Positions 1 through 64,000 of a DNA stretch of 64,000 nucleotides are shown one piece after another. Source of the DNA: Siphonodentalium dalli. Its lineage: Eukaryota > Mollusca > Scaphopoda > Gadilida > Siphonodentaliidae. The notes below the pieces were generated by a model. That model saw only the letters and a program-made list of their open reading frames with translations, made no database searches and had not been told where the DNA came from. The stretch covers positions 184,184,209-184,248,208 of the forward strand of contig CP136064.1 in assembly GCA_032622095.1 (NCBI GenBank), written 5' to 3'. Both the position numbers and the translations under genes were made by a program. Numbering within the stretch: the stretch's first letter is position 1; each line of letters starts with the position of its first letter.

Positions 1-286
1 GTTAACTGTGAATGCCAAGAATAGCATCACTTTATTGACATTATTGATCATCAAACAATAAATATATACATATCAATATATAAGTGGATAAAAAAAATTA
101 ATAAAAATAGCTGTGCCTTCAGATTTATAGATGTAAGATTGACAAAATAATTTTGTAAATTTTTTTATTAAGTCAGGTTAAAACAAATCTAAAACATTTT
201 GAAGCAATAAGCCAATAACACAAACAGAGCAAACAATAAAAATAAATTTAATGTTCTATTCTACTAATATATATATAATATATATA
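1..286. other. AT-rich flank, nothing recognised
   Basis: Low-complexity AT-rich sequence, with no reading frame, splice-flanked exon or repeat boundary that I could support. Confidence 0.5.
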
Positions 287-338
287 GGTCCCAGTTAGCC
301 AAGGTCCCAGTTGGTCAAGGTCCCAGTTAGCCAAGGTC
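287..338. repeat. 16-bp minisatellite GGTCCCAGTTAGCCAA, 3.3 copies
   Basis: Three perfect or near-perfect head-to-tail units start at 287, 303 and 319. The same words (AAGGTCCCA, CCAGTTAGC) recur in degenerate form at 3480-3580, on the other side of the 342-3474 inverted-repeat element. The element probably inserted within this minisatellite. Confidence 0.85.
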
Positions 339-1318
339 GGAGATACTATTTACCGAGAACAAGTCTAAAATTAATAATTAAGTGTTAATAATGTTCAATT
401 ATAGTGTATATATCAATCTTTAGTGGATATTATGCCATGTTTGACCTTTTAAATGACATATATGTAGTTATTATGGGTATACCGAGAAGTTGAAACATCG
501 CGCAGCCGCTGTTCTTGGTGATCAAAATTCATTGAGCTCTGTAGACAAAGATCGAGGTGTTTCTTCTTAAATTAGCAAGTGAAAGTGGATCGAACATTTG
601 ATGAGACAGTGCATATATAGCAACCGATATACTTACACAAAACAGACGATATTTTACTAATTAATTCATGTCAAGATTACGGACTAAAATATTTGACGCT
701 CAAAAGCAAATAATAGCATACCAAAATGTTGGGACAAAAACAGCAATTGCGAGTCCATTAACAACATCATTAAATTATCGACGGACTAGAACATTTTAAA
801 ACTGCCAGATTAAACAGATAAATGTTTTGATATTGTATATTACGATCAGCTAAGAGATATCAAAAGTGCACCGCTCTCCATATGTGCGGTCAAATTTACC
901 GAGAACAAGTTTTAATTTAATGACATATTATGCATAAACTTATGAAAACGATTTCACCATCGATAGTCACTGCATTTCATTAATATATAAGAATGACGGT
1001 GTGTGTTGTCAATTGAGATATAATATTTAAGCACTTTAAATCACGTATTATACTTAAATTATCAGTAGATATTGATATTTTCATTAAAATGTTTACTGTT
1101 ATGCATTGTAACAGATATTTTTAACCAATTGTAATCGTTAATATATCTAGCGGAAATCTCGGATTAATTAACTAAGCTTGTTCTCGGTTTGTAGTGTCTT
1201 CTCGGTTTTACAAGAGTGTGAACAAGTTATTAAATAAGCTTGCTAATTTGGAGCTAATTCAACATCACCAATCGATGCAGCGCAAACGCTGTGCAGTGCA
1301 CTTCTGATACCTCTTGTA

Positions 1319-2615
1319 TAGAGATGGGCGGTACTCGGTATTTACCGTGCGGTATCGGTATCAGCGTAATACCGATTTACCGTACCGAATCAAAATTAAT
1401 AATACCGTATTTTCGGTAATGAAATTAATCATGTGTTGCCAGCGTATGTGTGTATAAGCAACGGGAATCGGATAATTATGATAACTCGGTGTAACAAGTT
1501 GATACAACATGTATTAGTCTATATTGCAACGTTGTTACATAAAGAGCACAGCTGCCCGATGGCATCTCTGATCTTTACGACATATTAATGACAATGTAAC
1601 TATAACATCATGACGTTTGACTACTCATAGCTGGATCGTTATGTGTCAATTTCGGTATCCGTGCAAACTGGAAAATGCGTGGGTAACTCGGTACAGGCCA
1701 CAAGTCTTTAACCCGTGTTCCAAGTTGGATCGAAGCATGTGTTATGGACAGTGGGGTCCCCGTGCACACCAAATTGAAACCCCCACATGTTACTTTATAA
1801 TTAGACGGTGATGCAATAACGATTTGATATACGCATTGCAGATACTAATCTTGTCAGTTGCAAATAGTACATTTTCTCGGAAAGTTGTGCACATATATGT
1901 CGGTACAAATATGTTTTTATCCTACTATAAATTAAACACATACTTACCGGCATATTATACATATGCGCCTATATTTGACCCAAAAAAAGATTGCGTGATA
2001 ACTTTAAATTAACATTTGGGCACCATGTGCTACCGCTAATTGGCCTGCTATAAATAAGAGGGACGCTTATATACATGGATGGTATAAATTACGCTACAAT
2101 GAGGAGATTATGAACCACCCGCGGGTTTGGACATCTGCAGTTCGGAAATTGCCATCGTTTGGTGATTTTCATGACATCGCGCGAACTTTTATAAATTTGT
2201 GAATTGTGATTACAGATTACTAATCACAATTTTATTCACTCATTGAAATGTTATGGAAATCAAATTGACATGAAAAAATATTGTAGTCATGCTCTTATTC
2301 TTTTCAAATCAGTGCAACAACGTGCGTGCAAATCATCAAAGAAATGTGTGAATATTACTTAATTGCGTAGGTCATTTTGTTGCCTAATTTAATTAGGTAT
2401 TGTCACGAATGTAGTGGACCGTGGACCGTGGTCATATACCTGTATACACGCATATTGTTCAGCTAAAAACTTGAATTACAACAATTCACCGGGAATATCT
2501 GCTCTAGTCTTATAATTTAATAGCAATACCGATTACCGTACCGATACCGAGGTAAATCAACGAAAATTTACCGATACCGATACCGAGATTGAATTGTCAA
2601 TACCGCCCATCTCTA
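1319..2615. mobile_element. hAT-type non-autonomous element with perfect 8-bp TSD
   Basis: The ends are TAGAGATGGGCGGTA at 1319 and its complement TACCGCCCATCTCTA ending at 2615. They are flanked by the identical octamer CTCTTGTA at 1311-1318 and 2616-2623. The subterminal regions are packed with TACCG/CGGTA words (1330-1425 and 2525-2605), possibly transposase-binding repeats. Eight-bp TSDs are the hallmark of hAT elements. Length 1,297 bp, with no intact transposase. Confidence 0.88.
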
Positions 2616-2968
2616 CTCTTGTAGTTGATCGTCTACAATTTCGAAACATCTTTTCTGTTAGATCTGGCAGTTTAAATTTTTTGTTTTAAGTTTTGCTTCT
2701 TAACTTCAATGGAAGTTTTGCTTCTTAACTTCTTATGGGATATGTTCCTCATATAATAAGCTACCACCATCATTATGGTATTGGTTCCGAAAATAATAAT
2801 AATGGTAAGCAATGTCATATATCTTGCATACATGCATGTTTGACTTCTGATTCAATTCTGTATATTGCTTGCTTGCTTGATTAACAGTTATAACTTATAT
2901 GCACCAATTTGCCACCAAATACAACTCAACTCAATGAATTTTGTTCACCAATCAGACCCATCATGCAG

Positions 2969-3184
2969 CACAGTCCCTAGGAATCACTGTTAGTGTTAGT
3001 TGAATAAAATATTATTTAATAATATTAAATCAATATATTATAGTTAGTTATTATATTAATATTAAGACTTAAGACTTATACTTATATCTGTATAGTAGAG
3101 GTAATTATAATATATCTAGATCTATTTGTTATATTTTAATCAAATTTAATATTAGTACATGGACAGTGATTCCTAGGACTGTGC
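2969..3184. mobile_element. Small MITE with 22-bp inverted ends
   Basis: The left end CACAGTCCCTAGGAATCACTGT (2969-2990) pairs with ACAGTGATTCCTAGGACTGTG at 3163-3184, with one extra C. The core is about 170 bp of almost pure A/T. ATGCAG flanks the left end and CATGCAG the right. It lies within the larger inverted-repeat element. Confidence 0.7.
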
Positions 3185-3724
3185 ATGCAGCTAGTACTAG
3201 TACTTAGTTAATTAACACTTAGGCACGGCTTATACCTTTGTGTTACCGCCAACCGAGAACAAGCACAGCGGCTGCGAGATGTTTCAACTTCTCCGTATAC
3301 CCATAATATAAATTCTACTTTAGTACTTATTAATATTATGTCATTTAATTTTTAAAAGGTCAAATATGGTTTAATAATAATATTCTCTGAATATTGATAT
3401 ATACACTATGAATATGATTGAACATTATTAACACTTAATTATTAATTTTAGACTTGTTCTCGGTAAATAGTATCACCCGCCAAGGTCTCACTCTCAGTTT
3501 GACAGTTAGCCGAAGGTCCCTGGCAGTTACTTAGCCAAGGACAAGTCACAAGGTCCCACTCCCAGTTAGCTGGCATTCGAAAATAGGTGATGTGGAAGAT
3601 TGGTGAAGTTCTCAAAGTTATTTATCCAAACTTAAACAAATAAGATAGTCTGATCGATTAATTATCGCTCATGTAGTTTCTAACTCTTATCATAAGTTGC
3701 CATGCAATCGTTTAATATCTCTTT

Positions 3725-4035
3725 ATACTCGTTATTTATATATGGAGGCCGCCATCTTTTAATTACGCAGAAACTCCGCAGGTGCCCTTGATGTGGAACA
3801 AAAAAAAATCGAAATTAAAACATTTCACTGTAACGCAAAAAAAAAAGAAAGAAGAGAAATTTCTCTCATTGAATAATACCCGTTCTGTGTATAATGTATA
3901 TTTTTTTCTAATTAAAAAACTATATAAGATACATAAGTTCTGCATAAAACATGTTTCACCTCTGAACTTTTGGTTTACATAAATGGCAAGGAGATGTGGC
4001 GCTGAATCAGTTCAACTCAAAACAATCGTTTCAAA
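3725..4035 (+). promoter_or_regulatory. Candidate promoter and 5' UTR of the WD40 gene
   Basis: A TATA-like stretch (TATTTATATA, 3733-3742) is followed at 3748-3758 by GCCGCCATCTT. This matches the YY1-type motif known from many metazoan promoters, where it lies just downstream of the transcription start. The position, about 280 bp before the start codon, fits a 5' UTR. However, the similar GGCCGCCAG..CCATCTTGG text in the 48.5-49.8 kb array shows that the motif can also come from repeats. The exact start site is not determined. Confidence 0.4.
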
Positions 4036-4166
4036 ATGTTGGCTCAACAGCGAGTCCAGCGATCCCTAAGCATTTCATCATTTTCGTCGGACACAGCTAG
4101 TTTAAATGGCGAACGTGTTCGAATGGGACCGTATTTCGAGGGAAATTTAACCCTTCTTGAAAAGAT
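4036..4166 (+). CDS. WD40 gene exon 1 (start codon, N-terminal tail)
   Basis: The ATG at 4036 is the first in frame after a stop at 4003-4005 and has A at -3, a fair Kozak context. It encodes 43 residues plus two bases (phase 2) before the donor GTAAGT at 4167. The first half is rich in Ser (S10, S12, S14, S15, S17, S18, S22) and looks disordered. The end, around residues 34-43 (Y-F-E-G-N-L-T-L-L-E-K), is the usual lead-in strand of a first WD blade. The leftover AT plus the first base of exon 2 gives Ile44, so the frame runs straight into exon 2. An upstream non-coding exon cannot be excluded. Confidence 0.82.
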
Positions 4167-4282
4167 GTAAGTTTAAATTAAAATATTATTAGTATTACTA
4201 AAAAATATAATAAAAAATAAATTTTAAATTAATGATATATTTAGACTTTTAAGACATTGGCACTAAATCCTGCAGAGCCAGA

Positions 4283-4298
4283 GGGGGGGGGGGGGGGG
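4283..4298. repeat. Poly-G run of 16
   Basis: Uninterrupted G run in intron 1, 116 bp after the donor. Similar homopolymer G/C runs occur at 19520-19533 (C14), 37030-37041 (C12), 45426-45437 (G12) and 51659-51688 (C30). Lengths may be affected by sequencing error. Confidence 0.85.
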
Positions 4299-4553
4299 TT
4301 GGGGTGTCCTTTGACACAATTAGGCCTAACAAAATTATACGTTTGTTTCCGCTATAAACGGACTGAAAAAAAATTGGGTTGGTAGTTAGGCAAAACTTTT
4401 TTTTTTTTTAAATCTTTTTTTTTTTTCAGGATGCAATTCACTGTGTCATATTTAAGGAAATTTTAGACATTACAGGCCATATTATTGCTAATTTGTTTAG
4501 CCCATAAAGATAAAACAAAAACACAATCTCAGGGAGATATAATAGTCCGTAAA

Positions 4554-4594
4554 CCTGACTTTTATTATCAGAGCATAGCTCTATAAAAGTCAGG
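4554..4594. repeat. 41-nt palindromic hairpin
   Basis: CCTGACTTTTA..TCAGAGC is mirrored by AGCTCT..TAAAAGTCAGG, a nearly perfect hairpin within intron 1. Its origin is unknown and there is no associated gene. Confidence 0.6.
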
Positions 4595-5021
4595 ACTGTA
4601 TATCACTGAAAGCAGTACTCCGTCACCAATCATTGGTATGGACATTTACTCGACTTTTCACAAGCGATAACACACACTAAAAAATATTATTTAACAACCA
4701 AAACTCCCACATACTTGTAGATCAGAGCTTCTAGTACATTTCTAGTGTGTTGTCAATGCATGTTTAAGATGTTAGTCGTGTCATTCTTCGCATAAAGCGA
4801 GAGCATATTTCTACCGCCTCGAACTTTCAGCCATTTTGTATTTGCAAAAATCCGTCAAAACAGTGAATTAGGAATCGGAAACGGAACGAACATAATTGGA
4901 TTCCGGCTATAACATGTTCTTGTTTGTTTCGAGTTTATTTTCGATTCAAATATTTATAAACATGAGAAATAAACTTAATGATTATATATGTATATATGCA
5001 TGTAACCATTTCATAATCACC

Positions 5022-5092
5022 ATCGTCATCATCCGACATCAACATATTATTATTAAAATCATCATCGCCATGATATCATCATAATATATCAT
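5022..5092. repeat. ATC/CAT-rich microsatellite tract
   Basis: An impure run of CATCATC, CATCGTC and ATCATC words. The remainder of 4300-5310 is AT-rich intron without other recognised content. Confidence 0.6.
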
Positions 5093-5310
5093 CAAATCAA
5101 TTTTTTTCAAGGGCGTGGCTAAAGTGTCTTATTAAGTGTCCAAATTATTATTCCAACCTCTTTCCATCCTAATTGAGTGAGAATTTTCCAAATTGACACC
5201 TTAACTTACCAACTTTCGTCAAATTGTAATATAAGGTAGCCACACGGTCACTTATCGGCGTAGGTAATCGGCTTTAACTAATTGACGACTCTAAGACTAT
5301 AATATTCAGA

Positions 5311-6407
5311 TAGTGATGGGCGGTTAACCGAGAAAACAACTCAGTTTCGATTTTTAACAATAAACCGAAAACCGACCCACGCGATGCTGCTCAAACCGAT
5401 ATTACGTTTTTTTTTAATGTTTATTTTTCACTTAAATCAACTTATTATACCTCCCCAGGTACTTATTAGTTGATATTGTTATCAAATTATCGGCCTCACT
5501 GATCAATATTATATCGGAATGTGTCCATTTCGTCTCAGATATGTGTTGTTATAATATCGTATAGGCGACTGTTTTTGTTCTTTTTCAAAACATATGGCCG
5601 AACAAAATAACGAACATGGTTCAACAAAAAGCCCTGTTTGGAGTTATTTTACGCGTCTAACTGGAGACGACTGCAAAAAAATGTCGCTGCTTAATATGTC
5701 ATAAAAACGTCGCTTAAACCAGAGTCCGGCTAACTATATGAATGCCGAACGTACACAAGTCCAAATAAGGCGATAATCGCCAACCAAAAAAATGGAAGCG
5801 TCTGCTAACTCGAAAACTTAAGTAAATGGTATGAACACTTTGGTCGTCTGGACATTCCGATGTGACGTAATCTGGTAGAAGTTTGCAGCCATTGTGCAGC
5901 TTGTAAAATATGTCGCAACATCACACACATCAAAGCGATCACACCGCAGTCATTGAATGTGGGTCAATCATACACGTGTCAATAATTGTTACAGTGCACA
6001 GTCGGGTCAAGGACGCCCACTGTTTGTGAATTTGCTGCTGTTTGTGGTTGAATTCTCAGACACTAATCAATGCATATAATATGATAAATATGTTTTAAAC
6101 ATGTCAGAAAGGGATAAACAGTGAAGATGGGGGTGTTTATTTTTTTAAATACCGAATTGTATCATCTTATCGTGTTGGATTCAGTTTGCGTCGGCATTTT
6201 GTCCCGTTGTTTACCTGTGATCGCATTTCCTTCCTAAAAAATTGAACGTTATTGGGACATTATTGACTCTAATTGCGGTTACTTTGAAAGTATATTTATT
6301 TCAGTATAATTTCACTATCTAGTAAAAAAAAAAACGAACCGAAACCGATGTTTTTTCTCCCAGAAAAACCGAAACCGAACATAAAAAATCAAAACCGCCC
6401 ATCTCTA
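5311..6407 (+). mobile_element. hAT-like element with TAGNGATGGGCGGTT ends
   Basis: The left end TAGTGATGGGCGGTT (5311) is complementary to AACCGCCCATCTCTA (ending 6407). The subterminal parts are rich in AACCGA/TCGGTT words on both sides. The termini closely resemble the 1319-2615 element, so both belong to one broader hAT group. Flanking octamers (TATTCAGA, CTCGGTTT) do not match, so the TSD is lost or one end was replaced. It carries a BED zinc-finger remnant (5594-5718). Confidence 0.78.
5594..5718 (+). pseudogene. Broken hAT transposase N-terminus (BED zinc finger)
   Basis: From the ATG at 5594 the frame reads 29 residues with the BED-finger start S-P-V-W-S-Y-F-T-R near residues 13-21, then D-D-C-K-K. 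A one-base slip in the A7 run near 5677-5683 moves the homology to another frame reading C-R-C-L-I-C-H-K-N-V-A, which keeps the finger's Cys pair, before a stop at 5719-5721. BED fingers bind transposon ends in hAT and ZBED proteins. The rest of the transposase is not recognisable, so this is a dead fossil. Confidence 0.72.
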
Positions 6408-8040
6408 CTCGGTTTCGACTCCATATTGTCGCTAATGCTTTGTCAACGTTATTGGCACGTAAATCTTATGTAAGCATAGCGATGGCGACGTGGTCGGAAC
6501 TTGGGCGTTTGATACCGAGACCACTATTTGAATATTAATGTGTGTTCCAGAATGAAAAAGTTGAAGAAAATTGACAAATTTGTGAATTTAAAAACAGTTC
6601 AAACGTTAGTGTATTCCATGCCTCAGCCCGGACATATATACAAAATTTCATTAATATCCATTGAGAAACAACGGTCCAAACATATAACACCCCGTTACAC
6701 ATTTTATTTGGAGCCGGCCACGGCCTTGGCTTACACTTTATATTGTGTCCCCGCACATATCGTCACGCCCTTGGTCATTGTTTCTTTGAAATCAAACTCC
6801 ATTGTTTATTAAAACTTAAAATTCAAAAATGATTTGTTGCTGTTGCTTTCACTCGGTCGATCGTTCCCGTAATTATCTGATCTCCTTTCCGGTTATGTAG
6901 TTGAAAGTTCGTTCCGCCTTTTCCGTTCCGTCAATTTACTACAGATCAAGTTTTAAATGTTGACAAATTAACGGTCTCGGATTTATCTCAAAGTTCGGAT
7001 TATATTTCAAGAGTCAGGTATTGTACACAATGACTTCGTAATCTGCCACTATCACTTGACCTTACAACATAATGGTAGCAGATAAAACCATCTAGTTATA
7101 TGTGAATTTGGTGATTGAAATGAGGCGGGGTAGTGTCTATTTTTTTCCCGAAATAGGTTTTCGGCAAGCAGTCTACCATGTATTTTTAAAACAACTACAA
7201 ATGTCACATTTTTATTTTTTTCGTCGGGTAGCTTGTTGATACTCACTCAGAACAGATTAGTCTTCAACATAATTTATATACAATGTTTGTATTTTCATGT
7301 TATAAGTGGGAAAAAAATTCATAATAATGGAAAAGCACTTGGAGGTCGTGAATAAAGCTACGGCGGCCCAACTATTCGAGAGCGTCTAGCTCTGTTTGAA
7401 TAGTTGGGTTCACCAACTAGGAGATATAACAAAGCTAAAATGGGACAATAACGTTCATTTTATCTGTTTTATAACATGTCCGTAACGCAGGTTTCACTTC
7501 TGCATCAAACTCCCCACATTATTGTGGGCAGTTGCAGTGCATATTCCCGGGGCCGCAGATGCATAAGGGTGACCAGTGACTTCATCCCACTGCATTCTCG
7601 TGCCACCAATTTTCGTTTCCACGAAAATAGGAAACTTGATCATTATTTTACACTATTCAACGTACCAATATGAAATGTTCGTAGAAATAAATGTTATGCT
7701 GTTGTTAAATAGTTAATGTATTTATATTGTAGTGGTGAAGTCATCAATAACTAATGGATTAACCCATTCTCGGATCATAGATTGTTTTGTCAAAGTTCAA
7801 ATAAATTTTGAATGAAAAAACGTACCGCAGTTATCTCATACGCATTGACAATTTCATAACGAAACGATACCGGAAGTAGGTCTTGCACACTCGTCTACCG
7901 GTAATTCCAACGAATTAATTAATAATAGTTACAAATTACAATGGAATTATGCCTAATTTGTTTTAATTACCAACAACAAAAATATCATTGTTGGTTTTCT
8001 TCCAATATAATAGAGATTTAGATATTTAAAAAAAAAATCT
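6408..8040. other. Intron 1 stretch without recognised genes
   Basis: A possible short hairpin lies at about 7367-7412 (CCAACTATTCGAGAGC versus GCTCTGTTTGAATAGTTGG). Short open frames here show no family signature, codon pattern or splice logic. Nothing else is supportable. Confidence 0.45.
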
Positions 8041-8052
8041 CAAAATAAAAAG

Positions 8053-8127
8053 TTTAGAGTCGGCGGTTTAAAATAGGGTCGGTCGGGTTAGCGGAAACAA
8101 ACGTATATATTTTTTAGGCCTTATTCA
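8053..8127 (+). repeat. Dispersed repeat ending in GGAAACAAACGT..TTTTTTAGGCC
   Basis: The text AAAGTTTAG..TCGG..GGTTTAAAATAGGGTC and GGGTTAGCGGAAACAAACG recurs at 15356-15434 and, inverted, at 51635-51712. In the last copy the G-rich part has expanded into C30. The shorter tail TTTTTTTAGGCC also appears near 30720, 34407 and 62025. Confidence 0.7.
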
Positions 8128-8219
8128 TTTATTGTTACAACTTACAAGCTTTATAGTTATACACCCCTGAACTGGGGGTTAGCCATATACATGTATCGGA
8201 AAATAACTGCGATGAACAG

Positions 8220-8800
8220 TTGAATTGCGCTGAAGTGCAACTAATTTTGTAATTGATTTATTCATTAATTTAACTGCCCAGGGTTAACCGGTTTAGCCAT
8301 GATAATTGATATATATATATGGAAAATTTATTACGCTGGCTGAGCCTGAAGCGCAATTGAATTGCACTGAAGCCCAATTGGCAATTGAATTGCACTGAAT
8401 TTATAAAGTGGAATTGATTAATTGAGCTGAAGACGAAGTGCAATTGAATTGTGCTGAAGTGCAATTGATTGTCCTGAAGCGCAATTAATTGCACTGAAGC
8501 ACAATTCAATTGCACTGAGTCTGAAGCACAATTATTAAATAATAAATGTGAAATTGGCCTCCCATAGATTGATAGAAGCCTATTTTATTTTTGTGGGATG
8601 ATCTACGTATGTTGATAAAGAATGTAATATACATATTTGAGCTTAAGCTGCTTACTAGTAAGCAGAAATATTTGAGCTTAAGCACAAATATTTGCGCTTA
8701 ACTCAGTCTCAAATACTAGTAATTGTGCTCAAGCTCAAATAATTGTGCTTACATGTAAGCACAAATAATTATTAAAAGTGAATTTGGCCTCACATAGGCC
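8220..8800. repeat. AATTG/CAATT-rich degenerate minisatellite, two blocks
   Basis: Block one (about 8220-8530) repeats words such as GAAGCGCAATTGAATTGCAC with a spacing near 20-25 bp. Block two (about 8640-8770) repeats GAGCTTAAGCACAAATATTTG-like words. Both blocks end in nearly the same text (AATAAATGTGAAATTGGCCTC and AAAAGTGAATTTGGCCTC). This implies a duplicated unit whose inner satellite diverged. The words are self-complementary, so the region could fold extensively. Confidence 0.7.
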
Positions 8801-8844
8801 TCTGCGTTGAGTCGAGAAATCATGGCTCAACCTCTGGTTTATTA

Positions 8845-9405
8845 TACGCCCGTTTGAAAAAACGGTCGTATTATGTAAATGGGTTGTCTGTTGTCCGTCC
8901 GTCCGCTTTTGGTTTTCAGATGATAAATTTAGATTGAATCGAGTGAACTGAACCAAATTTGGTACGTTAGTTTACCACACCAAAATACAGATCAAGTTCG
9001 AATAGGGGTTTTGTCCGCATGATTTTGACTGAGTTATGCCCCTTTTTCGACTTAGATTTTACCTGATATGCGGTTTCCAGATGATAACTTTAGATTGAAT
9101 CAAGTGAACTGAAACAAATTTGGTTTGTTAGTTTACCACACCAAAATACAGATCAAGTTCCAATATGGGTTTCGTCCGCATGATTTTGACTGAGTTATGC
9201 CCCCTTTTGACTTAGATTTTACCTGATATGCGGTTTCCAGATGATAACTTTAGATTGAATCGAGTGAACTGAACCAAATTTGCTACACAGATCAAGTTCA
9301 AATATTATTTTGTCATAATTCAAAGGTTTCAAACAAATGAATTAAACCTTGCTCCACTCTACTCCAGAAATGGGCGTATTATGCCACGCCCAACGGCGTG
9401 CTCTT
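8845..9405 (+). repeat. TATACGCCC..CCGTCCGTCCG family, tandem units of about 170 bp
   Basis: It starts TTATACGCCCGTTTGAAA and contains TGTCCGTCCGTCCG. Three repeats of CAGATGATAA(A/C)TTTAGATTGAAT begin near 8918, 9077 and 9238. It closes with GGGCGTATTATGCCACGCCC..GTGCTCTTGTT. Same family as 14420-15345 and related to 48120-50132. This is a non-coding dispersed repeat of the kind common in molluscs. Confidence 0.8.
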
Positions 9406-9728
9406 GTTCACAATGCTTTTGTGTCTACAATTTATATATTTTTTTTATTTTACAGATGAATTTTTATACAACTGAAACAGATAGATACATGTATATGTTC
9501 TGTGATTCATGCAAATCTTCATGATAATATCAGCGTAATTCACCCACACTGGCCCACAGTACAGGTTACATTTACATAGTTTGTTATGAACGCGATTGAA
9601 ATGCGTACACCACAAACTTTTTTTTGCTGGGTGTACGACCTCCGCCATATTTAATATGTTGTCTGTGCGCGTGAAAAATTTAAAAGAAGAATTTGCCGTG
9701 GGAGTTCAAGGAACCATCCCGTCGGTTT

Positions 9729-10020
9729 TTAGCTCACCTGAGATGAAGTCTCCGGTGGAGCTATAGTCATCACTCCTCGTCCTTCGTCCATCCATCCGTC
9801 TGTCCATCCATCCGTCAACAATTCTTTTAACATCTTCTCTAGATCTATAGGACCTCCATAGTAATTCTTAAAACGACTTCTTCTCATGTACCATCGGGTT
9901 GAATGGGTTCATATTTGGTATGAAGGTTCCTTTGGTGACTGGCATTCAGATTTGTTCAAATGAGGTCACTGGGTCAAATGTGGGCAGAGCCAGGGACATA
10001 ACTCCAAAAAAAACTTTTTT
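9729..10020 (+). repeat. AGCTCACCTGAG..CCATCCATCCGTC dispersed repeat
   Basis: It begins TAGCTCACCTGAGATGAAG, then CCATCCATCCGTCTGTCC, then text such as GGGTTCATATTTGGTATGAAGG and GAGGTCACTGGGTCAAATG. The layout matches other lophotrochozoan intronic repeats that start with a GTCC-rich block. One unit only; the remainder to 10960 is AT-rich intron without recognised content. Confidence 0.55.
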
Positions 10021-10962
10021 TTAGATAGTCATCTCTTTCACTAACAATATAAAGCTTGACTGCCTGCCTGTTTTTCTCTAATGTCTCCTGTATGAACTGA
10101 ATCTTATCTGACAGCCTTTGATAAACAAATCACAGATAATGTTTATTGTGTCATTCATTTCTATTTAAATTAGATTAATTCCCATGTGTTCTATGTAGTT
10201 GTCCAGGCAAGTATTACATTGTATATTATGTTTATATAGGCTATTGACTTCTTTTCATCTGTGATAATGATGTGTCTTATTTATTATGCTGATTATTTCA
10301 AGGAACAATTATCAGAGGTGCCATGTTGATAACCTTTCCCTTAATTTTGTAACTTATTTTAATGAAAATGAACTCACATCAACTTCTATAATATACCATT
10401 TTGAGATTACTAGAGATCAATGGATCTCATAGATTGGGATTTACATTTGGTTCAAATAGGGGCAGAGATAGGTGATTTAACACTCCCGCGCCCACCCTAT
10501 TTATGCTATGAATTCATGTTTGGTACATGTATATATATTTCCATATTAGATGTAATAATTTTGATATATACCGGTATTATCAGAAAGGTTTAATAAATTT
10601 CCAATAGTTGGATATCTTGAAGGAGCAGTTGTAATTTAGTTTGGTCCAATTGGGAGGTAATAGGCAATGATCTCTTCATTTTATTGGGTGAGGGGGATGG
10701 AAATTTCAAGGTGGACACCCCCATATCCCCTCCCACCATTCAACAAAGACCCTCTACATGTACATGTGTCCCTGTTTAGAAATACTTGTTTAAAAGTGAT
10801 TTGACAAGTACTGACTATTGTAGTTTTCAGAGTCCCAGTCTTCTCCATCTTTACAGTCTGGTGGGCAACCCACAGTCATTGACTATCTTGTTTTTATGTG
10901 CCGGCGGTATGGTTTTCTCAGAGAACCGAAACCAAACCGAAAAACCTCCATGCATAAATTCA

Positions 10963-11086
10963 TGATCATTGATGATCCCATAGGGAGCCTCACATATATA
11001 AGAGAATACTTTGGCCTAACAATATTTACCTTGACCTTGTAAGCTAGCGCATTCTCTTATATATGCGAGGCTCCCTATGGATATAT
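10963..11086. mobile_element. Partial copy of the double-hairpin TTAA MITE
   Basis: It contains CATAGGGAGCCTCACATATATAAGAGAATAC, the spacer GGCCTAACAATATTTACC and then GCATTCTCTTATATATGCGAGGCTCCCTATGG. This is the middle of the family seen complete at 23089-23354; both ends are missing. An AACCGAAACC-rich scrap at 10925-10950 may be a fragment of the 5311-6407 element type. Confidence 0.75.
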
Positions 11087-12975
11087 ATATATATACTGTT
11101 ATGTTGATTAGTGAATTTTTATATGTGTGATGTCTCTAATCAGGGTTTCTGCCAAGAGGAAATTAATGAGTCCGTATTGGGGAAACGCATAACGCGACGG
11201 GACGACCATGGTTTGTCCCGTTGGGCGAAAATTTTGTTATTTGACACTGAAAAGTAGCGATTTCCTTGCACCTGAGTGTCCCACAAAGCAATCCAAAGCT
11301 ACGTATATTACGCAAGTCGATCATTTTCCGTGGGTGCATTAATTCTGTTGATGGTATCCAGATAATTAATCATGTAATTACGCACGTAAGACTGCCGTCT
11401 GATTGAAGACTATATCAAGCTACAAGTTAGTGTTTAAATTTTTTTAATTTACATTAAGATTCCGACAGGTATAATGAAACTAAACACTAAAAAGCATCTA
11501 TGCATTGTCCAATAATACCTAGCTGGGAGAATTGAATAAATGTGTTTGTATGAAAGTATTAGTTAGAATTCTTTATGGTTATCTGAAACTGAAAGTAATG
11601 AGCAACACTTTAAAAAAAATAAAAATAAAAGGGATGGATGCCAGAAAATTGCAGTAAAAACGTATACATACATAAAATAGTAGAACATTGGGTTGGTTGG
11701 TCCCGAAAGCAGCCAAAATAAAAAAAATAACCTATAGGGATACGCTGATTTATGACCCCCTACCCCTGATCCCCCGGTTCGGATGCCAACTTGTCGGTAT
11801 ATTATTAACATGGGGTGTTTTGTCGCGGTAGTATTTTTAATTGGGTAAACTGGTGTGTGCATACTTCTAACGAGTTAAGAATTAATAGGAAATAAATGTC
11901 ATAGAATTGTAATATCTGGAGGCAAATCTTGACTGCGCGAGGGAATTATATTTTAGATAACTAGATTTTAATCACAAATAAATAAATCATTATAGAATAT
12001 CATTTTCACCGTTTATAGATATATACCTGGATGTCAAAATATGGAATTATACTCAAAACAAAATATTAAGTCTATAGCGAGCGTGACATTCATTAGAAAA
12101 CGACACAAGTTAATGAAATTTCAATTTCTGGTCTCACAATCGTCGTTGTCATAGTCGACTACTCGGCGTTGTCAATTGAGTGCGATGATACCCCCCACAA
12201 ATATGGACACAGTGCCATCAATCACAGAACTGAGGTTAACATCAGTTGTGAAAAATCAACCAAAGACGTATGGCTATGTTATTATTTGGTTTCCACTCAA
12301 TTTTATAGGACATTATATATATTTTCTCAACTCTAAAGACGAATTTCACACAGTGATGTGTGTAAATCCAAAACAACTGGTCTATTTGTGTCCAAGATTA
12401 TGTATTGTTGTGCTAACTGTCTAGTGCTGAACTCTCTACCGATTATCGAATCGAAGATCGCCGTACCTAATAGAAATATAATATGTGGTACATATCTGTC
12501 TATATTTGTGGAATTATTCATTTCTTAATGTTTTTTTCGTGTTTATCGCATCAGCCTGGTCGCAGAATCATTAAATTGCCGCAGCACCGTGGTTGTCAAG
12601 CCGCAGAATCGTGGAATTGGTCGTAGAATCGTCGAAACGATTGTGCTGTGTGATCTTGTACCGATCTCTTAATGATGGCTTCAGAACACCACCTTCTCCT
12701 CCACATTCAGTGAATGATCTACATATACATGTAGGTATTTTTTGAGGACACCTGTTTTTGGGCAACGATATGCCAAAGGCATACTAGTAACCTGAAGGCC
12801 TGAGCGGAGGAAGGTTTGGGAGGGGTGAACCCCCACATGCTGATGGTGGGGGTTCTCACCCTGGAAAATTTGTGAAAATCCATTGCATTTAGAGCTAATC
12901 TAGGGCAGAGTCAGTATTTTGAATTTTACTGAGAGGTCAATTTGATCAAGTTTCTCAAACATAACTTTGGAAATT
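11087..12975. other. Intron 1 stretch, little recognisable
   Basis: A weak local repeat GCCGCAGAATCGTGGAATTG / GTCGCAGAATCATTAAATTG / GTCGTAGAATCGTCG lies at about 12550-12635. Otherwise no coding or repeat structure that I can support. Confidence 0.4.
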
Positions 12976-13780
12976 TTTTATACCCCTTTAAAAAAAAAAA
13001 GGGAGGTATACTGTTTTGCACCTGTCCGTCCGTGCATCCGTCCATACGTCCGTCCGATGTCTGTTCATGTCATAACTTGAACAGTAGTACTCGGATCTCA
13101 ATGAAATTAGGTATGGATGTTCACTACTATGAGGACATTAAAAAATAAAAAATAGAGGGTTCCATAGTTTTGTTCGGATTTTACATTCTAGAGTGTTTCA
13201 TCTTTGTTTATCTGGAAATGTTGGCATTTTGGTCTGTCTGGTGTCTGTTCATGTCGTAACTTCAACAGTTGTGCTGGGATCTCAATGAAAATTGGTATGG
13301 ATGTTCACTACTATGAGGACATTAAAAAGAGGGTTCCATCGTTTTGTTCGAATTTTCCATTCTAGAATTATACATTTTTGTTTATCTGGAAATATTGGCT
13401 TTGTGGTCCGTCTGGTGTCTGTTCATGTCGTAACTTCAACAGTTGTGCTGGGATCTCAATGAAATTTGGTACGGATGTTCACTACTATGAGGACATTCAA
13501 TAGAGGGTTCCATTGTTCTGTTCCGCTTTTCCATTCTAGAGTTATTCATCTTTGTTTTTCTGGAAATGTTGGCTGTTTGGTCCATCCGATGTCTGTTCTG
13601 AGGTCATAACTTGAACAGTAATGCTCAGATCTCAATGAAATTTTGTATGGATGTTCACCACTATGAGGACATTTAATGGCACATTCAACTGTTTTGTTTT
13701 GGTTTTTTGTTTTATAGTTATTCATCTTTGTTTACATGAAAATGCTGATTTTTTGGGTCCATCTGTCTGAGTATAGCAAT
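12976..13780 (+). repeat. Tandem array with a unit of about 175 bp, 4 copies
   Basis: After a CTGTCCGTCCGTGCATCCGTCC head (about 13020), the phrase GGATCTCAATGAAATT..GGTATGGATGTTCACTACTATGAGGAC recurs near 13094, 13270, 13443 and 13628. Each unit carries GTCTGTTCATGTC and TTTGTTTATCTGGAAAT. The text just before the head is self-complementary (TACCCCTTTA A-run AAAGGGAGGTA). Confidence 0.82.
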
Positions 13781-14374
13781 CATAAGTTATAGATATGCCC
13801 ACATCAGGCGGTATGCGCTAAGAGAGTATGCACCGGACGACATTCGATCTCTTGTTTTATATGTATGGATTGGAAATGCTTATAAGATATTGTCAGATAT
13901 CTTTTGGTTCAATGGACTATGATTATCCTGCTTGAAATGAGACTTACCATTATCACTCTAATTCATATAATAGGCTATTTTATAAAATTCAAGTGAGACA
14001 CATACATACTACATGTAGTACAGAAACAATGTCTATTAAGTTTAGTAATTACTATTTATTTCTATGTTAATTTTTCATTTGGTATTATGATATCCCACCT
14101 GATAACCAGGTTTATTTGATCAAATTGTTAATGTTCCTGTACAGTATTTGATTGAAATACTGAAGTCTGAAGGCTGAATGATAACAAATCTGAACTCAAA
14201 CTATTTGAAGTTTTCACAGATGAAAGCTAGATAAAGCCAAACATACTTTACAGTACGGTATGATTCCAACTGTTAAACTTAAATCTTTTTGTAAACTTAA
14301 ATTTCTTATGGCAATATATATAAATATATTAATGTTTTGCATCTTGTTATGATATGAATTGGGATCTAAATTAA

Positions 14375-15345
14375 AAAAAATTTTTTTTTTTTTTTTTTAA
14401 ATTTAAATTTTGGTCGGATTTTTATACGCCCTTTTGAAAAAAAGGCCGTATTATAGTATTGGTCTGTCCGTCCGGGCGTCCGTTAACCTGTTGTCCGGAT
14501 GATAACTTTAATGAACCAAAATTAGTAAAATTTGGTATGTGGGTTTATTAGCCGAAAAGTAAGTTCAAGTTCGAATTTGGGTTCCGCCCGCCAATTTTCA
14601 CCGGAGTTATGCCCTTATTTAACGTTTTTTGACTTAGAAAATCCTTGAAATTTGTTGTCCGGATGATAACTTTAGTATAGTTTATCGTAATGAATCCAAA
14701 TTTGGTATATTACTTTCTCCCACCAAAACACAGGTCAAGTTCGAACTTGGGTTCTGTCCGACCATTTTTGGCAGAGTTATGCCCCTTTTTCGACTCAGAA
14801 AATTCAGTTTTTCTTATGTTTTTTGGTTTCTGGATGATAACTCGATTTTGGAATGTTTATACGCAAAACCCGTTTTTTTGTGGATTACATATATAAAAAT
14901 ACAGCTCAAGTCCGAATTTCGTTTTAATCTGATAATTTTTGCGAGAGTTATGGCCCCTTTTTTGACGTAATTTGACTTAGAAAATCCCTGAAATTTGTTG
15001 TCCGGATGATAACTTTAGTTAGAGTGAACCGATTTCAATCAAATTTGGTATGTGGGTGTATTAGGAGAAAAGACAGCTCAAGTTCGCCAATTTTCACCGG
15101 GGTTATGCCCCTTATTTGACGTAATTTGACTTAGAAAATCCCTGAAATTTGTTGTCCGGATGATAACTTTACTAGAGCTTATCGGATTCAATGATAATTT
15201 TACTTTCTCCCACCAAAACACAGGTCAAGTTCAAATTTGAGTTCCGTCCGCCAATTTTTACCAGAGTTATGCCCCTTTTTTTTTACCAGTTTCCGCCGAC
15301 CCAAGATAGGGCGTATATTGCACGCCCAGCGTAGCTCTTGTTTTG
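14375..15345 (+). repeat. TATACGCCC..GTCCGGATGATAACTTTAG array, about 170-bp units
   Basis: The head is TTTATACGCCCTTTTGAAAA with GTCTGTCCGTCCGGGCGTCCG. TTGTCCGGATGATAACTTTA then recurs near 14490, 14656, 14996 and 15149, with a variant near 14825. It closes with GGGCGTATATTGCACGCCC..GAGCTCTTGTT. The GGCCGTATTAT head and CGTATATTGC tail form a loose inverted pair, as in the 8845-9405 copy. Confidence 0.83.
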
Positions 15346-15355
15346 TTTTTGCAAT

Positions 15356-15434
15356 GGCAATAAAAAGTTTAGGGTCGGGGGTTTAAAATAGGGTCGGTCG
15401 GGTTAGCGGAAACAAACGTCTTTTTTTTTTAGGC
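15356..15434 (+). repeat. Second copy of the GGAAACAAACGT..TTTAGGCC repeat
   Basis: Nearly identical in order and wording to 8053-8127. It sits directly after the 170-bp array. Confidence 0.7.
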
Positions 15435-16560
15435 CATATCTAATTATTCCATACATGTAGATATCTGATATTCACTCCTATCCTATCCATTCACCCAAAA
15501 TAACATTATACCAATGAACTTTTTTCTGTTGAATACTAATACTATTAATAATTTTTCTTCCAATAGGGTCTCTTCTGTAAATTTTAGGCATCAAATAGGA
15601 CCATCACGGAAATAACAGAGTTTCTACATGGAACTTTCTTTCTGTTCAATGTGATCCTAGGCAATGAATATAATTCACAGAATAGAAATATTTAATACAT
15701 GTATATATAAATTAAACATCAAAGATTTGTCATCCATCTATTTCAACCTTTTGATGACTTGAAAACATCATATGGCAACTACATGTATTATTTTGTCTTG
15801 ATTGGAGAATTATTGAATGGCCTTAGTCAGTCGAAATCGAATCACGGGGAAATAATGCTGGGAATCACATTTGAAGTCCTATTATTACCACACGAGTTTC
15901 CGAGAAAAGTACCTGAACGACTCGAATGCGATATGCGGAACTTATATGTGATAACCTAGTAAAAAAAGTATAATTATGTAATTGTTAGTGTCGAAAATAT
16001 ATTAAAGAAATTTAACATATAAAATAAATGCCAGATATTCATTTTATCATATTCAAATCTCGATTAGGTGCACTGTGCACATAATAACTGTGTAGTTTTC
16101 TGTTGCCGTCTCGTGCATTCAAGAAATTATTAGTATTAGACAACCGCGGTCATGAAATTCGTTCCGTTTGTCAATCCCGGTAACAAAACGTGCTACCGCG
16201 GATCACCGCGGTCATGAAATGCGTGACTGCGGGTCACTGCGGTTCCCAAAACCCAACCGAGACCACGCGGTTATCTGCTGTTTCAGTACCGCAGGCGATC
16301 GCCTGACCACAGTCATACTGCATGTCAACCTCGTTAAGGAGGGTTGATTAATTAGAGCATAGCTGTATCCGTCATGTAACAATATTTCTATCCAATAAAA
16401 ATAATTATGATTATAATGTAATCAAATTGTTACATACAGGTACATATATATCTACTATTTCATTGCCAATAAAAAATCAAGAAAGATTGGAGATTAGATG
16501 TTTTGCGGTGTCACTGAAAATAAAATGAGGAGCGAAGGAATGGTCATTATCTAGGTTCCC
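15435..16560. other. Intron 1 stretch with a CCGCGGTCATGAAAT repeat
   Basis: At 16140-16265 the words ACCGCGGTCATGAAAT, ACCGCGGATCACCGCGGTC and ACTGCGGTTCCC recur. These are related in style to the CCGCGG minisatellite inside the next element. The rest shows no supportable feature. Confidence 0.4.
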
Positions 16561-16711
16561 TGCCAGGCCTTGAAATGTTCTAAAAATTCCACCTGTCTCT
16601 TGGAACAGGTAAATAAATTTTCTACCTGTCTCCTCATGTATAAATGCACCTGAACATCTCAATGGGATTTCTGTGTTAACTACCCCGCTGGACAAAACAA
16701 GTGTCCATTGG

Positions 16712-17012
16712 CACCGCGGTGTATTTGCCGTTCGGTCGCGGTGTCAGAGTTTGTAACTGCAGTTGAGCACCGCGGCCGAACGGCAAGTACACTGCGGCCG
16801 AACGGCAAGTACACCATGGCCGAAAGGCAACTACAACGCGGCCGAATGGCATGTACACCGTGGTTAGATTTCTGGTTTGTATCTTCTTTTTTCAGTTTAA
16901 TGAACGTACACCGCGGCGACTACACCATGGCAGAATGGCAAGTATACCGCGGCCCAACTGTAGTTAGCCGGTGGAGCCGCAGTGTAGTTGCATTTGACCG
17001 CGGTGGCAACGC
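16712..17012. repeat. 21-bp GC-rich minisatellite, CGCGGCCGAACGGCAAGTACA
   Basis: About ten degenerate units of the form AC(C/A)(G/A)CGGCCGAACGGCAAGT..AC, in both orientations, unusually GC-rich for the window. Each unit has SacII/NotI-like palindromic cores. Open frames seen here come from the repeat and are not genes. Confidence 0.8.
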
Positions 17013-17025
17013 TAACCACACCACG

Positions 17026-17489
17026 CAGCCCTGGGAATTAGCCTAGGCAATAGGCAATTCCTAGGTAAAAGCAGAGGCAAAATCAGTTTGCCTAGGCAAT
17101 TATATTGCCTAGGTAAAACAAGTTCATTGGGTTACTAAAATTGATTTGTGTCTATCAGAAATAGAACCTCTTTAGCCAAAATGACTTCCTTAAATCACTC
17201 TTTACATATATTGTCCTAAAATTGTTTCCATGGCACTGGGCCATTAACTAGCTACCCATAAGGGCACTAGTTTTGGAGATGATTTGTGGAATGTATATAT
17301 ATGATGAGTAGTGGCCTGGAAATGTTCTCCAAAATAACTAAGCATTTCAGGTTATTATTGAATCATATTGATTTGAGATGGCAATATTGTTGCAAAATTG
17401 CCTAGGTAAAATCTGTTTTTGCCTAGGCCGATTTCTTTCACCTAGGCAAAAATATTGCCTAGGAAAATTTTCCTTAATTCCCAGGGCTG
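17026..17489. mobile_element. Innermost element of the nest with CCTAGGCAA subterminal repeats
   Basis: CAGCCCTGGGAATTA at 17026 is complementary to TAATTCCCAGGGCTG ending at 17489. Both are flanked by CCACG (17021-17025 and 17490-17494). Both subterminal zones contain repeated TTGCCTAGGCAA/TGCCTAGGTAAAA words (17041-17118 and 17397-17465), facing inward. The CAG..CTG ends suggest hAT, but the visible duplication is only 5 bp. Confidence 0.72.
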
Positions 17490-18911
17490 CCACGGTTAAG
17501 TGGACACTTGTTTTGTCCAGCAGGGTAGTATACACATTAAGCATTTGCTATGTATAGTAGTATGCCAACTATGAAGTGATTGATTTACCTCATATTTCTT
17601 GTGCAGCATATTGCCAGATAACTCAGTACTTATGGTCTGAAGAATTGATATAACTTAGTAAATTATGTTTCGCGGGATTAAAATTAGGCCGGTAAGATGA
17701 GGAAATGTGGCATGATGATCGACTGACATCAAATAAGATGTACACCTTTTACTATCACATGCACACATATGCACTGCAGCAGACTACATGTAATTTTTGC
17801 TACCGGTACACAAAATGCTGACTGGTTTTTCTGCCAAAGACTGTCATTTCATGATCTTTGAGAAATTATAAGTCTAATTAATGGAAACTGAATGTTTTAT
17901 AACCAAATAAAGACCAATTGTCTATATGGACAGGTGGAAAAAATTACTACCTGTCACCACAGAAATTCACTTGTCACAGACAGGTGGACAGTTGAACAGG
18001 TGAACATTTCGAGCCTTGCCCCCTACCAGTATATTTTAGTGAACCATGATGCCTAATGACTTTGATTATCGCCAATTAAAATGCATGCAGCATTTGCTGT
18101 CTCAAATTAATTACAATGTAGGTGTGATGTAACTGATCCATCAGTTTCCGTTGTCTGAGGGTTAATTAATCCCAACACATGGCAATCTTTTAAAATATTC
18201 TGATAGGGTTCTGTTTACCCTATATTCTATGAAAAATTCGCTTTCAAATTCTCAATCCCATAATTAAATTGCATGAGACTGAAAAAGAGAAACAAAATAC
18301 AAAAAGTTCAGTAAATTTTATTAAAAATTGAAAGTGCATATATACATGTATGAGTGCTTTCGAACCCATTGGCCAAGGAGGACTGCAGTCACTGAACATG
18401 CATATATAAAAAGAGTTGGGATTTTTTGTGGCATCTTTAAAGTCCATTGATCTGTTACCGTATATAAATGGAGCAGGGACACGATTCATTACAGCTTTGT
18501 GTGAGATTGAAAACAATGGGCTTCAGTGCATTAAAGATTCCGGACATAGCTTCAGAAAATCAATGGGATTCAGTATAACGAGATACTTGACAACAGAGTT
18601 TCATGTTGGTGCCATAGAAATAGATCGAAACGAGACAATGCATCTGAACTGAATCCATACATTTGTTTGTCATCTTGGATTCTTAACAATCTCATTTCCT
18701 GGTGACAAATTTTGCCAATGAAATGATGAGGACACTGTCCAATGATGCCAGGGATCAAGAACTTATCCCCATATAAATTTCTGTCACTAGGCTGTCAGGG
18801 CATTCAGTGCTTTTACCAGCCTAAATTTATGTACATGTACTTCCATTGGCTTTGAGTGTCAGTCACCTGTCTGTGTTGCCACTGTTGGTCTACAACATGT
18901 GTTTAGGTTAA

Positions 18912-19260
18912 AGGTACTCAATCCAATTCGATGGTCCCCCATATGGTAATTAGATTCCAACAACAACATTTTTTTTAAATGCTGCTTCAGCTATGAGAAT
19001 CGATTAATTGCCCAATAATAATGCTAACCACAGGTCAACTATAGTATAAAATTGCCCGAAATGTGTTATTTAATGTCCAATGAAATTTTGCCTCTTGATT
19101 TTAGAGTTATCCATCTTCATTAGTGATGCGGACCGGACCGCTTTGGACCGGTCCTGTCCGCGGTCCAGGGGTTAAAATCAAATCAAATCAAATCAAATAT
19201 TTTTTACCCCCGAATCCATATAAATAGTAATTGAGGGGCGTTTAATCGGATTATGCATCT
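18912..19260. mobile_element. TTAA-flanked MITE, AGGTACTCAATCC family
   Basis: The left end AGGTACTCAATCCAATTCG follows TTAA (18908-18911). The right end, AATCGGATTATGCATCT, precedes TTAA (19261-19264). It shares long internal text with 43054-43370 and 52761-53206 (TTGATTTTAGAGTTATCCATCTTCAT). The portion 19120-19200 is foreign: a GGACCG-rich palindrome followed by an (AAATC)n tract. Ends about 315 bp before exon 2. Confidence 0.75.
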
Positions 19261-19575
19261 TTAAAACAAATCATCCCATGTTTTTGCTAACCCTACATTT
19301 TCATGTCTGAATCCCATAACCTCATCAATTTTGTTTGAATTATTCCAGTGCCAGCACTGCTAACTCTCGGTGTGATTCCCGCACTTTTCTCTGTTTCATT
19401 CACAATGAAAACTGCCAAACAATTCAATTTTTATTTTGAAGAAAACTTTCCTGTAATTTACTGTTTCAATAGTTCATATACAACCATTATTATACGGGTA
19501 TACAGTACCAGATATTCCACCCCCCCCCCCCCCTACAAACTAGAAAATTAAATGTTTTAATATATATCATTTCAG

Positions 19576-19660
19576 TGAGTGTCCCAATGATGTTATGTGC
19601 TGCAAATTTAACCATGATGGTACACATCTGGCAGTGGGATTCACAGATGGAACAATTCGG
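19576..19660 (+). CDS. WD40 gene exon 2 (blade 1)
   Basis: The acceptor TTTCAG ends at 19575 and the donor GTGAGT starts at 19661. One base completes Ile44 and 28 codons follow (residues 45-72). The reading has the typical WD40 pattern: a strand ending V-M-C-C-K-F, an H-D-G-T turn, a second strand L-A-V-G-F, then D-G-T-I-R. The blade's closing Y-D dipeptide comes from exon 3, so the blade spans a phase-0 intron. A run of 14 C (19520-19533) lies 43 bp upstream of the acceptor, next to the polypyrimidine region. Confidence 0.93.
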
Positions 19661-20182
19661 GTGAGTAAAACTTTATTTGACAGTATTTCTTGATTTAAGC
19701 ATTGTTTATTTATCTGCCTTATACATGTTACATAAAATGCATTGAACATGAGAATACTTAAAGATATAGAGGATCTAAAACAAGTCCCCAGTTTATAGCG
19801 GAATAAACAAATGAGGCCAGTAAATTAGGTCGGGACTGAGCTTTTGGTGAGGTACAGAGCTAATTTATTGGACGGGTTTTGTAAATTCCGATATAAATTG
19901 GGGACAAGTTGTAGATTCTATTTATTACATGATTCAAATTATAAAACCTTGATAAAACATACTTAAATCAACAAATGGGATGTGAAATTAACATCAATTT
20001 CCACAAGGCCTGCAATGACATTTCACGTAACTATGTATTGTTTGCCCACGCAAAGAAATAGTCCCAGATAAAAATACGCATTTAATGGCGTAAATTTATT
20101 GAAATAACTTTTCAAACTCTTCATTCATTGTTCATTCATTCAGTTTGTTGTAAAAATATTGGAAGCCATAGTATTTTGAGAC

Positions 20183-20768
20183 ATATAATAATAATAATAC
20201 CAGTTTTATATAGCAATTAACCAATTACTTGCTCTAACACGCTTGGTACAATATTACCCCAGTCATTTGTACAAGCCAACCAATGAACCGGCTACAGCCA
20301 TTGCAGGCGCTGCTCTAGTTTGATCAGAACATGCTCTGCTACTCATCAGTATGACAAGCTGACTGGTACTCTTTTAACGCATGAGTGCTGCCGACACAGT
20401 ACGAGCGACCATGCTCAAGGGTCACAACTTGGCACGGGTTTTGAAACGGCGAGCAATCTGACAATTGCACGTCGCTCAAAGCGGCCAAGCCACTGCTATG
20501 TGGATAGATAGATAGATAGATCTTTATTTGCACAATAATATTAAAATACAATACATTAACAAAATAGTAAACAAAAGTATATTATTGCACAGGAGCAGCA
20601 TGACCTAGCTGGCCGTCTTACTGCTGCCCCTGAATGATAAATGTAAGACAAGCCACTGCTATGTGGAGACTCAATGACCTGCGACACGCTCCTGCGAACC
20701 CATATCGATGTGTTTACAGCGAATACAAGTCTGACACGCTAACCACTGAACCACAGAGCTCCACATAG
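20183..20768 (-). mobile_element. tRNA-derived SINE (minus strand), interrupted by a LINE tail
   Basis: On the minus strand the head reads GCTCTGTGGTTCAGTGGTTA (20759 downwards). It has a box-A-like TGGTTCAGTGG and, about 55 nt later, a box-B-like GGGTTCGCAGGAG, the layout of a Pol III promoter. The body ends near 20183-20200 in an (ATT)n-type tail. Outside the insert at 20505-20648 and one copy of its TSD the length is about 420 bp. It is not a functional tRNA gene, because the arms do not pair. Confidence 0.66.
20505..20648 (-). mobile_element. 5'-truncated LINE-type tail with perfect 19-bp TSD
   Basis: The 19-mer CAAGCCACTGCTATGTGGA occurs at 20486-20504 and again at 20649-20667. Read on the minus strand the insert ends AATAAAGATC followed by (TATC)n, a polyadenylation signal and then a microsatellite tail. 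Long TSDs and such tails mark target-primed reverse transcription. The insert is only 144 bp, so no coding part remains. Confidence 0.85.
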
Positions 20769-20990
20769 CATAAATACGTCAAACTGTAAGTCAAAGGTCA
20801 TGTTTGTGCAACAATAATTCATTTTAGTACACCTGGCACTATTTCCTGTTATGCAAAGAACATTGAATATCACAATTTATAGAATGGGTTTATTGAATGG
20901 AATAAGGGTAGAAACATGTAATAAATTATGGTATATGATAGGTATAATAATTTTATTATATACCATGTCTGGTAAAAAGGGAGAATGACA

Positions 20991-21362
20991 TTAAAGCCAC
21001 GGATGGCCTTCACGGTTGGTATTGCTGTTAAAATTGTCACATTAGTTAAAACCGCCATAAACAGAAAGAATAGAAAAATATAGACAGACCTTGTTCTTAT
21101 ACCAATCATAGATATCGCGTAAATAGTATGTTATTTTGTACGCTTTGTTATGTAAACAAAAGTCAAAAACGTTACAGAACCTGGCATTTGTTTACATAAC
21201 AAAGCGAATGGATTTGACAATAACATACTATTTACGCGATATTTATGATTTCTATAAGAAAAAAATATGTCTATATTATAATATTCTTTCTGTTTATGCC
21301 AGTTTTAACGGGTGTGACTATTTAAAAAGAATACCCACTGCGAAGGCCATCCGTGCCTTTAA
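20991..21362. repeat. Large hairpin, arms about 170 bp, loop about 25 nt
   Basis: The left arm 20991-21161 and right arm 21187-21362 are inverted copies (for example TTTACGCGATAT / ATATCGCGTAAA and GGCCATCCGTG / CACGGATGGCC). Both arms, read outward from the loop, keep a similar peptide: Y-Y-L-R-D-I-Y-D then I-L-S-V-Y. The right arm continues F-N-G-C-D-Y-L and K-A-I-R-A-F. The left arm has a stop and a frame change. It may be an inverted duplication of a coding fragment. Confidence 0.7.
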
Positions 21363-21531
21363 GCACATGGATTTTCAGGGTTGTTCTCCCTACATGCACC
21401 GGTACCTGTATGTGTCATGAAAAATGTATAAATAATTCTTCCTGGGATTTTGCGTTGAATATGCGGGTTTGACAGTAGATAGATTATAGATAAATCAGAT
21501 ATTACATGGGTTCTGGAATATACATGTATAG

Positions 21532-21690
21532 GCAGTGGCTGAGCAATTTACGGAGTGGATAGACGGACAGTTTACAGAGTGGGTAGACAGTTTCTGTCAC
21601 AAGAATATTGGTAGAGGACCCTCGCGACTGTATGAAACGTATTTAGGAGGAGGTAATCCATTTCCCACTCATTCTATTTATGGTCGTCAG
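21532..21690 (+). pseudogene. Possible coding remnant of unknown family
   Basis: A frame open from a TAG at about 21529 to a GTGAGA donor-like site at about 21691 reads about 53 residues. They include a doubled E/Q-F-T-E-W motif, G-R-G-P-S-R-L-Y-E-T-Y-L-G-G-G-N-P and I-Y-G-R-Q. The composition looks protein-like, and the donor-like end resembles an exon. The phase does not match exons 2 and 3 of the WD40 gene, which join perfectly without it. Probably part of a decayed element together with the adjacent hairpin. I do not recognise the family. Confidence 0.3.
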
Positions 21691-22741
21691 GTGAGAATTG
21701 TTTGAAAATGGCCTTGTGTGAATATTGACTAAAGGGTTGTTGAGAATGAGCAAATATCTGTCACCAAATACAACACTTCAACAATGAACCCTTCATTATT
21801 CTTAATAGTGTGTGGAACCTGTCCACTTGCCATACCAGTCCTTCAGACTGATTTTATTTTATCAGTGCATCAGATAAGAAGTAAATAGTTCGATCACAAC
21901 AATTACTTAACCTGATATCATTCAGAAGGGCATATGCTCTCTTTTATTTTTAAGACTGATCAGATCACATGGGCTTGTAATTAAAGATGTCCATCCGACA
22001 TTCGCAAACTAGGCCCAGCCATACATTTTTACCAGAGTTGCGGCATTTTGAATGTAATTTATTGGGTGCTGCATTGAAATTGAAATTTTAAGCCAGAACT
22101 AAGACAAATATTAACCAATCTCAAACAAATATTAAAACTAATTTCAATTATTTGTTATCATATTTTGATACCAGCATCGACGACTGTTTGTTTACTATTT
22201 CTTTGGTAAATTATTTTATTTGAGTTGAGTTATTAGATTTAGATTTTTGACATCTATTTATTTTATCGACCTCAAATATTTGTCAGCCTAGCAAAAATTA
22301 TACTGGAAATATAATCAGCATACCAACAGAGTTTGGGAGGTCATGCAAACTCACTCTTTGCAGTGGCTTTGGCAGATCGGAAATGATTTTCGGAATAAAA
22401 TAAGATGAAAATTATTGCCGGAAACAAAATTGACAGTATCTTGTTGTAGTTGGCATGTAGATACATGTACATGTGTACATATATATACTTACTCCCTATT
22501 CAGTAGTCATGTTTTATTCATGAAAATAGAAATTATATTAGCATGCCGATCGCGGGTGAAAGAAGATATTTGTGATACTTTTCACGATGACTGTCACACG
22601 TGCTAGGGAATTCCACTTCAAACCACGCGTCACCATATATACATAGAATTCATAGTATAGAAAATAAGTAGATTTCAAAAATCGAAATCTAATAACTCTG
22701 TACGTTGAAAGGTGTATCTTTAAATGCAGCTTATACATGTA

Positions 22742-22921
22742 CAGTAATGCCCTAATAATCGACTCCTTAACCACAGCAGAATTACGGGTAATTTTTCAAT
22801 ATTTAGTCGGAATTCAGTGAGAGCTTTCCGATGAATGGCAACAAACCATATTTCCGACTAAATCCTGAAATTACCCATAATTCTGCTGTGGTTAAGGAGT
22901 CGATTATTTAGGGCATTAGTG
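22742..22921. mobile_element. Mariner-like palindromic MITE, copy 1
   Basis: The left end CAGTAATGCCCTAATAATCG and right end CGATTATTTAGGGCATTAGTG are flanked by TA on both sides. The arms continue through CTTAACCACAGCAGAATTA, so almost the whole 180 bp folds into a hairpin. CAGT ends plus a TA target suggest Tc1/mariner mobilisation. Other copies: 28147-28371, 36576-36692, 50136-50242 and 52225-52435. Confidence 0.85.
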
Positions 22922-23088
22922 TATTTGGTTAGCATAAGTTCTTATAAATTCCTGTCTTTGTGACAAATTCATATTCAACTGAAAGATTAACATGTAGATA
23001 CACCATTAAAACATGGGAAGCTAGATAAATTAAGTCCTGACTTTCTGATCATGTTAAATAGTTGGGTATTATTAGACAAAAGACTTAA

Positions 23089-23354
23089 CCCTTTCATGAT
23101 GTGATCTGTGCTGGTGCAGCATTAAAGATCTTATGCCAGTGCATTCTCTTATGTATGCGAATCTCCCAAAAGGAGCCTCACATATATACCGGTAAGAGAA
23201 TGTACTGGCTTACAAGGTCAAGGTAAATATTATCGGGTCAATGTATTCTCTTATATATGCGAGGCTCCCTATGGGAGACTCTCATACGGTATATAAGAGA
23301 ATTCATTGGCACAGGGTTTTCGCAAAATTACAGGAAGCTCCAGTCATGAATGGG
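23089..23354. mobile_element. Double-hairpin TTAA MITE, complete copy
   Basis: TTAA at 23085-23088 and 23355-23358 flank CCCTTTCATGAT..GTCATGAATGGG. Two successive hairpins occupy the core. The first is CCAGTGCATTCTCTTATGTA paired with AAGAGAATGTACTGG. The second is CAATGTATTCTCTTATATAT paired with AAGAGAATTCATTGG. A conserved spacer (TACAAGGTCAAGGTAAATAT) separates them. Flanks are also conserved (GCTGGTGCAGCATTAAAGAT and GGCACAGGGTTTTCGC). The TTAA target and CCC start suggest piggyBac-type mobilisation. Confidence 0.86.
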
Positions 23355-24845
23355 TTAATATAATTATGGTACTGAAATCTATAAATCTTGCATTGTAAAT
23401 TCATTTGTTATCACCCTTGTGTTTTCATTCATCAACAAATAATGTGTCTTCAACACTACTATATCAGTGTATATGCCACATTGCTTTTATAAGAATGTAA
23501 CAGCTGTTGGGATTGTTAACATGAGTGGCTTTGTTGATATACACTGGACAGATATATATATTTAGACATTCTCCTTGGGGTTCTGCCGACATTGTCATTG
23601 AGTCAATAAGGGTAACAGTACATTGTGTCCCCGGCATTATTTGACCAATTTAATTATTAGTGTGGTTATATAGTACAAATAATAACCCCAGGTTTTCTAT
23701 GTGGTCATTATTGGTAATCCTGTGTCGTCTTGTTCTCTAACTCAATGACAACCTATTTTTAAACCATTGGTAACTATTTGCTATTGCTGGGTGGTCATAC
23801 AATATGTACATGCCTAATATTGTAATATTAAGATATCAAAAGCAATATATGTATCAGAATGGTTGGAGGCAGGGACCGTCCTAGGAGACATCTTCTCCCT
23901 GAAATGTGTCACTTCTCCCGATTTTTGTCCAGGGAGATGTGACGTCTCACTCATATACCATGGCATTTGACATATTATTAAAAGTTACTGATAATAAAGT
24001 GATGTGAAACACTCCAGCAGGGCAAGCAATAGAAATGGAGAATAATCTTGCTCAAAGTAGTTATTTTTATGAATATTAATCCATATTGACAACACACAAC
24101 ATCATTCTTATATATTAATTAAATGCAATGATGCTAGATGGTGAAATCGTTTGCGTTAGTTTATCCCCGATTGTTGCATCCCGAATTGAGATGTAAATAT
24201 TTACAATTGAGCGTAGTTCAGACGATGTTTTCTATGGAGTGGTATGGTCGATTTCTTTGGAAATTTTTGGTGATGTTAGAATGCTACATTCCCCAGGTTG
24301 GTATAGAGCCTAAGAACTAACTTATAAGTTTATTGCACTCAAACAAGTCCATAATATGTCTTTAATGGTGTACTTATTCATTATAATGGTTTTATAAATG
24401 GGATTTTGTATTGCATAATTCTAATATATTGGATCATAGAATATTAACATTTCTTGTCATAATTGCAATTTTACAATTGAGATGACACCTTGAGATGTCC
24501 CTCATCTCAGATCATAATTAAAATATGTTTGTCAGCCCACACCTATGTTAACACCCTGCTGGATCACTGGATAAGTGAGCTAGTATCATTTTAACAAATT
24601 TCTTTTTGGAACAAGTTTGCTAAATTTGAGGTACATATATATAAGGTTAATAGAGTGAGGGAGAGAGGGTGGGTTGGACACCCTCAATATGTTATTAATG
24701 TGGGTTACTAAGGCCACAGTCTGGCCCTCCAATATTATAGCCTGCTTTACGATCATTTGGGTGTGAAAAAAGTCAAAAGTAGAAAGAGAAAAAATAATAA
24801 TACAAAAAAATTGTCCATCATCACAAGCCAAACAGTCAACAAAGC

Positions 24846-26758
24846 GGTCCTACTAAACAACGAACACAATCGAACATAAACGAAACATAAATGAACACAG
24901 GTCCAAAAAGCGGAATAGAAGGGTGAAATTGGGTTTGTGGGTGTAAGTGGTGTTATTTCCAACTTTGATGACTTATTTTTTGAGTTATTAGCGTTATTTG
25001 AATACAAAGCTACTAAACAACGAACACAAACGAACATAAAATTGGCTGTATATAGCACTGTACAATTTTAAGGTGTTAATCAAGGTGTTAAATAACTACC
25101 GCTTATGCTATCTCTGAGTTGTTTTGACTTTATTTCATTCAGTATAAGACTTTGTTTAACTCCCATCAGCCTTTATCTGGCTTGCGACCATCAGACTTCA
25201 TCAAAGTCAGGCGGTTTAAAAAAAAAATTCAGTTCAGGTTACAATTGAATTAGCTTTAAATCCCAATATTTTAAGGAAATCTAATGAAATGAAGTGCACA
25301 TGTCTATTCTGCGTGCTTGGACCTCTTTATCTGCACTGGGATCTTACAAGTTTTCAATACTAAAGCAATATTCAACAATTCAGAAATGTTGGACGAATAA
25401 CAATTGTGAAATCCTTAACAAAAATAAAATATTACAAAACAATTGAAAGGCAAAATAATTAACTCACTTGACAGACATATGTACCAACTTTCCTACATAT
25501 ATTCTAAGCTAATAAGAAACGCTCTTTATTACTGAACCCCTTAAAAAAAAAATCCCATGTACAATATGTGACCAACGAATGGCCAACCATCTCTCATGCA
25601 GATATTCGATTAGATAATGATTTTTTTGTGTTGTAAAGTATTTCATTTTACCTGACCATGATGTAAGATTCCATTTCAGCTTTCAGCCAATCTAACAAAC
25701 ACATGGTAACTCTAACCGAGGAGGATGAAACTAAATCAAAACGCTTCGAATGTGAAAATCAATTGTTCAATCGCAGAAATGTTGAAATCGCGAACATTTT
25801 CAAACACAATTGCAAATAAATAAACTCTCAATTGCATAATCTCATTAGCGAATTCCAAAGATACTTTTACGCAATAAATCGCGCCAGCGACCTGAGCCTA
25901 CTTAATTAACAAAAATATATAACTTTAAATCCGCCTGACTTCGACGAAGTCTTCTGGTCCCAAGCCCAGATAAATACTGAATTCCAAGCTTCAATTGATT
26001 GAGAATTAGCAAGCTCTACTGAAAGAGCAGTGTGATATATAATTATATATCTGATCCAATTTTACTACCAATTTTCCTACATATCTTCTAAGCTGATAAT
26101 AAAATAAACGCTCTTTATTACTGAACCCCTTCAAAAAATGCTGTGTGCAATATGTGACCAACGAATGACCAACCATCTATCAGATATTCGATTAGATAAT
26201 GATTGTTTGTGTTTCAAAGTATTTCATTTTACAAACGCAATTGCACAGAATTATACTCTCAATTGCATTATCTCATTATCGAATTCCAAAGATACCTGTA
26301 CGTAATAAATCGCGCCAGCGACTTGAGCCCGTGCCTACTTATTTGTTTTTTTCTTCAAAACAATATAACTTTAAATCCGCCTGACTTCCACGAAGTCATC
26401 TGGTGTCAAGCCCAAATCAATACTGAGGGAGTTAAACAAAGTAAAAACAACTCAGTAATGCGTAATTAACAAAGAGACAGAGTATAAGCCATAGAGTAAT
26501 TGGTAGTTGATTAACACCTTGATTAACACCTTGTAGTGCTATATGGCCAATGTTATGTTTGTTTGTGTTCGTTGTTTAGTAGCTTTGTATTCAAATAATG
26601 CTAATAACTAAAAAAAAATAAGTCATCAAAGTTGGAAATAACACCACATACACATAGAATGGACCCACACGCACCCACAAACCCAATTTCACCCTTCTAT
26701 TCCGCGTTTTGGACCTGTGTTCGTTTATGTTCGTTTGTGTTCGTTGTTTAGTAGGACC
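24846..26758. mobile_element. 1.9-kb fold-back element with long inverted ends
   Basis: The left end GGTCCTACTAAACAACGAAC (24846) is complementary to GTTCGTTGTTTAGTAGGACC (ending 26758). The arms continue about 250 bp, including GGTGTTATTTCCAACTTTGATG, and then a second, more diverged inverted segment (about 25070-25215 versus 26385-26520). GAACACAAACGAACATAAA words recur within each arm. The interior holds a direct duplication (25500-25960 versus 26110-26410). No transposase frame. Confidence 0.82.
25500..26410 (+). repeat. Direct duplication inside the fold-back element
   Basis: CTCTTTATTACTGAACCCCT, TATGTGACCAACGAATG, CGATTAGATAATGATT and AATCGCGCCAGCGAC each appear twice in the same order, about 600 bp apart (25520-25920 and 26110-26340). 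Each copy ends with CCGCCTGACTTC. The second copy is shorter by internal deletions. Confidence 0.75.
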
Positions 26759-28146
26759 CCGACAAAGAATGGAACTGTACATGAATTTTTTTTTAAAGAA
26801 TGTTTTATTCAAATTAATAAAATAAATTGAGATTTTCTCAATCTTCCCATAAAAATAAATGAAAAAGGAGAAAGCAAACGATAGGTCTCTGCCTTGAGTA
26901 CATTCAACTATTCTTCACCTTTCAGCTGCATATGAGCTTTTTGTCAACATGAACAATCAGTATAAAGTTACTTTTTTTTGGCTATATTGGAAAAGAAGTT
27001 TTAGGAGGTGTTAGTAAACCAGGCCATTCAATTGCTGTTGCTTAATACTGTGAATGGCTTTAATTTCGTTGGTATAAATTTTCTTGGTTTATGATTTTTT
27101 CGTGGGTTCGTAAATTTGTGGGTCCGCCAGTACTAACTGTCATCTACAAACAACCCCCCCCCAATAATAACAATCAAGTCCAACTAATAGAAGTGCAGCC
27201 ACCTCAACGAGCCATTGGAAATTGCGCATCTGCCCTGTAGACGTAATTAGCACATCGTGTGTTCAAGCTTTTATTGACAACTATTGAGAATGTTAACAGC
27301 AGGATTTTATTACATAAGCCTACATAAGCTAGGTGAAAGTCACTCTCTTCTCAAAACAATCAATGCAAGAATGGGGATTATTTACTGAAGCCGACATCTG
27401 ATTAATTTGCACCATATAAAATATACCACATAACGGTCAACTACATAATGCAAATATGTCTCTTAAACCGCAATAATTTCGAAGTTAATTTTTTCGAGGG
27501 GTTTTTAATTTTGTGGTTATGATATCAACAACCACGAAAACCACGAAAATTGGACCATGAATAAATGTACTTTTACAGTAGTTATTGGAACAGAAAATTT
27601 CTTTTCACATACTGCTATGTCATTCTATCATTGATTGTTGTTCCTGTCAATGAGGCATCATATCATTTCCAATCAATATTATCGCATTCATAGCAGCTTT
27701 TCATAGCCTTATATACTAGTATGATCCATATTGATTCTGTTATTGGTGACAAATTGTTCTCATTTATAATGTACAGTCTATCTTGATGAATCGTTGCAAG
27801 CTCATGATCACAACAGCGTCCAGGACAATATCTTACAGCGTGTCAATCCATATCTTAGGTTTCCTCGTTTTAAATCCTATACTTCTTTGTGGAGTGGTCA
27901 ATCTTTTTTCATTGTGACATATACCTATTGATTGATCTTAGAATATTAAATCTGTGTGAGTAATGCCTTTCTGATCTTTTTAATGTGGATTATTTTTATT
28001 GATCACTCAAAAGCGTTTTCATAGAAGTGCCTGCTGTTAGCGCTCAGTCAAGGACATTGGTCCTAAACAAAGTTTGACGCGACCTACATGTGCATGTACT
28101 TGATCGAGTTTGTGTAGAACAGCATGACCGAAGTGTGATCTTAGTA
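26759..28146. other. Intron 2 stretch, no gene
   Basis: It contains a weakly inverted pair rich in TTCGTGG/CCACGAA (27060-27125 and 27480-27585). The right part ends in TGTACTTTTACAGTAG, so an old MITE is possible. No other content recognised. Confidence 0.4.
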
Positions 28147-28371
28147 TAGTAATTCCCTAAATAATGACTTCTTAACCACAGCAGAATTATGGGTAACTTT
28201 TCAGAATTTAGTTGGAAATATGGCTTGATGCATCAAGCCATATTTCCAACTAAATTCTGAAAAGTTACCCATAATTCTGCTGTGGTTATCAAGCCATATT
28301 TCCAACTAAATTCTGAAAAGTTACCCATAATTCTGCTGTGGTTAAGTAGTCGATTATTTAGGGCATTACTG
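28147..28371. mobile_element. Mariner-like MITE, copy 2, with an extra arm
   Basis: TA-flanked ends as in the 22742 copy. It has one forward arm and two consecutive reverse arms. The segment from AAGCCATATTTCCAACTAAAT to CTGCTGTGGTTA appears twice, near 28224 and 28289. The forward arm could pair with either reverse arm. Confidence 0.83.
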
Positions 28372-28443
28372 TAGGTGTAGCTACCAGGTACATGTATATT
28401 TTGAAGAGATGACACGTTGAGATATCAATAGTTTAGCTTTTAA

Positions 28444-28682
28444 CCATTTCCGTACTGAATACTCATTGACGAGTAGTTCCCTTAGGGAATAATAAGTTCA
28501 GCAAACGACCATTGAACATTTCCTACCAATGAATATGAATCATTCTACTCTTGTATTGTATTATCTGTTTTTCTGTCTGTTGTCTGCTTTTACTAAACTG
28601 AACACTCCTCCAAATGAACAATAAACCATTCCAATGTATACTTTTGTGACTGAGTGGGAGAATCCATTCAGTATAGGAAGGA
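28444..28682. mobile_element. TTAA MITE, family CCCTTTCTATACTAAAT
   Basis: TTAA at 28440-28443 and 28683-28686. Internal words shared with other copies: CATTGACGAGTAGTTCCCTTAG, AATAAGTTCA, GACCATTCCAATGTATACTTTT and GAGAATCCATTCAGTATA. Relatives: 30825-31060, 37170-37290, 39709-40850, 53528-53800, 61130-61310 and 63037-63262. Confidence 0.78.
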
Positions 28683-29028
28683 TTAAACAAGTTCACCAGC
28701 ATATTCTACATCAAAGTTTTATTATTAACGAAAAAACAATGATACATGTATCCCCAATAAACAATGATACATGTATCCCCAATATCCCAGATCCTGGCCA
28801 ACTTTCTGAAAATGATTGTTTGAGGTTTAATAACAAGGCTGATGAATGACAGTATAGGTAAACTTACTACAGCCCTCTTAATTCAGATACATGTAATTTG
28901 GCTTCGGCAATCTGCTACAGCAATCCTTTGCCGTGGCCCAGTTAGCTTCAGCAAATGGCTTGGGCATTGCTGATTGCCGTAGACGATTATGAGGGCTGGG
29001 TACTATCATTTCATATCATGTACATGTA

Positions 29029-29285
29029 CACTAAATCCGGCCATTTATGGGACCATCTCCTATTATACTCAACAGAATATATGCAACAAATGAATGAATT
29101 TGAGCCATGGATGAGTGCAAAATACACTCATTTACATTATGAACGTTGTAATACAACTTGGTATAAATTATAATGAAAATGAATTTATGGATTGAGTCAT
29201 GCGTCACAAACTCATTTTCATTATAATACCATTTTGTTTACATTGTTCATAGAACACATGTGTGTATTTTGCACTCATCCATGGC
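29029..29285. mobile_element. Fold-back relative of the AGGGAGACTGCACC MITE
   Basis: It shares ATTTATGGGACCATCTCCTA, CAACAAATGAATGAATTTGAG and ATTATAATGAAAATGA with 43657-43956. It folds on itself through CATGGATGAGTGCAAAATAC (about 29107) and GTATTTTGCACTCATCCATG (about 29264). The outer TTAA ends are not visible. Confidence 0.72.
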
Positions 29286-29469
29286 ATAGATATGTCCCAA
29301 AAATGAAAGAATGTGAATCAAAAACCTTATGTGCCATATATATTATGTGGGGGTAATACTTCATGTTTCTATTTACCTGGTCACATGGTATGGGTCGGAA
29401 TTCAAGATGGCTGCCTTTAAGCAACATTATTTATAGAAAAAAGTCGCGAAATTCTGTGACATCATATGT

Positions 29470-29640
29470 TTAGCTGTTTTACTAGTGGCCTCTTTTGAGG
29501 TCTGTTGGGTTATAGCTGTTTTATGTTTGGCCTCTGTAGAGGCCTGTCAGGTTATGGCCGTTTTGTTTGGCCTCTATCGAGGCCCATTGGGTTATAGCCA
29601 TTTAATGTTTGGCCTCTATAGAGGCCCGTCGGGTTCAAAG
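29470..29640 (+). repeat. 42-bp minisatellite, 4 copies
   Basis: GGCCTCTATAGAGGCCC-type palindromes begin at about 29489, 29531, 29571 and 29613. Each is followed by (A/T)(T/C)GGGTTATAGC(T/C)GTTTTATG. Each unit contains its own small hairpin (GGCCTCTATAGAGGCC). Confidence 0.85.
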
Positions 29641-30238
29641 GGTTAAGAAATCAAAGGGCTAAACTCAAACATTAGCTATACAGATATATGTATGGACATT
29701 ATCATGGGTGCTTCATACCACATACCCTACCCATGAACCATGAACAATGATCTATTCTAGTATTACATAATCAGCTATATTTTGTAGTTCATATTGACAT
29801 TTTGGGTCAAAGATTTACTGGTAAACAGTTTTATGGTCTGACAAACACCATAAAGTACATAATGCTACACATAATTTAAATCCTCTGGTGATGTCATAAG
29901 GTGTGCATATGATACTTATGTACAGTAAGTTACTAATACCAAGTTCAGCTGCCAAGTTTATATATTTGTAACTGTCTTTTTAGAACTTTACAACAGAAAA
30001 TGTTGATTCCTTGTAGTCCCATTTAGTTACAGACCAATGGCATGGTCTTAAATTGACCCTATCGAAACAAAGGCATAGTACTTAAAGACTTAACCCTTTG
30101 ATGACTAAATGATCACCGAGGAATAGTCACTTGATTAAAGTTGATTTCCTTTAATTCATGTGGGGATGTTCAGCAAGTAAGTTCAATATCTTTCATAGGT
30201 TGTTTGTTGAACTTATTAACTGAACTACAAATGAATCA

Positions 30239-30592
30239 TCTATACATGTATATATATATAACAGAGTAGGATATGTCTGTCTGTCTGTCTGTTCACGAAT
30301 TTTCTCCCAGACCCCTGAACCGATTTCAACCAAATTTGGTGTGGTGACTTGGGGTACCCTGGCAGATGTTATAACGGCGTTAGATTTTCAAAAATTTTAT
30401 TAAAAAAATATATTTTATTTTATTTTTAAAAATATAATTTGTTTTGTTAAATTGAGCAAGGAGTTCAATCTAATGAATTTCCAAAATACAAAAATTATAA
30501 AAATAAAGGGTCTGTCTAAGATCAAATTATGCGCAAAGCGCACAAAGGGGCTTGCAACGCACACAGGGGCCACCCAAAGGGTTTCAGCTAGC
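30239..30592 (+). mobile_element. Possible Helitron-like element
   Basis: It may start TCTATACATG after an A. It carries GTCTGTCTGTCTGTC and AACCGATTTCAACCAAATTTGG, and ends with a short hairpin ACCCAAAGGGT followed by TTCAGCTAG. CTAG after a hairpin is the Helitron 3' pattern, but the next base is C, not T. Boundaries are tentative. Confidence 0.4.
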
Positions 30593-30824
30593 TTATATAT
30601 ATAGTAGCATGTTCTCTGCCAACTGAATGCTACTCTTTAGATCCAAATAAAAGAAGAGGCACTCCGTTGCATGCTGTTAGACCTTAAAAAATAGTGATCT
30701 TTCCGGTAACCTGTCTGGTAACCTATTTTTTTTTAGGCCTATATTGGGAGTACGTTCTGAATGTTCCTACAAGGAATGAATTTGGATCCAGTAACTTCCC
30801 ATCAGTGAATTATGGAAGGGTTAA

Positions 30825-31060
30825 CCCTTTCTTTTACTAAATACTCATTGACAAGTAGTTCTCTTAGGAAATGTTCAGATAATAAGTTCAACAATCATCT
30901 GTTTGTTGAACCTATTATATGAACATTTCCCTCCAATAAATAGGACCAATTCTGTACTTGTATTATCTGTCAGCTGCTTATTTTTTTCCGAAAACCCCTC
31001 AAGATGAATAATAGACCATTCCATTGTTTACTTTTATAACTGATTGGAGAATTCATTTAT
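30825..31060. mobile_element. TTAA MITE, CCCTTTCTATACTAAAT family, 3' end lost
   Basis: It starts right after TTAA (30821-30824) with CCCTTTCTTTTACTAAATAC. It carries ATAATAGACCATTCCATTG and fades after GATTGGAGAATTCATTTATT. The sequence before the TTAA ends GAAGGG, so another element end may share the same TTAA. Confidence 0.7.
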
Positions 31061-31408
31061 TACGCCCTATGGTGTATATTGCTGCTAGGCTGATCTGGCC
31101 ATGTCAGTGGACCTATGGGGGATATCTCACAGACAACACATTTCGGGTTTCACATGATGCAAGTTATTTTAGGAAACTGTAGTAGAACAAAGAGTAATGT
31201 CCTATTCCCACAATATAACACAAAAGGTGACATCCAATGTTTTTCTGGGGATGTTTTCCAAGATTAGTAATATAACCAAGACATCAGGTATCATTTTCAG
31301 AAGATGAAATAAAAAAAGCGGAATGGTGATAAGCAAGTAACGGAAACAACTTTGATAAGAAATGATTAATCAACAATGTTTGATGTTGCATATATCATAT
31401 ATAACATA

Positions 31409-32022
31409 TCTACTATATATTTTGGGACTTCTGTTTGTCTGTTTGTCTGTTAGCTATGGCCGGGAAAACTGCCGGACGGATTGAGCCCAAACTTCCTATC
31501 TAAGGGTAAAATCCCAGATGGAGTGTCATCGCACCGCTTCTGAGAATGTCAGAGCACTCATTCTCCAATCCCCTGCCACCGCAATGGAAATTCATGGGTT
31601 AATCGCGTGATAGTTAAAGAGCGTTCGTATCCGCAGTGTCATTGATAAAGAGCGTGTATGTGTCCAGACATGAGCGTGTTGTGTCTGTGTACAGACATGA
31701 GCGTGTTGTCTGTGTTCGTACTTAGGGGTTCATGGGAATGGGAGAGATTTTCATCGGGTCAGTTTTTCCGCCCGAGGTGACCTTCACCTTGAAACGGGTA
31801 CCCACAAATGATCTAATATATATTTTGGGACTTCTGTCTGTTTGTTTGTCTGTTAGCTATGGCCGGGAAAACTGCTGGACGGATTTCGACGAAATTGATA
31901 CCTATGGATAATTTTGTCCGGGGAGTGTTTTGGACGGGTCAAATAGTGACTCCGACCTAACCTTGACCTTCAAAATTGTCAATTCAAGGTCAAAGCCCGG
32001 ACGAAGTCGGGTCACCTGCTAG
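31409..32022 (+). mobile_element. Helitron-like element, with a second 5' end at 31812
   Basis: The 5' end TCTACTATATATTTTGGGAC follows A31408. The 3' end carries an imperfect hairpin CCCGGACGAAGTCGGG, then TCACCTGCTAG, followed by T32023. TC..CTAG between A and T, with no TSD, is the Helitron signature. At 31812 a second TCTAATATATATTTTGGGAC start occurs. Either a shorter 211-bp copy shares the 3' end, or an internal duplication exists. A second copy lies at 40072-40670 on the other strand. Confidence 0.75.
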
Positions 32023-33111
32023 TAATAATATATAATAGTCAAATAGTAACATATATAATAAATATATTGTTTTTGCACTGTATTTTTATGAACTGTTTTC
32101 TGTTGAAATATTTGTTACTTTTGTTATTTTTGACAAATAGAATTAATAAAAAAAATAAAATAGGAGCTATGGGGTAACCTTGATTAATAACGTATATTTC
32201 GTACTAGTTAGACTTTTTGTAGGATGTTTGTATTCGCAGATGTATCTTCGCAGATGTCTCATTGTTGCAGTATGTAAATTTTATGACCACGTTAATTGCT
32301 TTCGATATTTAGGTATGAACAATGGTCGGGCCACTCTTGGAAGAATTTATTGCGGGAACACAATGCATAATATAAAAGTTAACATTGCTGATGAAGTATG
32401 TCTCAGTTGGAATGTCGTATTGCGAAGTATACAGTGTCTATTTAATCTGATTAGTAGATTTTTGGTCTGCATTTAGAGGCTTTCTGGTGTGGTGAATGAG
32501 AGATCGGCAGTAATAAGCCGTAGTTGTAATAATTTGAAGGATTAGTTGTTTTAACATAATTCTGAGGTGGTGCATTCATGACACCAATATATTTTATATT
32601 ATAATTTATATATATGCCTAATAATATGATCTTGAGGGCAATACCATTTCTGATTATGGTTTTCTTGTTATATAATAATAATGGGTTAAATATGTTACCA
32701 GTACTGTAGGGACCCCAGAAGAAAGAACTGCCAAGGGGCAAGTCAGTTCCCCTGTATGCTCCCCACCCGCTCTAATCCATCATCTTGGTTACTAGCAGTA
32801 CATAACACAAAATGTTCATGTTTTGAAGTACATGTGCTTGACAGCTTTGTCCAGAAATTGGCAGAAAGAGTTGACTTTGGCATGGAGATGAAGACAATGC
32901 ATTGTTAAAACAGTTTTTGTATCCATCACATTAATTTTTTATGAGCTGATAGAATGACTAGGGGGTGATCAATATTCATTCAGTGTAATACACAATGACA
33001 TGGTGGATCCAAATTTGTCCCAGCTGGAAATATTGTAATACCGGTATAATGATTCCTTAAGGATCCGTATGCCACCATTATAAATATTTATTCCGGCGTC
33101 ACCATATATGG
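32023..33111. other. Intron 2 stretch, nothing recognised
   Basis: AT-rich with scattered open frames under 100 codons, none with a family signature. Confidence 0.45.
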
Positions 33112-33978
33112 TAGACCCCGAAGCCACGACAAATAGTTTTCATGGCTGGCTCAACCGATTTTCGTGGCTGGTTAGCTAGCTAAGCCGGCTCAGTCACGAC
33201 GTTCGTGGCTGACGAAATATGGCGGCTCAGCCGGCTGAGATGTTATCATTCAGCGTATTTTCGTTTCCGAAATGTTCCTAATCCCCTGTTACCGGTTATA
33301 GACGCCGTTTATTTAGCGTTTGTGGTGAACCCGTAGAATTCCAGACCACACGTAATCTTTTGATGTTGGGCTTTCCATTATGGCGAAAATTCACGAAGGA
33401 CTGGCATGGATATACTATGTAGTTTCCCATCTAATCGGTATATGTAGTTACATTGGGACTTCTGTCGACTTCAGACTGCTATCATCATGCCATCTTGCGA
33501 TATATGCATGCATCATTGAATGATGAACCCGATAGTAATGATATAGAATATTTCAAACTATTTTCTATTCTTATGTGTATATATTGACAAATGCCAGTGA
33601 TGTCTGAGACTGCATGGTGTTGTCGATATAAACAATTTATATTTTAACCCTTGCAATACCGAATGGATGCGCCCATTCAGTTATATGAAAGTATGCATTG
33701 GCATAGTCTATTCCGCATTAAGGGGCCAGGTGTTCTGATAATATAACAACCATGCCGTGTCCATGCGAGTATGCCAATATTAGGCAATGCGGTTTAGTTC
33801 TTTCGATTCACAGTACAGTTATGCTTGACATATAAGCCCATGCACACGGCTCAGCCATTTTACAATTCCGGTGGCGGAGATTTTTAAATGTGGCTGGCGT
33901 TTGAAATACTATGGCTGGCGGCGGCTTGTGGCCAATATGGCTGGCGGCGGCAGCGTACGGTGGCGGCTTCGGGCTCTA
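33112..33978. mobile_element. hAT-type non-autonomous element with perfect 8-bp TSD
   Basis: TAGACCCCGAAGCC at 33112 is complementary, with one mismatch, to GGCTTCGGGCTCTA ending 33978. The octamer ATATATGG flanks both sides (33104-33111 and 33979-33986). Subterminal zones repeat CGTGGCTGGC/GGCTCAGCCGGCT on the left and ATGGCTGGCGGCGGC on the right. These are GC-rich compared with the intron. No transposase remains. A scrap of the TTAA CCCTTTCTATAC family is inside (about 33650-33735). Confidence 0.88.
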
Positions 33979-34240
33979 ATATATGGAACTTAAAGATAAA
34001 GGCAGAAATCAGTACTTAGTATCATGTGTTGACTTTGGGAAGTAGGGGTGCCGAGCCATATGTTGACAAGTACTTTTTTATTTTGTACATTTTTTTTTTT
34101 TAAATTTTCACCCTGCTTCAGAATATTAGATAAAATGTATTATTAAAGGACTGCGTAATGTCCCAGTCCCCGATTATTTGCGTGCATGTATAGAGCCATA
34201 CTGTAAAATGCTGGGCTTTGAAGATTATGTGGGCCTTTAA

Positions 34241-34633
34241 CCCTTTACCCAACAGGAGTGCCCTGTGCCAATGCATTCTCTTATATATGCGAGTCGACCA
34301 TAGGTCGCCTCGCATATATAAGAGAATGCATTGGCTTAACACATTAAAAATTATAAAATTGTTAAAGAATGTAAGAAAAAAATGGTAAAAAGTGTTTTAA
34401 AAAGATTTTTTTTAGGCCAATGCATTCTCTTATATATGCGAGGCGACCTATGGTCGACTCGCATATATAAGAGAATGCATTGGCACAGGGCATAACTGTA
34501 ACTATCACAATGTGGTCAAGGAGCCGGTTCCAATGATATCCATATTTGTATGGTTCTATTGAGACAGACCGAAGATATTTTAGGCTGTTGAAGCTTTATT
34601 TGGCCGGGTTTGGCCGGTTTGTTGGGTAAAGGG
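34241..34633. mobile_element. TTAA MITE with CCCTTTACCCAACA ends and the shared hairpin core
   Basis: TTAA at 34237-34240 and 34634-34637. The ends CCCTTTACCCAACA and TGTTGGGTAAAGGG are exact complements. Inside are two copies of the CCAATGCATTCTCTTATATA hairpin, at 34270-34335 and 34417-34483. Their loops are CGACCATAGGTCG and CGACCTATGGTCG. The termini differ from the 23089 family but the hairpin core is the same. Confidence 0.85.
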
Positions 34634-34892
34634 TTAAATGAATCACTACGGAGACACCAAATTAATTTTCTTCCATACTCGTTCTCAGAAATTCTTGGGA
34701 TTACAGAGGGTACAAATAACATTTCTCTCCATATAGGGCTGTCAAGCATTAATACCAAGCAGTCAGTAAACAGAGTACTCGATAACCTATGTCAAAGGAA
34801 AATAAGGTGGCGACTTGGATTAAAATATGCGATTGATTTGGACAGATTAACATTAGATCTGTCAATACTTGAAGAAGTTTTATACATAATTT

Positions 34893-35258
34893 AGTGACGC
34901 TATCCCACATGATGAGCTAGCGTTACCAAATTCGCCCTCTGGGAATCTCATTCTGCTTAGGCCTCATTTGCTATGGGTAGAACTAGGATCAGATTGAAGT
35001 TCCCCAGTTGAAGATGGTGATGTTCACCTATTAGTCACCTCAATTATGCAATTTATCTTCCACAAATTAGGCGATATATAAACTGAACAGAAGGGAAAAA
35101 GTAACTAAAACAATGCTAATTTTAAACTATTTACTTCCCAGAGATGAGGCCTAAGAAGAACAAGGTCCCCAGAGGGTGAATTTGATGATGCTAACCTGCT
35201 CTAAATTCACCCTCTGGACACCTCATTCTTCAAATGTCAGACACACTATATCCAGGCT
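34893..35258. mobile_element. CCCCAGAGGGTGAATTT fold-back repeat, left end lost
   Basis: It contains the hairpin halves AAATTCGCCCTCTGGGAATC and GGTCCCCAGAGGGTGAATTT (about 35164) with AAATTCACCCTCTGGACACC (about 35203). It ends AAATGTCAGACACACTA. Same family as 42107-42498 and 51112-51532. Confidence 0.75.
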
Positions 35259-36575
35259 GGTATACATGTATATGAATGAATTTTACACTCATAGTTTCAA
35301 CCAATCGTGATGTCTTAGCACACCATATTTGGTGTCATCTGATCACATAAGTCGGATACTGAATTATTCTCATTGAGTCTTAACTAATGGAGGATCAATG
35401 AATGTAATTGGTTAAAAACTAAATTTGAGGTAATAGGACCATTGCTGTGGAGGCAAAATCGTTATCGATCTCCGGGAACATCGTATATTATAAGTTATCT
35501 CTGGCAATATTGGGGGTACATGGCTAATTAACACCGGAATGTAGATTTTGAACCCCGAGGCAGAGCTGAGGGGTTCAAAAAGAGACATCAAGGTATCCAA
35601 TCTCCACGTACACCATGATGTTGCTGGAGATAAAAATTTTGTCCCCGCAACAATAGCCATGTGGCCTCAATTTATGTGTGGTTTTCATCAGTTCTCACAT
35701 TAATTCACACCATTGAGAATATTCAGCAGCCGACTATGAATCCGGCGTCAGGTGACTCGGCATGCTAGAGCAATGTCACGATTGGTGGAAACTGCCAGTT
35801 CAAGGGTCATTCATATACCCCTGATGATTCGCGTGATCATATACTCACGATGTTTCGCGCATGTTCTCCTAAACCCTACTGTTAAGGGTGAAGGAGGGAC
35901 ATGGTAATTTGAACATGCATGGCATTGTAGTCAATAAGATTGCTTGTTACAACCAGATCATTTTAGGGTCAAGGGGATATGATACCACATATCAACATAC
36001 ACCTGCACCCCCCAATGTTTCTGGGGATAACTTATAATATCATAGTATATAATTCCTCTGTATCTGATAAACATGGTAGTGTCTTATTCTTTGATTACCT
36101 AACAATAGCATGTACCTAAATAAGCTAGTTGGTTAATTGCCATAATTATTCCAAGGTCTTTCACCAAAATAGTTTGCTAAATAATCAAACCAAAGAATAG
36201 CAATTGAATAGCAATGTGTTTAATTTGAAACTTCTTCAAATTTCATGGTATATAATATCTAGGTTTATGCATATTTGCTAATGTGGTTCAACAACCCAAG
36301 TGTAAACATACCACTGAGTTCCAGCAATGGATGATACTGTAGACTAGGTACAAGTGTTTGTGCCAATGCATATATTTTCATTTTCAAATTGGCTAAATAA
36401 TATAAGCATCGTCAACATTATTTCCATTGGGATTTCTGAAAAACTTTTTATTCCATTGAATCATATTGACATGTCCTTTGGAATGACAAGCTAATTTTGA
36501 TCTCCTACAAACAAATATTGGCGCAGGATACTGAATGGGATCTGTCTGGGACTTTGGGGCTGTTTATCTTAGTTA
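35259..36575. other. Intron 2 stretch, nothing recognised
   Basis: A local inverted pair exists around 35537-35585 (TTTTGAACCCCGAGGC / GAGGGGTTCAAAAA), and around 35440-35660 GGAGGCAAAATCG / AAAAATTTTGTCCCCGC. These suggest a small old palindromic element, but boundaries could not be fixed. Confidence 0.35.
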
Positions 36576-36692
36576 CAGTAATTCCCTAAATAATCGACTC
36601 CTTAACCACAGCAGAATTATGGGTAATTTTTCAGGATTTAGTAGGAAATATGGCTTGTTGCCATTCATCGCCATCGGAAAGCTCTCGAATCG
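36576..36692. mobile_element. Mariner-like MITE, copy 3, left half
   Basis: Starts CAGTAATTCCCTAAATAATC after TA and runs to GGAAAGCTCTCG. It is then replaced by AATCGGATTGAGTACCTTTAA, the right end of the AGGTACTCAATCC TTAA family (to 36712). The two families were fused by recombination or deletion. Confidence 0.75.
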
Positions 36693-37169
36693 GATTGAGT
36701 ACCTTTAATAAACCAAAGCAAAAAGGTAACTTTCTGTGTGATATAACATGTACGTGGTGTGGTGCACTCTATTTGAGACATACATCTAGTTCAAACATAA
36801 AATTCTGACCCGATCAGCAATATCAACCCGACAAGACTTAAAAATCAATTATACCATTGCCAATCTATCAACCCCAGTAGAACATGATTATCCTTCAAAA
36901 CAATAACTCTGTGCAGCAGGTTACAGCCAACCACCTGCACACACATACTATTTAATACACAGGCTTCTGCGTCTCGCCAAGTGAGTCTTCACTGAATAGA
37001 ATAGTCTACCGGTATATGTAGCACTGATACCCCCCCCCCCCTGGATAAGTGGTCCTGTTATGATGGTAGTTTGTCAATTCAACCATTATGTCGATTTATC
37101 AACCTTTTATGACAAAATATTTACATAGCCCGTCTGTGTTACACTATTATGTTCAGTGATTGGTCAAGT

Positions 37170-37290
37170 GCCAGTTGGAAATGTTCAGATAATATGTTCA
37201 ACAAATATGGCCATTTGTTGAATTTATTATCGGAACATTTCCTATGGGAACTATACTCGTCAATGAGTATTTAGTATAGAAAGGGTTCAA
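37170..37290. mobile_element. Right end of a TTAA MITE, CCCTTTCTATACTAAAT family
   Basis: AAATGTTCAGATAATATGTTCA pairs with TGAATTTATTATCGGAACATTT, followed by CGTCAATGAGTATTTAGTAT and AGAAAGGGTTCAA. The terminal TTAA has decayed to TTCA. Confidence 0.7.
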
Positions 37291-37429
37291 CTATGATAAA
37301 TAGGTGGAAATTATTAATAATTGAATGATGTTTTCTGCTACCAATTGGAAATTTATGCAAAACCTATAATGTTGAGCAAGGTCATTCATGTTGCCAGTTT
37401 GAACACTTTAAAAGTATCTTCTTTTTGAA

Positions 37430-37925
37430 CTATTGCCATGGGTTGGTCATCCATCGTCTGTCTGTCAACATTTTCCGTGTAGCACACCCTACTACATGTA
37501 GACTACAGGCCACATCCCTCATCTGATTGTCACCAAACTTCATATGGATCATTTGGGGTGATCTCTAGATGGGAACTTACTATTACCATTTTTTCCGAAT
37601 TTCATTGAAAAACATGGCCACCAGTGGCCATCTTGGATTTCACTTTTCAATCCATTAGCACACCATGCAGCCCACATTTATTGGCTGTCGGCAGCCATCT
37701 TGATTTTACTCTGTGCATCACTAAATCCGTTGGCACACCCAATGGGCAACATCCCTCATCAGATCGTCACTAAACTTCCATTTGTTCCTCAGGGTGACTT
37801 GAGTTTACCATTTTATACAAATTCTGTTAAAATATTTAGTTGGCACACCATACAGGCCACATCCCTCGTCCAATCTTCACTAAACTTCATATTGATCCTC
37901 GGGGTGACCTGTGGAATATAGGTAA
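37430..37925 (+). repeat. Diverged GCCATGG..GTCTGTCTGTC..CATCTTGGATTT repeat
   Basis: A TATTGCCATGGGTTGGTCATC head is followed by units holding CATGGCCACCAGTGGCCATC and TTGGATTTCACTTTTCAATCC. Related to the array at 48330-49815. Three degenerate units of about 150 bp. Confidence 0.65.
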
Positions 37926-37952
37926 AATTATAAACAAGAACTGCAATGTTAG

Positions 37953-38290
37953 TAGTTCAAGTCTGCTTGTAGGTAAACAAGCTAGGATATTGGGATAGTG
38001 AAATGCTGATTTACGTCCAAGACCGTCTGGATACCCATCCTTTAGCATGCTTTACGCCCAGACCTGCATGGTGGCAGGATTTGTCATCTATTTTACTTGA
38101 TATTACATAACAAATAAATACATGATGCTATATATATCGGAAAGAGTGACATCTTATGGTCATAATGATGTATAATAATCTTTCATGTTAAATTATACAT
38201 AGAATATTCCAGTTTATTAGGACTAACATCAATTTGTTTACATTTAAACTGAAAGCCGGAGCGAGAGGTCAACTGTGTTCGTACTTTTAA
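37953..38290 (-). mobile_element. Truncated copy of the 56817-58168 hAT element
   Basis: It starts with the same terminal words (TAGTTCAAGTCTGCTTGTAG and AAGCTAGGATATTGG). It continues with GATGCTATATATATCGGAAAG and GAGTGACATCTTATGGTCAT, which is the reverse complement of 57955-58005. Only one end is present. Confidence 0.75.
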
Positions 38291-39704
38291 AAATTATCTA
38301 AACATTGCAATCTAATGTATTTTCCACATTGATCTACCTCTTTCAATTGGCAACTGTTGTGGAGTTCAGAACAAATAACTTGATTTCTATGGAATAACCT
38401 GTTTATTGTCACCATTGTGATATTTGATTACATTTAATGGTCAAGCCTGGATATAATTGTTTTTTGAGTGTCTGACAAAATGACAGGCACCAAAGATTCG
38501 GCGTCTGACATTTGAAAAGTGTGTCTGTCATTTACCTGGTATCAATAAAGAGCAGCAATTAGTTGTTTTTTAGTCCATTCCAATGCACAAATTAGATTCA
38601 TTGATGTACCATGTTATGAATTATGGTGTTTTACATCACTTTTAGCTGAAGCTCATATTATCATGTCATAATGTGACAGGGGTGCAAAGTCAGACAAGGC
38701 TGTCATTTACAGTATGTCTCTGCTGAATTCTTTTCCAGTTTCAAAAATACTATTACATTATTAGGCAGTGGTTACCAAGGCCCTGTTTCATCTCAGTATG
38801 TTAGCCCATGGCCCCATGCCTAAGTCAATAGACAAGAACTGACACGTCACACATGTGACATGCTACCCAGGAACCACACCGGATCACAAATTTGAAGTAT
38901 ATGGGATGTCTCGGACATATATATCCTACGCCGTGCTTCCCCCAAGTAAACACGAGCACATGTTTCAAAACGCGGCGATTTAAAAACTACCCGGTATGAA
39001 TTTTTTCGGAATTTCTTCCGCTAAATCTCCAACTAACACCCTTAACTTGTGGAATATATTACACTTGTGCTGATTTAACTTGTGACATCTCCGTGTATCT
39101 TACGTCAAACGAGAAAAACACGACGATGTGTATTTCTTGGTTGGAGTTTCCCCCCAGTGGCAGCCATTTTTTCTGGGTTTTTCACTTTCTAAAAATAGAA
39201 AGTCGTAAATAGTGCGGACGTGAAGGCAGCGATAATTCGCAGTTTGCGATCAATCATCAATCGCGGACAATTTAGGTTAGAGGTTGCATTAAAATTTCAT
39301 TTATAGGTCCTGTATACGGAACGGATCATCAACATGTTTTCGGTAAAACGCGTTGTATTGGTGGGGGGATTTGATATTTAGTGCACAGTAGTGGTAATTG
39401 AATGTCTTTGCGGCGGATAATACATCTACTTGTTGTTTTCCCCTTAATTATATATTTTTTGTGAAGATAATGGGCGCCGGACAAACTGACGGACGATAAT
39501 AAGGCGGCGCCGGTCATCAGTGTATTTGGCTCGGTCAATGACCATGTCCGACCTCTTATATCCAGGCTTGTTAATGGTGGTTTTATGTGAGCTGATCACT
39601 AACGCCTGTTATAGGATGAGTATCCAGACTGTCTCGGATGTACATGCAGACTTAGACTACAATGTTGTGAAATGTGTCACTAATATTTCAGTTTACCTGT
39701 TGTA
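38291..39704. other. Intron 2 stretch; 38.85-39.55 kb less AT-rich
   Basis: The stretch 38850-39550 has more CpG than its surroundings (for example ACGTCAAACG, GTGCGGACGTG, AGGCGGCGCCGG) and no recognised repeat. It could be an old regulatory segment or an unrecognised element. No coding frame, donor or acceptor pair was convincing. Confidence 0.3.
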
Positions 39705-40850
39705 TTAACCCTTTCTATATTAAATACGCATTGATGAGTAGTTCCCATAGGAAATATTCAGATAATAAGTTCAATTAACCCATTATATACTAAATAATCA
39801 TTGACGAGTAGTTCCTTAGGAAATGTTCAGATATTAAGTTAATTAACCATTTCTATACTAAATGCTCATTGATGAGTAGTTCCCATAGGAAATATTCAGA
39901 TGATAAGTTCAATTAACCCTTTCTGAACTAAATAATCATTGATGAGTAGTTACCATAGGGTATGTTCAAATGATAAGTTCAATTAAGCCTTTCTATACTA
40001 AATGATCATTGACAAGTATTCCCTTAGGAAACGTTCAGATAATAAGTTCAATTAACCCTTTATATACTAAACTAGAAGGTGACCCGACTTCGTCCGGGCT
40101 CTGACCTTGAATTGTCCATTTTGAAGGTCAAGGTCAAGTGGGGTCACGATTTGACCAGTCCAAAACACTGCCCGGACAAAAGTACCCGACAAACGTGCCC
40201 GTCGAAATCCATCCGGTTTTACCCGATTTGACCTTGAATTGATCATTTTGAAGGTCAAGGTCTGGTCGGGGTCACGATTGGACCCGTCCAAAACAATCAG
40301 TGGACAAAAGTAACCCCACGTATCAAATTTCGTCGAAATCCCATCAAAATTGGCGATTTGACCTTGAAGTTACCCGATTTCAAGGTCACGTCGCACGGGC
40401 AAATTAATAGGCCTATGCCAACCCCTGGTCGAACATATCCCCACATACCAAGTTTCATCGAAATCCCGTGATATCCGGGCGTTTGACCTTGAAATTACCC
40501 GATTTCAAGGTGAAGGTCACGTCGCACGGGCAAATAAATAGGCCTATGCCCGTTCCCGGCCGCAAATACCCCCACATACCAAGTTTCATCGAAATCGGCT
40601 AGGCAGTTTTCGAGTCCATCGCGAACAGACACACAGACAGACAGACAGATCTTCCAAAATATATAATAGATAATCAATAATCATTGATGAGTAGTTCCCA
40701 TAGGAAATGTTCAGTTAATAAGTTCAATTGACCCTTTCTATACTAAAAAATCATTGACGAGTAGTTCCCTTAGGAAATTTTCATACAGTATATAAACAAC
40801 GACTGTTTGTTGAACTTATTATCAGAACATTTCCAATCAAAGAATATGAA
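39705..40850. repeat. 70-bp tandem array (7 units) made from a TTAA MITE end, split by a Helitron
   Basis: Units begin at TTAA-like sites 39705, 39775, 39843, 39913, 39983, 40052 and 40728. Each reads CCCTTTCTATACTAAAT then ATTGATGAGTAGTTCCCATA then AATAAGTTCAA. The sixth unit is split by 40072-40670. The last unit runs into the family's normal interior (TTGAACTTATTATCAGAAC, to about 40850). Confidence 0.88.
40072..40670 (-). mobile_element. Helitron-like element with clean A/T insertion site
   Basis: Minus strand: it starts TCTATTATATATTTTGGAAG (from 40670). It ends with the hairpin CCCGGACGAAGTCGGG, then TCACCTTCTAG (to 40072). On the plus strand it sits between A40071 and T40671. Removing it restores the array word ACTAAA+TAATCA seen in sister units, apart from an extra 7-bp TAATCAA. 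CTAG after a hairpin, no TSD and A/T flanks fit Helitrons. It is 599 bp, has no Rep/helicase and contains GACCTTGAA(A/T)T(T/G)-type repeats. Confidence 0.82.
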
Positions 40851-41442
40851 TAATTTTTACCACAGTTGGCCATTGTTGAACTTACAATTATACTGAATTT
40901 TCACTCTGTACTGACATTTTGCATTGTGACTCCAGTAACATTGGTCAGAGTTGTATGTTATTCGGAATGCTAATAGACCAGGACTACATGTAATTGAAGG
41001 ATACTGACAGGTTCAGTCCATGTATTTTTGTCAGATATATTGCCCTTGTAGGAAATAGGTAGATTCTCCATCTTTGCTTTACATCTAATGTTATCATTGT
41101 TTATCAAGTACCAGCTGATGGAGTTGAATATCTTTGGAATAGTGATACCTGTACGTCAATATGAGCGAAAGGATACACTGAGTTTTATCCATTGATTTCC
41201 TCGGAGTGACAGACCTTCATGGATTTAGATCCATACAGATATTTAGTATTGCCCACTCTCTAAATTGAGCATTTAATAGGGGCATTTGCCATGCCTGGCA
41301 TTGCACTTGTTATATGACACATGGTGAAAAATGGACATGTTCTATACATTATCCACCATAGATCTGGAACATATTGTCATTGGAAGAATGCATGCTTTTT
41401 GAAAAAATTACCTTGTAAGCCTTTTTATTTAATTTTTTGCAG

Positions 41443-41587
41443 ATCTATGATCCATACAAATACACAAATCTCTACACATTGTCAGATGAGAATACAAGAC
41501 AGTTCCACTTGCCTGTCACACAGATTCGGTTCCATGTCTACGCTCTTGGAGAGAAAGAAGAATACTCACATATACTGCTTGCTACAT
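41443..41587 (+). CDS. WD40 gene exon 3 (end of blade 1, blade 2)
   Basis: The acceptor TTTTTTGCAG ends at 41442 and the donor GTAACT begins at 41588. It gives 48 codons (residues 73-120) plus one base. It opens with I-Y-D-P, closing blade 1, and continues to a blade-2 strand (V-T-Q-I-R-F) with an insertion of charged residues (L-G-E-K-E-E-Y, about 106-112). It ends in the strand H-I-L-L-A-T. The residual T plus AT of exon 4 makes Tyr121. Intron 2, about 21.8 kb, is the largest of the gene. Confidence 0.93.
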
Positions 41588-42106
41588 GTAACTATTATCT
41601 TACAATTAGATTATTATTTTCAAATACAAGCATAAACAACTAGACTGTTGCTGATTCCGTATTCTGGATGTCAACAAGCTGTATCCTGGATGGCAAATGT
41701 GGATGCACTTGGGCTCACAGGCCCCTAGCGGAAATTATTAAAATACCGGTACCAATATAGACTATACCAGTATAAAGGTTCCAATGATCGATTTTGGATC
41801 AAACCGCACCAACTATGAAAACCCTACTACATTCTAGAAATCAATAATTGCAGCCAAAATATCCTCAGGTGTGTCTTATTGGCAATAAAATTCCCTTTCA
41901 TTTGACATATAACTTTAAAGAATCCTTTGACCTAGTTATAAAATCAATATTTTCGAGCGATAATTTGTCACGAACATGTACCGTACTTAAACTTAAATGC
42001 TCATATATGTTCCGCAAGTCATTCCATCCATTCCTTTTTATTTCATCATCTTAGGATCATTCTATATTCCTTGCATTTTATCATATTAGTCCAATTATCT
42101 GCAAAT

Positions 42107-42498
42107 AGTGTGTCTGTCATTTGCAGAATGAAGTCCCCAGAGGGTAAATTTAGTGATGCTATCCCGCACAGCTGGCTAGCATCACAAAATATCTATAGTA
42201 TCAAATTAACATTGTTTTTAGTTACTTTTTCCCTTCTGTTCAGTTTCTATATCCCCTAATTTGCAGAAGATAAATAATTTGCATATTCAAAGTGACTAGT
42301 GGATGAATATCACCAAATTCAACTGGGGAACTTCAATCTGATACTAGGTCTCCTAAAGTGATTGAGGCCTATAGGCAGAATGAGGTTCCCAGAGGGTGAA
42401 TTTGGTGATGCTACTAGTAGCTCACAATGCGGAATAGCGTCACTAAATTCACCCAATGTGGACCTTATTCTGCAAATGTCAGACACACTAACTCCAGA
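42107..42498. mobile_element. CCCCAGAGGGTGAATTT fold-back repeat, copy 2
   Basis: The outer ends AGTGTGTCTGTCATTTGCAG and CTGCAAATGTCAGACACACT are complementary. Two internal hairpins use CCCCAGAGGGTAAATTTAGT / ACAAAATATC and CCCAGAGGGTGAATTTGGTG / CACTAAATTCACCC. The middle contains TTTAGTTACTTTTTCCCTTC, also seen inverted in the 34893 copy. Confidence 0.82.
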
Positions 42499-42723
42499 CT
42501 TTAAGGACAATACTATTAATATAAAACAGTAATGCAGCTGGGACAGGAATTGGCTGTATAACGACGTTTGAAATCATGAATGATGTTACAGGATTGTGTA
42601 TGATACTAGCTTTTGCATTGAGTTAGGATTATTCCAACATTCCTGTTATATTTTTCCACTGCAAAATCGCCAAAACACCCCCAACACTCCCAACACTCAA
42701 TGTTACGACGTAATTTTATGTAA

Positions 42724-42995
42724 TCCTTTCATGACAGGAGCTGCGCTGGCCCAACATTAAATATCCTATGCCAGTGCATTCTCTATATATGCGAGTCTCA
42801 CATTCAGGTAGAGAGCCTTGCATATATAAGAGAATGGACTGGATTACAAGGTCAAGGTAAATATTTTTAGGCCAATGTATTCTCTTATATACATGTATAT
42901 GCGAGGCTCCCTTTGGGAGACGCGCATATATATATAAGAGAATGCATTGGCACAGGGTTTTTGCAAACTTTCAGGAAGCTTCAGTCATGAGAGGG
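42724..42995. mobile_element. Double-hairpin TTAA MITE
   Basis: It runs from TCCTTTCATGAC to GTCATGAGAGGG, with TTAA on the right (42996-42999) and GTAA, a decayed TTAA, on the left. Both hairpins are present (AGTGCATTCTCTATATATGC / AAGAGAATGGACTGG, then CAATGTATTCTCTTATATAC / AAGAGAATGCATTGG). A 65-bp near-perfect palindrome (42980-43044) extends across its right end. Confidence 0.83.
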
Positions 42996-43053
42996 TTAAT
43001 TTGAAGGGGTTAAACCCCTTCAAATTAACTCTCTCATGACTGAAAATAATTAA

Positions 43054-43370
43054 AGGTACTCAATCATCAAGTTACAACAACAACATTTCTTCAAACTACG
43101 CTTTTGTTATCAAAATATTTGGCCGTATTACCACTTGATTTTAGAGTTATCCATCTTCATCCGCAATTTTGTCCAAGTCCAAGACAACCGGTTTGACACT
43201 TGTTTCTGGGCCATATATAATTAAACATTTCGAGAAATAACAAATTTCAAAAATCAATATCTGATCACTCTGAGCTTTGATGGGTGGGTTCCTCGACTTG
43301 AATCAAATATTTTTCACCCCTGAAGCCAAAGAAATAGTCATTTGGCAGCATTAATTCGGATTGACTACCA
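43054..43370. mobile_element. TTAA MITE, AGGTACTCAATCC family, copy 2
   Basis: Between TTAA 43050-43053 and TTAA 43371-43374. Starts AGGTACTCAATCATCAAG and ends GCATTAATTCGGATTGACTACCA. It shares TTTTAGAGTTATCCATCTTCAT and GATCACTCTGAGCTTTGATG with 52761-53206, which is in the opposite orientation. It ends 32 bp before exon 4, so its right end may overlap the branch-point region. Confidence 0.82.
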
Positions 43371-43402
43371 TTAATTTATTTCACTTTGTCCTGTTTTAAT
43401 AG

Positions 43403-43592
43403 ATGCCTCTGGTCTTGTCAAGTTTTGGCATTACACATCCGGCAAATGTCTGCATACAATAAATGAAGACAGGCAGACATTGACCACCACTCTGAACCCA
43501 GATGGACGACTGTTCCTGACAGCTGGCGCTGATCCACAAATACATCTCTATGATGAACAGACCAAACAATTAGTGAATACAATGGAACCGAG
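43403..43592 (+). CDS. WD40 gene exon 4 (end of blade 2, blade 3)
   Basis: The acceptor TTTTAATAG ends at 43402 and the donor GTAAAT starts at 43593. It encodes residues 121-183 and two bases of Ser184. It contains the blade-2 terminus G-L-V-K-F-W-H (124-130) followed by T-S-G-K-C. Blade 3 follows, with L-N-P-D-G-R-L-F-L-T-A-G and I-H-L-Y-D (167-171). It is the longest exon seen. Intron 3 upstream is only 1.8 kb but contains three MITE-type inserts, one ending 32 bp before this exon. Confidence 0.94.
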
Positions 43593-43656
43593 GTAAATAC
43601 CGTAGTGTACTGAATATCAATTGCTCAAATTGTCTAGGATTGATTTTGACAGTTAA

Positions 43657-43956
43657 AGGGAGACTGCACCTAAATCCATTTACTGTAATTTATGGGGCCA
43701 TCTCCTACACAATTCAACAGAACATGTGCAACAAATGAATGAATTTGAGTCAGGGATGTTTGAAAAATACCCTAATTTACTCTATGAACGATATAAAACA
43801 ACATGATACTAGTAATTATAATGAAAATGAGTAAATGACTTAAGCCTTTTACTTAATTTTGTTATAATTATCATATTAATTCTTTTTTTGTATATTTTCT
43901 GTTGAGTATAGTAGGAGATGTCCCCATAAATGGCTAGATTTAGATACGCTCTCCCT
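43657..43956. mobile_element. TTAA MITE, AGGGAGACTGCACC family
   Basis: TTAA at 43653-43656 and 43957-43960. The ends AGGGAGACTGCACCTAAAT and ATTTAGATACGCTCTCCCT are inverted with three mismatches. The arms continue through ATGGGGCCATCTCCTAC / GTAGGAGATGTCCCCAT. The right-hand TTAA is shared with the next element. Confidence 0.85.
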
Positions 43957-43960
43957 TTAA

Positions 43961-44192
43961 CCCTTTGAGTGCCAGGGGCCGATCTCATCGGCCCTAAACC
44001 TACAAAATAAGTCTGTTAAAGAATATAAGAATAAATTATTAAAATTGTAAAAGATTGTAAAAAAAATAAATTGTTAGGCCAATGCATTCTCTTATATATG
44101 CGAGGCGACCTATGGTCGACTCGCATATATAAGAGAATGCATTGGCACAGGGTATATGGGTTGATACAAAAATCGACCTGGCACTCAAAGGG
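43961..44192. mobile_element. TTAA MITE, CCCTTTGAGTGCCAG ends with single hairpin core
   Basis: Between TTAA 43957-43960 (shared with the previous element) and TTAA 44193-44196. The ends CCCTTTGAGTGCCAG and CTGGCACTCAAAGGG are exact complements. The core has one CCAATGCATTCTCTTATATA hairpin with loop CGACCTATGGTCG, identical to one in 34241-34633. Confidence 0.88.
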
Positions 44193-44799
44193 TTAAGCAT
44201 ATAGAGAAATAGGTACTTGATATATAGTTATTAATGAACTGGTTGGATTGAGTTTCAGACTTCAATAGCTGTGAACACAACAAAGTCATCTTGAGGAGTT
44301 AAGTTATTAACCATCTGAAATGTCACTTGTACCATGCTAACTTCACCATTTATATAACTCAGTCTTAATTAGAGACCTGATTTCCTTCCATCTTGAAAAG
44401 AAATACCTGAATTCTTGAACAGTCCTCTGGACTTGAAAAGTCATGGAAAATAGCTTCTTTTTCACCTTACTAAAATGTATATAACAAATTCTACAATGAA
44501 ATGATTGACTTATATCATTATTACCCCAGTTTTTTTGGGGCATTGATGAGCCATTATCAATCAGGAGGAAGTATCCTAGAGTATCTCATTCATGAAAATC
44601 AGGATTAACATACCAGTGGTTGATACCAGGACACTACTAGAGGGATTTCATTGTCCACATTTGAAATTCCAAACTTTCAAAGTCTGAGTATTCCATTTAC
44701 ACCCTCATTGAGTTTAAATTTTCCACTTTGTGCCATGAGTTTTTTTTTTTTCTTTTTATAATTTTATTAACATTATATGATATGTACATATTATTGGTA

Positions 44800-44935
44800 C
44801 GGTGAAGTGATATGGGCCATAGTATCACGCTAAGTTAACGAGATCAGATCGCTGTGTTAAACGAGCTTTCGAGTTTGATGCGGCAATCTGACCTCGTCAA
44901 TGATACATTATACTATGGCCCATATCACTTCACTG
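44800..44935. mobile_element. Mariner-like MITE with CAGTGAAGTGATATGG ends
   Basis: CGGTGAAGTGATATGGGCCA at 44800 is complementary to TGGCCCATATCACTTCACTG ending 44935, with one mismatch. TA flanks both sides (44798-44799, 44936-44937). Length 136 bp. Confidence 0.82.
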
Positions 44936-44999
44936 TACTGATAAAGTGTTTATTATATGACTTATGTGACTTAAATTTCCCCAATAATTCACTCAATTA

Positions 45000-47900
45000 T
45001 CCAAAAATATTGCATAGTTATAATAGATCATGAGAATATCTAGGGAATATATTTTCTCACAAATTTTGACATGGAATTCCCTTTGTAACCATGCGCGGAA
45101 GGATATGAGAAAGTGAATAACTGATTAGTTTCAACATTCAAATTTTAATGAACAATTTCAGTATGATTGTCTTCAATAAAGTCTATTCACTGTCCGAATT
45201 CTCCTTCGCTTTGCCGGTATCTGTCAGTATTCCTATGCTCCAGAAAAAATCACCTAAAAATACTGTGTTTCAATGAATAAAACCACAGTCATATAAATAA
45301 ATATACATACCTCGTTATACAATGTGTTAAGATACATATTTGGTACAGATATTTAACATAAATTAAATATCTCATTTCAGAAATAAATAATGAATAGTAT
45401 GTGAATAAGAAGGGGTCTGTAGTTTGGGGGGGGGGGGTTGAGTTTTCGAACTGTGCTGGTCAGATCTGACACTAGTACTAAGAGAGTAACTGTTTTGCCA
45501 AACAAAGTCATACTATTTGCTCATTCTCACAGATTTTAATCCCATAATTTTTCTAAATTATGATTATGATAACGGTATCTTGCCTTGCCTAATTGGACAA
45601 GTTTGAAAGTTTGTTTTAAACTGAATTCTCATCCTTTAACACACATTCAGTCGGTAAGGCCTTTTGTTATTTAGCTGTTTTTTTAAGTTTTCACAAATTG
45701 TTTTCACATCCAGGTATCATTATGGTACCAGATATTATTAAATCACTCAGATCATTTTTATTTGCATGAATATTATGTACCTAAATGTTAAGTTTTTGTG
45801 AGAAATTTATGAGAATGGATTCACAAAATATTTTGTGTTTCCAAATATTTCATGTGAAATTGTTATTTTTGAAAACAATTCTGTAAGTTTATTTTTGTAG
45901 GGACTTAATTAGCCCTTCAAATTTAGGACTTTCTATAATGACATTTAACTTGTTTTTGCAAAATTAATATATGTCAATTGCTGCAATGATAAATCTCCTA
46001 TGAAGATGAATTTATTACATTTTTATTTCATTTTTATCATCAAAGTTCGACATAGCCTTTACATCAGAAGTCAGACATATGAGAACAGTGTTATAGGAAT
46101 GACTTACATCACAAAATCATCCAATGATAACATTGCCAATTTGCCTTGTGCCATTCCTATTTTAAGGGCTTATGTTATATGTACGGAATGGAATTATGCA
46201 TGAACTATTTCATCAGAATTTTTTTAAAGATCGTTTATCTCTTTCCTGAACGTTCTGTGTTGAGTGAGAGGTATGAGACAATTATTTTAAGTCAGTGAGA
46301 CAAGCTTAAGTTAACAGGAGATTCTGCCACTTGGAGATAATTTTTTTATAATGTCTTTCCAAGAACTCGGACAGAAATGTTAATATATATTTAGAGCAAC
46401 AAACCATGCAACTGTGGTGTGTGGATGTTTGTTTAAAGGGACCCAAGGCACTCGCAGTGGATAAATGTACAAAAAATATAAAAGTATGTAAAAACATCTC
46501 CATTGAGAAGATTATGGATATAAAATAGATTTTTGTTCTTATATTCATTTTTGATTGTTCTCCAATAACGAAATTTGAAACCATTGTTATGTAAATAAAA
46601 CTGTTAAAGGGATTTGTCAACTAACAATTTTTATTCAAATGTCCAAAAAAATTAGTTTGAGAATACTGTGTGGAGTTCTATATAAGGATGGTGTTGACTG
46701 GTAGTCTACTAGAGGCCGTCGATTTTACAAAATTCCCTGATTGTTTCAACACTAATTTCCTCTAAGCAGAGGTCTACTAGACATGGTTACCATCATATTT
46801 ATGCAGATGGAGTACAAACTTCAGAGAAAAACAATATCACACACCTCAGTTGTTGGAAATTCTTGTTAAATCAGTTGCAATAGACATTTGTAACCCATCA
46901 TTGTAATAATAATGCAGACAAGTGCGGAAAGTGGCCATTTTCAGACTTCTGCTACCACCACTCATTTCAAGGAATTGCCAATTTGTTTTTGCAATGTTTA
47001 TTTCTTCGCACAAGTTACAAAATAAACAAAGTTGTTAAGCCATCTGGTGACTTGTCATACGGGGCATGTATAATAATTAGAAGCTTGGATTGGTTTTTAT
47101 ATTATGTACAGTTTACGATTGGTGACTCATTGAACACACACAGTCAGCTTTTTGTACTTGTCTACATTGCTATATTAGAGACCTTTCGCAAAAATCACTA
47201 TTATGATTACGGATAGGATATATTGACACCATTACAATTTACCTACAATGGCTAATTGGTGAGACGGCATATGCCCCACTATATTCAGTTACACATATAT
47301 TTTATGTGAAAGTAATGTGTGTCTCTTTCAGATCCCGTGTTCTTATCCGCATGTAATACACCACAGGGATAATGTTAGAGCGCCCCCAAGCAGGACCGGT
47401 GGCACATTCTTGACACATCTGCACATAATTAAACTGTGTGGGGTATAATTTGTTTCACATAAGAACCCATGCGCGTAACGATAGAATTTTTGCCATATAC
47501 TGGCAGGATATTTCCATATCTGTAATCATATTCATGATCTTGCGAAAGGTCTTTTATAAAAGGATGGGTATATGTGTTTATCAACTGTTTTTGACAAATT
47601 TTTCTGCCAATTTACTAGTTACATGTGCCCTTCAATGTGAAAATCCGTACTTAGACTAATTTTATATATTAGTATCTGTCATAGTTTGAGTTCACAATTA
47701 TTTAGGTATAACGTTAATCACCAATAGTTTCTATACAGTACTATAGAAAATTCAACATATTAATGTTTATTTGTTTTTTCACCTTTACTATTGTTTGGAT
47801 TAGCACGTATTGTAGGTATGTTCCTTTCTTATTTCACTATAGAAATGTTTGGAATATGAATGTAACACCATTCATGAGCTACATGTATATGTAGTTTTAA

Positions 47901-48120
47901 TAGATTCAATTTTAGTGTAAACATAACCCTTATAATGCTGGTCATTTTAAAATAATTCCAATCCTTAAAGGGAAAGCTACTGGTTTGAATGTTTCAGTGG
48001 GATCAAAATAACTATGCATCATTGGAATGCTAATATGAAAGTAATACATGGTGATAGGGCCAGGAATGTATGTCATAATTTGCTTCAAAATGTCGGCAAG
48101 AAGACATGCCTGGCATTATG
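45000..48120. other. Intron 4 stretch, no gene
   Basis: Mostly AT-rich unique-looking sequence with a G12 run at 45426. Two TTAAAGGG scraps (near 46433 and 46606) could be old MITE ends. No exon-like frame with splice sites fits the WD40 gene: exon 4 and exon 5 join in phase without help. Confidence 0.4.
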
Positions 48121-50132
48121 TTTTTATTCTGTCTTTATTCTGTCCGTCCGTATGTCCATCCATCTGTCCAGCCGATCGCTTTTGGTTTCCGGATGATAAC
48201 TTTAGATAGTCTCAACTGAATGAGATTAAATTTGGTTTGTGGGTTTACTAGCAAAAAATACACTGACAAGTTTTAATTCAGGTTCAGCACTCAAATTTTC
48301 ACGAGAGTTATGGCCCTTTTTAGCTCAACTTTACTTTGTAAAGTTTGAGCTATTGCCATGGCTTTGTCGTCCGTCGTCCGTCGTCCGTGTGTTCGTGTGT
48401 GCATGTGTATGTGTGTACGTAAGGCGTCAACAATGCAGGCTACAGGTCGTACCTTTGGTCGGATCATTATGAAATTTGTCATAGCTGTTGACATCAACAT
48501 TTAGACCAGAATGATTAATTTTGGGGTCATTCAGAAAAAAAACATGGCCGCCAGTGGCCATCTTGGATTTCAAAATTCAATCCATTAGCACGGGCTACAG
48601 GCCGTACTGTTTGTCTGATCATCATGAAATTTGTCATGGATGTTAATATTGACATGTAGATGGGAACGAGTCATTTTGGGGTCATTCGGCCAAAAAACAT
48701 GGCCGCCAGCAGCCATCTTGGATTTTACTCTTTGTATGACTAAATCCTTTAGCAGGGGCTACAGGTCGTACCTTTAGTCTGATCATCATAAAATTTGTCA
48801 TGACTGTTGAAATTGGAATGTAGATTGGAACGAGTAATTTTGGGGTCATTCGGACAAAAAACATGGCCGCCAGTGGCCATCTTGGATTTCAAAATTTAAT
48901 CCATTAGCACTGGCCACAGGTCGTACTGTTCGTCTGATCATCATGAAATTTGTCATGGATGATAATATTGACATGTAGATGGGAACGAGTCATTTTGGGG
49001 TCATTCGGCCCAAAAACATGGTCGCCAGCAGCCATCTTGGATTTTATTCTTTGTATGACTAAATCCTTTAGCACGGGCTACAGGTTGTACCTTTAGTCTG
49101 ATCATCATAAAATTTGTCATGAATGTTAATAATGACATGTAGATGGGAACGAGCCATTTTGGGGTCATTCGGCCAAAAAACATGGCCGCCAGCAGCCATC
49201 TTGGATTTTACTCTTTGTATGACTAAATCCTTTAGCACGGGCTACAGGTCGTACCTTTAGTCTGATCATCATAAAATTTGTCATGGCTGTTGAAATTGGA
49301 ATGTAAATGGGAACGAGTCGTTTTGGGGTCATTTGGACAAAAACATGGCTGCCAGTGGCCATCTTGGATTTCAAAATTTAATCAATTAGCATGGGCCACA
49401 GGTCGTACTGTTCGTCTGATCATCATGAAATTTGTCATGGATGTTAATATTGACATGTAGATGGGAACGAGTAATTTTGGGGTCATTTGGCCAAAAAACA
49501 TGGCCGCCAGCAGCCATCTTGGATTTTACTCTTTGTATGACTAAATTCTTTAGCATGGGTTACAGGTCGTACCTTTAGTCTGATCGTCTTAAAATTTGTC
49601 ATGGATGTTAACGATGACATGTAGATGGGAACGACTCATTTTGGGGTCATTCGGCCGAAAACATGGCCGCCAGCAGCCATCTTGGATTTTACTCTTTGTA
49701 TGACTAAATTCTTTAGCACGGGCTACATTTCGTACCTTTAGTCTGATCATCATAAAATTTGTCATGAATGTTAATAATGACATGTAGATGGGAACGAGTC
49801 ATTTTGGGGTCTTCATGTCTATAAAACTAGTATTAGACATTCAACTTTCCACATTCCTAATCGCTCCATTGACTGTAATACATTAAATTATTCCCTTTCC
49901 AAGTTGAGCTACAGTGTCATTGACACTTTCATTATTGGAATTTGCACTCAATTTTCGTTTCTCTGGATGGTAACTTTAGTAAGTCTGAATTGAATGGAAT
50001 GAAATTTGGTATGTGAGCTTAATAGCCCAAGATACTGGTCTAGTTCAAATTTAGGTTCTGCTCTTATCAGAGTTATGGCCCTACGGTGGAATTACCACCA
50101 GCGTATATTGCCACCCCTGACGTGCTCTTGTT
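48120..50132 (+). repeat. Composite array: GTCCGTC head, about eight 158-bp units, closing segment
   Basis: The head at 48140-48320 holds GTCCGTCCGTATGTCCATCC and GGATGATAACTTTAGATAGT, as in the 8845 and 14375 arrays. From 48330 a second type, TTGAGCTATTGCCATGGCTT, begins. The phrase ACATGG(C/T)(C/T)GCCAG recurs at about 48542, 48699, 48862, 49016, 49180, 49344, 49500 and 49662. Two subtypes alternate: CAGTGGCCATC with TTTCAAAAT, and CAGCAGCCATC with TTTTACTC, in the order T C T C C T C C. The closing part (49840-50132) returns to the first type. Confidence 0.85.
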
Positions 50133-50135
50133 TTT

Positions 50136-50242
50136 CAGTGAGCTTTCCGATGAATGGCAACAAGCCATATTTCTGACTAAATCCTGAAAAATTACCCATA
50201 ATTCTGCTGTGGTTAAGGAGTCGATTATTTAGGGCATTTCTG
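50136..50242. mobile_element. Mariner-like MITE, copy 4, right half
   Basis: From CAGTGAGCTTTCCGATGAAT to CGATTATTTAGGGCATTTCTG, followed by TA. The left half is missing. It directly abuts the 48120-50132 array. Confidence 0.78.
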
Positions 50243-50629
50243 TAACAAATATTGATGTTTAGCCAGTTATATTTTTTACTTGGGTTATTTATAAAGGTGA
50301 TGAATACTCACTTCGTTGTGAGACATCATGCTGCTATTTTTGTGCAATTTGTGACGTAGGTTCCCGGCCCTGGGTGAATCCTCGATTATTCAATAAAATT
50401 AATTGTATTTGTTATCCAACTGGATCCTGCTTCAGTCAATTTTTATATCTATATATCGGCCATAATTCTGCTACACGTACAAATGTACATGCTATATCAT
50501 GATGGAATCACCAGTTTTACAGTAATTCCAAAGTAGTAAAGTCTGGATTTTGTTACCAAACAACTATCCATTTAAGACCTGTTATTTTGTAATGAGCATA
50601 CTTATATCTATAAAACAAGGTGTATTTAA

Positions 50630-50865
50630 CCCTTTCATGAGCTGCGCTGCATTAAAAATCTTGTGCCAGTGCATTCTCTTATATAAATGCGAGTTTCCCC
50701 ATGGGAACATTGCATTTATAAGATTATGTACTGGCTCACAAGATATAGGTAAATATTGTTAGGCCAATGTATTCTCTTATATATGCAAGGCTCCCTGTGG
50801 GAGACTCGTATATATAAGATAATGCATTGACACAGGGTTTTCAAAAAATTTCAGGCAGGTCATGG
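50630..50865. mobile_element. Double-hairpin TTAA MITE
   Basis: TTAA 50626-50629 and 50866-50869 flank CCCTTTCATGAGCTGCGCTG..GTCATGG. Both hairpins are present; the first uses CTTATATAAATGCGAG / TGCATTTATAAG, showing compensating changes. Confidence 0.82.
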
Positions 50866-51111
50866 TTAAATGGTTAAAAAAAACTGTCGTAGAACAAATA
50901 ACCTATTTAAAATAAATATTCCAATGATGTATATTCTTAATTTTGCTCCATTTAGAATTTTCAAACTAAACCTGCCCTATATATATTTCTAGAGGTGTTT
51001 GCGTGAGATAATTGTTTGAATTTCGCTTTCATGTATCTGGGTTGTTTGCTGAACTTATAATGAATTAACTGGACATTTCCTGAGTGAACTTTCTCATTGG
51101 GTCCTATGCAG

Positions 51112-51532
51112 GCCTGAGAATAAGGTGCCTGTCATTTGCAGAATGAGGTCCCCAGAGGGTAAATTTAGTGATGCTATCCTGCATAGTGGGCTAGCATGAC
51201 TAAATTCACCCTCTGGGAACCTCATTCTGCTTAGGCTTCATCTTCTCAGAAAAGTTTTTTTATTATATAATTTCTATAGAAACTTCTTCACATAGATTCT
51301 ATTTCATTTTTAGTTTAGTTTCTCTATATCCCCAAATTGGCAGATGACACATTGCATAATCAAGGTTCCCAATGGGTGCAAATCACAATATTCACCATTT
51401 GGGAACTTCAATCTGAGTCTATGTCTCCCATAGCAGATGAGGCCATGCAGAATGAGGTCCCCAGAGGGTGAATTTGGTAATTCACCATCGGGGAACCTCA
51501 TTCTGCAAATGACAGGCACACTAAACTCAGGC
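51112..51532. mobile_element. CCCCAGAGGGTGAATTT fold-back repeat, best copy
   Basis: GCCTGAG..AAGGTGCCTGTCATTTGCAG on the left mirrors CTGCAAATGACAGGCACACT..CTCAGGC on the right. There are two internal hairpins: about 51139-51230 (GCAGAATGAGGTCCCCAGAG / CTCTGGGAACCTCATTCTGC) and about 51448-51506 (the same words around a short loop). All three copies in the window keep this two-hairpin plan. Confidence 0.85.
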
Positions 51533-51634
51533 TTTGTCCAACTAAATATAGAGTCATTAAAGGGATAAAGCTATATTAACCTCTAAACATAACTAATCAA
51601 AATATTAGACCAAAGGAAAATAATATTTGTGGTT

Positions 51635-51653
51635 CGCGTTTACTGACCCTATT

Positions 51654-51690
<37 letters not shown>

Positions 51691-51712
51691 CTCTAAACTT
51701 TGTTTCATGGTT
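51635..51712 (-). repeat. C30 run inside a copy of the GGAAACAAACGT repeat
   Basis: On the minus strand it reads CAAAGTTTAGAGTTG, G30, TTAAAATAGGGTCAG and then TAAACGCGAAC. This matches 8053-8127 and 15356-15434, where the same place holds only four or five G. The run itself is 51659-51688. Confidence 0.75.
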
Positions 51713-52224
51713 TTCAGGAAAAATTTCGGTAATTTCTATAATTGTTTTCATTTAAAAAAAAGCATGTAAAACCTGTTTTCTCAGTCAAAGCATTGTGTTT
51801 GTTAGGTCTACAGTTTATACAAAGAATATTAAAATTAATCTTATGTAGTTCAATCTTAAAATTGAATTAGATCGCATGGGCTTCACTAAGTAAAAAATGT
51901 CTGTGAGTTTTGGACAAACTGCAAAGTTTATCAAGAAAACACAATGTGCACTGTTGGTTATTTGAAGAAGCAAGGCTCTCGAATGTATGCTAGATATATC
52001 ATCATCAACAACTAGTCATAGAACATTAGATTGAAATGCATCGATAACAGCCATAAATGTAATTATTTTTACATGCATGCTAAATCTTATCGACCATATG
52101 TCTGCTCATTTCCTGTTAGCCTCTTTTTCCTGGAAGTGGCTCCTATAGGGTCTGATTGGAGTACCTGGTATCTCGGCTAAGTTTATCTGTTGCTTTTAGG
52201 GGGTCAGTAATTTCTATACATGTA

Positions 52225-52435
52225 CAGTAATGCCCTAAATAATCGACTCCTTAACCACAGCAGAATTATGGGTAACTTTTCAGGATTTAGTCAGAAATAT
52301 GGCTTGTTGCCATTTCATCGGAAAGCTCTCACTGATAGCTTTCCGATGAATGGCAAGCCATATTTCCGACTAAATCCTGAAAAGTTACCCATAATTCTGC
52401 TGTGGTTAAGGAGTCAATTATTTAGGGCATTACTA
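52225..52435. mobile_element. Mariner-like palindromic MITE, copy 5 (most complete)
   Basis: It starts CAGTAATGCCCTAAATAATC after TA 52223-52224 and ends ATTATTTAGGGCATTACTA before TA. The two arms are nearly perfect complements through TTAACCACAGCAGAATTATG and TTGCCATT(T)CATCGGAAAGC, with a loop of only a few bases. Confidence 0.87.
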
Positions 52436-52760
52436 TATTAGGGACATTGTTTTGCAGTAAAAATAAAAAACTACTATGTTTCTTCTGCATTGACATCATG
52501 ATATTGTCTAGTGCCTGAAATGACAGTAGAGTCTGAACAACCAATGAACAAACCAATACTGGTACATGTACTCATAATATAATATGAAGGTTCTTTTTTG
52601 CTAGTGTACTGAGTCTATTACCATTTTCAGCATTATATGGGTTATAAATAGAAAATTAGTGTTGAGAATGATATTATATTAACACAGCACATGAGATCTC
52701 TTTGGTTACCCTTCGTAGACACATCCAGTGCACTATTGCACAAGTTTGTCGACTTATTAA

Positions 52761-53206
52761 AGATACATAATCCAAATTAATGCTCCCAAATTACTATATC
52801 TTTGGCTTCGGGGGGTAAAAAATATTTGATTCAAGTCAAGGTCAGACAAGGAATCCACCCATCAAAGCTCAGAGTGATCATATATCGATTTTTGAAATTT
52901 GTTATTTCCAGAGATATGTAATTTTTGGCAGCCTGGCAAATATTCATCAAGCCGACAACAAATAGCAGATGAAGATGGATAACTCTAAAATCAAGTGGCT
53001 TCGTGTGTTAGATATTTGACAATCCGGCCAGATTTCGTTGAACAAAATGTTGATAAATAACACGTTTTGGGCAATTTTGTACTATTGTTGACTGTGGTTA
53101 ACATTATTTTTGGACAATTAATCGATTCTGATAACTGAAGCGGCATTTCAAGAAATGTTGTTGTTGGAATCTGATGATATCAGAAATCGAATCGGATTGT
53201 GTACCT
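52761..53206. mobile_element. TTAA MITE, AGGTACNCAATCC family, longest copy
   Basis: Between TTAA 52757-52760 and TTAA 53207-53210. Ends AGATACATAATCCAAATTAA and AATCGGATTGTGTACCT. Internal words (ATGAAGATGGATAACTCTAAAA, ATCAAAGCTCAGAGTGATCA) are the reverse of those in 43054-43370. Length 446 bp. Confidence 0.83.
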
Positions 53207-53527
53207 TTAACATAGTCTTAGACAACAGTCAATATTTATATCAGTTTCAAAATGAAACTTCGTCATGTAATCAGATTAATTACATAGCCATATACATGCC
53301 TGCATAGTTTATAGAAGATTGTTCACCTCTCATAGGCATCTATCCTGAATTTCTACATGTTCTGAACTGAACTCATTATTGCATTTGTTTGTTATGACTT
53401 GATGCTGATGGTACAATGAGAACTTAATTGATTTCTATGACATGTAGTATTGACCTGTCACATTTCGTTGAATTTTTGCGAAAAAAAGCACGAGTCATTC
53501 CAAATAATCCCCAGATTTAAAATTTAA

Positions 53528-53800
53528 CCCTTTCTATACTAAATGGATTCTCCCAATCAGCTATAAAAGTATGCATTGAAACGGTCTATTATTAATTTGG
53601 TTGGGTGTTTGGGTAATAAAAGCAGACCACAGACAGTAAAAATACAAGAGAAGAATGATTCATATTTATAGGTGGGAAATGTTCAGTTAATTAGTTCAAC
53701 AAACGACCTATGGATGTACCGGTATGGTCATTTGTTGAACTTATTATCTGAACATTTCCTAAGGGAACTATTCGTCAATGAGTATTTAGTATAGAAAGGG
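53528..53800. mobile_element. TTAA MITE, CCCTTTCTATACTAAAT family, complete
   Basis: From CCCTTTCTATACTAAATGGA (after TTAA 53524-53527) to TATTTAGTATAGAAAGGG, then TTGA 53801-53804 (one change from TTAA). The ends are exact complements for 17 bp. The TTGA is shared with the following double-hairpin element. Confidence 0.85.
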
Positions 53801-53804
53801 TTGA

Positions 53805-54058
53805 CCCTTCCATGACTGGAGCTTCCTGAAATATTGTGAAAACCCTGTGCCAATGCATTCTCTCAATTATGCGAGCCTCACATAGGGAGCCTCGCATATA
53901 TAAGAGAATACATTGGCCTTACATTATTTACCTTGTAAGCTAGTGCATTCTCTTATACATGTATATGCAGGCTCCCAATGGGAGACTCGCATATATAAGA
54001 GAATGCACTGGCACATGATCTTCAATGCTGCACCAGCGCTGCTCCCCGTCATTAAGGG
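53805..54058. mobile_element. Double-hairpin TTAA MITE, abutting the previous one
   Basis: It starts CCCTTCCATGACTGGAGCTT directly after the shared TTGA and ends CCCCGTCATTAAGGG before TTAA 54059-54062. Both hairpins are present, in the reverse order to 23089-23354. Confidence 0.83.
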
Positions 54059-54399
54059 TTAATGGTTAACATCATACTTTCGCTCTTTCATCACTTCCGA
54101 TAGTCACAATAGTTTCATAAATACTAACATACAGACTTTAGAGACTTCACCCTCATAAGTGATTATTTATTATTTCCCCATGTTAGGAAAAAATGACATG
54201 GAACACTCTTATGATGTTCCATGCTGAAAAAAAGGACTTTTGTTTCTTTGTTTCGAGGTGATAAATTTGATGACTAGAAATTTTTTTCAAGATACGTGTG
54301 TATGTATGTTATTCATGTATTTTTGAGAAATTTTATTCAGTGACATGTGATGATCTGATCACTAAAAGATCATGAGTCGCTTCAAGGGCTATTGACCTT

Positions 54400-54420
54400 T
54401 CAAAAAAAAAAAAAAAAAAA
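54400..54420. repeat. Poly-A run
   Basis: About 20 A between AACCTTTCA-like text and TAAACAGATGG. No TSD or retroelement body recognised. Confidence 0.6.
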
Positions 54421-54679
54421 TAAACAGATGGCTGCCAGCCCATTATCAGGTCTTGCCTGAGAATATTCACAAATGTCATATTTTTATAGCTGGATTGCTT
54501 TAATGGACATCAAGATGGTTACTATTATCTTTTGTCATACTTATGTGAAAAAACAGAGCCTTCAGCATTCTATAATCAGTAGATTCTATAGTGTTCATTG
54601 ATTCACTGTCAATTTGATCATTTGTGTAAGAATTTTGAGCCATATCCACCAAATATTTCAAAAGTGTTGATGTTCTGTC

Positions 54680-54815
54680 AACACAATGTTTTGGTTCTGA
54701 TGTAATAACTGAAACAGACTCAACTCAGTGTTTTTGGTTCTGATGTAATAACTGAAATAGTCAAACAGACTCAACACTATGTTTTTGGTTCTGATGTAAT
54801 AACTGAAACATTTGC
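54680..54815 (+). repeat. Three tandem copies of TTTTGGTTCTGATGTAATAACTGAAA
   Basis: The phrase begins near 54689, 54732 and 54783, with AGACTCAAC between copies; unit length 43-51 bp. Confidence 0.8.
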
Positions 54816-54866
54816 TGGGTTTGATTGTTTGGCACACAAGAGTACTTCTCCTGCCCATGTTTTTAA

Positions 54867-55120
54867 CCCTCCCATGATGGGAGCTGCGCTGGTGCAGCAT
54901 TAGAGGTCCTGTGCCAGTGCATTTTCTTATACATGCTAGTAGCCATAGGGAGCCTTGCATATACAAGAGAATGCACTGGCTTACAATGTCAATGTGATTA
55001 TAGTTAGGCCAATGTATTCTCTCATATATACAAGGCTCCCCATGGGAGACTCTCATATATAAGAGAATGCAATGGCACAGGGTTTTCACAAAATTTCAGT
55101 AAGCTCCAGTCATGGATGGG
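54867..55120. mobile_element. Double-hairpin TTAA MITE
   Basis: TTAA 54863-54866 and 55121-55124 flank CCCTCCCATGATGGGAGCTG..CCAGTCATGGATGGG. Both hairpins are present with slightly decayed arms (CAGTGCATTTTCTTATACAT / ACAAGAGAATGCACTGG). Confidence 0.84.
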
Positions 55121-55124
55121 TTAA

Positions 55125-56808
55125 AGATGCTACTCATTATCAATTCCATCACCATGGCTTTGTGTACATACTAAATGTTATCCATGCTAAATTAATTATT
55201 GGCTTGTCACTGAAGTGATTGGTAACATCATTGTTTATAGGTTCACATTTTCTTACGATAGTTGGCCCCTTGTTTATTCATATTCATTAATAAGGAAGGT
55301 GATATAGTAGTCACATAGTTGTAACTATATTAGTTCTTGTGGTTTGAAGAACCTTATTTTCAAGCTGACAAAATTGTGATTAAAATCCAGTTAAGATATG
55401 TTTCCAATTTCAGATCTAACTTCATTGGCTTTTGCACTTCCATTTCTCATTAGTGCATGCATAGAAAAACTAAGGAAATGTAGTTATTGTGATAACATTT
55501 TGATTGTATAATGCATGGCCTGCTGCATGAATGAAATGAATGCATGGATGGATTGTAATGTCTGTGTCTCGTACTTTACTATTTGCTAAAGCATGCATTG
55601 CTTTCATCTATTCTTCTATTTCTCAAATAGTAGAACATGCAGATACAAAGCAGACATGTTCCTTGTTGCAATTTTCTGTTTGATCATAATTGTTATTCAT
55701 GGCAGCTATCAATAAAGTAGTTTATAAAATACAATGAATGAGACTGGTAGAAAAGTGGTGCATGCCTTTCAACTTTTATAAAGTTTTCAACTGAAAGTTT
55801 TCCAACTTTAGAAATTACAGTCATAACCATGATTCACCGCATTTCCCCACTTCTATCTAATGTTACACATATCTGCTGCACGCAACACCATAAATAGCAA
55901 CATTGAGTAAATCGTCAACACTGAAATAACAGATTTAAACAACGATCACCTTATATTTAGCACATGTACATGGGTGGCATTGGTGACATATTTTCAAGCA
56001 ACATGATACTGAAAACTAATATTGGTTATTTCACGGTAGCATATTGCAGGAATTTTCTACTAAAAAAGCGGTTTGGTAGCAGCATGAAACTTAGTCTTTC
56101 ATAAATTGTAAGATGTACCATCTCTTCGATCTGGTGAGATTGGATGCTAATCTATTGAGGAGATGAGTGTTTCTTTACAGTATAATAAGCATTGCATCAT
56201 ACGTGTATGGTTTATTATCACAGTGAGTGTTGAAAATTCCGGAAATGTAACTAGTATTTATATGCAAGGGTGTGAACTTCATTTTCTGCATTACATTCAA
56301 TAATTAATAATCATTCTGAATGGAAACTTCCACGTACCGTGTGGCGAAACATTACTTTGTGTGCAGCATGCCCGAAATTATTATTTTTGGCCCGACTCTT
56401 GGATGCAGAAAACTTGAATGTAAATCATTGGGTTTAACTTGTGTTGATGTGACTGATAAATCCTTCAGATGACTCTGCTTTAATGATATGTGTACCTGTA
56501 AAGATATTTAACAACATACTTGTATATTAGTTATTACCAATACATATTTTCACTTCTAGCCAGTTCTAGGTGGTTATCCAAACTGGTATATATCGGATGG
56601 AGGAGTAAGGCATGCTGGTGTCGCCAATGAGAGATATTGTCGAAAAACTTACTTCCCAAGGCCAGAAAATGGGGCCTTTTTAAAATTGCTGTAAAAATGT
56701 CCCCCAAAGTGGATTTTAGAGGATTTTTTATATGTTATACATGGGACTTTCCTGCATAGAATGACATTTAAAAATTCTTCTATATCAATTTGTTCCCAGT
56801 GGACACCC
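55125..56808. other. Intron 4 stretch, nothing recognised
   Basis: AT-rich, unique-looking, with several ATGCATG-rich words around 55450-55620. No supported feature. Confidence 0.45.
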
Positions 56809-56816
56809 ATATTGGG

Positions 56817-58168
56817 TAGTCCAAGTCTTCTCGTACTAAAACCAGCTAAGATATTGGGTTGGCTAGATGCTGGATTTTAGTCCGAGTTCGTCCTGTATGG
56901 TCTCTTATGACACGAGTTAAGCGTTAATGACCCGCTCAAATAAAACCACAATTATATGAAATAAAATATCACAATTGCGACAATAAACGGATATTTTCTG
57001 CAGAAGACATGCTATTTGATCTGAAACCCACATCAGTTGTGAATTGAAAGCGGTAATTTAATGTGAAAAGAGACAATTACCGCACTGTTTACAAATTTTT
57101 TAAAGTATGTGAACTCAGTTGACCTCGCGAGCTGTGTTCGGCATTTTCCGTTGTAAATATTCCGTAGATTTTCGACTAACCACGCAAATTACGATGAATT
57201 CTCCATTGTAATCGTAATTATGTGTGTCAATAAATAACAAATAAATAGATTAAGTAAACATTGAAGATATAAATGGAATACATTAAATAAATTACGGGAA
57301 TTACAACCCTCTCAAAGTTTAAAACAGTGTAAACACAACGAGCATTAGAATAAATATGGCGCTACATTTCACCAACATTTGGTGGACTTCCGCGAAATTA
57401 AGATATATACTAAGCGAACAGAGCAATATAAGCACACAAAAAATAAAACAAATTTTTTATAAATTTTGAACCTTACGTTTGAAAAGTCCCACTAAAACGG
57501 AAGAACTATATTTCGAAACTGTGATTCGGTTCTCCGATTATTTCATCAACACAAAAGTCAAAATGCACATGGACGAAAATCACACACATGGCAAGTCAGA
57601 CACAAGAGTTCTAATTTGCTCCAATTTTGACAAGTTGCTTGCGAAAATTGTCAACAAAACTACCGTTCTGGTCCTCCATTATGTCATTAAGTTTTAAGTG
57701 CGGGAATTGTTCTCAAAGCACATAGGAAACTGGACTTTTCGGTTTCGGTTTTTGCCATTTTGTTCGGAAAACTCCGCGCTATATATAGAAACGGAAACTA
57801 GTATACCCAAAACAAACTCCGGATTATGCCTAAGTAATTCGGACCACTTCGGCTTTCAGTTAAAACGTAAACAAACAGAGAAAAAAAGCGATGTTTGTGG
57901 CAATCAACCGGAATATTCTATGTGTAATTTAACATTAAAGTTAGATTATTATACACCATTATGACCATAAGATGTCACTCTTTCCGATGTATATAGCATC
58001 ACGTATTGATTTGCTAGGTAAATCGAGTAAAATACACAACAAATACCTGCCACAAACCTTGGGCGTAAGTCGTGTCATAAGAGACCATACGGGACGACCT
58101 CGGACTAAAATCCAGCATCTAGCCAACCCAATATCTTAGCTGGTTTTAGTACGAGAAGACTTGGACTA
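56817..58168. mobile_element. hAT-type element with perfect 8-bp TSD and TIRs over 100 bp
   Basis: The octamer ATATTGGG lies at 56809-56816 and 58169-58176. The ends TAGTCCAAGTCTTCTCGTAC and GTACGAGAAGACTTGGACTA are exact complements. The match continues through CAGCTAAGATATTGGGTTGG and GTCTCTTATGACACGA. The interior holds two short consecutive open frames (57479-57697 and 57698-57964) that I cannot assign to a transposase. Length 1,352 bp; a truncated relative is at 37953-38290. Confidence 0.9.
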
Positions 58169-58851
58169 ATATTGGGATACCGCGAGCAAGAGCCTGTTAG
58201 AAATTAATTATACCAGCCTCAGTGAAAACGACACATATCATCTTTTTTCTTTTTTTTTTGACTGACACATTTTAACCATTATTGATTTACTGTTTGATGA
58301 AAGTTTGATTAAGAAACAAATAAGGTATTACCGTTTTGTGAAAACTGAACATAACTTTTGACTTATCATTGCTGACTGCGCTAGGCTGATAGATTTGTTG
58401 TTCGGGTTTGTTGATCGGGATGGTGTTTTATGACTAGATAGTTCACATCTCATAATTAAAAACCCACTGGCCACAATTGTCGCCAAATGAAATTATTTTT
58501 TGCCATTGGCAAAAGGCAGTGCGAATTCTGCATGTAAATTCTTAAAATATGATAATCTGTAACTAAAATATTTTGTTGATTACAAACTTGTATTTGCTTG
58601 TTGAAAATAAAAATGCTGGGTGTCTTCAACATCGCTTGTTCATTGAAAATAAATCAGTTAAAATTATTTCCAGAGGCCATTCAATACATTATTGTATATA
58701 TAATGCCAAATTTAATATCAATTGAGAGATTGTAATTGCCTAATACTGATTGCACTGGTGCTCCAGTTTAAATGAGTTGTAAATAAATACCATTACATAT
58801 TTTGTTTTTACTAACAGTCATGATATAACTTCATTCTTTGATTTGTTTCAG

Positions 58852-58960
58852 TGACTCTCGAGACCTGATGGATGGTCATAAGTTTCGGGTATTTTGTGTT
58901 CAGTATCACCCTCGCCATTCTAACATATTCTTATCTGGGGGATGGGACAACACCGTTCAG
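58852..58960 (+). CDS. WD40 gene exon 5 (blade 4)
   Basis: The acceptor TTGTTTCAG ends at 58851 and the donor GTTAGT starts at 58961. One base completes Ser184 and 36 codons follow (185-220). It shows a textbook WD40 unit: G-H at 192-193, F-R-V-F-C-V-Q-Y-H-P, then I-F-L-S-G-G-W-D-N-T-V-Q. The closing W-D is on the next, 32-nt exon. Frame and WD spacing force the join to exon 6: reading on into the intron after 58960 gives non-WD sequence. Confidence 0.94.
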
Positions 58961-59135
58961 GTTAGTTCTTTAGTCAGATTTCTTCAATGGCATGTTTCAT
59001 TCATTATGACACCAACCACAAATTTTCATTCAACTCGTTTATTGCCACAAATGACTCCTCTGTCTCAAAAATAGTGATAGCAAAAGACATGTAATACTCA
59101 CACAGCTACATGTACAAATGTTCATAGCAAGATTA

Positions 59136-59262
59136 CTCTCAGGTGCCTAATAATAGTGTCAGCACGATTATTAATTTTGGAGAAAATTAACAATGAACCG
59201 TATTATTTGGCTTTGAGACATAGAATGAAAATAGCCAACACTTTTATTAGGCACCTGAGAGA
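59136..59262. mobile_element. 127-bp palindromic MITE
   Basis: CTCTCAGGTGCCTAATAATA (59136) and TTATTAGGCACCTGAGAG (ending 59262) are inverted. The interior is AT-rich. Located 175 bp downstream of exon 5. No clear TSD. Confidence 0.72.
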
Positions 59263-59528
59263 ACTTAGGCAACATGGGAGTGTGTCATCCCTGTATTTTG
59301 GTATGTGGGATTCAGGCCATTTTCAGGCGATATGCAGGAATCATACCCCTCTATTAACATGATAGGGGGGCTGGGACACCCTCACATGGCAACGAACAAG
59401 TGAATTTGCTAACATTCATTTGCAGTGAGGAGATAAACTAGGTTATCTCTCCACAGTCTACAGACAAACAAAAATCAAATATGCTTATAGAAATTTCTTC
59501 GAAATGTCATTTCATCATGGGATATGAT

Positions 59529-60433
59529 CAGACCTGTTTAATTTCCCGATTTCGGCGGGAGTCTCCCAATTTTGTGTCATTTCTCCTGTGCTCCCGATCG
59601 GGAAACGAAATCTCCCGATTCAAAAGATAAAACCAAAAATTAGCATACGGCTGTTGCAAGCGATAAGCCATGCATGCTATATAGTGTATAGTGTTACAAC
59701 TCAATTAGGAATATATCACCTGCAGTCAAACAGTGACAAAATGTTGACACAACATCGACTCTCTTTTGTTTAACAGTGTTGAGTAAGTAAATGCGGTCTT
59801 CAATGTCCAGACAAGGATTAAAATATATCAAACAAGAAGGCTTTCTTTTTGGCCACACTTAATAAAGTGTTTGTTTCTGCTCGTCCCGACCGACTGCTTT
59901 AATACCTCCGACTCAAATTATTATTGCCGCTTTAAACATTTTTATTTGTTTTAGTTCCGTTTCCATCTTTGTGGTATTCCGTGTTTTGTATGCAATACAG
60001 AACGCGAATCGAACGGACCTCAAACAATTCTGTCAATACCCACTCTCTTTAAATTCACCGATGTTACCTGATGTTACTGAATATATTTGGCAACAAAATT
60101 ATCCGAGAGCACCATTTTATAGTGTGCAAATATAGTTTTAATCGTTGTATTGCCTTGTTCGAAATAAAACGTGATCCATAACCGGAAAATCGTAATTTTA
60201 TTCCCAATGATTGAATGAATGATTCAGTGATTTTACTCGGTAGTCCGTGTCAAGGCCGTTAATTGTGGCAGATGCAAAACAAATGCAAAAAACAGTCATA
60301 TGACATTTAAATGAAAAATATGAAGTTTATTCCATGATACTGACATTGAAAAAAATCTCCCTATTTTTCACTAAATCTCCCTATTTCTGAGGACAAATCT
60401 CCCTATTTCCAATTTTTAAAGTAAACAGGTCTG
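59529..60433. mobile_element. hAT-type element, 7/8 TSD
   Basis: CAGACCTGTTTA at 59529 and TAAACAGGTCTG ending 60433 are exact complements. The flanking octamers GATATGAT (59521-59528) and GATACGAT (60434-60441) differ at one base. The left subterminal zone repeats TCTCCCGAT/TCCCGAT, and the right zone repeats AAATCTCCCTATTT three times. No transposase remains. Confidence 0.87.
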
Positions 60434-60794
60434 GATACGATCGCAAAATAGCAGTTTTCTGGGGTTTTCCCCATTCATGTGACATACTTTATTTGGATTG
60501 GAATTTCTTGTGCAAACTGAACCTATTATATAATCAGTTAAGAATTTCTACTAACCAACAAACAATTTTCTTTACATTTTCTTCAAATTGTCAGTTTGTC
60601 AGTCAATATCATAGATATTATATCTACTGCAAATATTCATGCCAGGTTCAAAGGAGATTATTTTTCTTAAAACTCTTTGATGACTAAATTATACTCACTA
60701 ACAACTAATTCACTTAATAGGGGATGCTTAATTAATACTCAGCCTCCATTTGGTTTTTAGCTCAACTTGACGAAGTCAAGCTTTCTGTCTGTCG

Positions 60795-60840
60795 AGTATG
60801 TATAGATAGATAGATAGTTTATTGACAAAGTATGTATAGT
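60795..60840 (-). mobile_element. Tiny retro-insertion, (TATC)n tail with AGTATGTATAG repeats
   Basis: The word GAGTATGTATAG before and AAGTATGTATAG after enclose ATAGATAGATAGTTTATTGACA. On the minus strand this is TCAATAAACTATCTATCTAT, an AATAAA-type signal plus a TATC tail, as in 20505-20648. The insert is only about two dozen bases, an extreme 5' truncation. Confidence 0.5.
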
Positions 60841-61129
60841 ATCCATTCTAACTTCAGGTTATTCCGTATTTTGGAAAAATACAAATAAAAAATAATTTGT
60901 TGTGTTTTGATAAAACTGGATCATACAATTTATTGCTGTAAGTATGTTTATTTACGACAGCATGTGCGAGTTAGTGAGGCTTAGCTAGTAGCTCTAAGTT
61001 GCCCGTTAGTGGCGAAAATTCATATTGAATCATTTGCAATTCTTCTGGGTTGCTAAACTGATCAGCTGAAAAGCTGGCTGCCAACTGAAAAAAATTATGA
61101 AAGGGCAACTGAAGGCTGTGTATTAGTTA

Positions 61130-61310
61130 GGGAATGTTCTTATAAAAAGTTGAACAAATGAGCCATTTGTTGAACTTATTATCTGAACGGTCTCTTCAAA
61201 TGACTAATTAGGAAACTTATGTCTTCTGCGCGTGTATTATCAGAACACGCATCCCAATGAATAATAGACCATTCTGATGTATACTTTTACAACTGATTGT
61301 GAGAGTCCAC
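61130..61310. mobile_element. TTAA MITE, CCCTTTCTATACTAAAT family, left end lost
   Basis: It contains AAAAAGTTGAACAAATGAGC / TTGTTGAACTTATTATCTG and ATAATAGACCATTCTGATGT. It ends GAGAGTCCAC at TTAA 61311-61314, shared with the next element. Confidence 0.65.
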
Positions 61311-61314
61311 TTAA

Positions 61315-61562
61315 CCCTTTCATGACTGGAGCTTCCTGAAATTTTGTGAAAACCCTGTGCCAATGCATTCTCTTATATATGCAAGTCTCCCATAGGGAGT
61401 CTCGCATATATAAGAGAATACATTGGCCTAACAATATTTACCTGGACCTGGATGCTCTTATATATGTGAGGCTCCCTGGGAGACTCGCATATATACCGGT
61501 AAGAGAATGCACTGGCACAGGATCTTTAATGCTGCACCAGTGCAGCTCTCATCATGAAAGGG
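61315..61562. mobile_element. Double-hairpin TTAA MITE, 49 bp before the microexon
   Basis: It starts CCCTTTCATGACTGGAGCTT after TTAA 61311-61314 and ends TCATCATGAAAGGG at 61562. The right TTAA has decayed to TTGC. Both hairpins are present, the second shortened in its left arm. Its end lies close to the acceptor of exon 6. Confidence 0.84.
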
Positions 61563-61611
61563 TTGCTACTGAAATGGCTATTCTGCAGAAATTCCAATCT
61601 TATCATTTCAG

Positions 61612-61643
61612 TATTGGGATGACAGAAGGAAGAGGTCCATAAG
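61612..61643 (+). CDS. WD40 gene exon 6 (32-nt microexon)
   Basis: The acceptor CATTTCAG ends at 61611 and the donor GTAATG begins at 61644. It encodes Y-W-D-D-R-R-K-R-S-I (221-230) plus two bases of Arg231. It supplies the W-D that ends blade 4 and the charged linker to blade 5. It is found only because exon 5 ends in N-T-V-Q and exon 7 begins in K-I-F-G-P, leaving a W-D gap in both phase and structure. It sits 49 bp downstream of a TTAA-type MITE (61315-61562). Confidence 0.9.
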
Positions 61644-62168
61644 GTAATGTGTTTATATCAGTCATATTCCCACAAAGTTATATTCAAACTGGTCGGTGAG
61701 GTGGCAGAAGAGGTGATTAAGATCACCTGCACTAACCAAAATACTTTGGTCAGTGTAGATCATGCCATAAATCTCTACTCTGGCTAACGCCCTTGGTAGT
61801 ATTTTAAATAAAAAATTATCACCACATCAACTGGCCAATGTCATCTTTAAACACTATCTGGTGTAAATAATGCAGATCGGCGACTGATCAGCACAGTTTA
61901 GTACAATCATAGTTTGATAAACATGATTTTGTTTTCCACTTGTCTATGTTTTTAGGGGGTCGATAAAATTAGTTGGGATGGAGGTCTAGACTAGGGGAGA
62001 GCTGGTTACTGGAATGATCTCTATTTTTTTTAGGCCTAATCCTCTATTTCCATATTCCCTCTATTGTATTACTTGATGTTTGACATTTTTTTGTTATATA
62101 ATATGTTCACCCTAATTAATGTGATGATTCAATGAAAAAACTTATGATGGATATCAATCAATTTTCAG

Positions 62169-62268
62169 GAAGATATTTGGCCCACACATTTGTGGCGATG
62201 CTTTGGATATCGACTCCATACACGACCATATTATAACAGGCTCCTGGAGGAAGGATAATGTGCTACAG
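62169..62268 (+). CDS. WD40 gene exon 7 (blade 5)
   Basis: The acceptor ATTTTCAG ends at 62168 and the donor GTATGA starts at 62269. One base completes Arg231, then 33 codons follow (232-264). The stretch K-I-F-G-P-H-I-C-G-D-A-L-D-I is followed by I-I-T-G-S-W-R and N-V-L-Q. This is a WD blade in which G-P-H replaces the common G-H. The phase-0 junction leads to I-W-D on exon 8. Confidence 0.94.
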
Positions 62269-62552
62269 GTATGAAAGAGAAATTTCCATGAAACTCGTGC
62301 TGAAATATTTACATAGCTGCATAGCCCATGTTATTGTTTACACTGAATCCTGTATGTTCATTTGTCAATTGCCAATTGGTATATGCATGTTATACCACTA
62401 TAGAACAAAAGGACATCACATATTGTTGACCTGAATTCAGTTGCTATAATAATTGGGCATATTTTTTAAATGCGCAACAACAGACTAATCAATTGATAAT
62501 TCATAGGTAGATTATTTGGTTAGCTTACTGTGCTGAAAGTTATGTGAATATA

Positions 62553-62710
62553 AGAAATGAATGTAGTTTGGTGTGTTTCATTTAGGGATAGGCGCTTTGA
62601 CCGTTGGAGCACAATTTGTGTAGTTCATGTCATGGTGAACAAACAATGTGCCCAACGGCCACACAGTGCATTATCACTAAATAAAACATACCCTAACTAC
62701 ATTCATTTCT
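62553..62710. mobile_element. TA-flanked MITE, AGAAATGAATGTAGTT ends
   Basis: AGAAATGAATGTAGTTTGG and CTAACTACATTCATTTCT are inverted, flanked by TA at 62551-62552 and 62711-62712. Length 158 bp, in intron 7. Confidence 0.75.
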
Positions 62711-63036
62711 TAGAGAGCGGGATTCAAATGCATGACATTTTTACACCAAGACGTTACAAGTCGAGTACCGGTACGCTAAACATATCATTAGAAACATTAA
62801 ATTAAAGTACATACGTACACCAGCATTTATGAGATTTGTTGGACTCATTTTGGTAGAGTTATTGTCTTTTTTGACTTAGAAATATGCTAATATAACTCCC
62901 CTATTTGTACCCAATTTTACTGCATAGGTTATCCTTACACAGAGTTATGGGCGTTAGAGTCAAAATATGTTTTGTGTTAAGATTGGATTTCTGTATCCAC
63001 ATGTAACAGGTTTTGTCAATTCTTAATTTGAATTAA

Positions 63037-63262
63037 CCCTTTCAAAACTATAAAATACTCATTGATCAATAGTTCCCTTAGGAAATTTTCAGATAATAAG
63101 TTCAACAAACGACTATTTGCCTCAAATAATTAGGACTCCTTCTGTACTTACATTATCTGTCGTCTGCTTATTTTATCTGAAGAACCCTCCAGATGGATAA
63201 CGGACCATTCCATTGTATACTTTTATAACTGGATGGAAGAATCCATTCAGTATAGTAAGATT
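63037..63262. mobile_element. TTAA MITE, CCCTTTCTATACTAAAT family
   Basis: After TTAA 63033-63036 it reads CCCTTTCAAAACTATAAAAT, CATTGATCAATAGTTCCCTT, GACCATTCCATTGTATACTT and GAATCCATTCAGTATAGTAA. Ends about 140 bp before exon 8. Confidence 0.75.
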
Positions 63263-63402
63263 TAAGCCACCTCAGACAATTTATAAACCTGAGCAAATAT
63301 CCACTTGTGCAGGGGATACTCTGTTCCGTGCTCTTGTTCATATTGGACTGGTCATTCATCTAGTCATTTTTGTTATCTCTTATTCTTATTGTTATTTTTT
63401 AG

Positions 63403-63468
63403 ATCTGGGACTTCCCCAGTGGCAAAAAGATCAAAGAAGTCCCACAAGATGCCATGAACTCAAGCGAG
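63403..63468 (+). CDS. WD40 gene exon 8 (end of blade 5; gene continues past the window)
   Basis: The acceptor TTATTTTTTAG ends at 63402 and the donor GTAAGA starts at 63469. It has 22 codons (265-286), beginning I-W-D-F-P-S-G-K-K-I and ending M-N-S-S-E at a phase-0 donor. There is no stop codon, so further exons are expected beyond position 64000. I found no convincing WD40 exon in 63469-64000. Confidence 0.92.
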
Positions 63469-64000
63469 GTAAGATTATTTTAGGTTCGATCAGTATTCTC
63501 TTGATTGAGTTCAGAAAAGTTATTTATTGCACACCCATTGGTTTATTTTTGCGAAATAAATCAAAATACAGAAGATTTGAAAACGGTCAACAAATTACGT
63601 TTCGTCATTGATTGGAGGGGGGGGTCTGATATACGTGTAAGCACATATGCTGTATTAGATGAATTTTTCTTATGAGTACACATTCAAGGTGTACATCATC
63701 GTGTAGCTGATGATGTCTCCGTTCAAACGATGTATCGGCAGCTCCACATGTTGAAGCTTCTAGGAGATACAGCCGTCGGAATATACGTAGTGAAAATTGA
63801 TGGGCTCCGTGGGCGTGACTAACTCTTGCAGAGTTGAAACTCTCTAAGAGATCAGCACATACATCGTACATATCTGTTAATTGGAAACTGATTTTGATTG
63901 CGTAAAGGGCGATTACTATAAAGTTGGGGATGCTCTGATCCATCGTAAACTTGGTTTAATAACAGAGGAACGCTGATGTGGACAATGTGCATATCACGTC
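63469..64000. other. Start of intron 8, no WD40 exon seen
   Basis: After the donor at 63469 there is no frame with WD40 character bounded by AG and GT. A G9-10 run lies near 63616. The minus-strand open frame at 63605-63943 shows no family signature. Confidence 0.45.
63690..63830 (+). pseudogene. Possible Tc1-like transposase helix-turn-helix scrap
   Basis: A plus-strand frame reads D-V-S-V-Q-T-M-Y-R-Q-L-H near 63705-63740. This resembles the V-S-x-x-T-V-x-R-R-L-H second helix-turn-helix of Tc1/mariner transposases. Downstream, another frame reads R-R-Y-S-R-R-N-I-R, suggesting a frameshift. The piece is too short to be sure; no catalytic region or inverted repeat was found nearby. Confidence 0.3.

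Follow-up and report, generated by a model that had tools for sequence, protein, structure and literature searches.

Shared interiors in described elements

A MITE family is usually recognised by its ends, and ends and interior are assumed to be inherited together. SINE core domains (CORE, V, and Deu) are common to families with unrelated heads and tails. The elements described here are similar in that a conserved central domain appears to travel among families with different ends, but SINEs are retrotransposons copied through RNA, whereas the present families consist of DNA and have a hairpin as their common module.

The closest precedent is provided by the CMITEs of the coral Acropora (Wang et al. 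2010, PMC2872659). That report describes several families with different TIRs and a conserved internal region of 75 bases, whose origin is called a mystery, in elements of ~100 bp with TTAA duplications, mostly CCCTTT-type ends, and tandem arrays; in A. millepora their copy number is estimated at 1600. It also states that the interiors of MITE families usually differ, and it describes CMITE-IN, a new element formed when one MITE inserted into another. In layout, the elements here (families F1 to F5, below) resemble CMITEs in their varied TIRs and interior conserved across families, and F1 to F3 also in their TTAA duplications and CCCTTT-type ends. They differ in length (at least 232 bp; F3 is 232 bp and F2 393 bp), in their 67-nt hairpins and more than 300,000 exact core words, and in including a host family outside TTAA, a family that is plainly recombinant, and fossils of successive steps.

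Like piggyBac/TTAA MITEs in general, F1, F2, and F3 have TTAA flanks and CCC-type ends; unlike them, they share an interior while the ends vary, and F4 is not a TTAA family. Ectopic recombination among copies is described for Galileo and other elements (PMC4168063); there it takes place within one element, whereas here it would cross families with different target sites. Among the literature entries surveyed by title and abstract opening, the coral paper was the sole report of an interior common to MITEs whose ends are unrelated. In the present case, a single interior is found within at least four terminal sets and across two target-site classes, a recombinant family is visible, and the stages of one acquisition are still legible. 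The case supplies a worked mechanism for the puzzle of the conserved interior posed by the coral elements in 2010 (PMC2872659) and opens the way to testing whether a hairpin interior aids MITE amplification.

The hairpin module and its host families

The first-pass annotation had placed one hairpin between different ends, and this is borne out, with its coordinates and ends correct: the window, which is the whole 64,000-nt stretch of Siphonodentalium dalli DNA analysed, contains three TTAA families, F1, F2, and F3 (Table 1). Allowing up to three mismatches, the core 20-mer matches 28 times in the window, where shuffled sequence predicts 0.04 matches, and the exact 20-mer occurs 314,200 times genome-wide. 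The 67-nt hairpin is nearly perfect. As single-stranded DNA, the three hairpins of the F2 and F3 elements fold at -36.3 to -38.7 kcal/mol (z -14.6 to -15.3), and the F2 arms at 34252-34339 and 34412-34499 are 95% complementary. A known structured RNA was considered and rejected: positions 34100-44400 contain no Rfam match at gathering score.

Table 1. Copies of the hairpin and their host elements in the window
Feature	Position	Strand	Remarks
F2 element, CCCTTTACCCAACA ends, two hairpins	34241..34633	+	TTAA at 34237-34240 and 34634-34637
F2 core module, CCCTGTGCC to GGCACAGGG: hairpin, AT-rich spacer, inverted hairpin	34261..34490	+	
F2 hairpin 1, 67 nt	34268..34334	+	
F2 hairpin 2, inverted relative to hairpin 1	34417..34483	+	
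F3 element, CCCTTTGAGTGCCAG ends, one hairpin	43961..44192	+	TTAA at 43957-43960 and 44193-44196
F3 hairpin	44079..44145	+	GGCACAGGG edge ending at 44152
F3 junction CTG-TTAA, F3-type CAAAATAAGTCTG meeting core spacer TTAAAGAATATAAG	44013..44019	+	
F1 element, CCCTTTCATGA ends, two hairpins	23089..23354	+	Older copy
F1 element	42725..42995	+	Slight decay of left end
F1 element	50630..50873	+	
F1 element	53805..54058	+	Adjoins another TTAA MITE
F1 element	54867..55120	+	
F1 element	61315..61562	+	Altered right TTAA
F1-type fragment, two hairpin halves	10978..11080	+	Without ends

Beyond the window, a random sample of 20 x 6 kb was placed regardless of the core. The other loci were selected for containing core or end words and lie mostly at one end of contig C1, whose segmental duplicates include L045/L046, L031/L047, L042-L044, L048/L053, L116/L117, L128/L130, L142/L143, and L073/L074. 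The shared unit proved larger than the hairpin alone. It extends from CCCTGTGCC to GGCACAGGG in F1, F2, and F4, spacer included, and its edges there fall on the identical base on both sides. F3 has a module edge of this type on one side only, again on that base. F2, F3, and F4 have one and the same hairpin consensus (67 of 67 positions), which agrees with those of two F1 groups at 61-62 of 67 (segmental duplicates were left in here, as in the end comparisons and end-pair counts below). Identity within groups is 0.85-0.86 in F1 and 0.97-0.98 in F2 to F4, which makes F1 the older.

F1, F2, and F3 show TTAA duplications, with the F2 and F3 elements of the window and many other loci flanked on both sides and some F1 copies altered on one side. 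Their ends begin with CCCTTT or close variants and carry the terminal motif CC[C/T]T. The genome holds 128 matches to piggyBac transposases; at the 20 of these loci that were read, where element ends were not delimited, no ends identical to those of F1, F2, or F3 were found. Ends beside the transposases at L104 and L106 resemble F2 at 29 and 26 of 36 positions, respectively, exceeding all 300 shuffled controls (best 23). At L093 and L097, GAGTGCC follows TTAA as in F3, with a score of 20 that lies within the control range (best 23), and at the same 20 loci nothing similar to F1 ends rose above shuffled controls.

Insertion at TTAA, which the first-pass annotation had ascribed to all copies, describes F1 to F3 but not the genome as a whole. 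F4, with TGTGACCCGCCATATC ends, contains the same core module without a TTAA target duplication; its 2-bp flanks are mostly TA. With segmental duplicates removed and L082 and L086 dropped for an interrupted right end, 18 distinct elements remain, and 13 of them have the same two bases on either side (6.2 on average in shuffles, p 0.0004): TA/TA in 8, TT/TT in 3, AA/AA in 1, and TG/TG in 1, the other 5 being unequal. Including the two interrupted ends gives 14 of 20 (p 0.0025). A strict two-anchor pattern for coreless F4 fits only three loci, of which L153 is short and coreless, L154 is a core collapsed onto its two edges, and L155 has a short, different interior. No coreless F2 was found, the core being present in 6 of 6 end pairs of the random sample and 13 of 13 across all fetched loci. 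With coreless F2 absent and coreless-F4 patterns so few, the first uptake of the core by these two families is undocumented.

Probable spread of the module among end sets

The shared interior is probably best understood as a modular cassette that spread through nested insertion, outer-end switching, and ectopic recombination. Its oldest hosts would be the TTAA MITEs of F1, and the module (CCCTGTGCC, hairpin, AT-rich spacer, inverted hairpin, GGCACAGGG) would later have been acquired by elements with unrelated ends, which amplified it. Elements that combine F1 ends with the later GTCGACC core type (L025 and L058) are a likely donor.

Nesting is suggested by F3. A coreless F3-type MITE would have inserted at a TTAA inside the core spacer, the composite would then have moved by means of the left end of the nested copy paired with a different F3-type right end on the far side of the core, and the buried inner end would have shrunk later. 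Sequences corresponding to these stages are present in the genome. L003 (4153-4414), from the random sample, is an F3-type element without the core; L045 (duplicate L046) reads CTGGCACTGAAAGAG then TTAAAG, where F3 keeps only CTG then TTAAAG; and L055 has the same buried F3-type right end with the TTAA lost. Both L045 and L055 are core-bearing, with the coreless element's right end buried at the spacer junction, and we read the CTG-TTAA junction of F3 as the scar of a nested insertion. The stages would have followed in the order given, with a piggyBac-like transposase acting on the outer ends. The movement of a core between terminal sets, as first suggested, is supported by the identical cores beside unlike ends, by the F4 target site, and by the exchange seen in F5, but the term "mobile core" is too strong, because F3 shows an end-bearing MITE entering the core spacer and not the reverse. 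L003 may alternatively be no ancestor but a nested copy that has left a composite again.

Recombination through the shared core would have given rise to F5, in which both F2 ends surround an F4-type interior in 5 of 5 copies at separate places (12 loci read out of 911 with the right junction word). The left end is F2 and the right end F2-derived in all five. This product is directly visible; break repair or gene conversion with template switching may have generated it.

Insertion of the core itself into TA is a possible third route, which would leave cores with exact edges and no known ends (n = 3 loci). On a rival reading, the core would itself be a small DNA element bounded by (A)CCCTG...CAGGG(T); it would insert at TA, live as a parasite of other MITEs, and be amplified by these hosts, a reading that we regard as possible but short of probable. 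The same edge base recurs across host families, and the identical edges of F2, F3, and F4 are unexplained by random-breakpoint recombination, a point against the cassette reading preferred above. TA stands outside the one core edge of F3 and mostly outside both edges of F4, against a background frequency of 0.086, but is usually absent from the edges of F1 and F2. Three loci (L138/L120, L145, and L152) have both exact core edges, TA on each side, and none of the F1-F4 end sets; three more (L119, L144, and L151) are units that extend from the left edge of M2 as far as the right edge of the core, with TA before the left edge in two of three. However, TA at these end-less cores may be inherited, because the search words that led to all six loci already contained the right-hand TA and the left TTTA of the first three is similar to the F4 T-run. 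End-less copies are also rare (17 occurrences of the GGGTAGT context versus 156,886 core edges), and L119 sits inside an F1 copy with filler sequence. An extended form can be put forward tentatively: the core would be a passenger mobile element, inserting at TA with fixed ends, parasitising MITEs across superfamilies, amplified by their transposases and reshuffled by nesting and recombination, so that MITE interiors and ends are inherited independently.

Repair-based exchange alone, meaning ectopic recombination and template switching among hairpins with neither core transposition nor nesting, seems unlikely. Several junctions are consistent with it: the right junction of F5 is a short TA common to both sources, L085 joins an F1-like left half to an F4 right half with the break within the second hairpin region, and in L141 an F2 element terminates exactly at the core edge. 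The buried end of L045 with its TTAA kept is, however, a signature of transposition, and the recurrence of exact core edges likewise argues against repair alone.

Hairpins and ends compared

Between families, the similarity of end-to-core sequences does not exceed that of shuffled sequence in 12 of 13 comparisons, and in 8 of 9 when the F1b set is omitted, whose loose pattern caught other families too (flank identity only 0.592). The F3-F4 comparison gave p 0.012, uncorrected. Some drift of the ends is seen within families: F1 has two related ends (z 4.5), and F3 ends occur as GAGTGCC and CAGTGCC, occasionally with one version at each end of a single element. Within families, hairpin and flank identities are close, at 0.977/0.959 for the F2 long side, 0.978/0.926 for the F2 short side, 0.977/0.963 for F3, and 0.966/0.930 for F4, in a comparison that favours the hairpins, which were selected by match. 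Intermediate ends, named in the first-pass annotation as the mark of simple divergence, were looked for at listed places within the first 7.4 Mb of C1, all of which have F2 or F3 ends, and graded intermediates between families were seen in none of the places read.

The drift within families and the F3-F4 value are what speaks for a single diverged family whose ends changed fast around a hairpin core held constant by selection, a reading also raised at the outset that is highly improbable given the fully identical cores beside unlike flanks, the closeness of hairpin and flank identity within families, the F4 target site, which differs as well as the ends, and the outright combination of two sets in F5. 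Slow divergence of the ends is rejected on the grounds of F4, F5, and the between-family end comparisons. The arrays at L027 and L028 consist of a 97-bp hairpin unit repeated inside F1-type sequence.

A hairpin core shared by families with different ends

The first-pass annotation had described one hairpin core inside window MITEs with differing ends, and the F2 and F3 elements listed below bear this out. The window covers positions 184184209-184248208 of contig C4. The three hairpins in these elements are near-perfect 67-nt stem-loops (z of -14.6 to -15.3 against shuffles), and the core word has 28 matches in the window at three or fewer mismatches, against 0.04 expected. There is greater variety among other window copies, those of F1.

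Core-bearing MITEs in the window
Element	Window position	Boundaries	Hairpin copies
F2	34241-34633	TTAA-bounded, matching inverted ends	2
F3	43961-44192	TTAA-bounded, matching inverted ends	1

Across the 2.23-Gb genome (nine contigs), the exact core 20-mer occurs 157,092 + 157,108 times, the reversed-20-mer control 0 times and the exact outer core edge, GAATGCATTGGCACAGGG, 156,886 times. Exact end words number 91,648 for F2, 23,235 for F3 and 22,606 for F4, a family that carries the core at non-TTAA sites. A random 120 kb, placed independently of the core, contains 43 core half-sites (four or fewer mismatches), which fall in 12 core-bearing elements. Seven of these are F2 (the ends of one are decayed) and three are F4; the other two are a truncated F4-type element and an F1.

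The hairpin consensuses of F2, F3 and F4 are identical at 67/67 positions, and those of the F1 groups match them at 61 to 62 of 67. With the first six bases removed, end-to-core sequences cannot be told apart from shuffles in 12 of the 13 comparisons made between families, or in 8 of 9 once the impure F1b set is dropped; the F3-F4 comparison gives p 0.012 before correction. Slow divergence of the ends is rejected on these end comparisons together with F4 and F5. A gapped pattern excluding F1 finds F2 or F3 ends only, among the matches listed, all in the first 7.4 Mb of contig C1. Within families, hairpin identity is close to that of the flank and slightly higher, in loci whose choice favoured the hairpin. 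Given the identical hairpins, the shuffle-like ends and the similar hairpin and flank identities, F2 and F4 look like separate elements with a recent interior in common.

The closest case is that of the coral CMITEs (PMC2872659), TTAA MITEs in which differing TIRs surround one conserved interior, its source described there as a mystery. The likeness lies in one interior within TTAA MITEs with differing ends; the S. dalli case adds a host of another target class (F4), a recombinant family (F5) and stage-by-stage fossils.

The shared unit and its F4 and F5 hosts

In alignments running outward from the core, between-family similarity ends at a single base just beyond the hairpin, namely the C in CCCTGTGCC. 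Past this edge, F1 has AAAA or an AAGA-like sequence, F2 has GG and TATG, F3 has CATATA (one side only) and F4 has mostly TTTA. The interior of the unit consists of hairpin and spacer, the latter A/T-rich in F2, F3 and F4 and additionally holding in F4 the inverted-repeat insert M2 (ACCCTGCAGGGAGCCCC...). An M2-like inverted-repeat insert also occurs within the F4 right end at two loci (L082, about 525-635, and L086), where a portion of that end is present on either side of the insert. At L027 and L028, the F1 hairpin and spacer are expanded as head-to-tail units of ~97 bp within F1-type sequence. A different TTAA MITE family in the window (33644-33740 and 53524-53800) contains TATATGAAAGTATGCATTGGCATAG or a decayed form, similar to half of the core hairpin, and is a possible distant relative. 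Window positions 39704-40071 hold 70-bp tandem units, each starting with a TTAACCCTTTCTATACTAAA-like MITE end.

F4 elements start with TGTGACCCGCCATATCAAATCCAGTCG, and 17,497 exact F4 end words have exact CCCTGTGCCAATGC 12 to 32 bases further on. Among 18 non-duplicate F4 elements whose two ends are both intact, 13 have equal 2-base flanks on the two sides (TA in eight, TT in three, AA and TG in one each; shuffle mean 6.2, p 0.0004). Including two interrupted ends, the count is 14 of 20 (p 0.0025), and duplications longer than 2 bp have no support in these 20 elements. A long F4-ended element at L074 (also at L073) contains a 177-aa Bcl-2-family ORF (L074, 688-1221; PF00452, E 1.7e-13), placed between the outer hairpin arms and other inverted repeats, an apparent gene capture; the two loci appear to be duplicates of a single region.

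Genome-wide there are 911 occurrences of the rare junction word GGGTATT. The 12 places read comprise five F5, three F1 (two of which are duplicates), single copies of F3 and of F6 (an uncharacterised repeat present also at L031/L047), a composite located inside an F1 copy and a solo core. In all five F5 copies the F2 left end (small changes in two) is followed by an F4-type, M2-containing interior, after which GGGTA runs into the F2 right-end sequence TTTTAGGCTGTTGAAGC..., of which L118 has a shorter version. Judged by sequence, F5 is a recombinant family with F2 ends and an F4-type interior. The GGGA junction occurs at 1,015 places, and the eight read are six F2 that each differ at a single base (two of these are duplicates), one F1 and one broken F4 type. 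L085 is a hybrid, with F1 on the left and F4 on the right.

Coreless elements and a proposed origin of the F3 core

In all loci read, largely picked by core or end words, the core lies between F2 end pairs in 13/13, F3 pairs in 14/16 and F4 pairs in 19/22; in the random sample, the counts are 6/6, 0/1 and 3/3. Neither a coreless F2 nor a sure coreless F4 parent was found in these sets.

A random-sample element (L003, 4153-4414) is TTAA-bounded and coreless; its sequence agrees with the left portion of long F3 and has the right end ...CAAAATAAGCCTGGCACTGAAAGAG-TTAA. At L045/L046 this end, CTGGCACTGAAAGAG, lies buried inside the element and is followed by TTAAAGAAGATAAG, which belongs to the core spacer; L055 retains the buried end too. 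In L035, L040, L079, L026 and the window F3, it is reduced to CTG-TTAAAG. The simplest order would begin with insertion of a coreless F3-type element at a TTAA within the core spacer. The composite of nested element and core would then have used its outer ends to move and lost its buried inner end, and an additional deletion would have produced short F3. Alternatively, the coreless L003 element could be a copy that left the composite again. A second TTAA insertion in a core spacer, of ~2 kb, is present in an F2 copy at L081 (about 406-2404).

Solo cores and candidate transposase sources

The word GGGTAGT occurs at 17 places. Eight of the 13 read are F1, F2 or F4 copies or remnants, and the others are two solo cores, two M2-to-core composites and one partial case. 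Three solo cores (L138/L120 included) have both edges exact, lack all four known end sets and are bordered by TA at each edge, the right-hand TA being part of the search word. Their flanks do not match F1-F4 sequence among the loci read; a portion of the right flank of L120 does match two of the random loci. Because of the search word, and since the left TTTA could derive from the F4 T-run, these TA-flanked cores do no more than suggest that the core may move by itself.

The piggyBac domain PF13843 has 128 matches genome-wide, and the 20 loci read have no ends identical to those of F1, F2 or F3. The long F2 end matches TTAA sites in L104 at 29/36 positions and in L106 at 26/36 (best of 300 shuffles, 23); the TTAACCCTTT site at L104 position 4 and L106 position 36 resembles the F2 end, spaced CCGGCC words included. 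F1 and F3 ends gave nothing above controls at TTAA sites of the 20 loci, and GAGTGCC is common to F3 and two piggyBac loci (L093, L097). The F2-like sites are ~1.4 kb ahead of the transposase domain and the opposite ends were not found at L104 or L106, so the matches are leads, pointing to loci that may be related to the source of the F2 transposase. Among the genome-wide matches, many piggyBac copies whose frame spans 562 aa have one in-frame TGA, as if a stop-bearing copy had been amplified.
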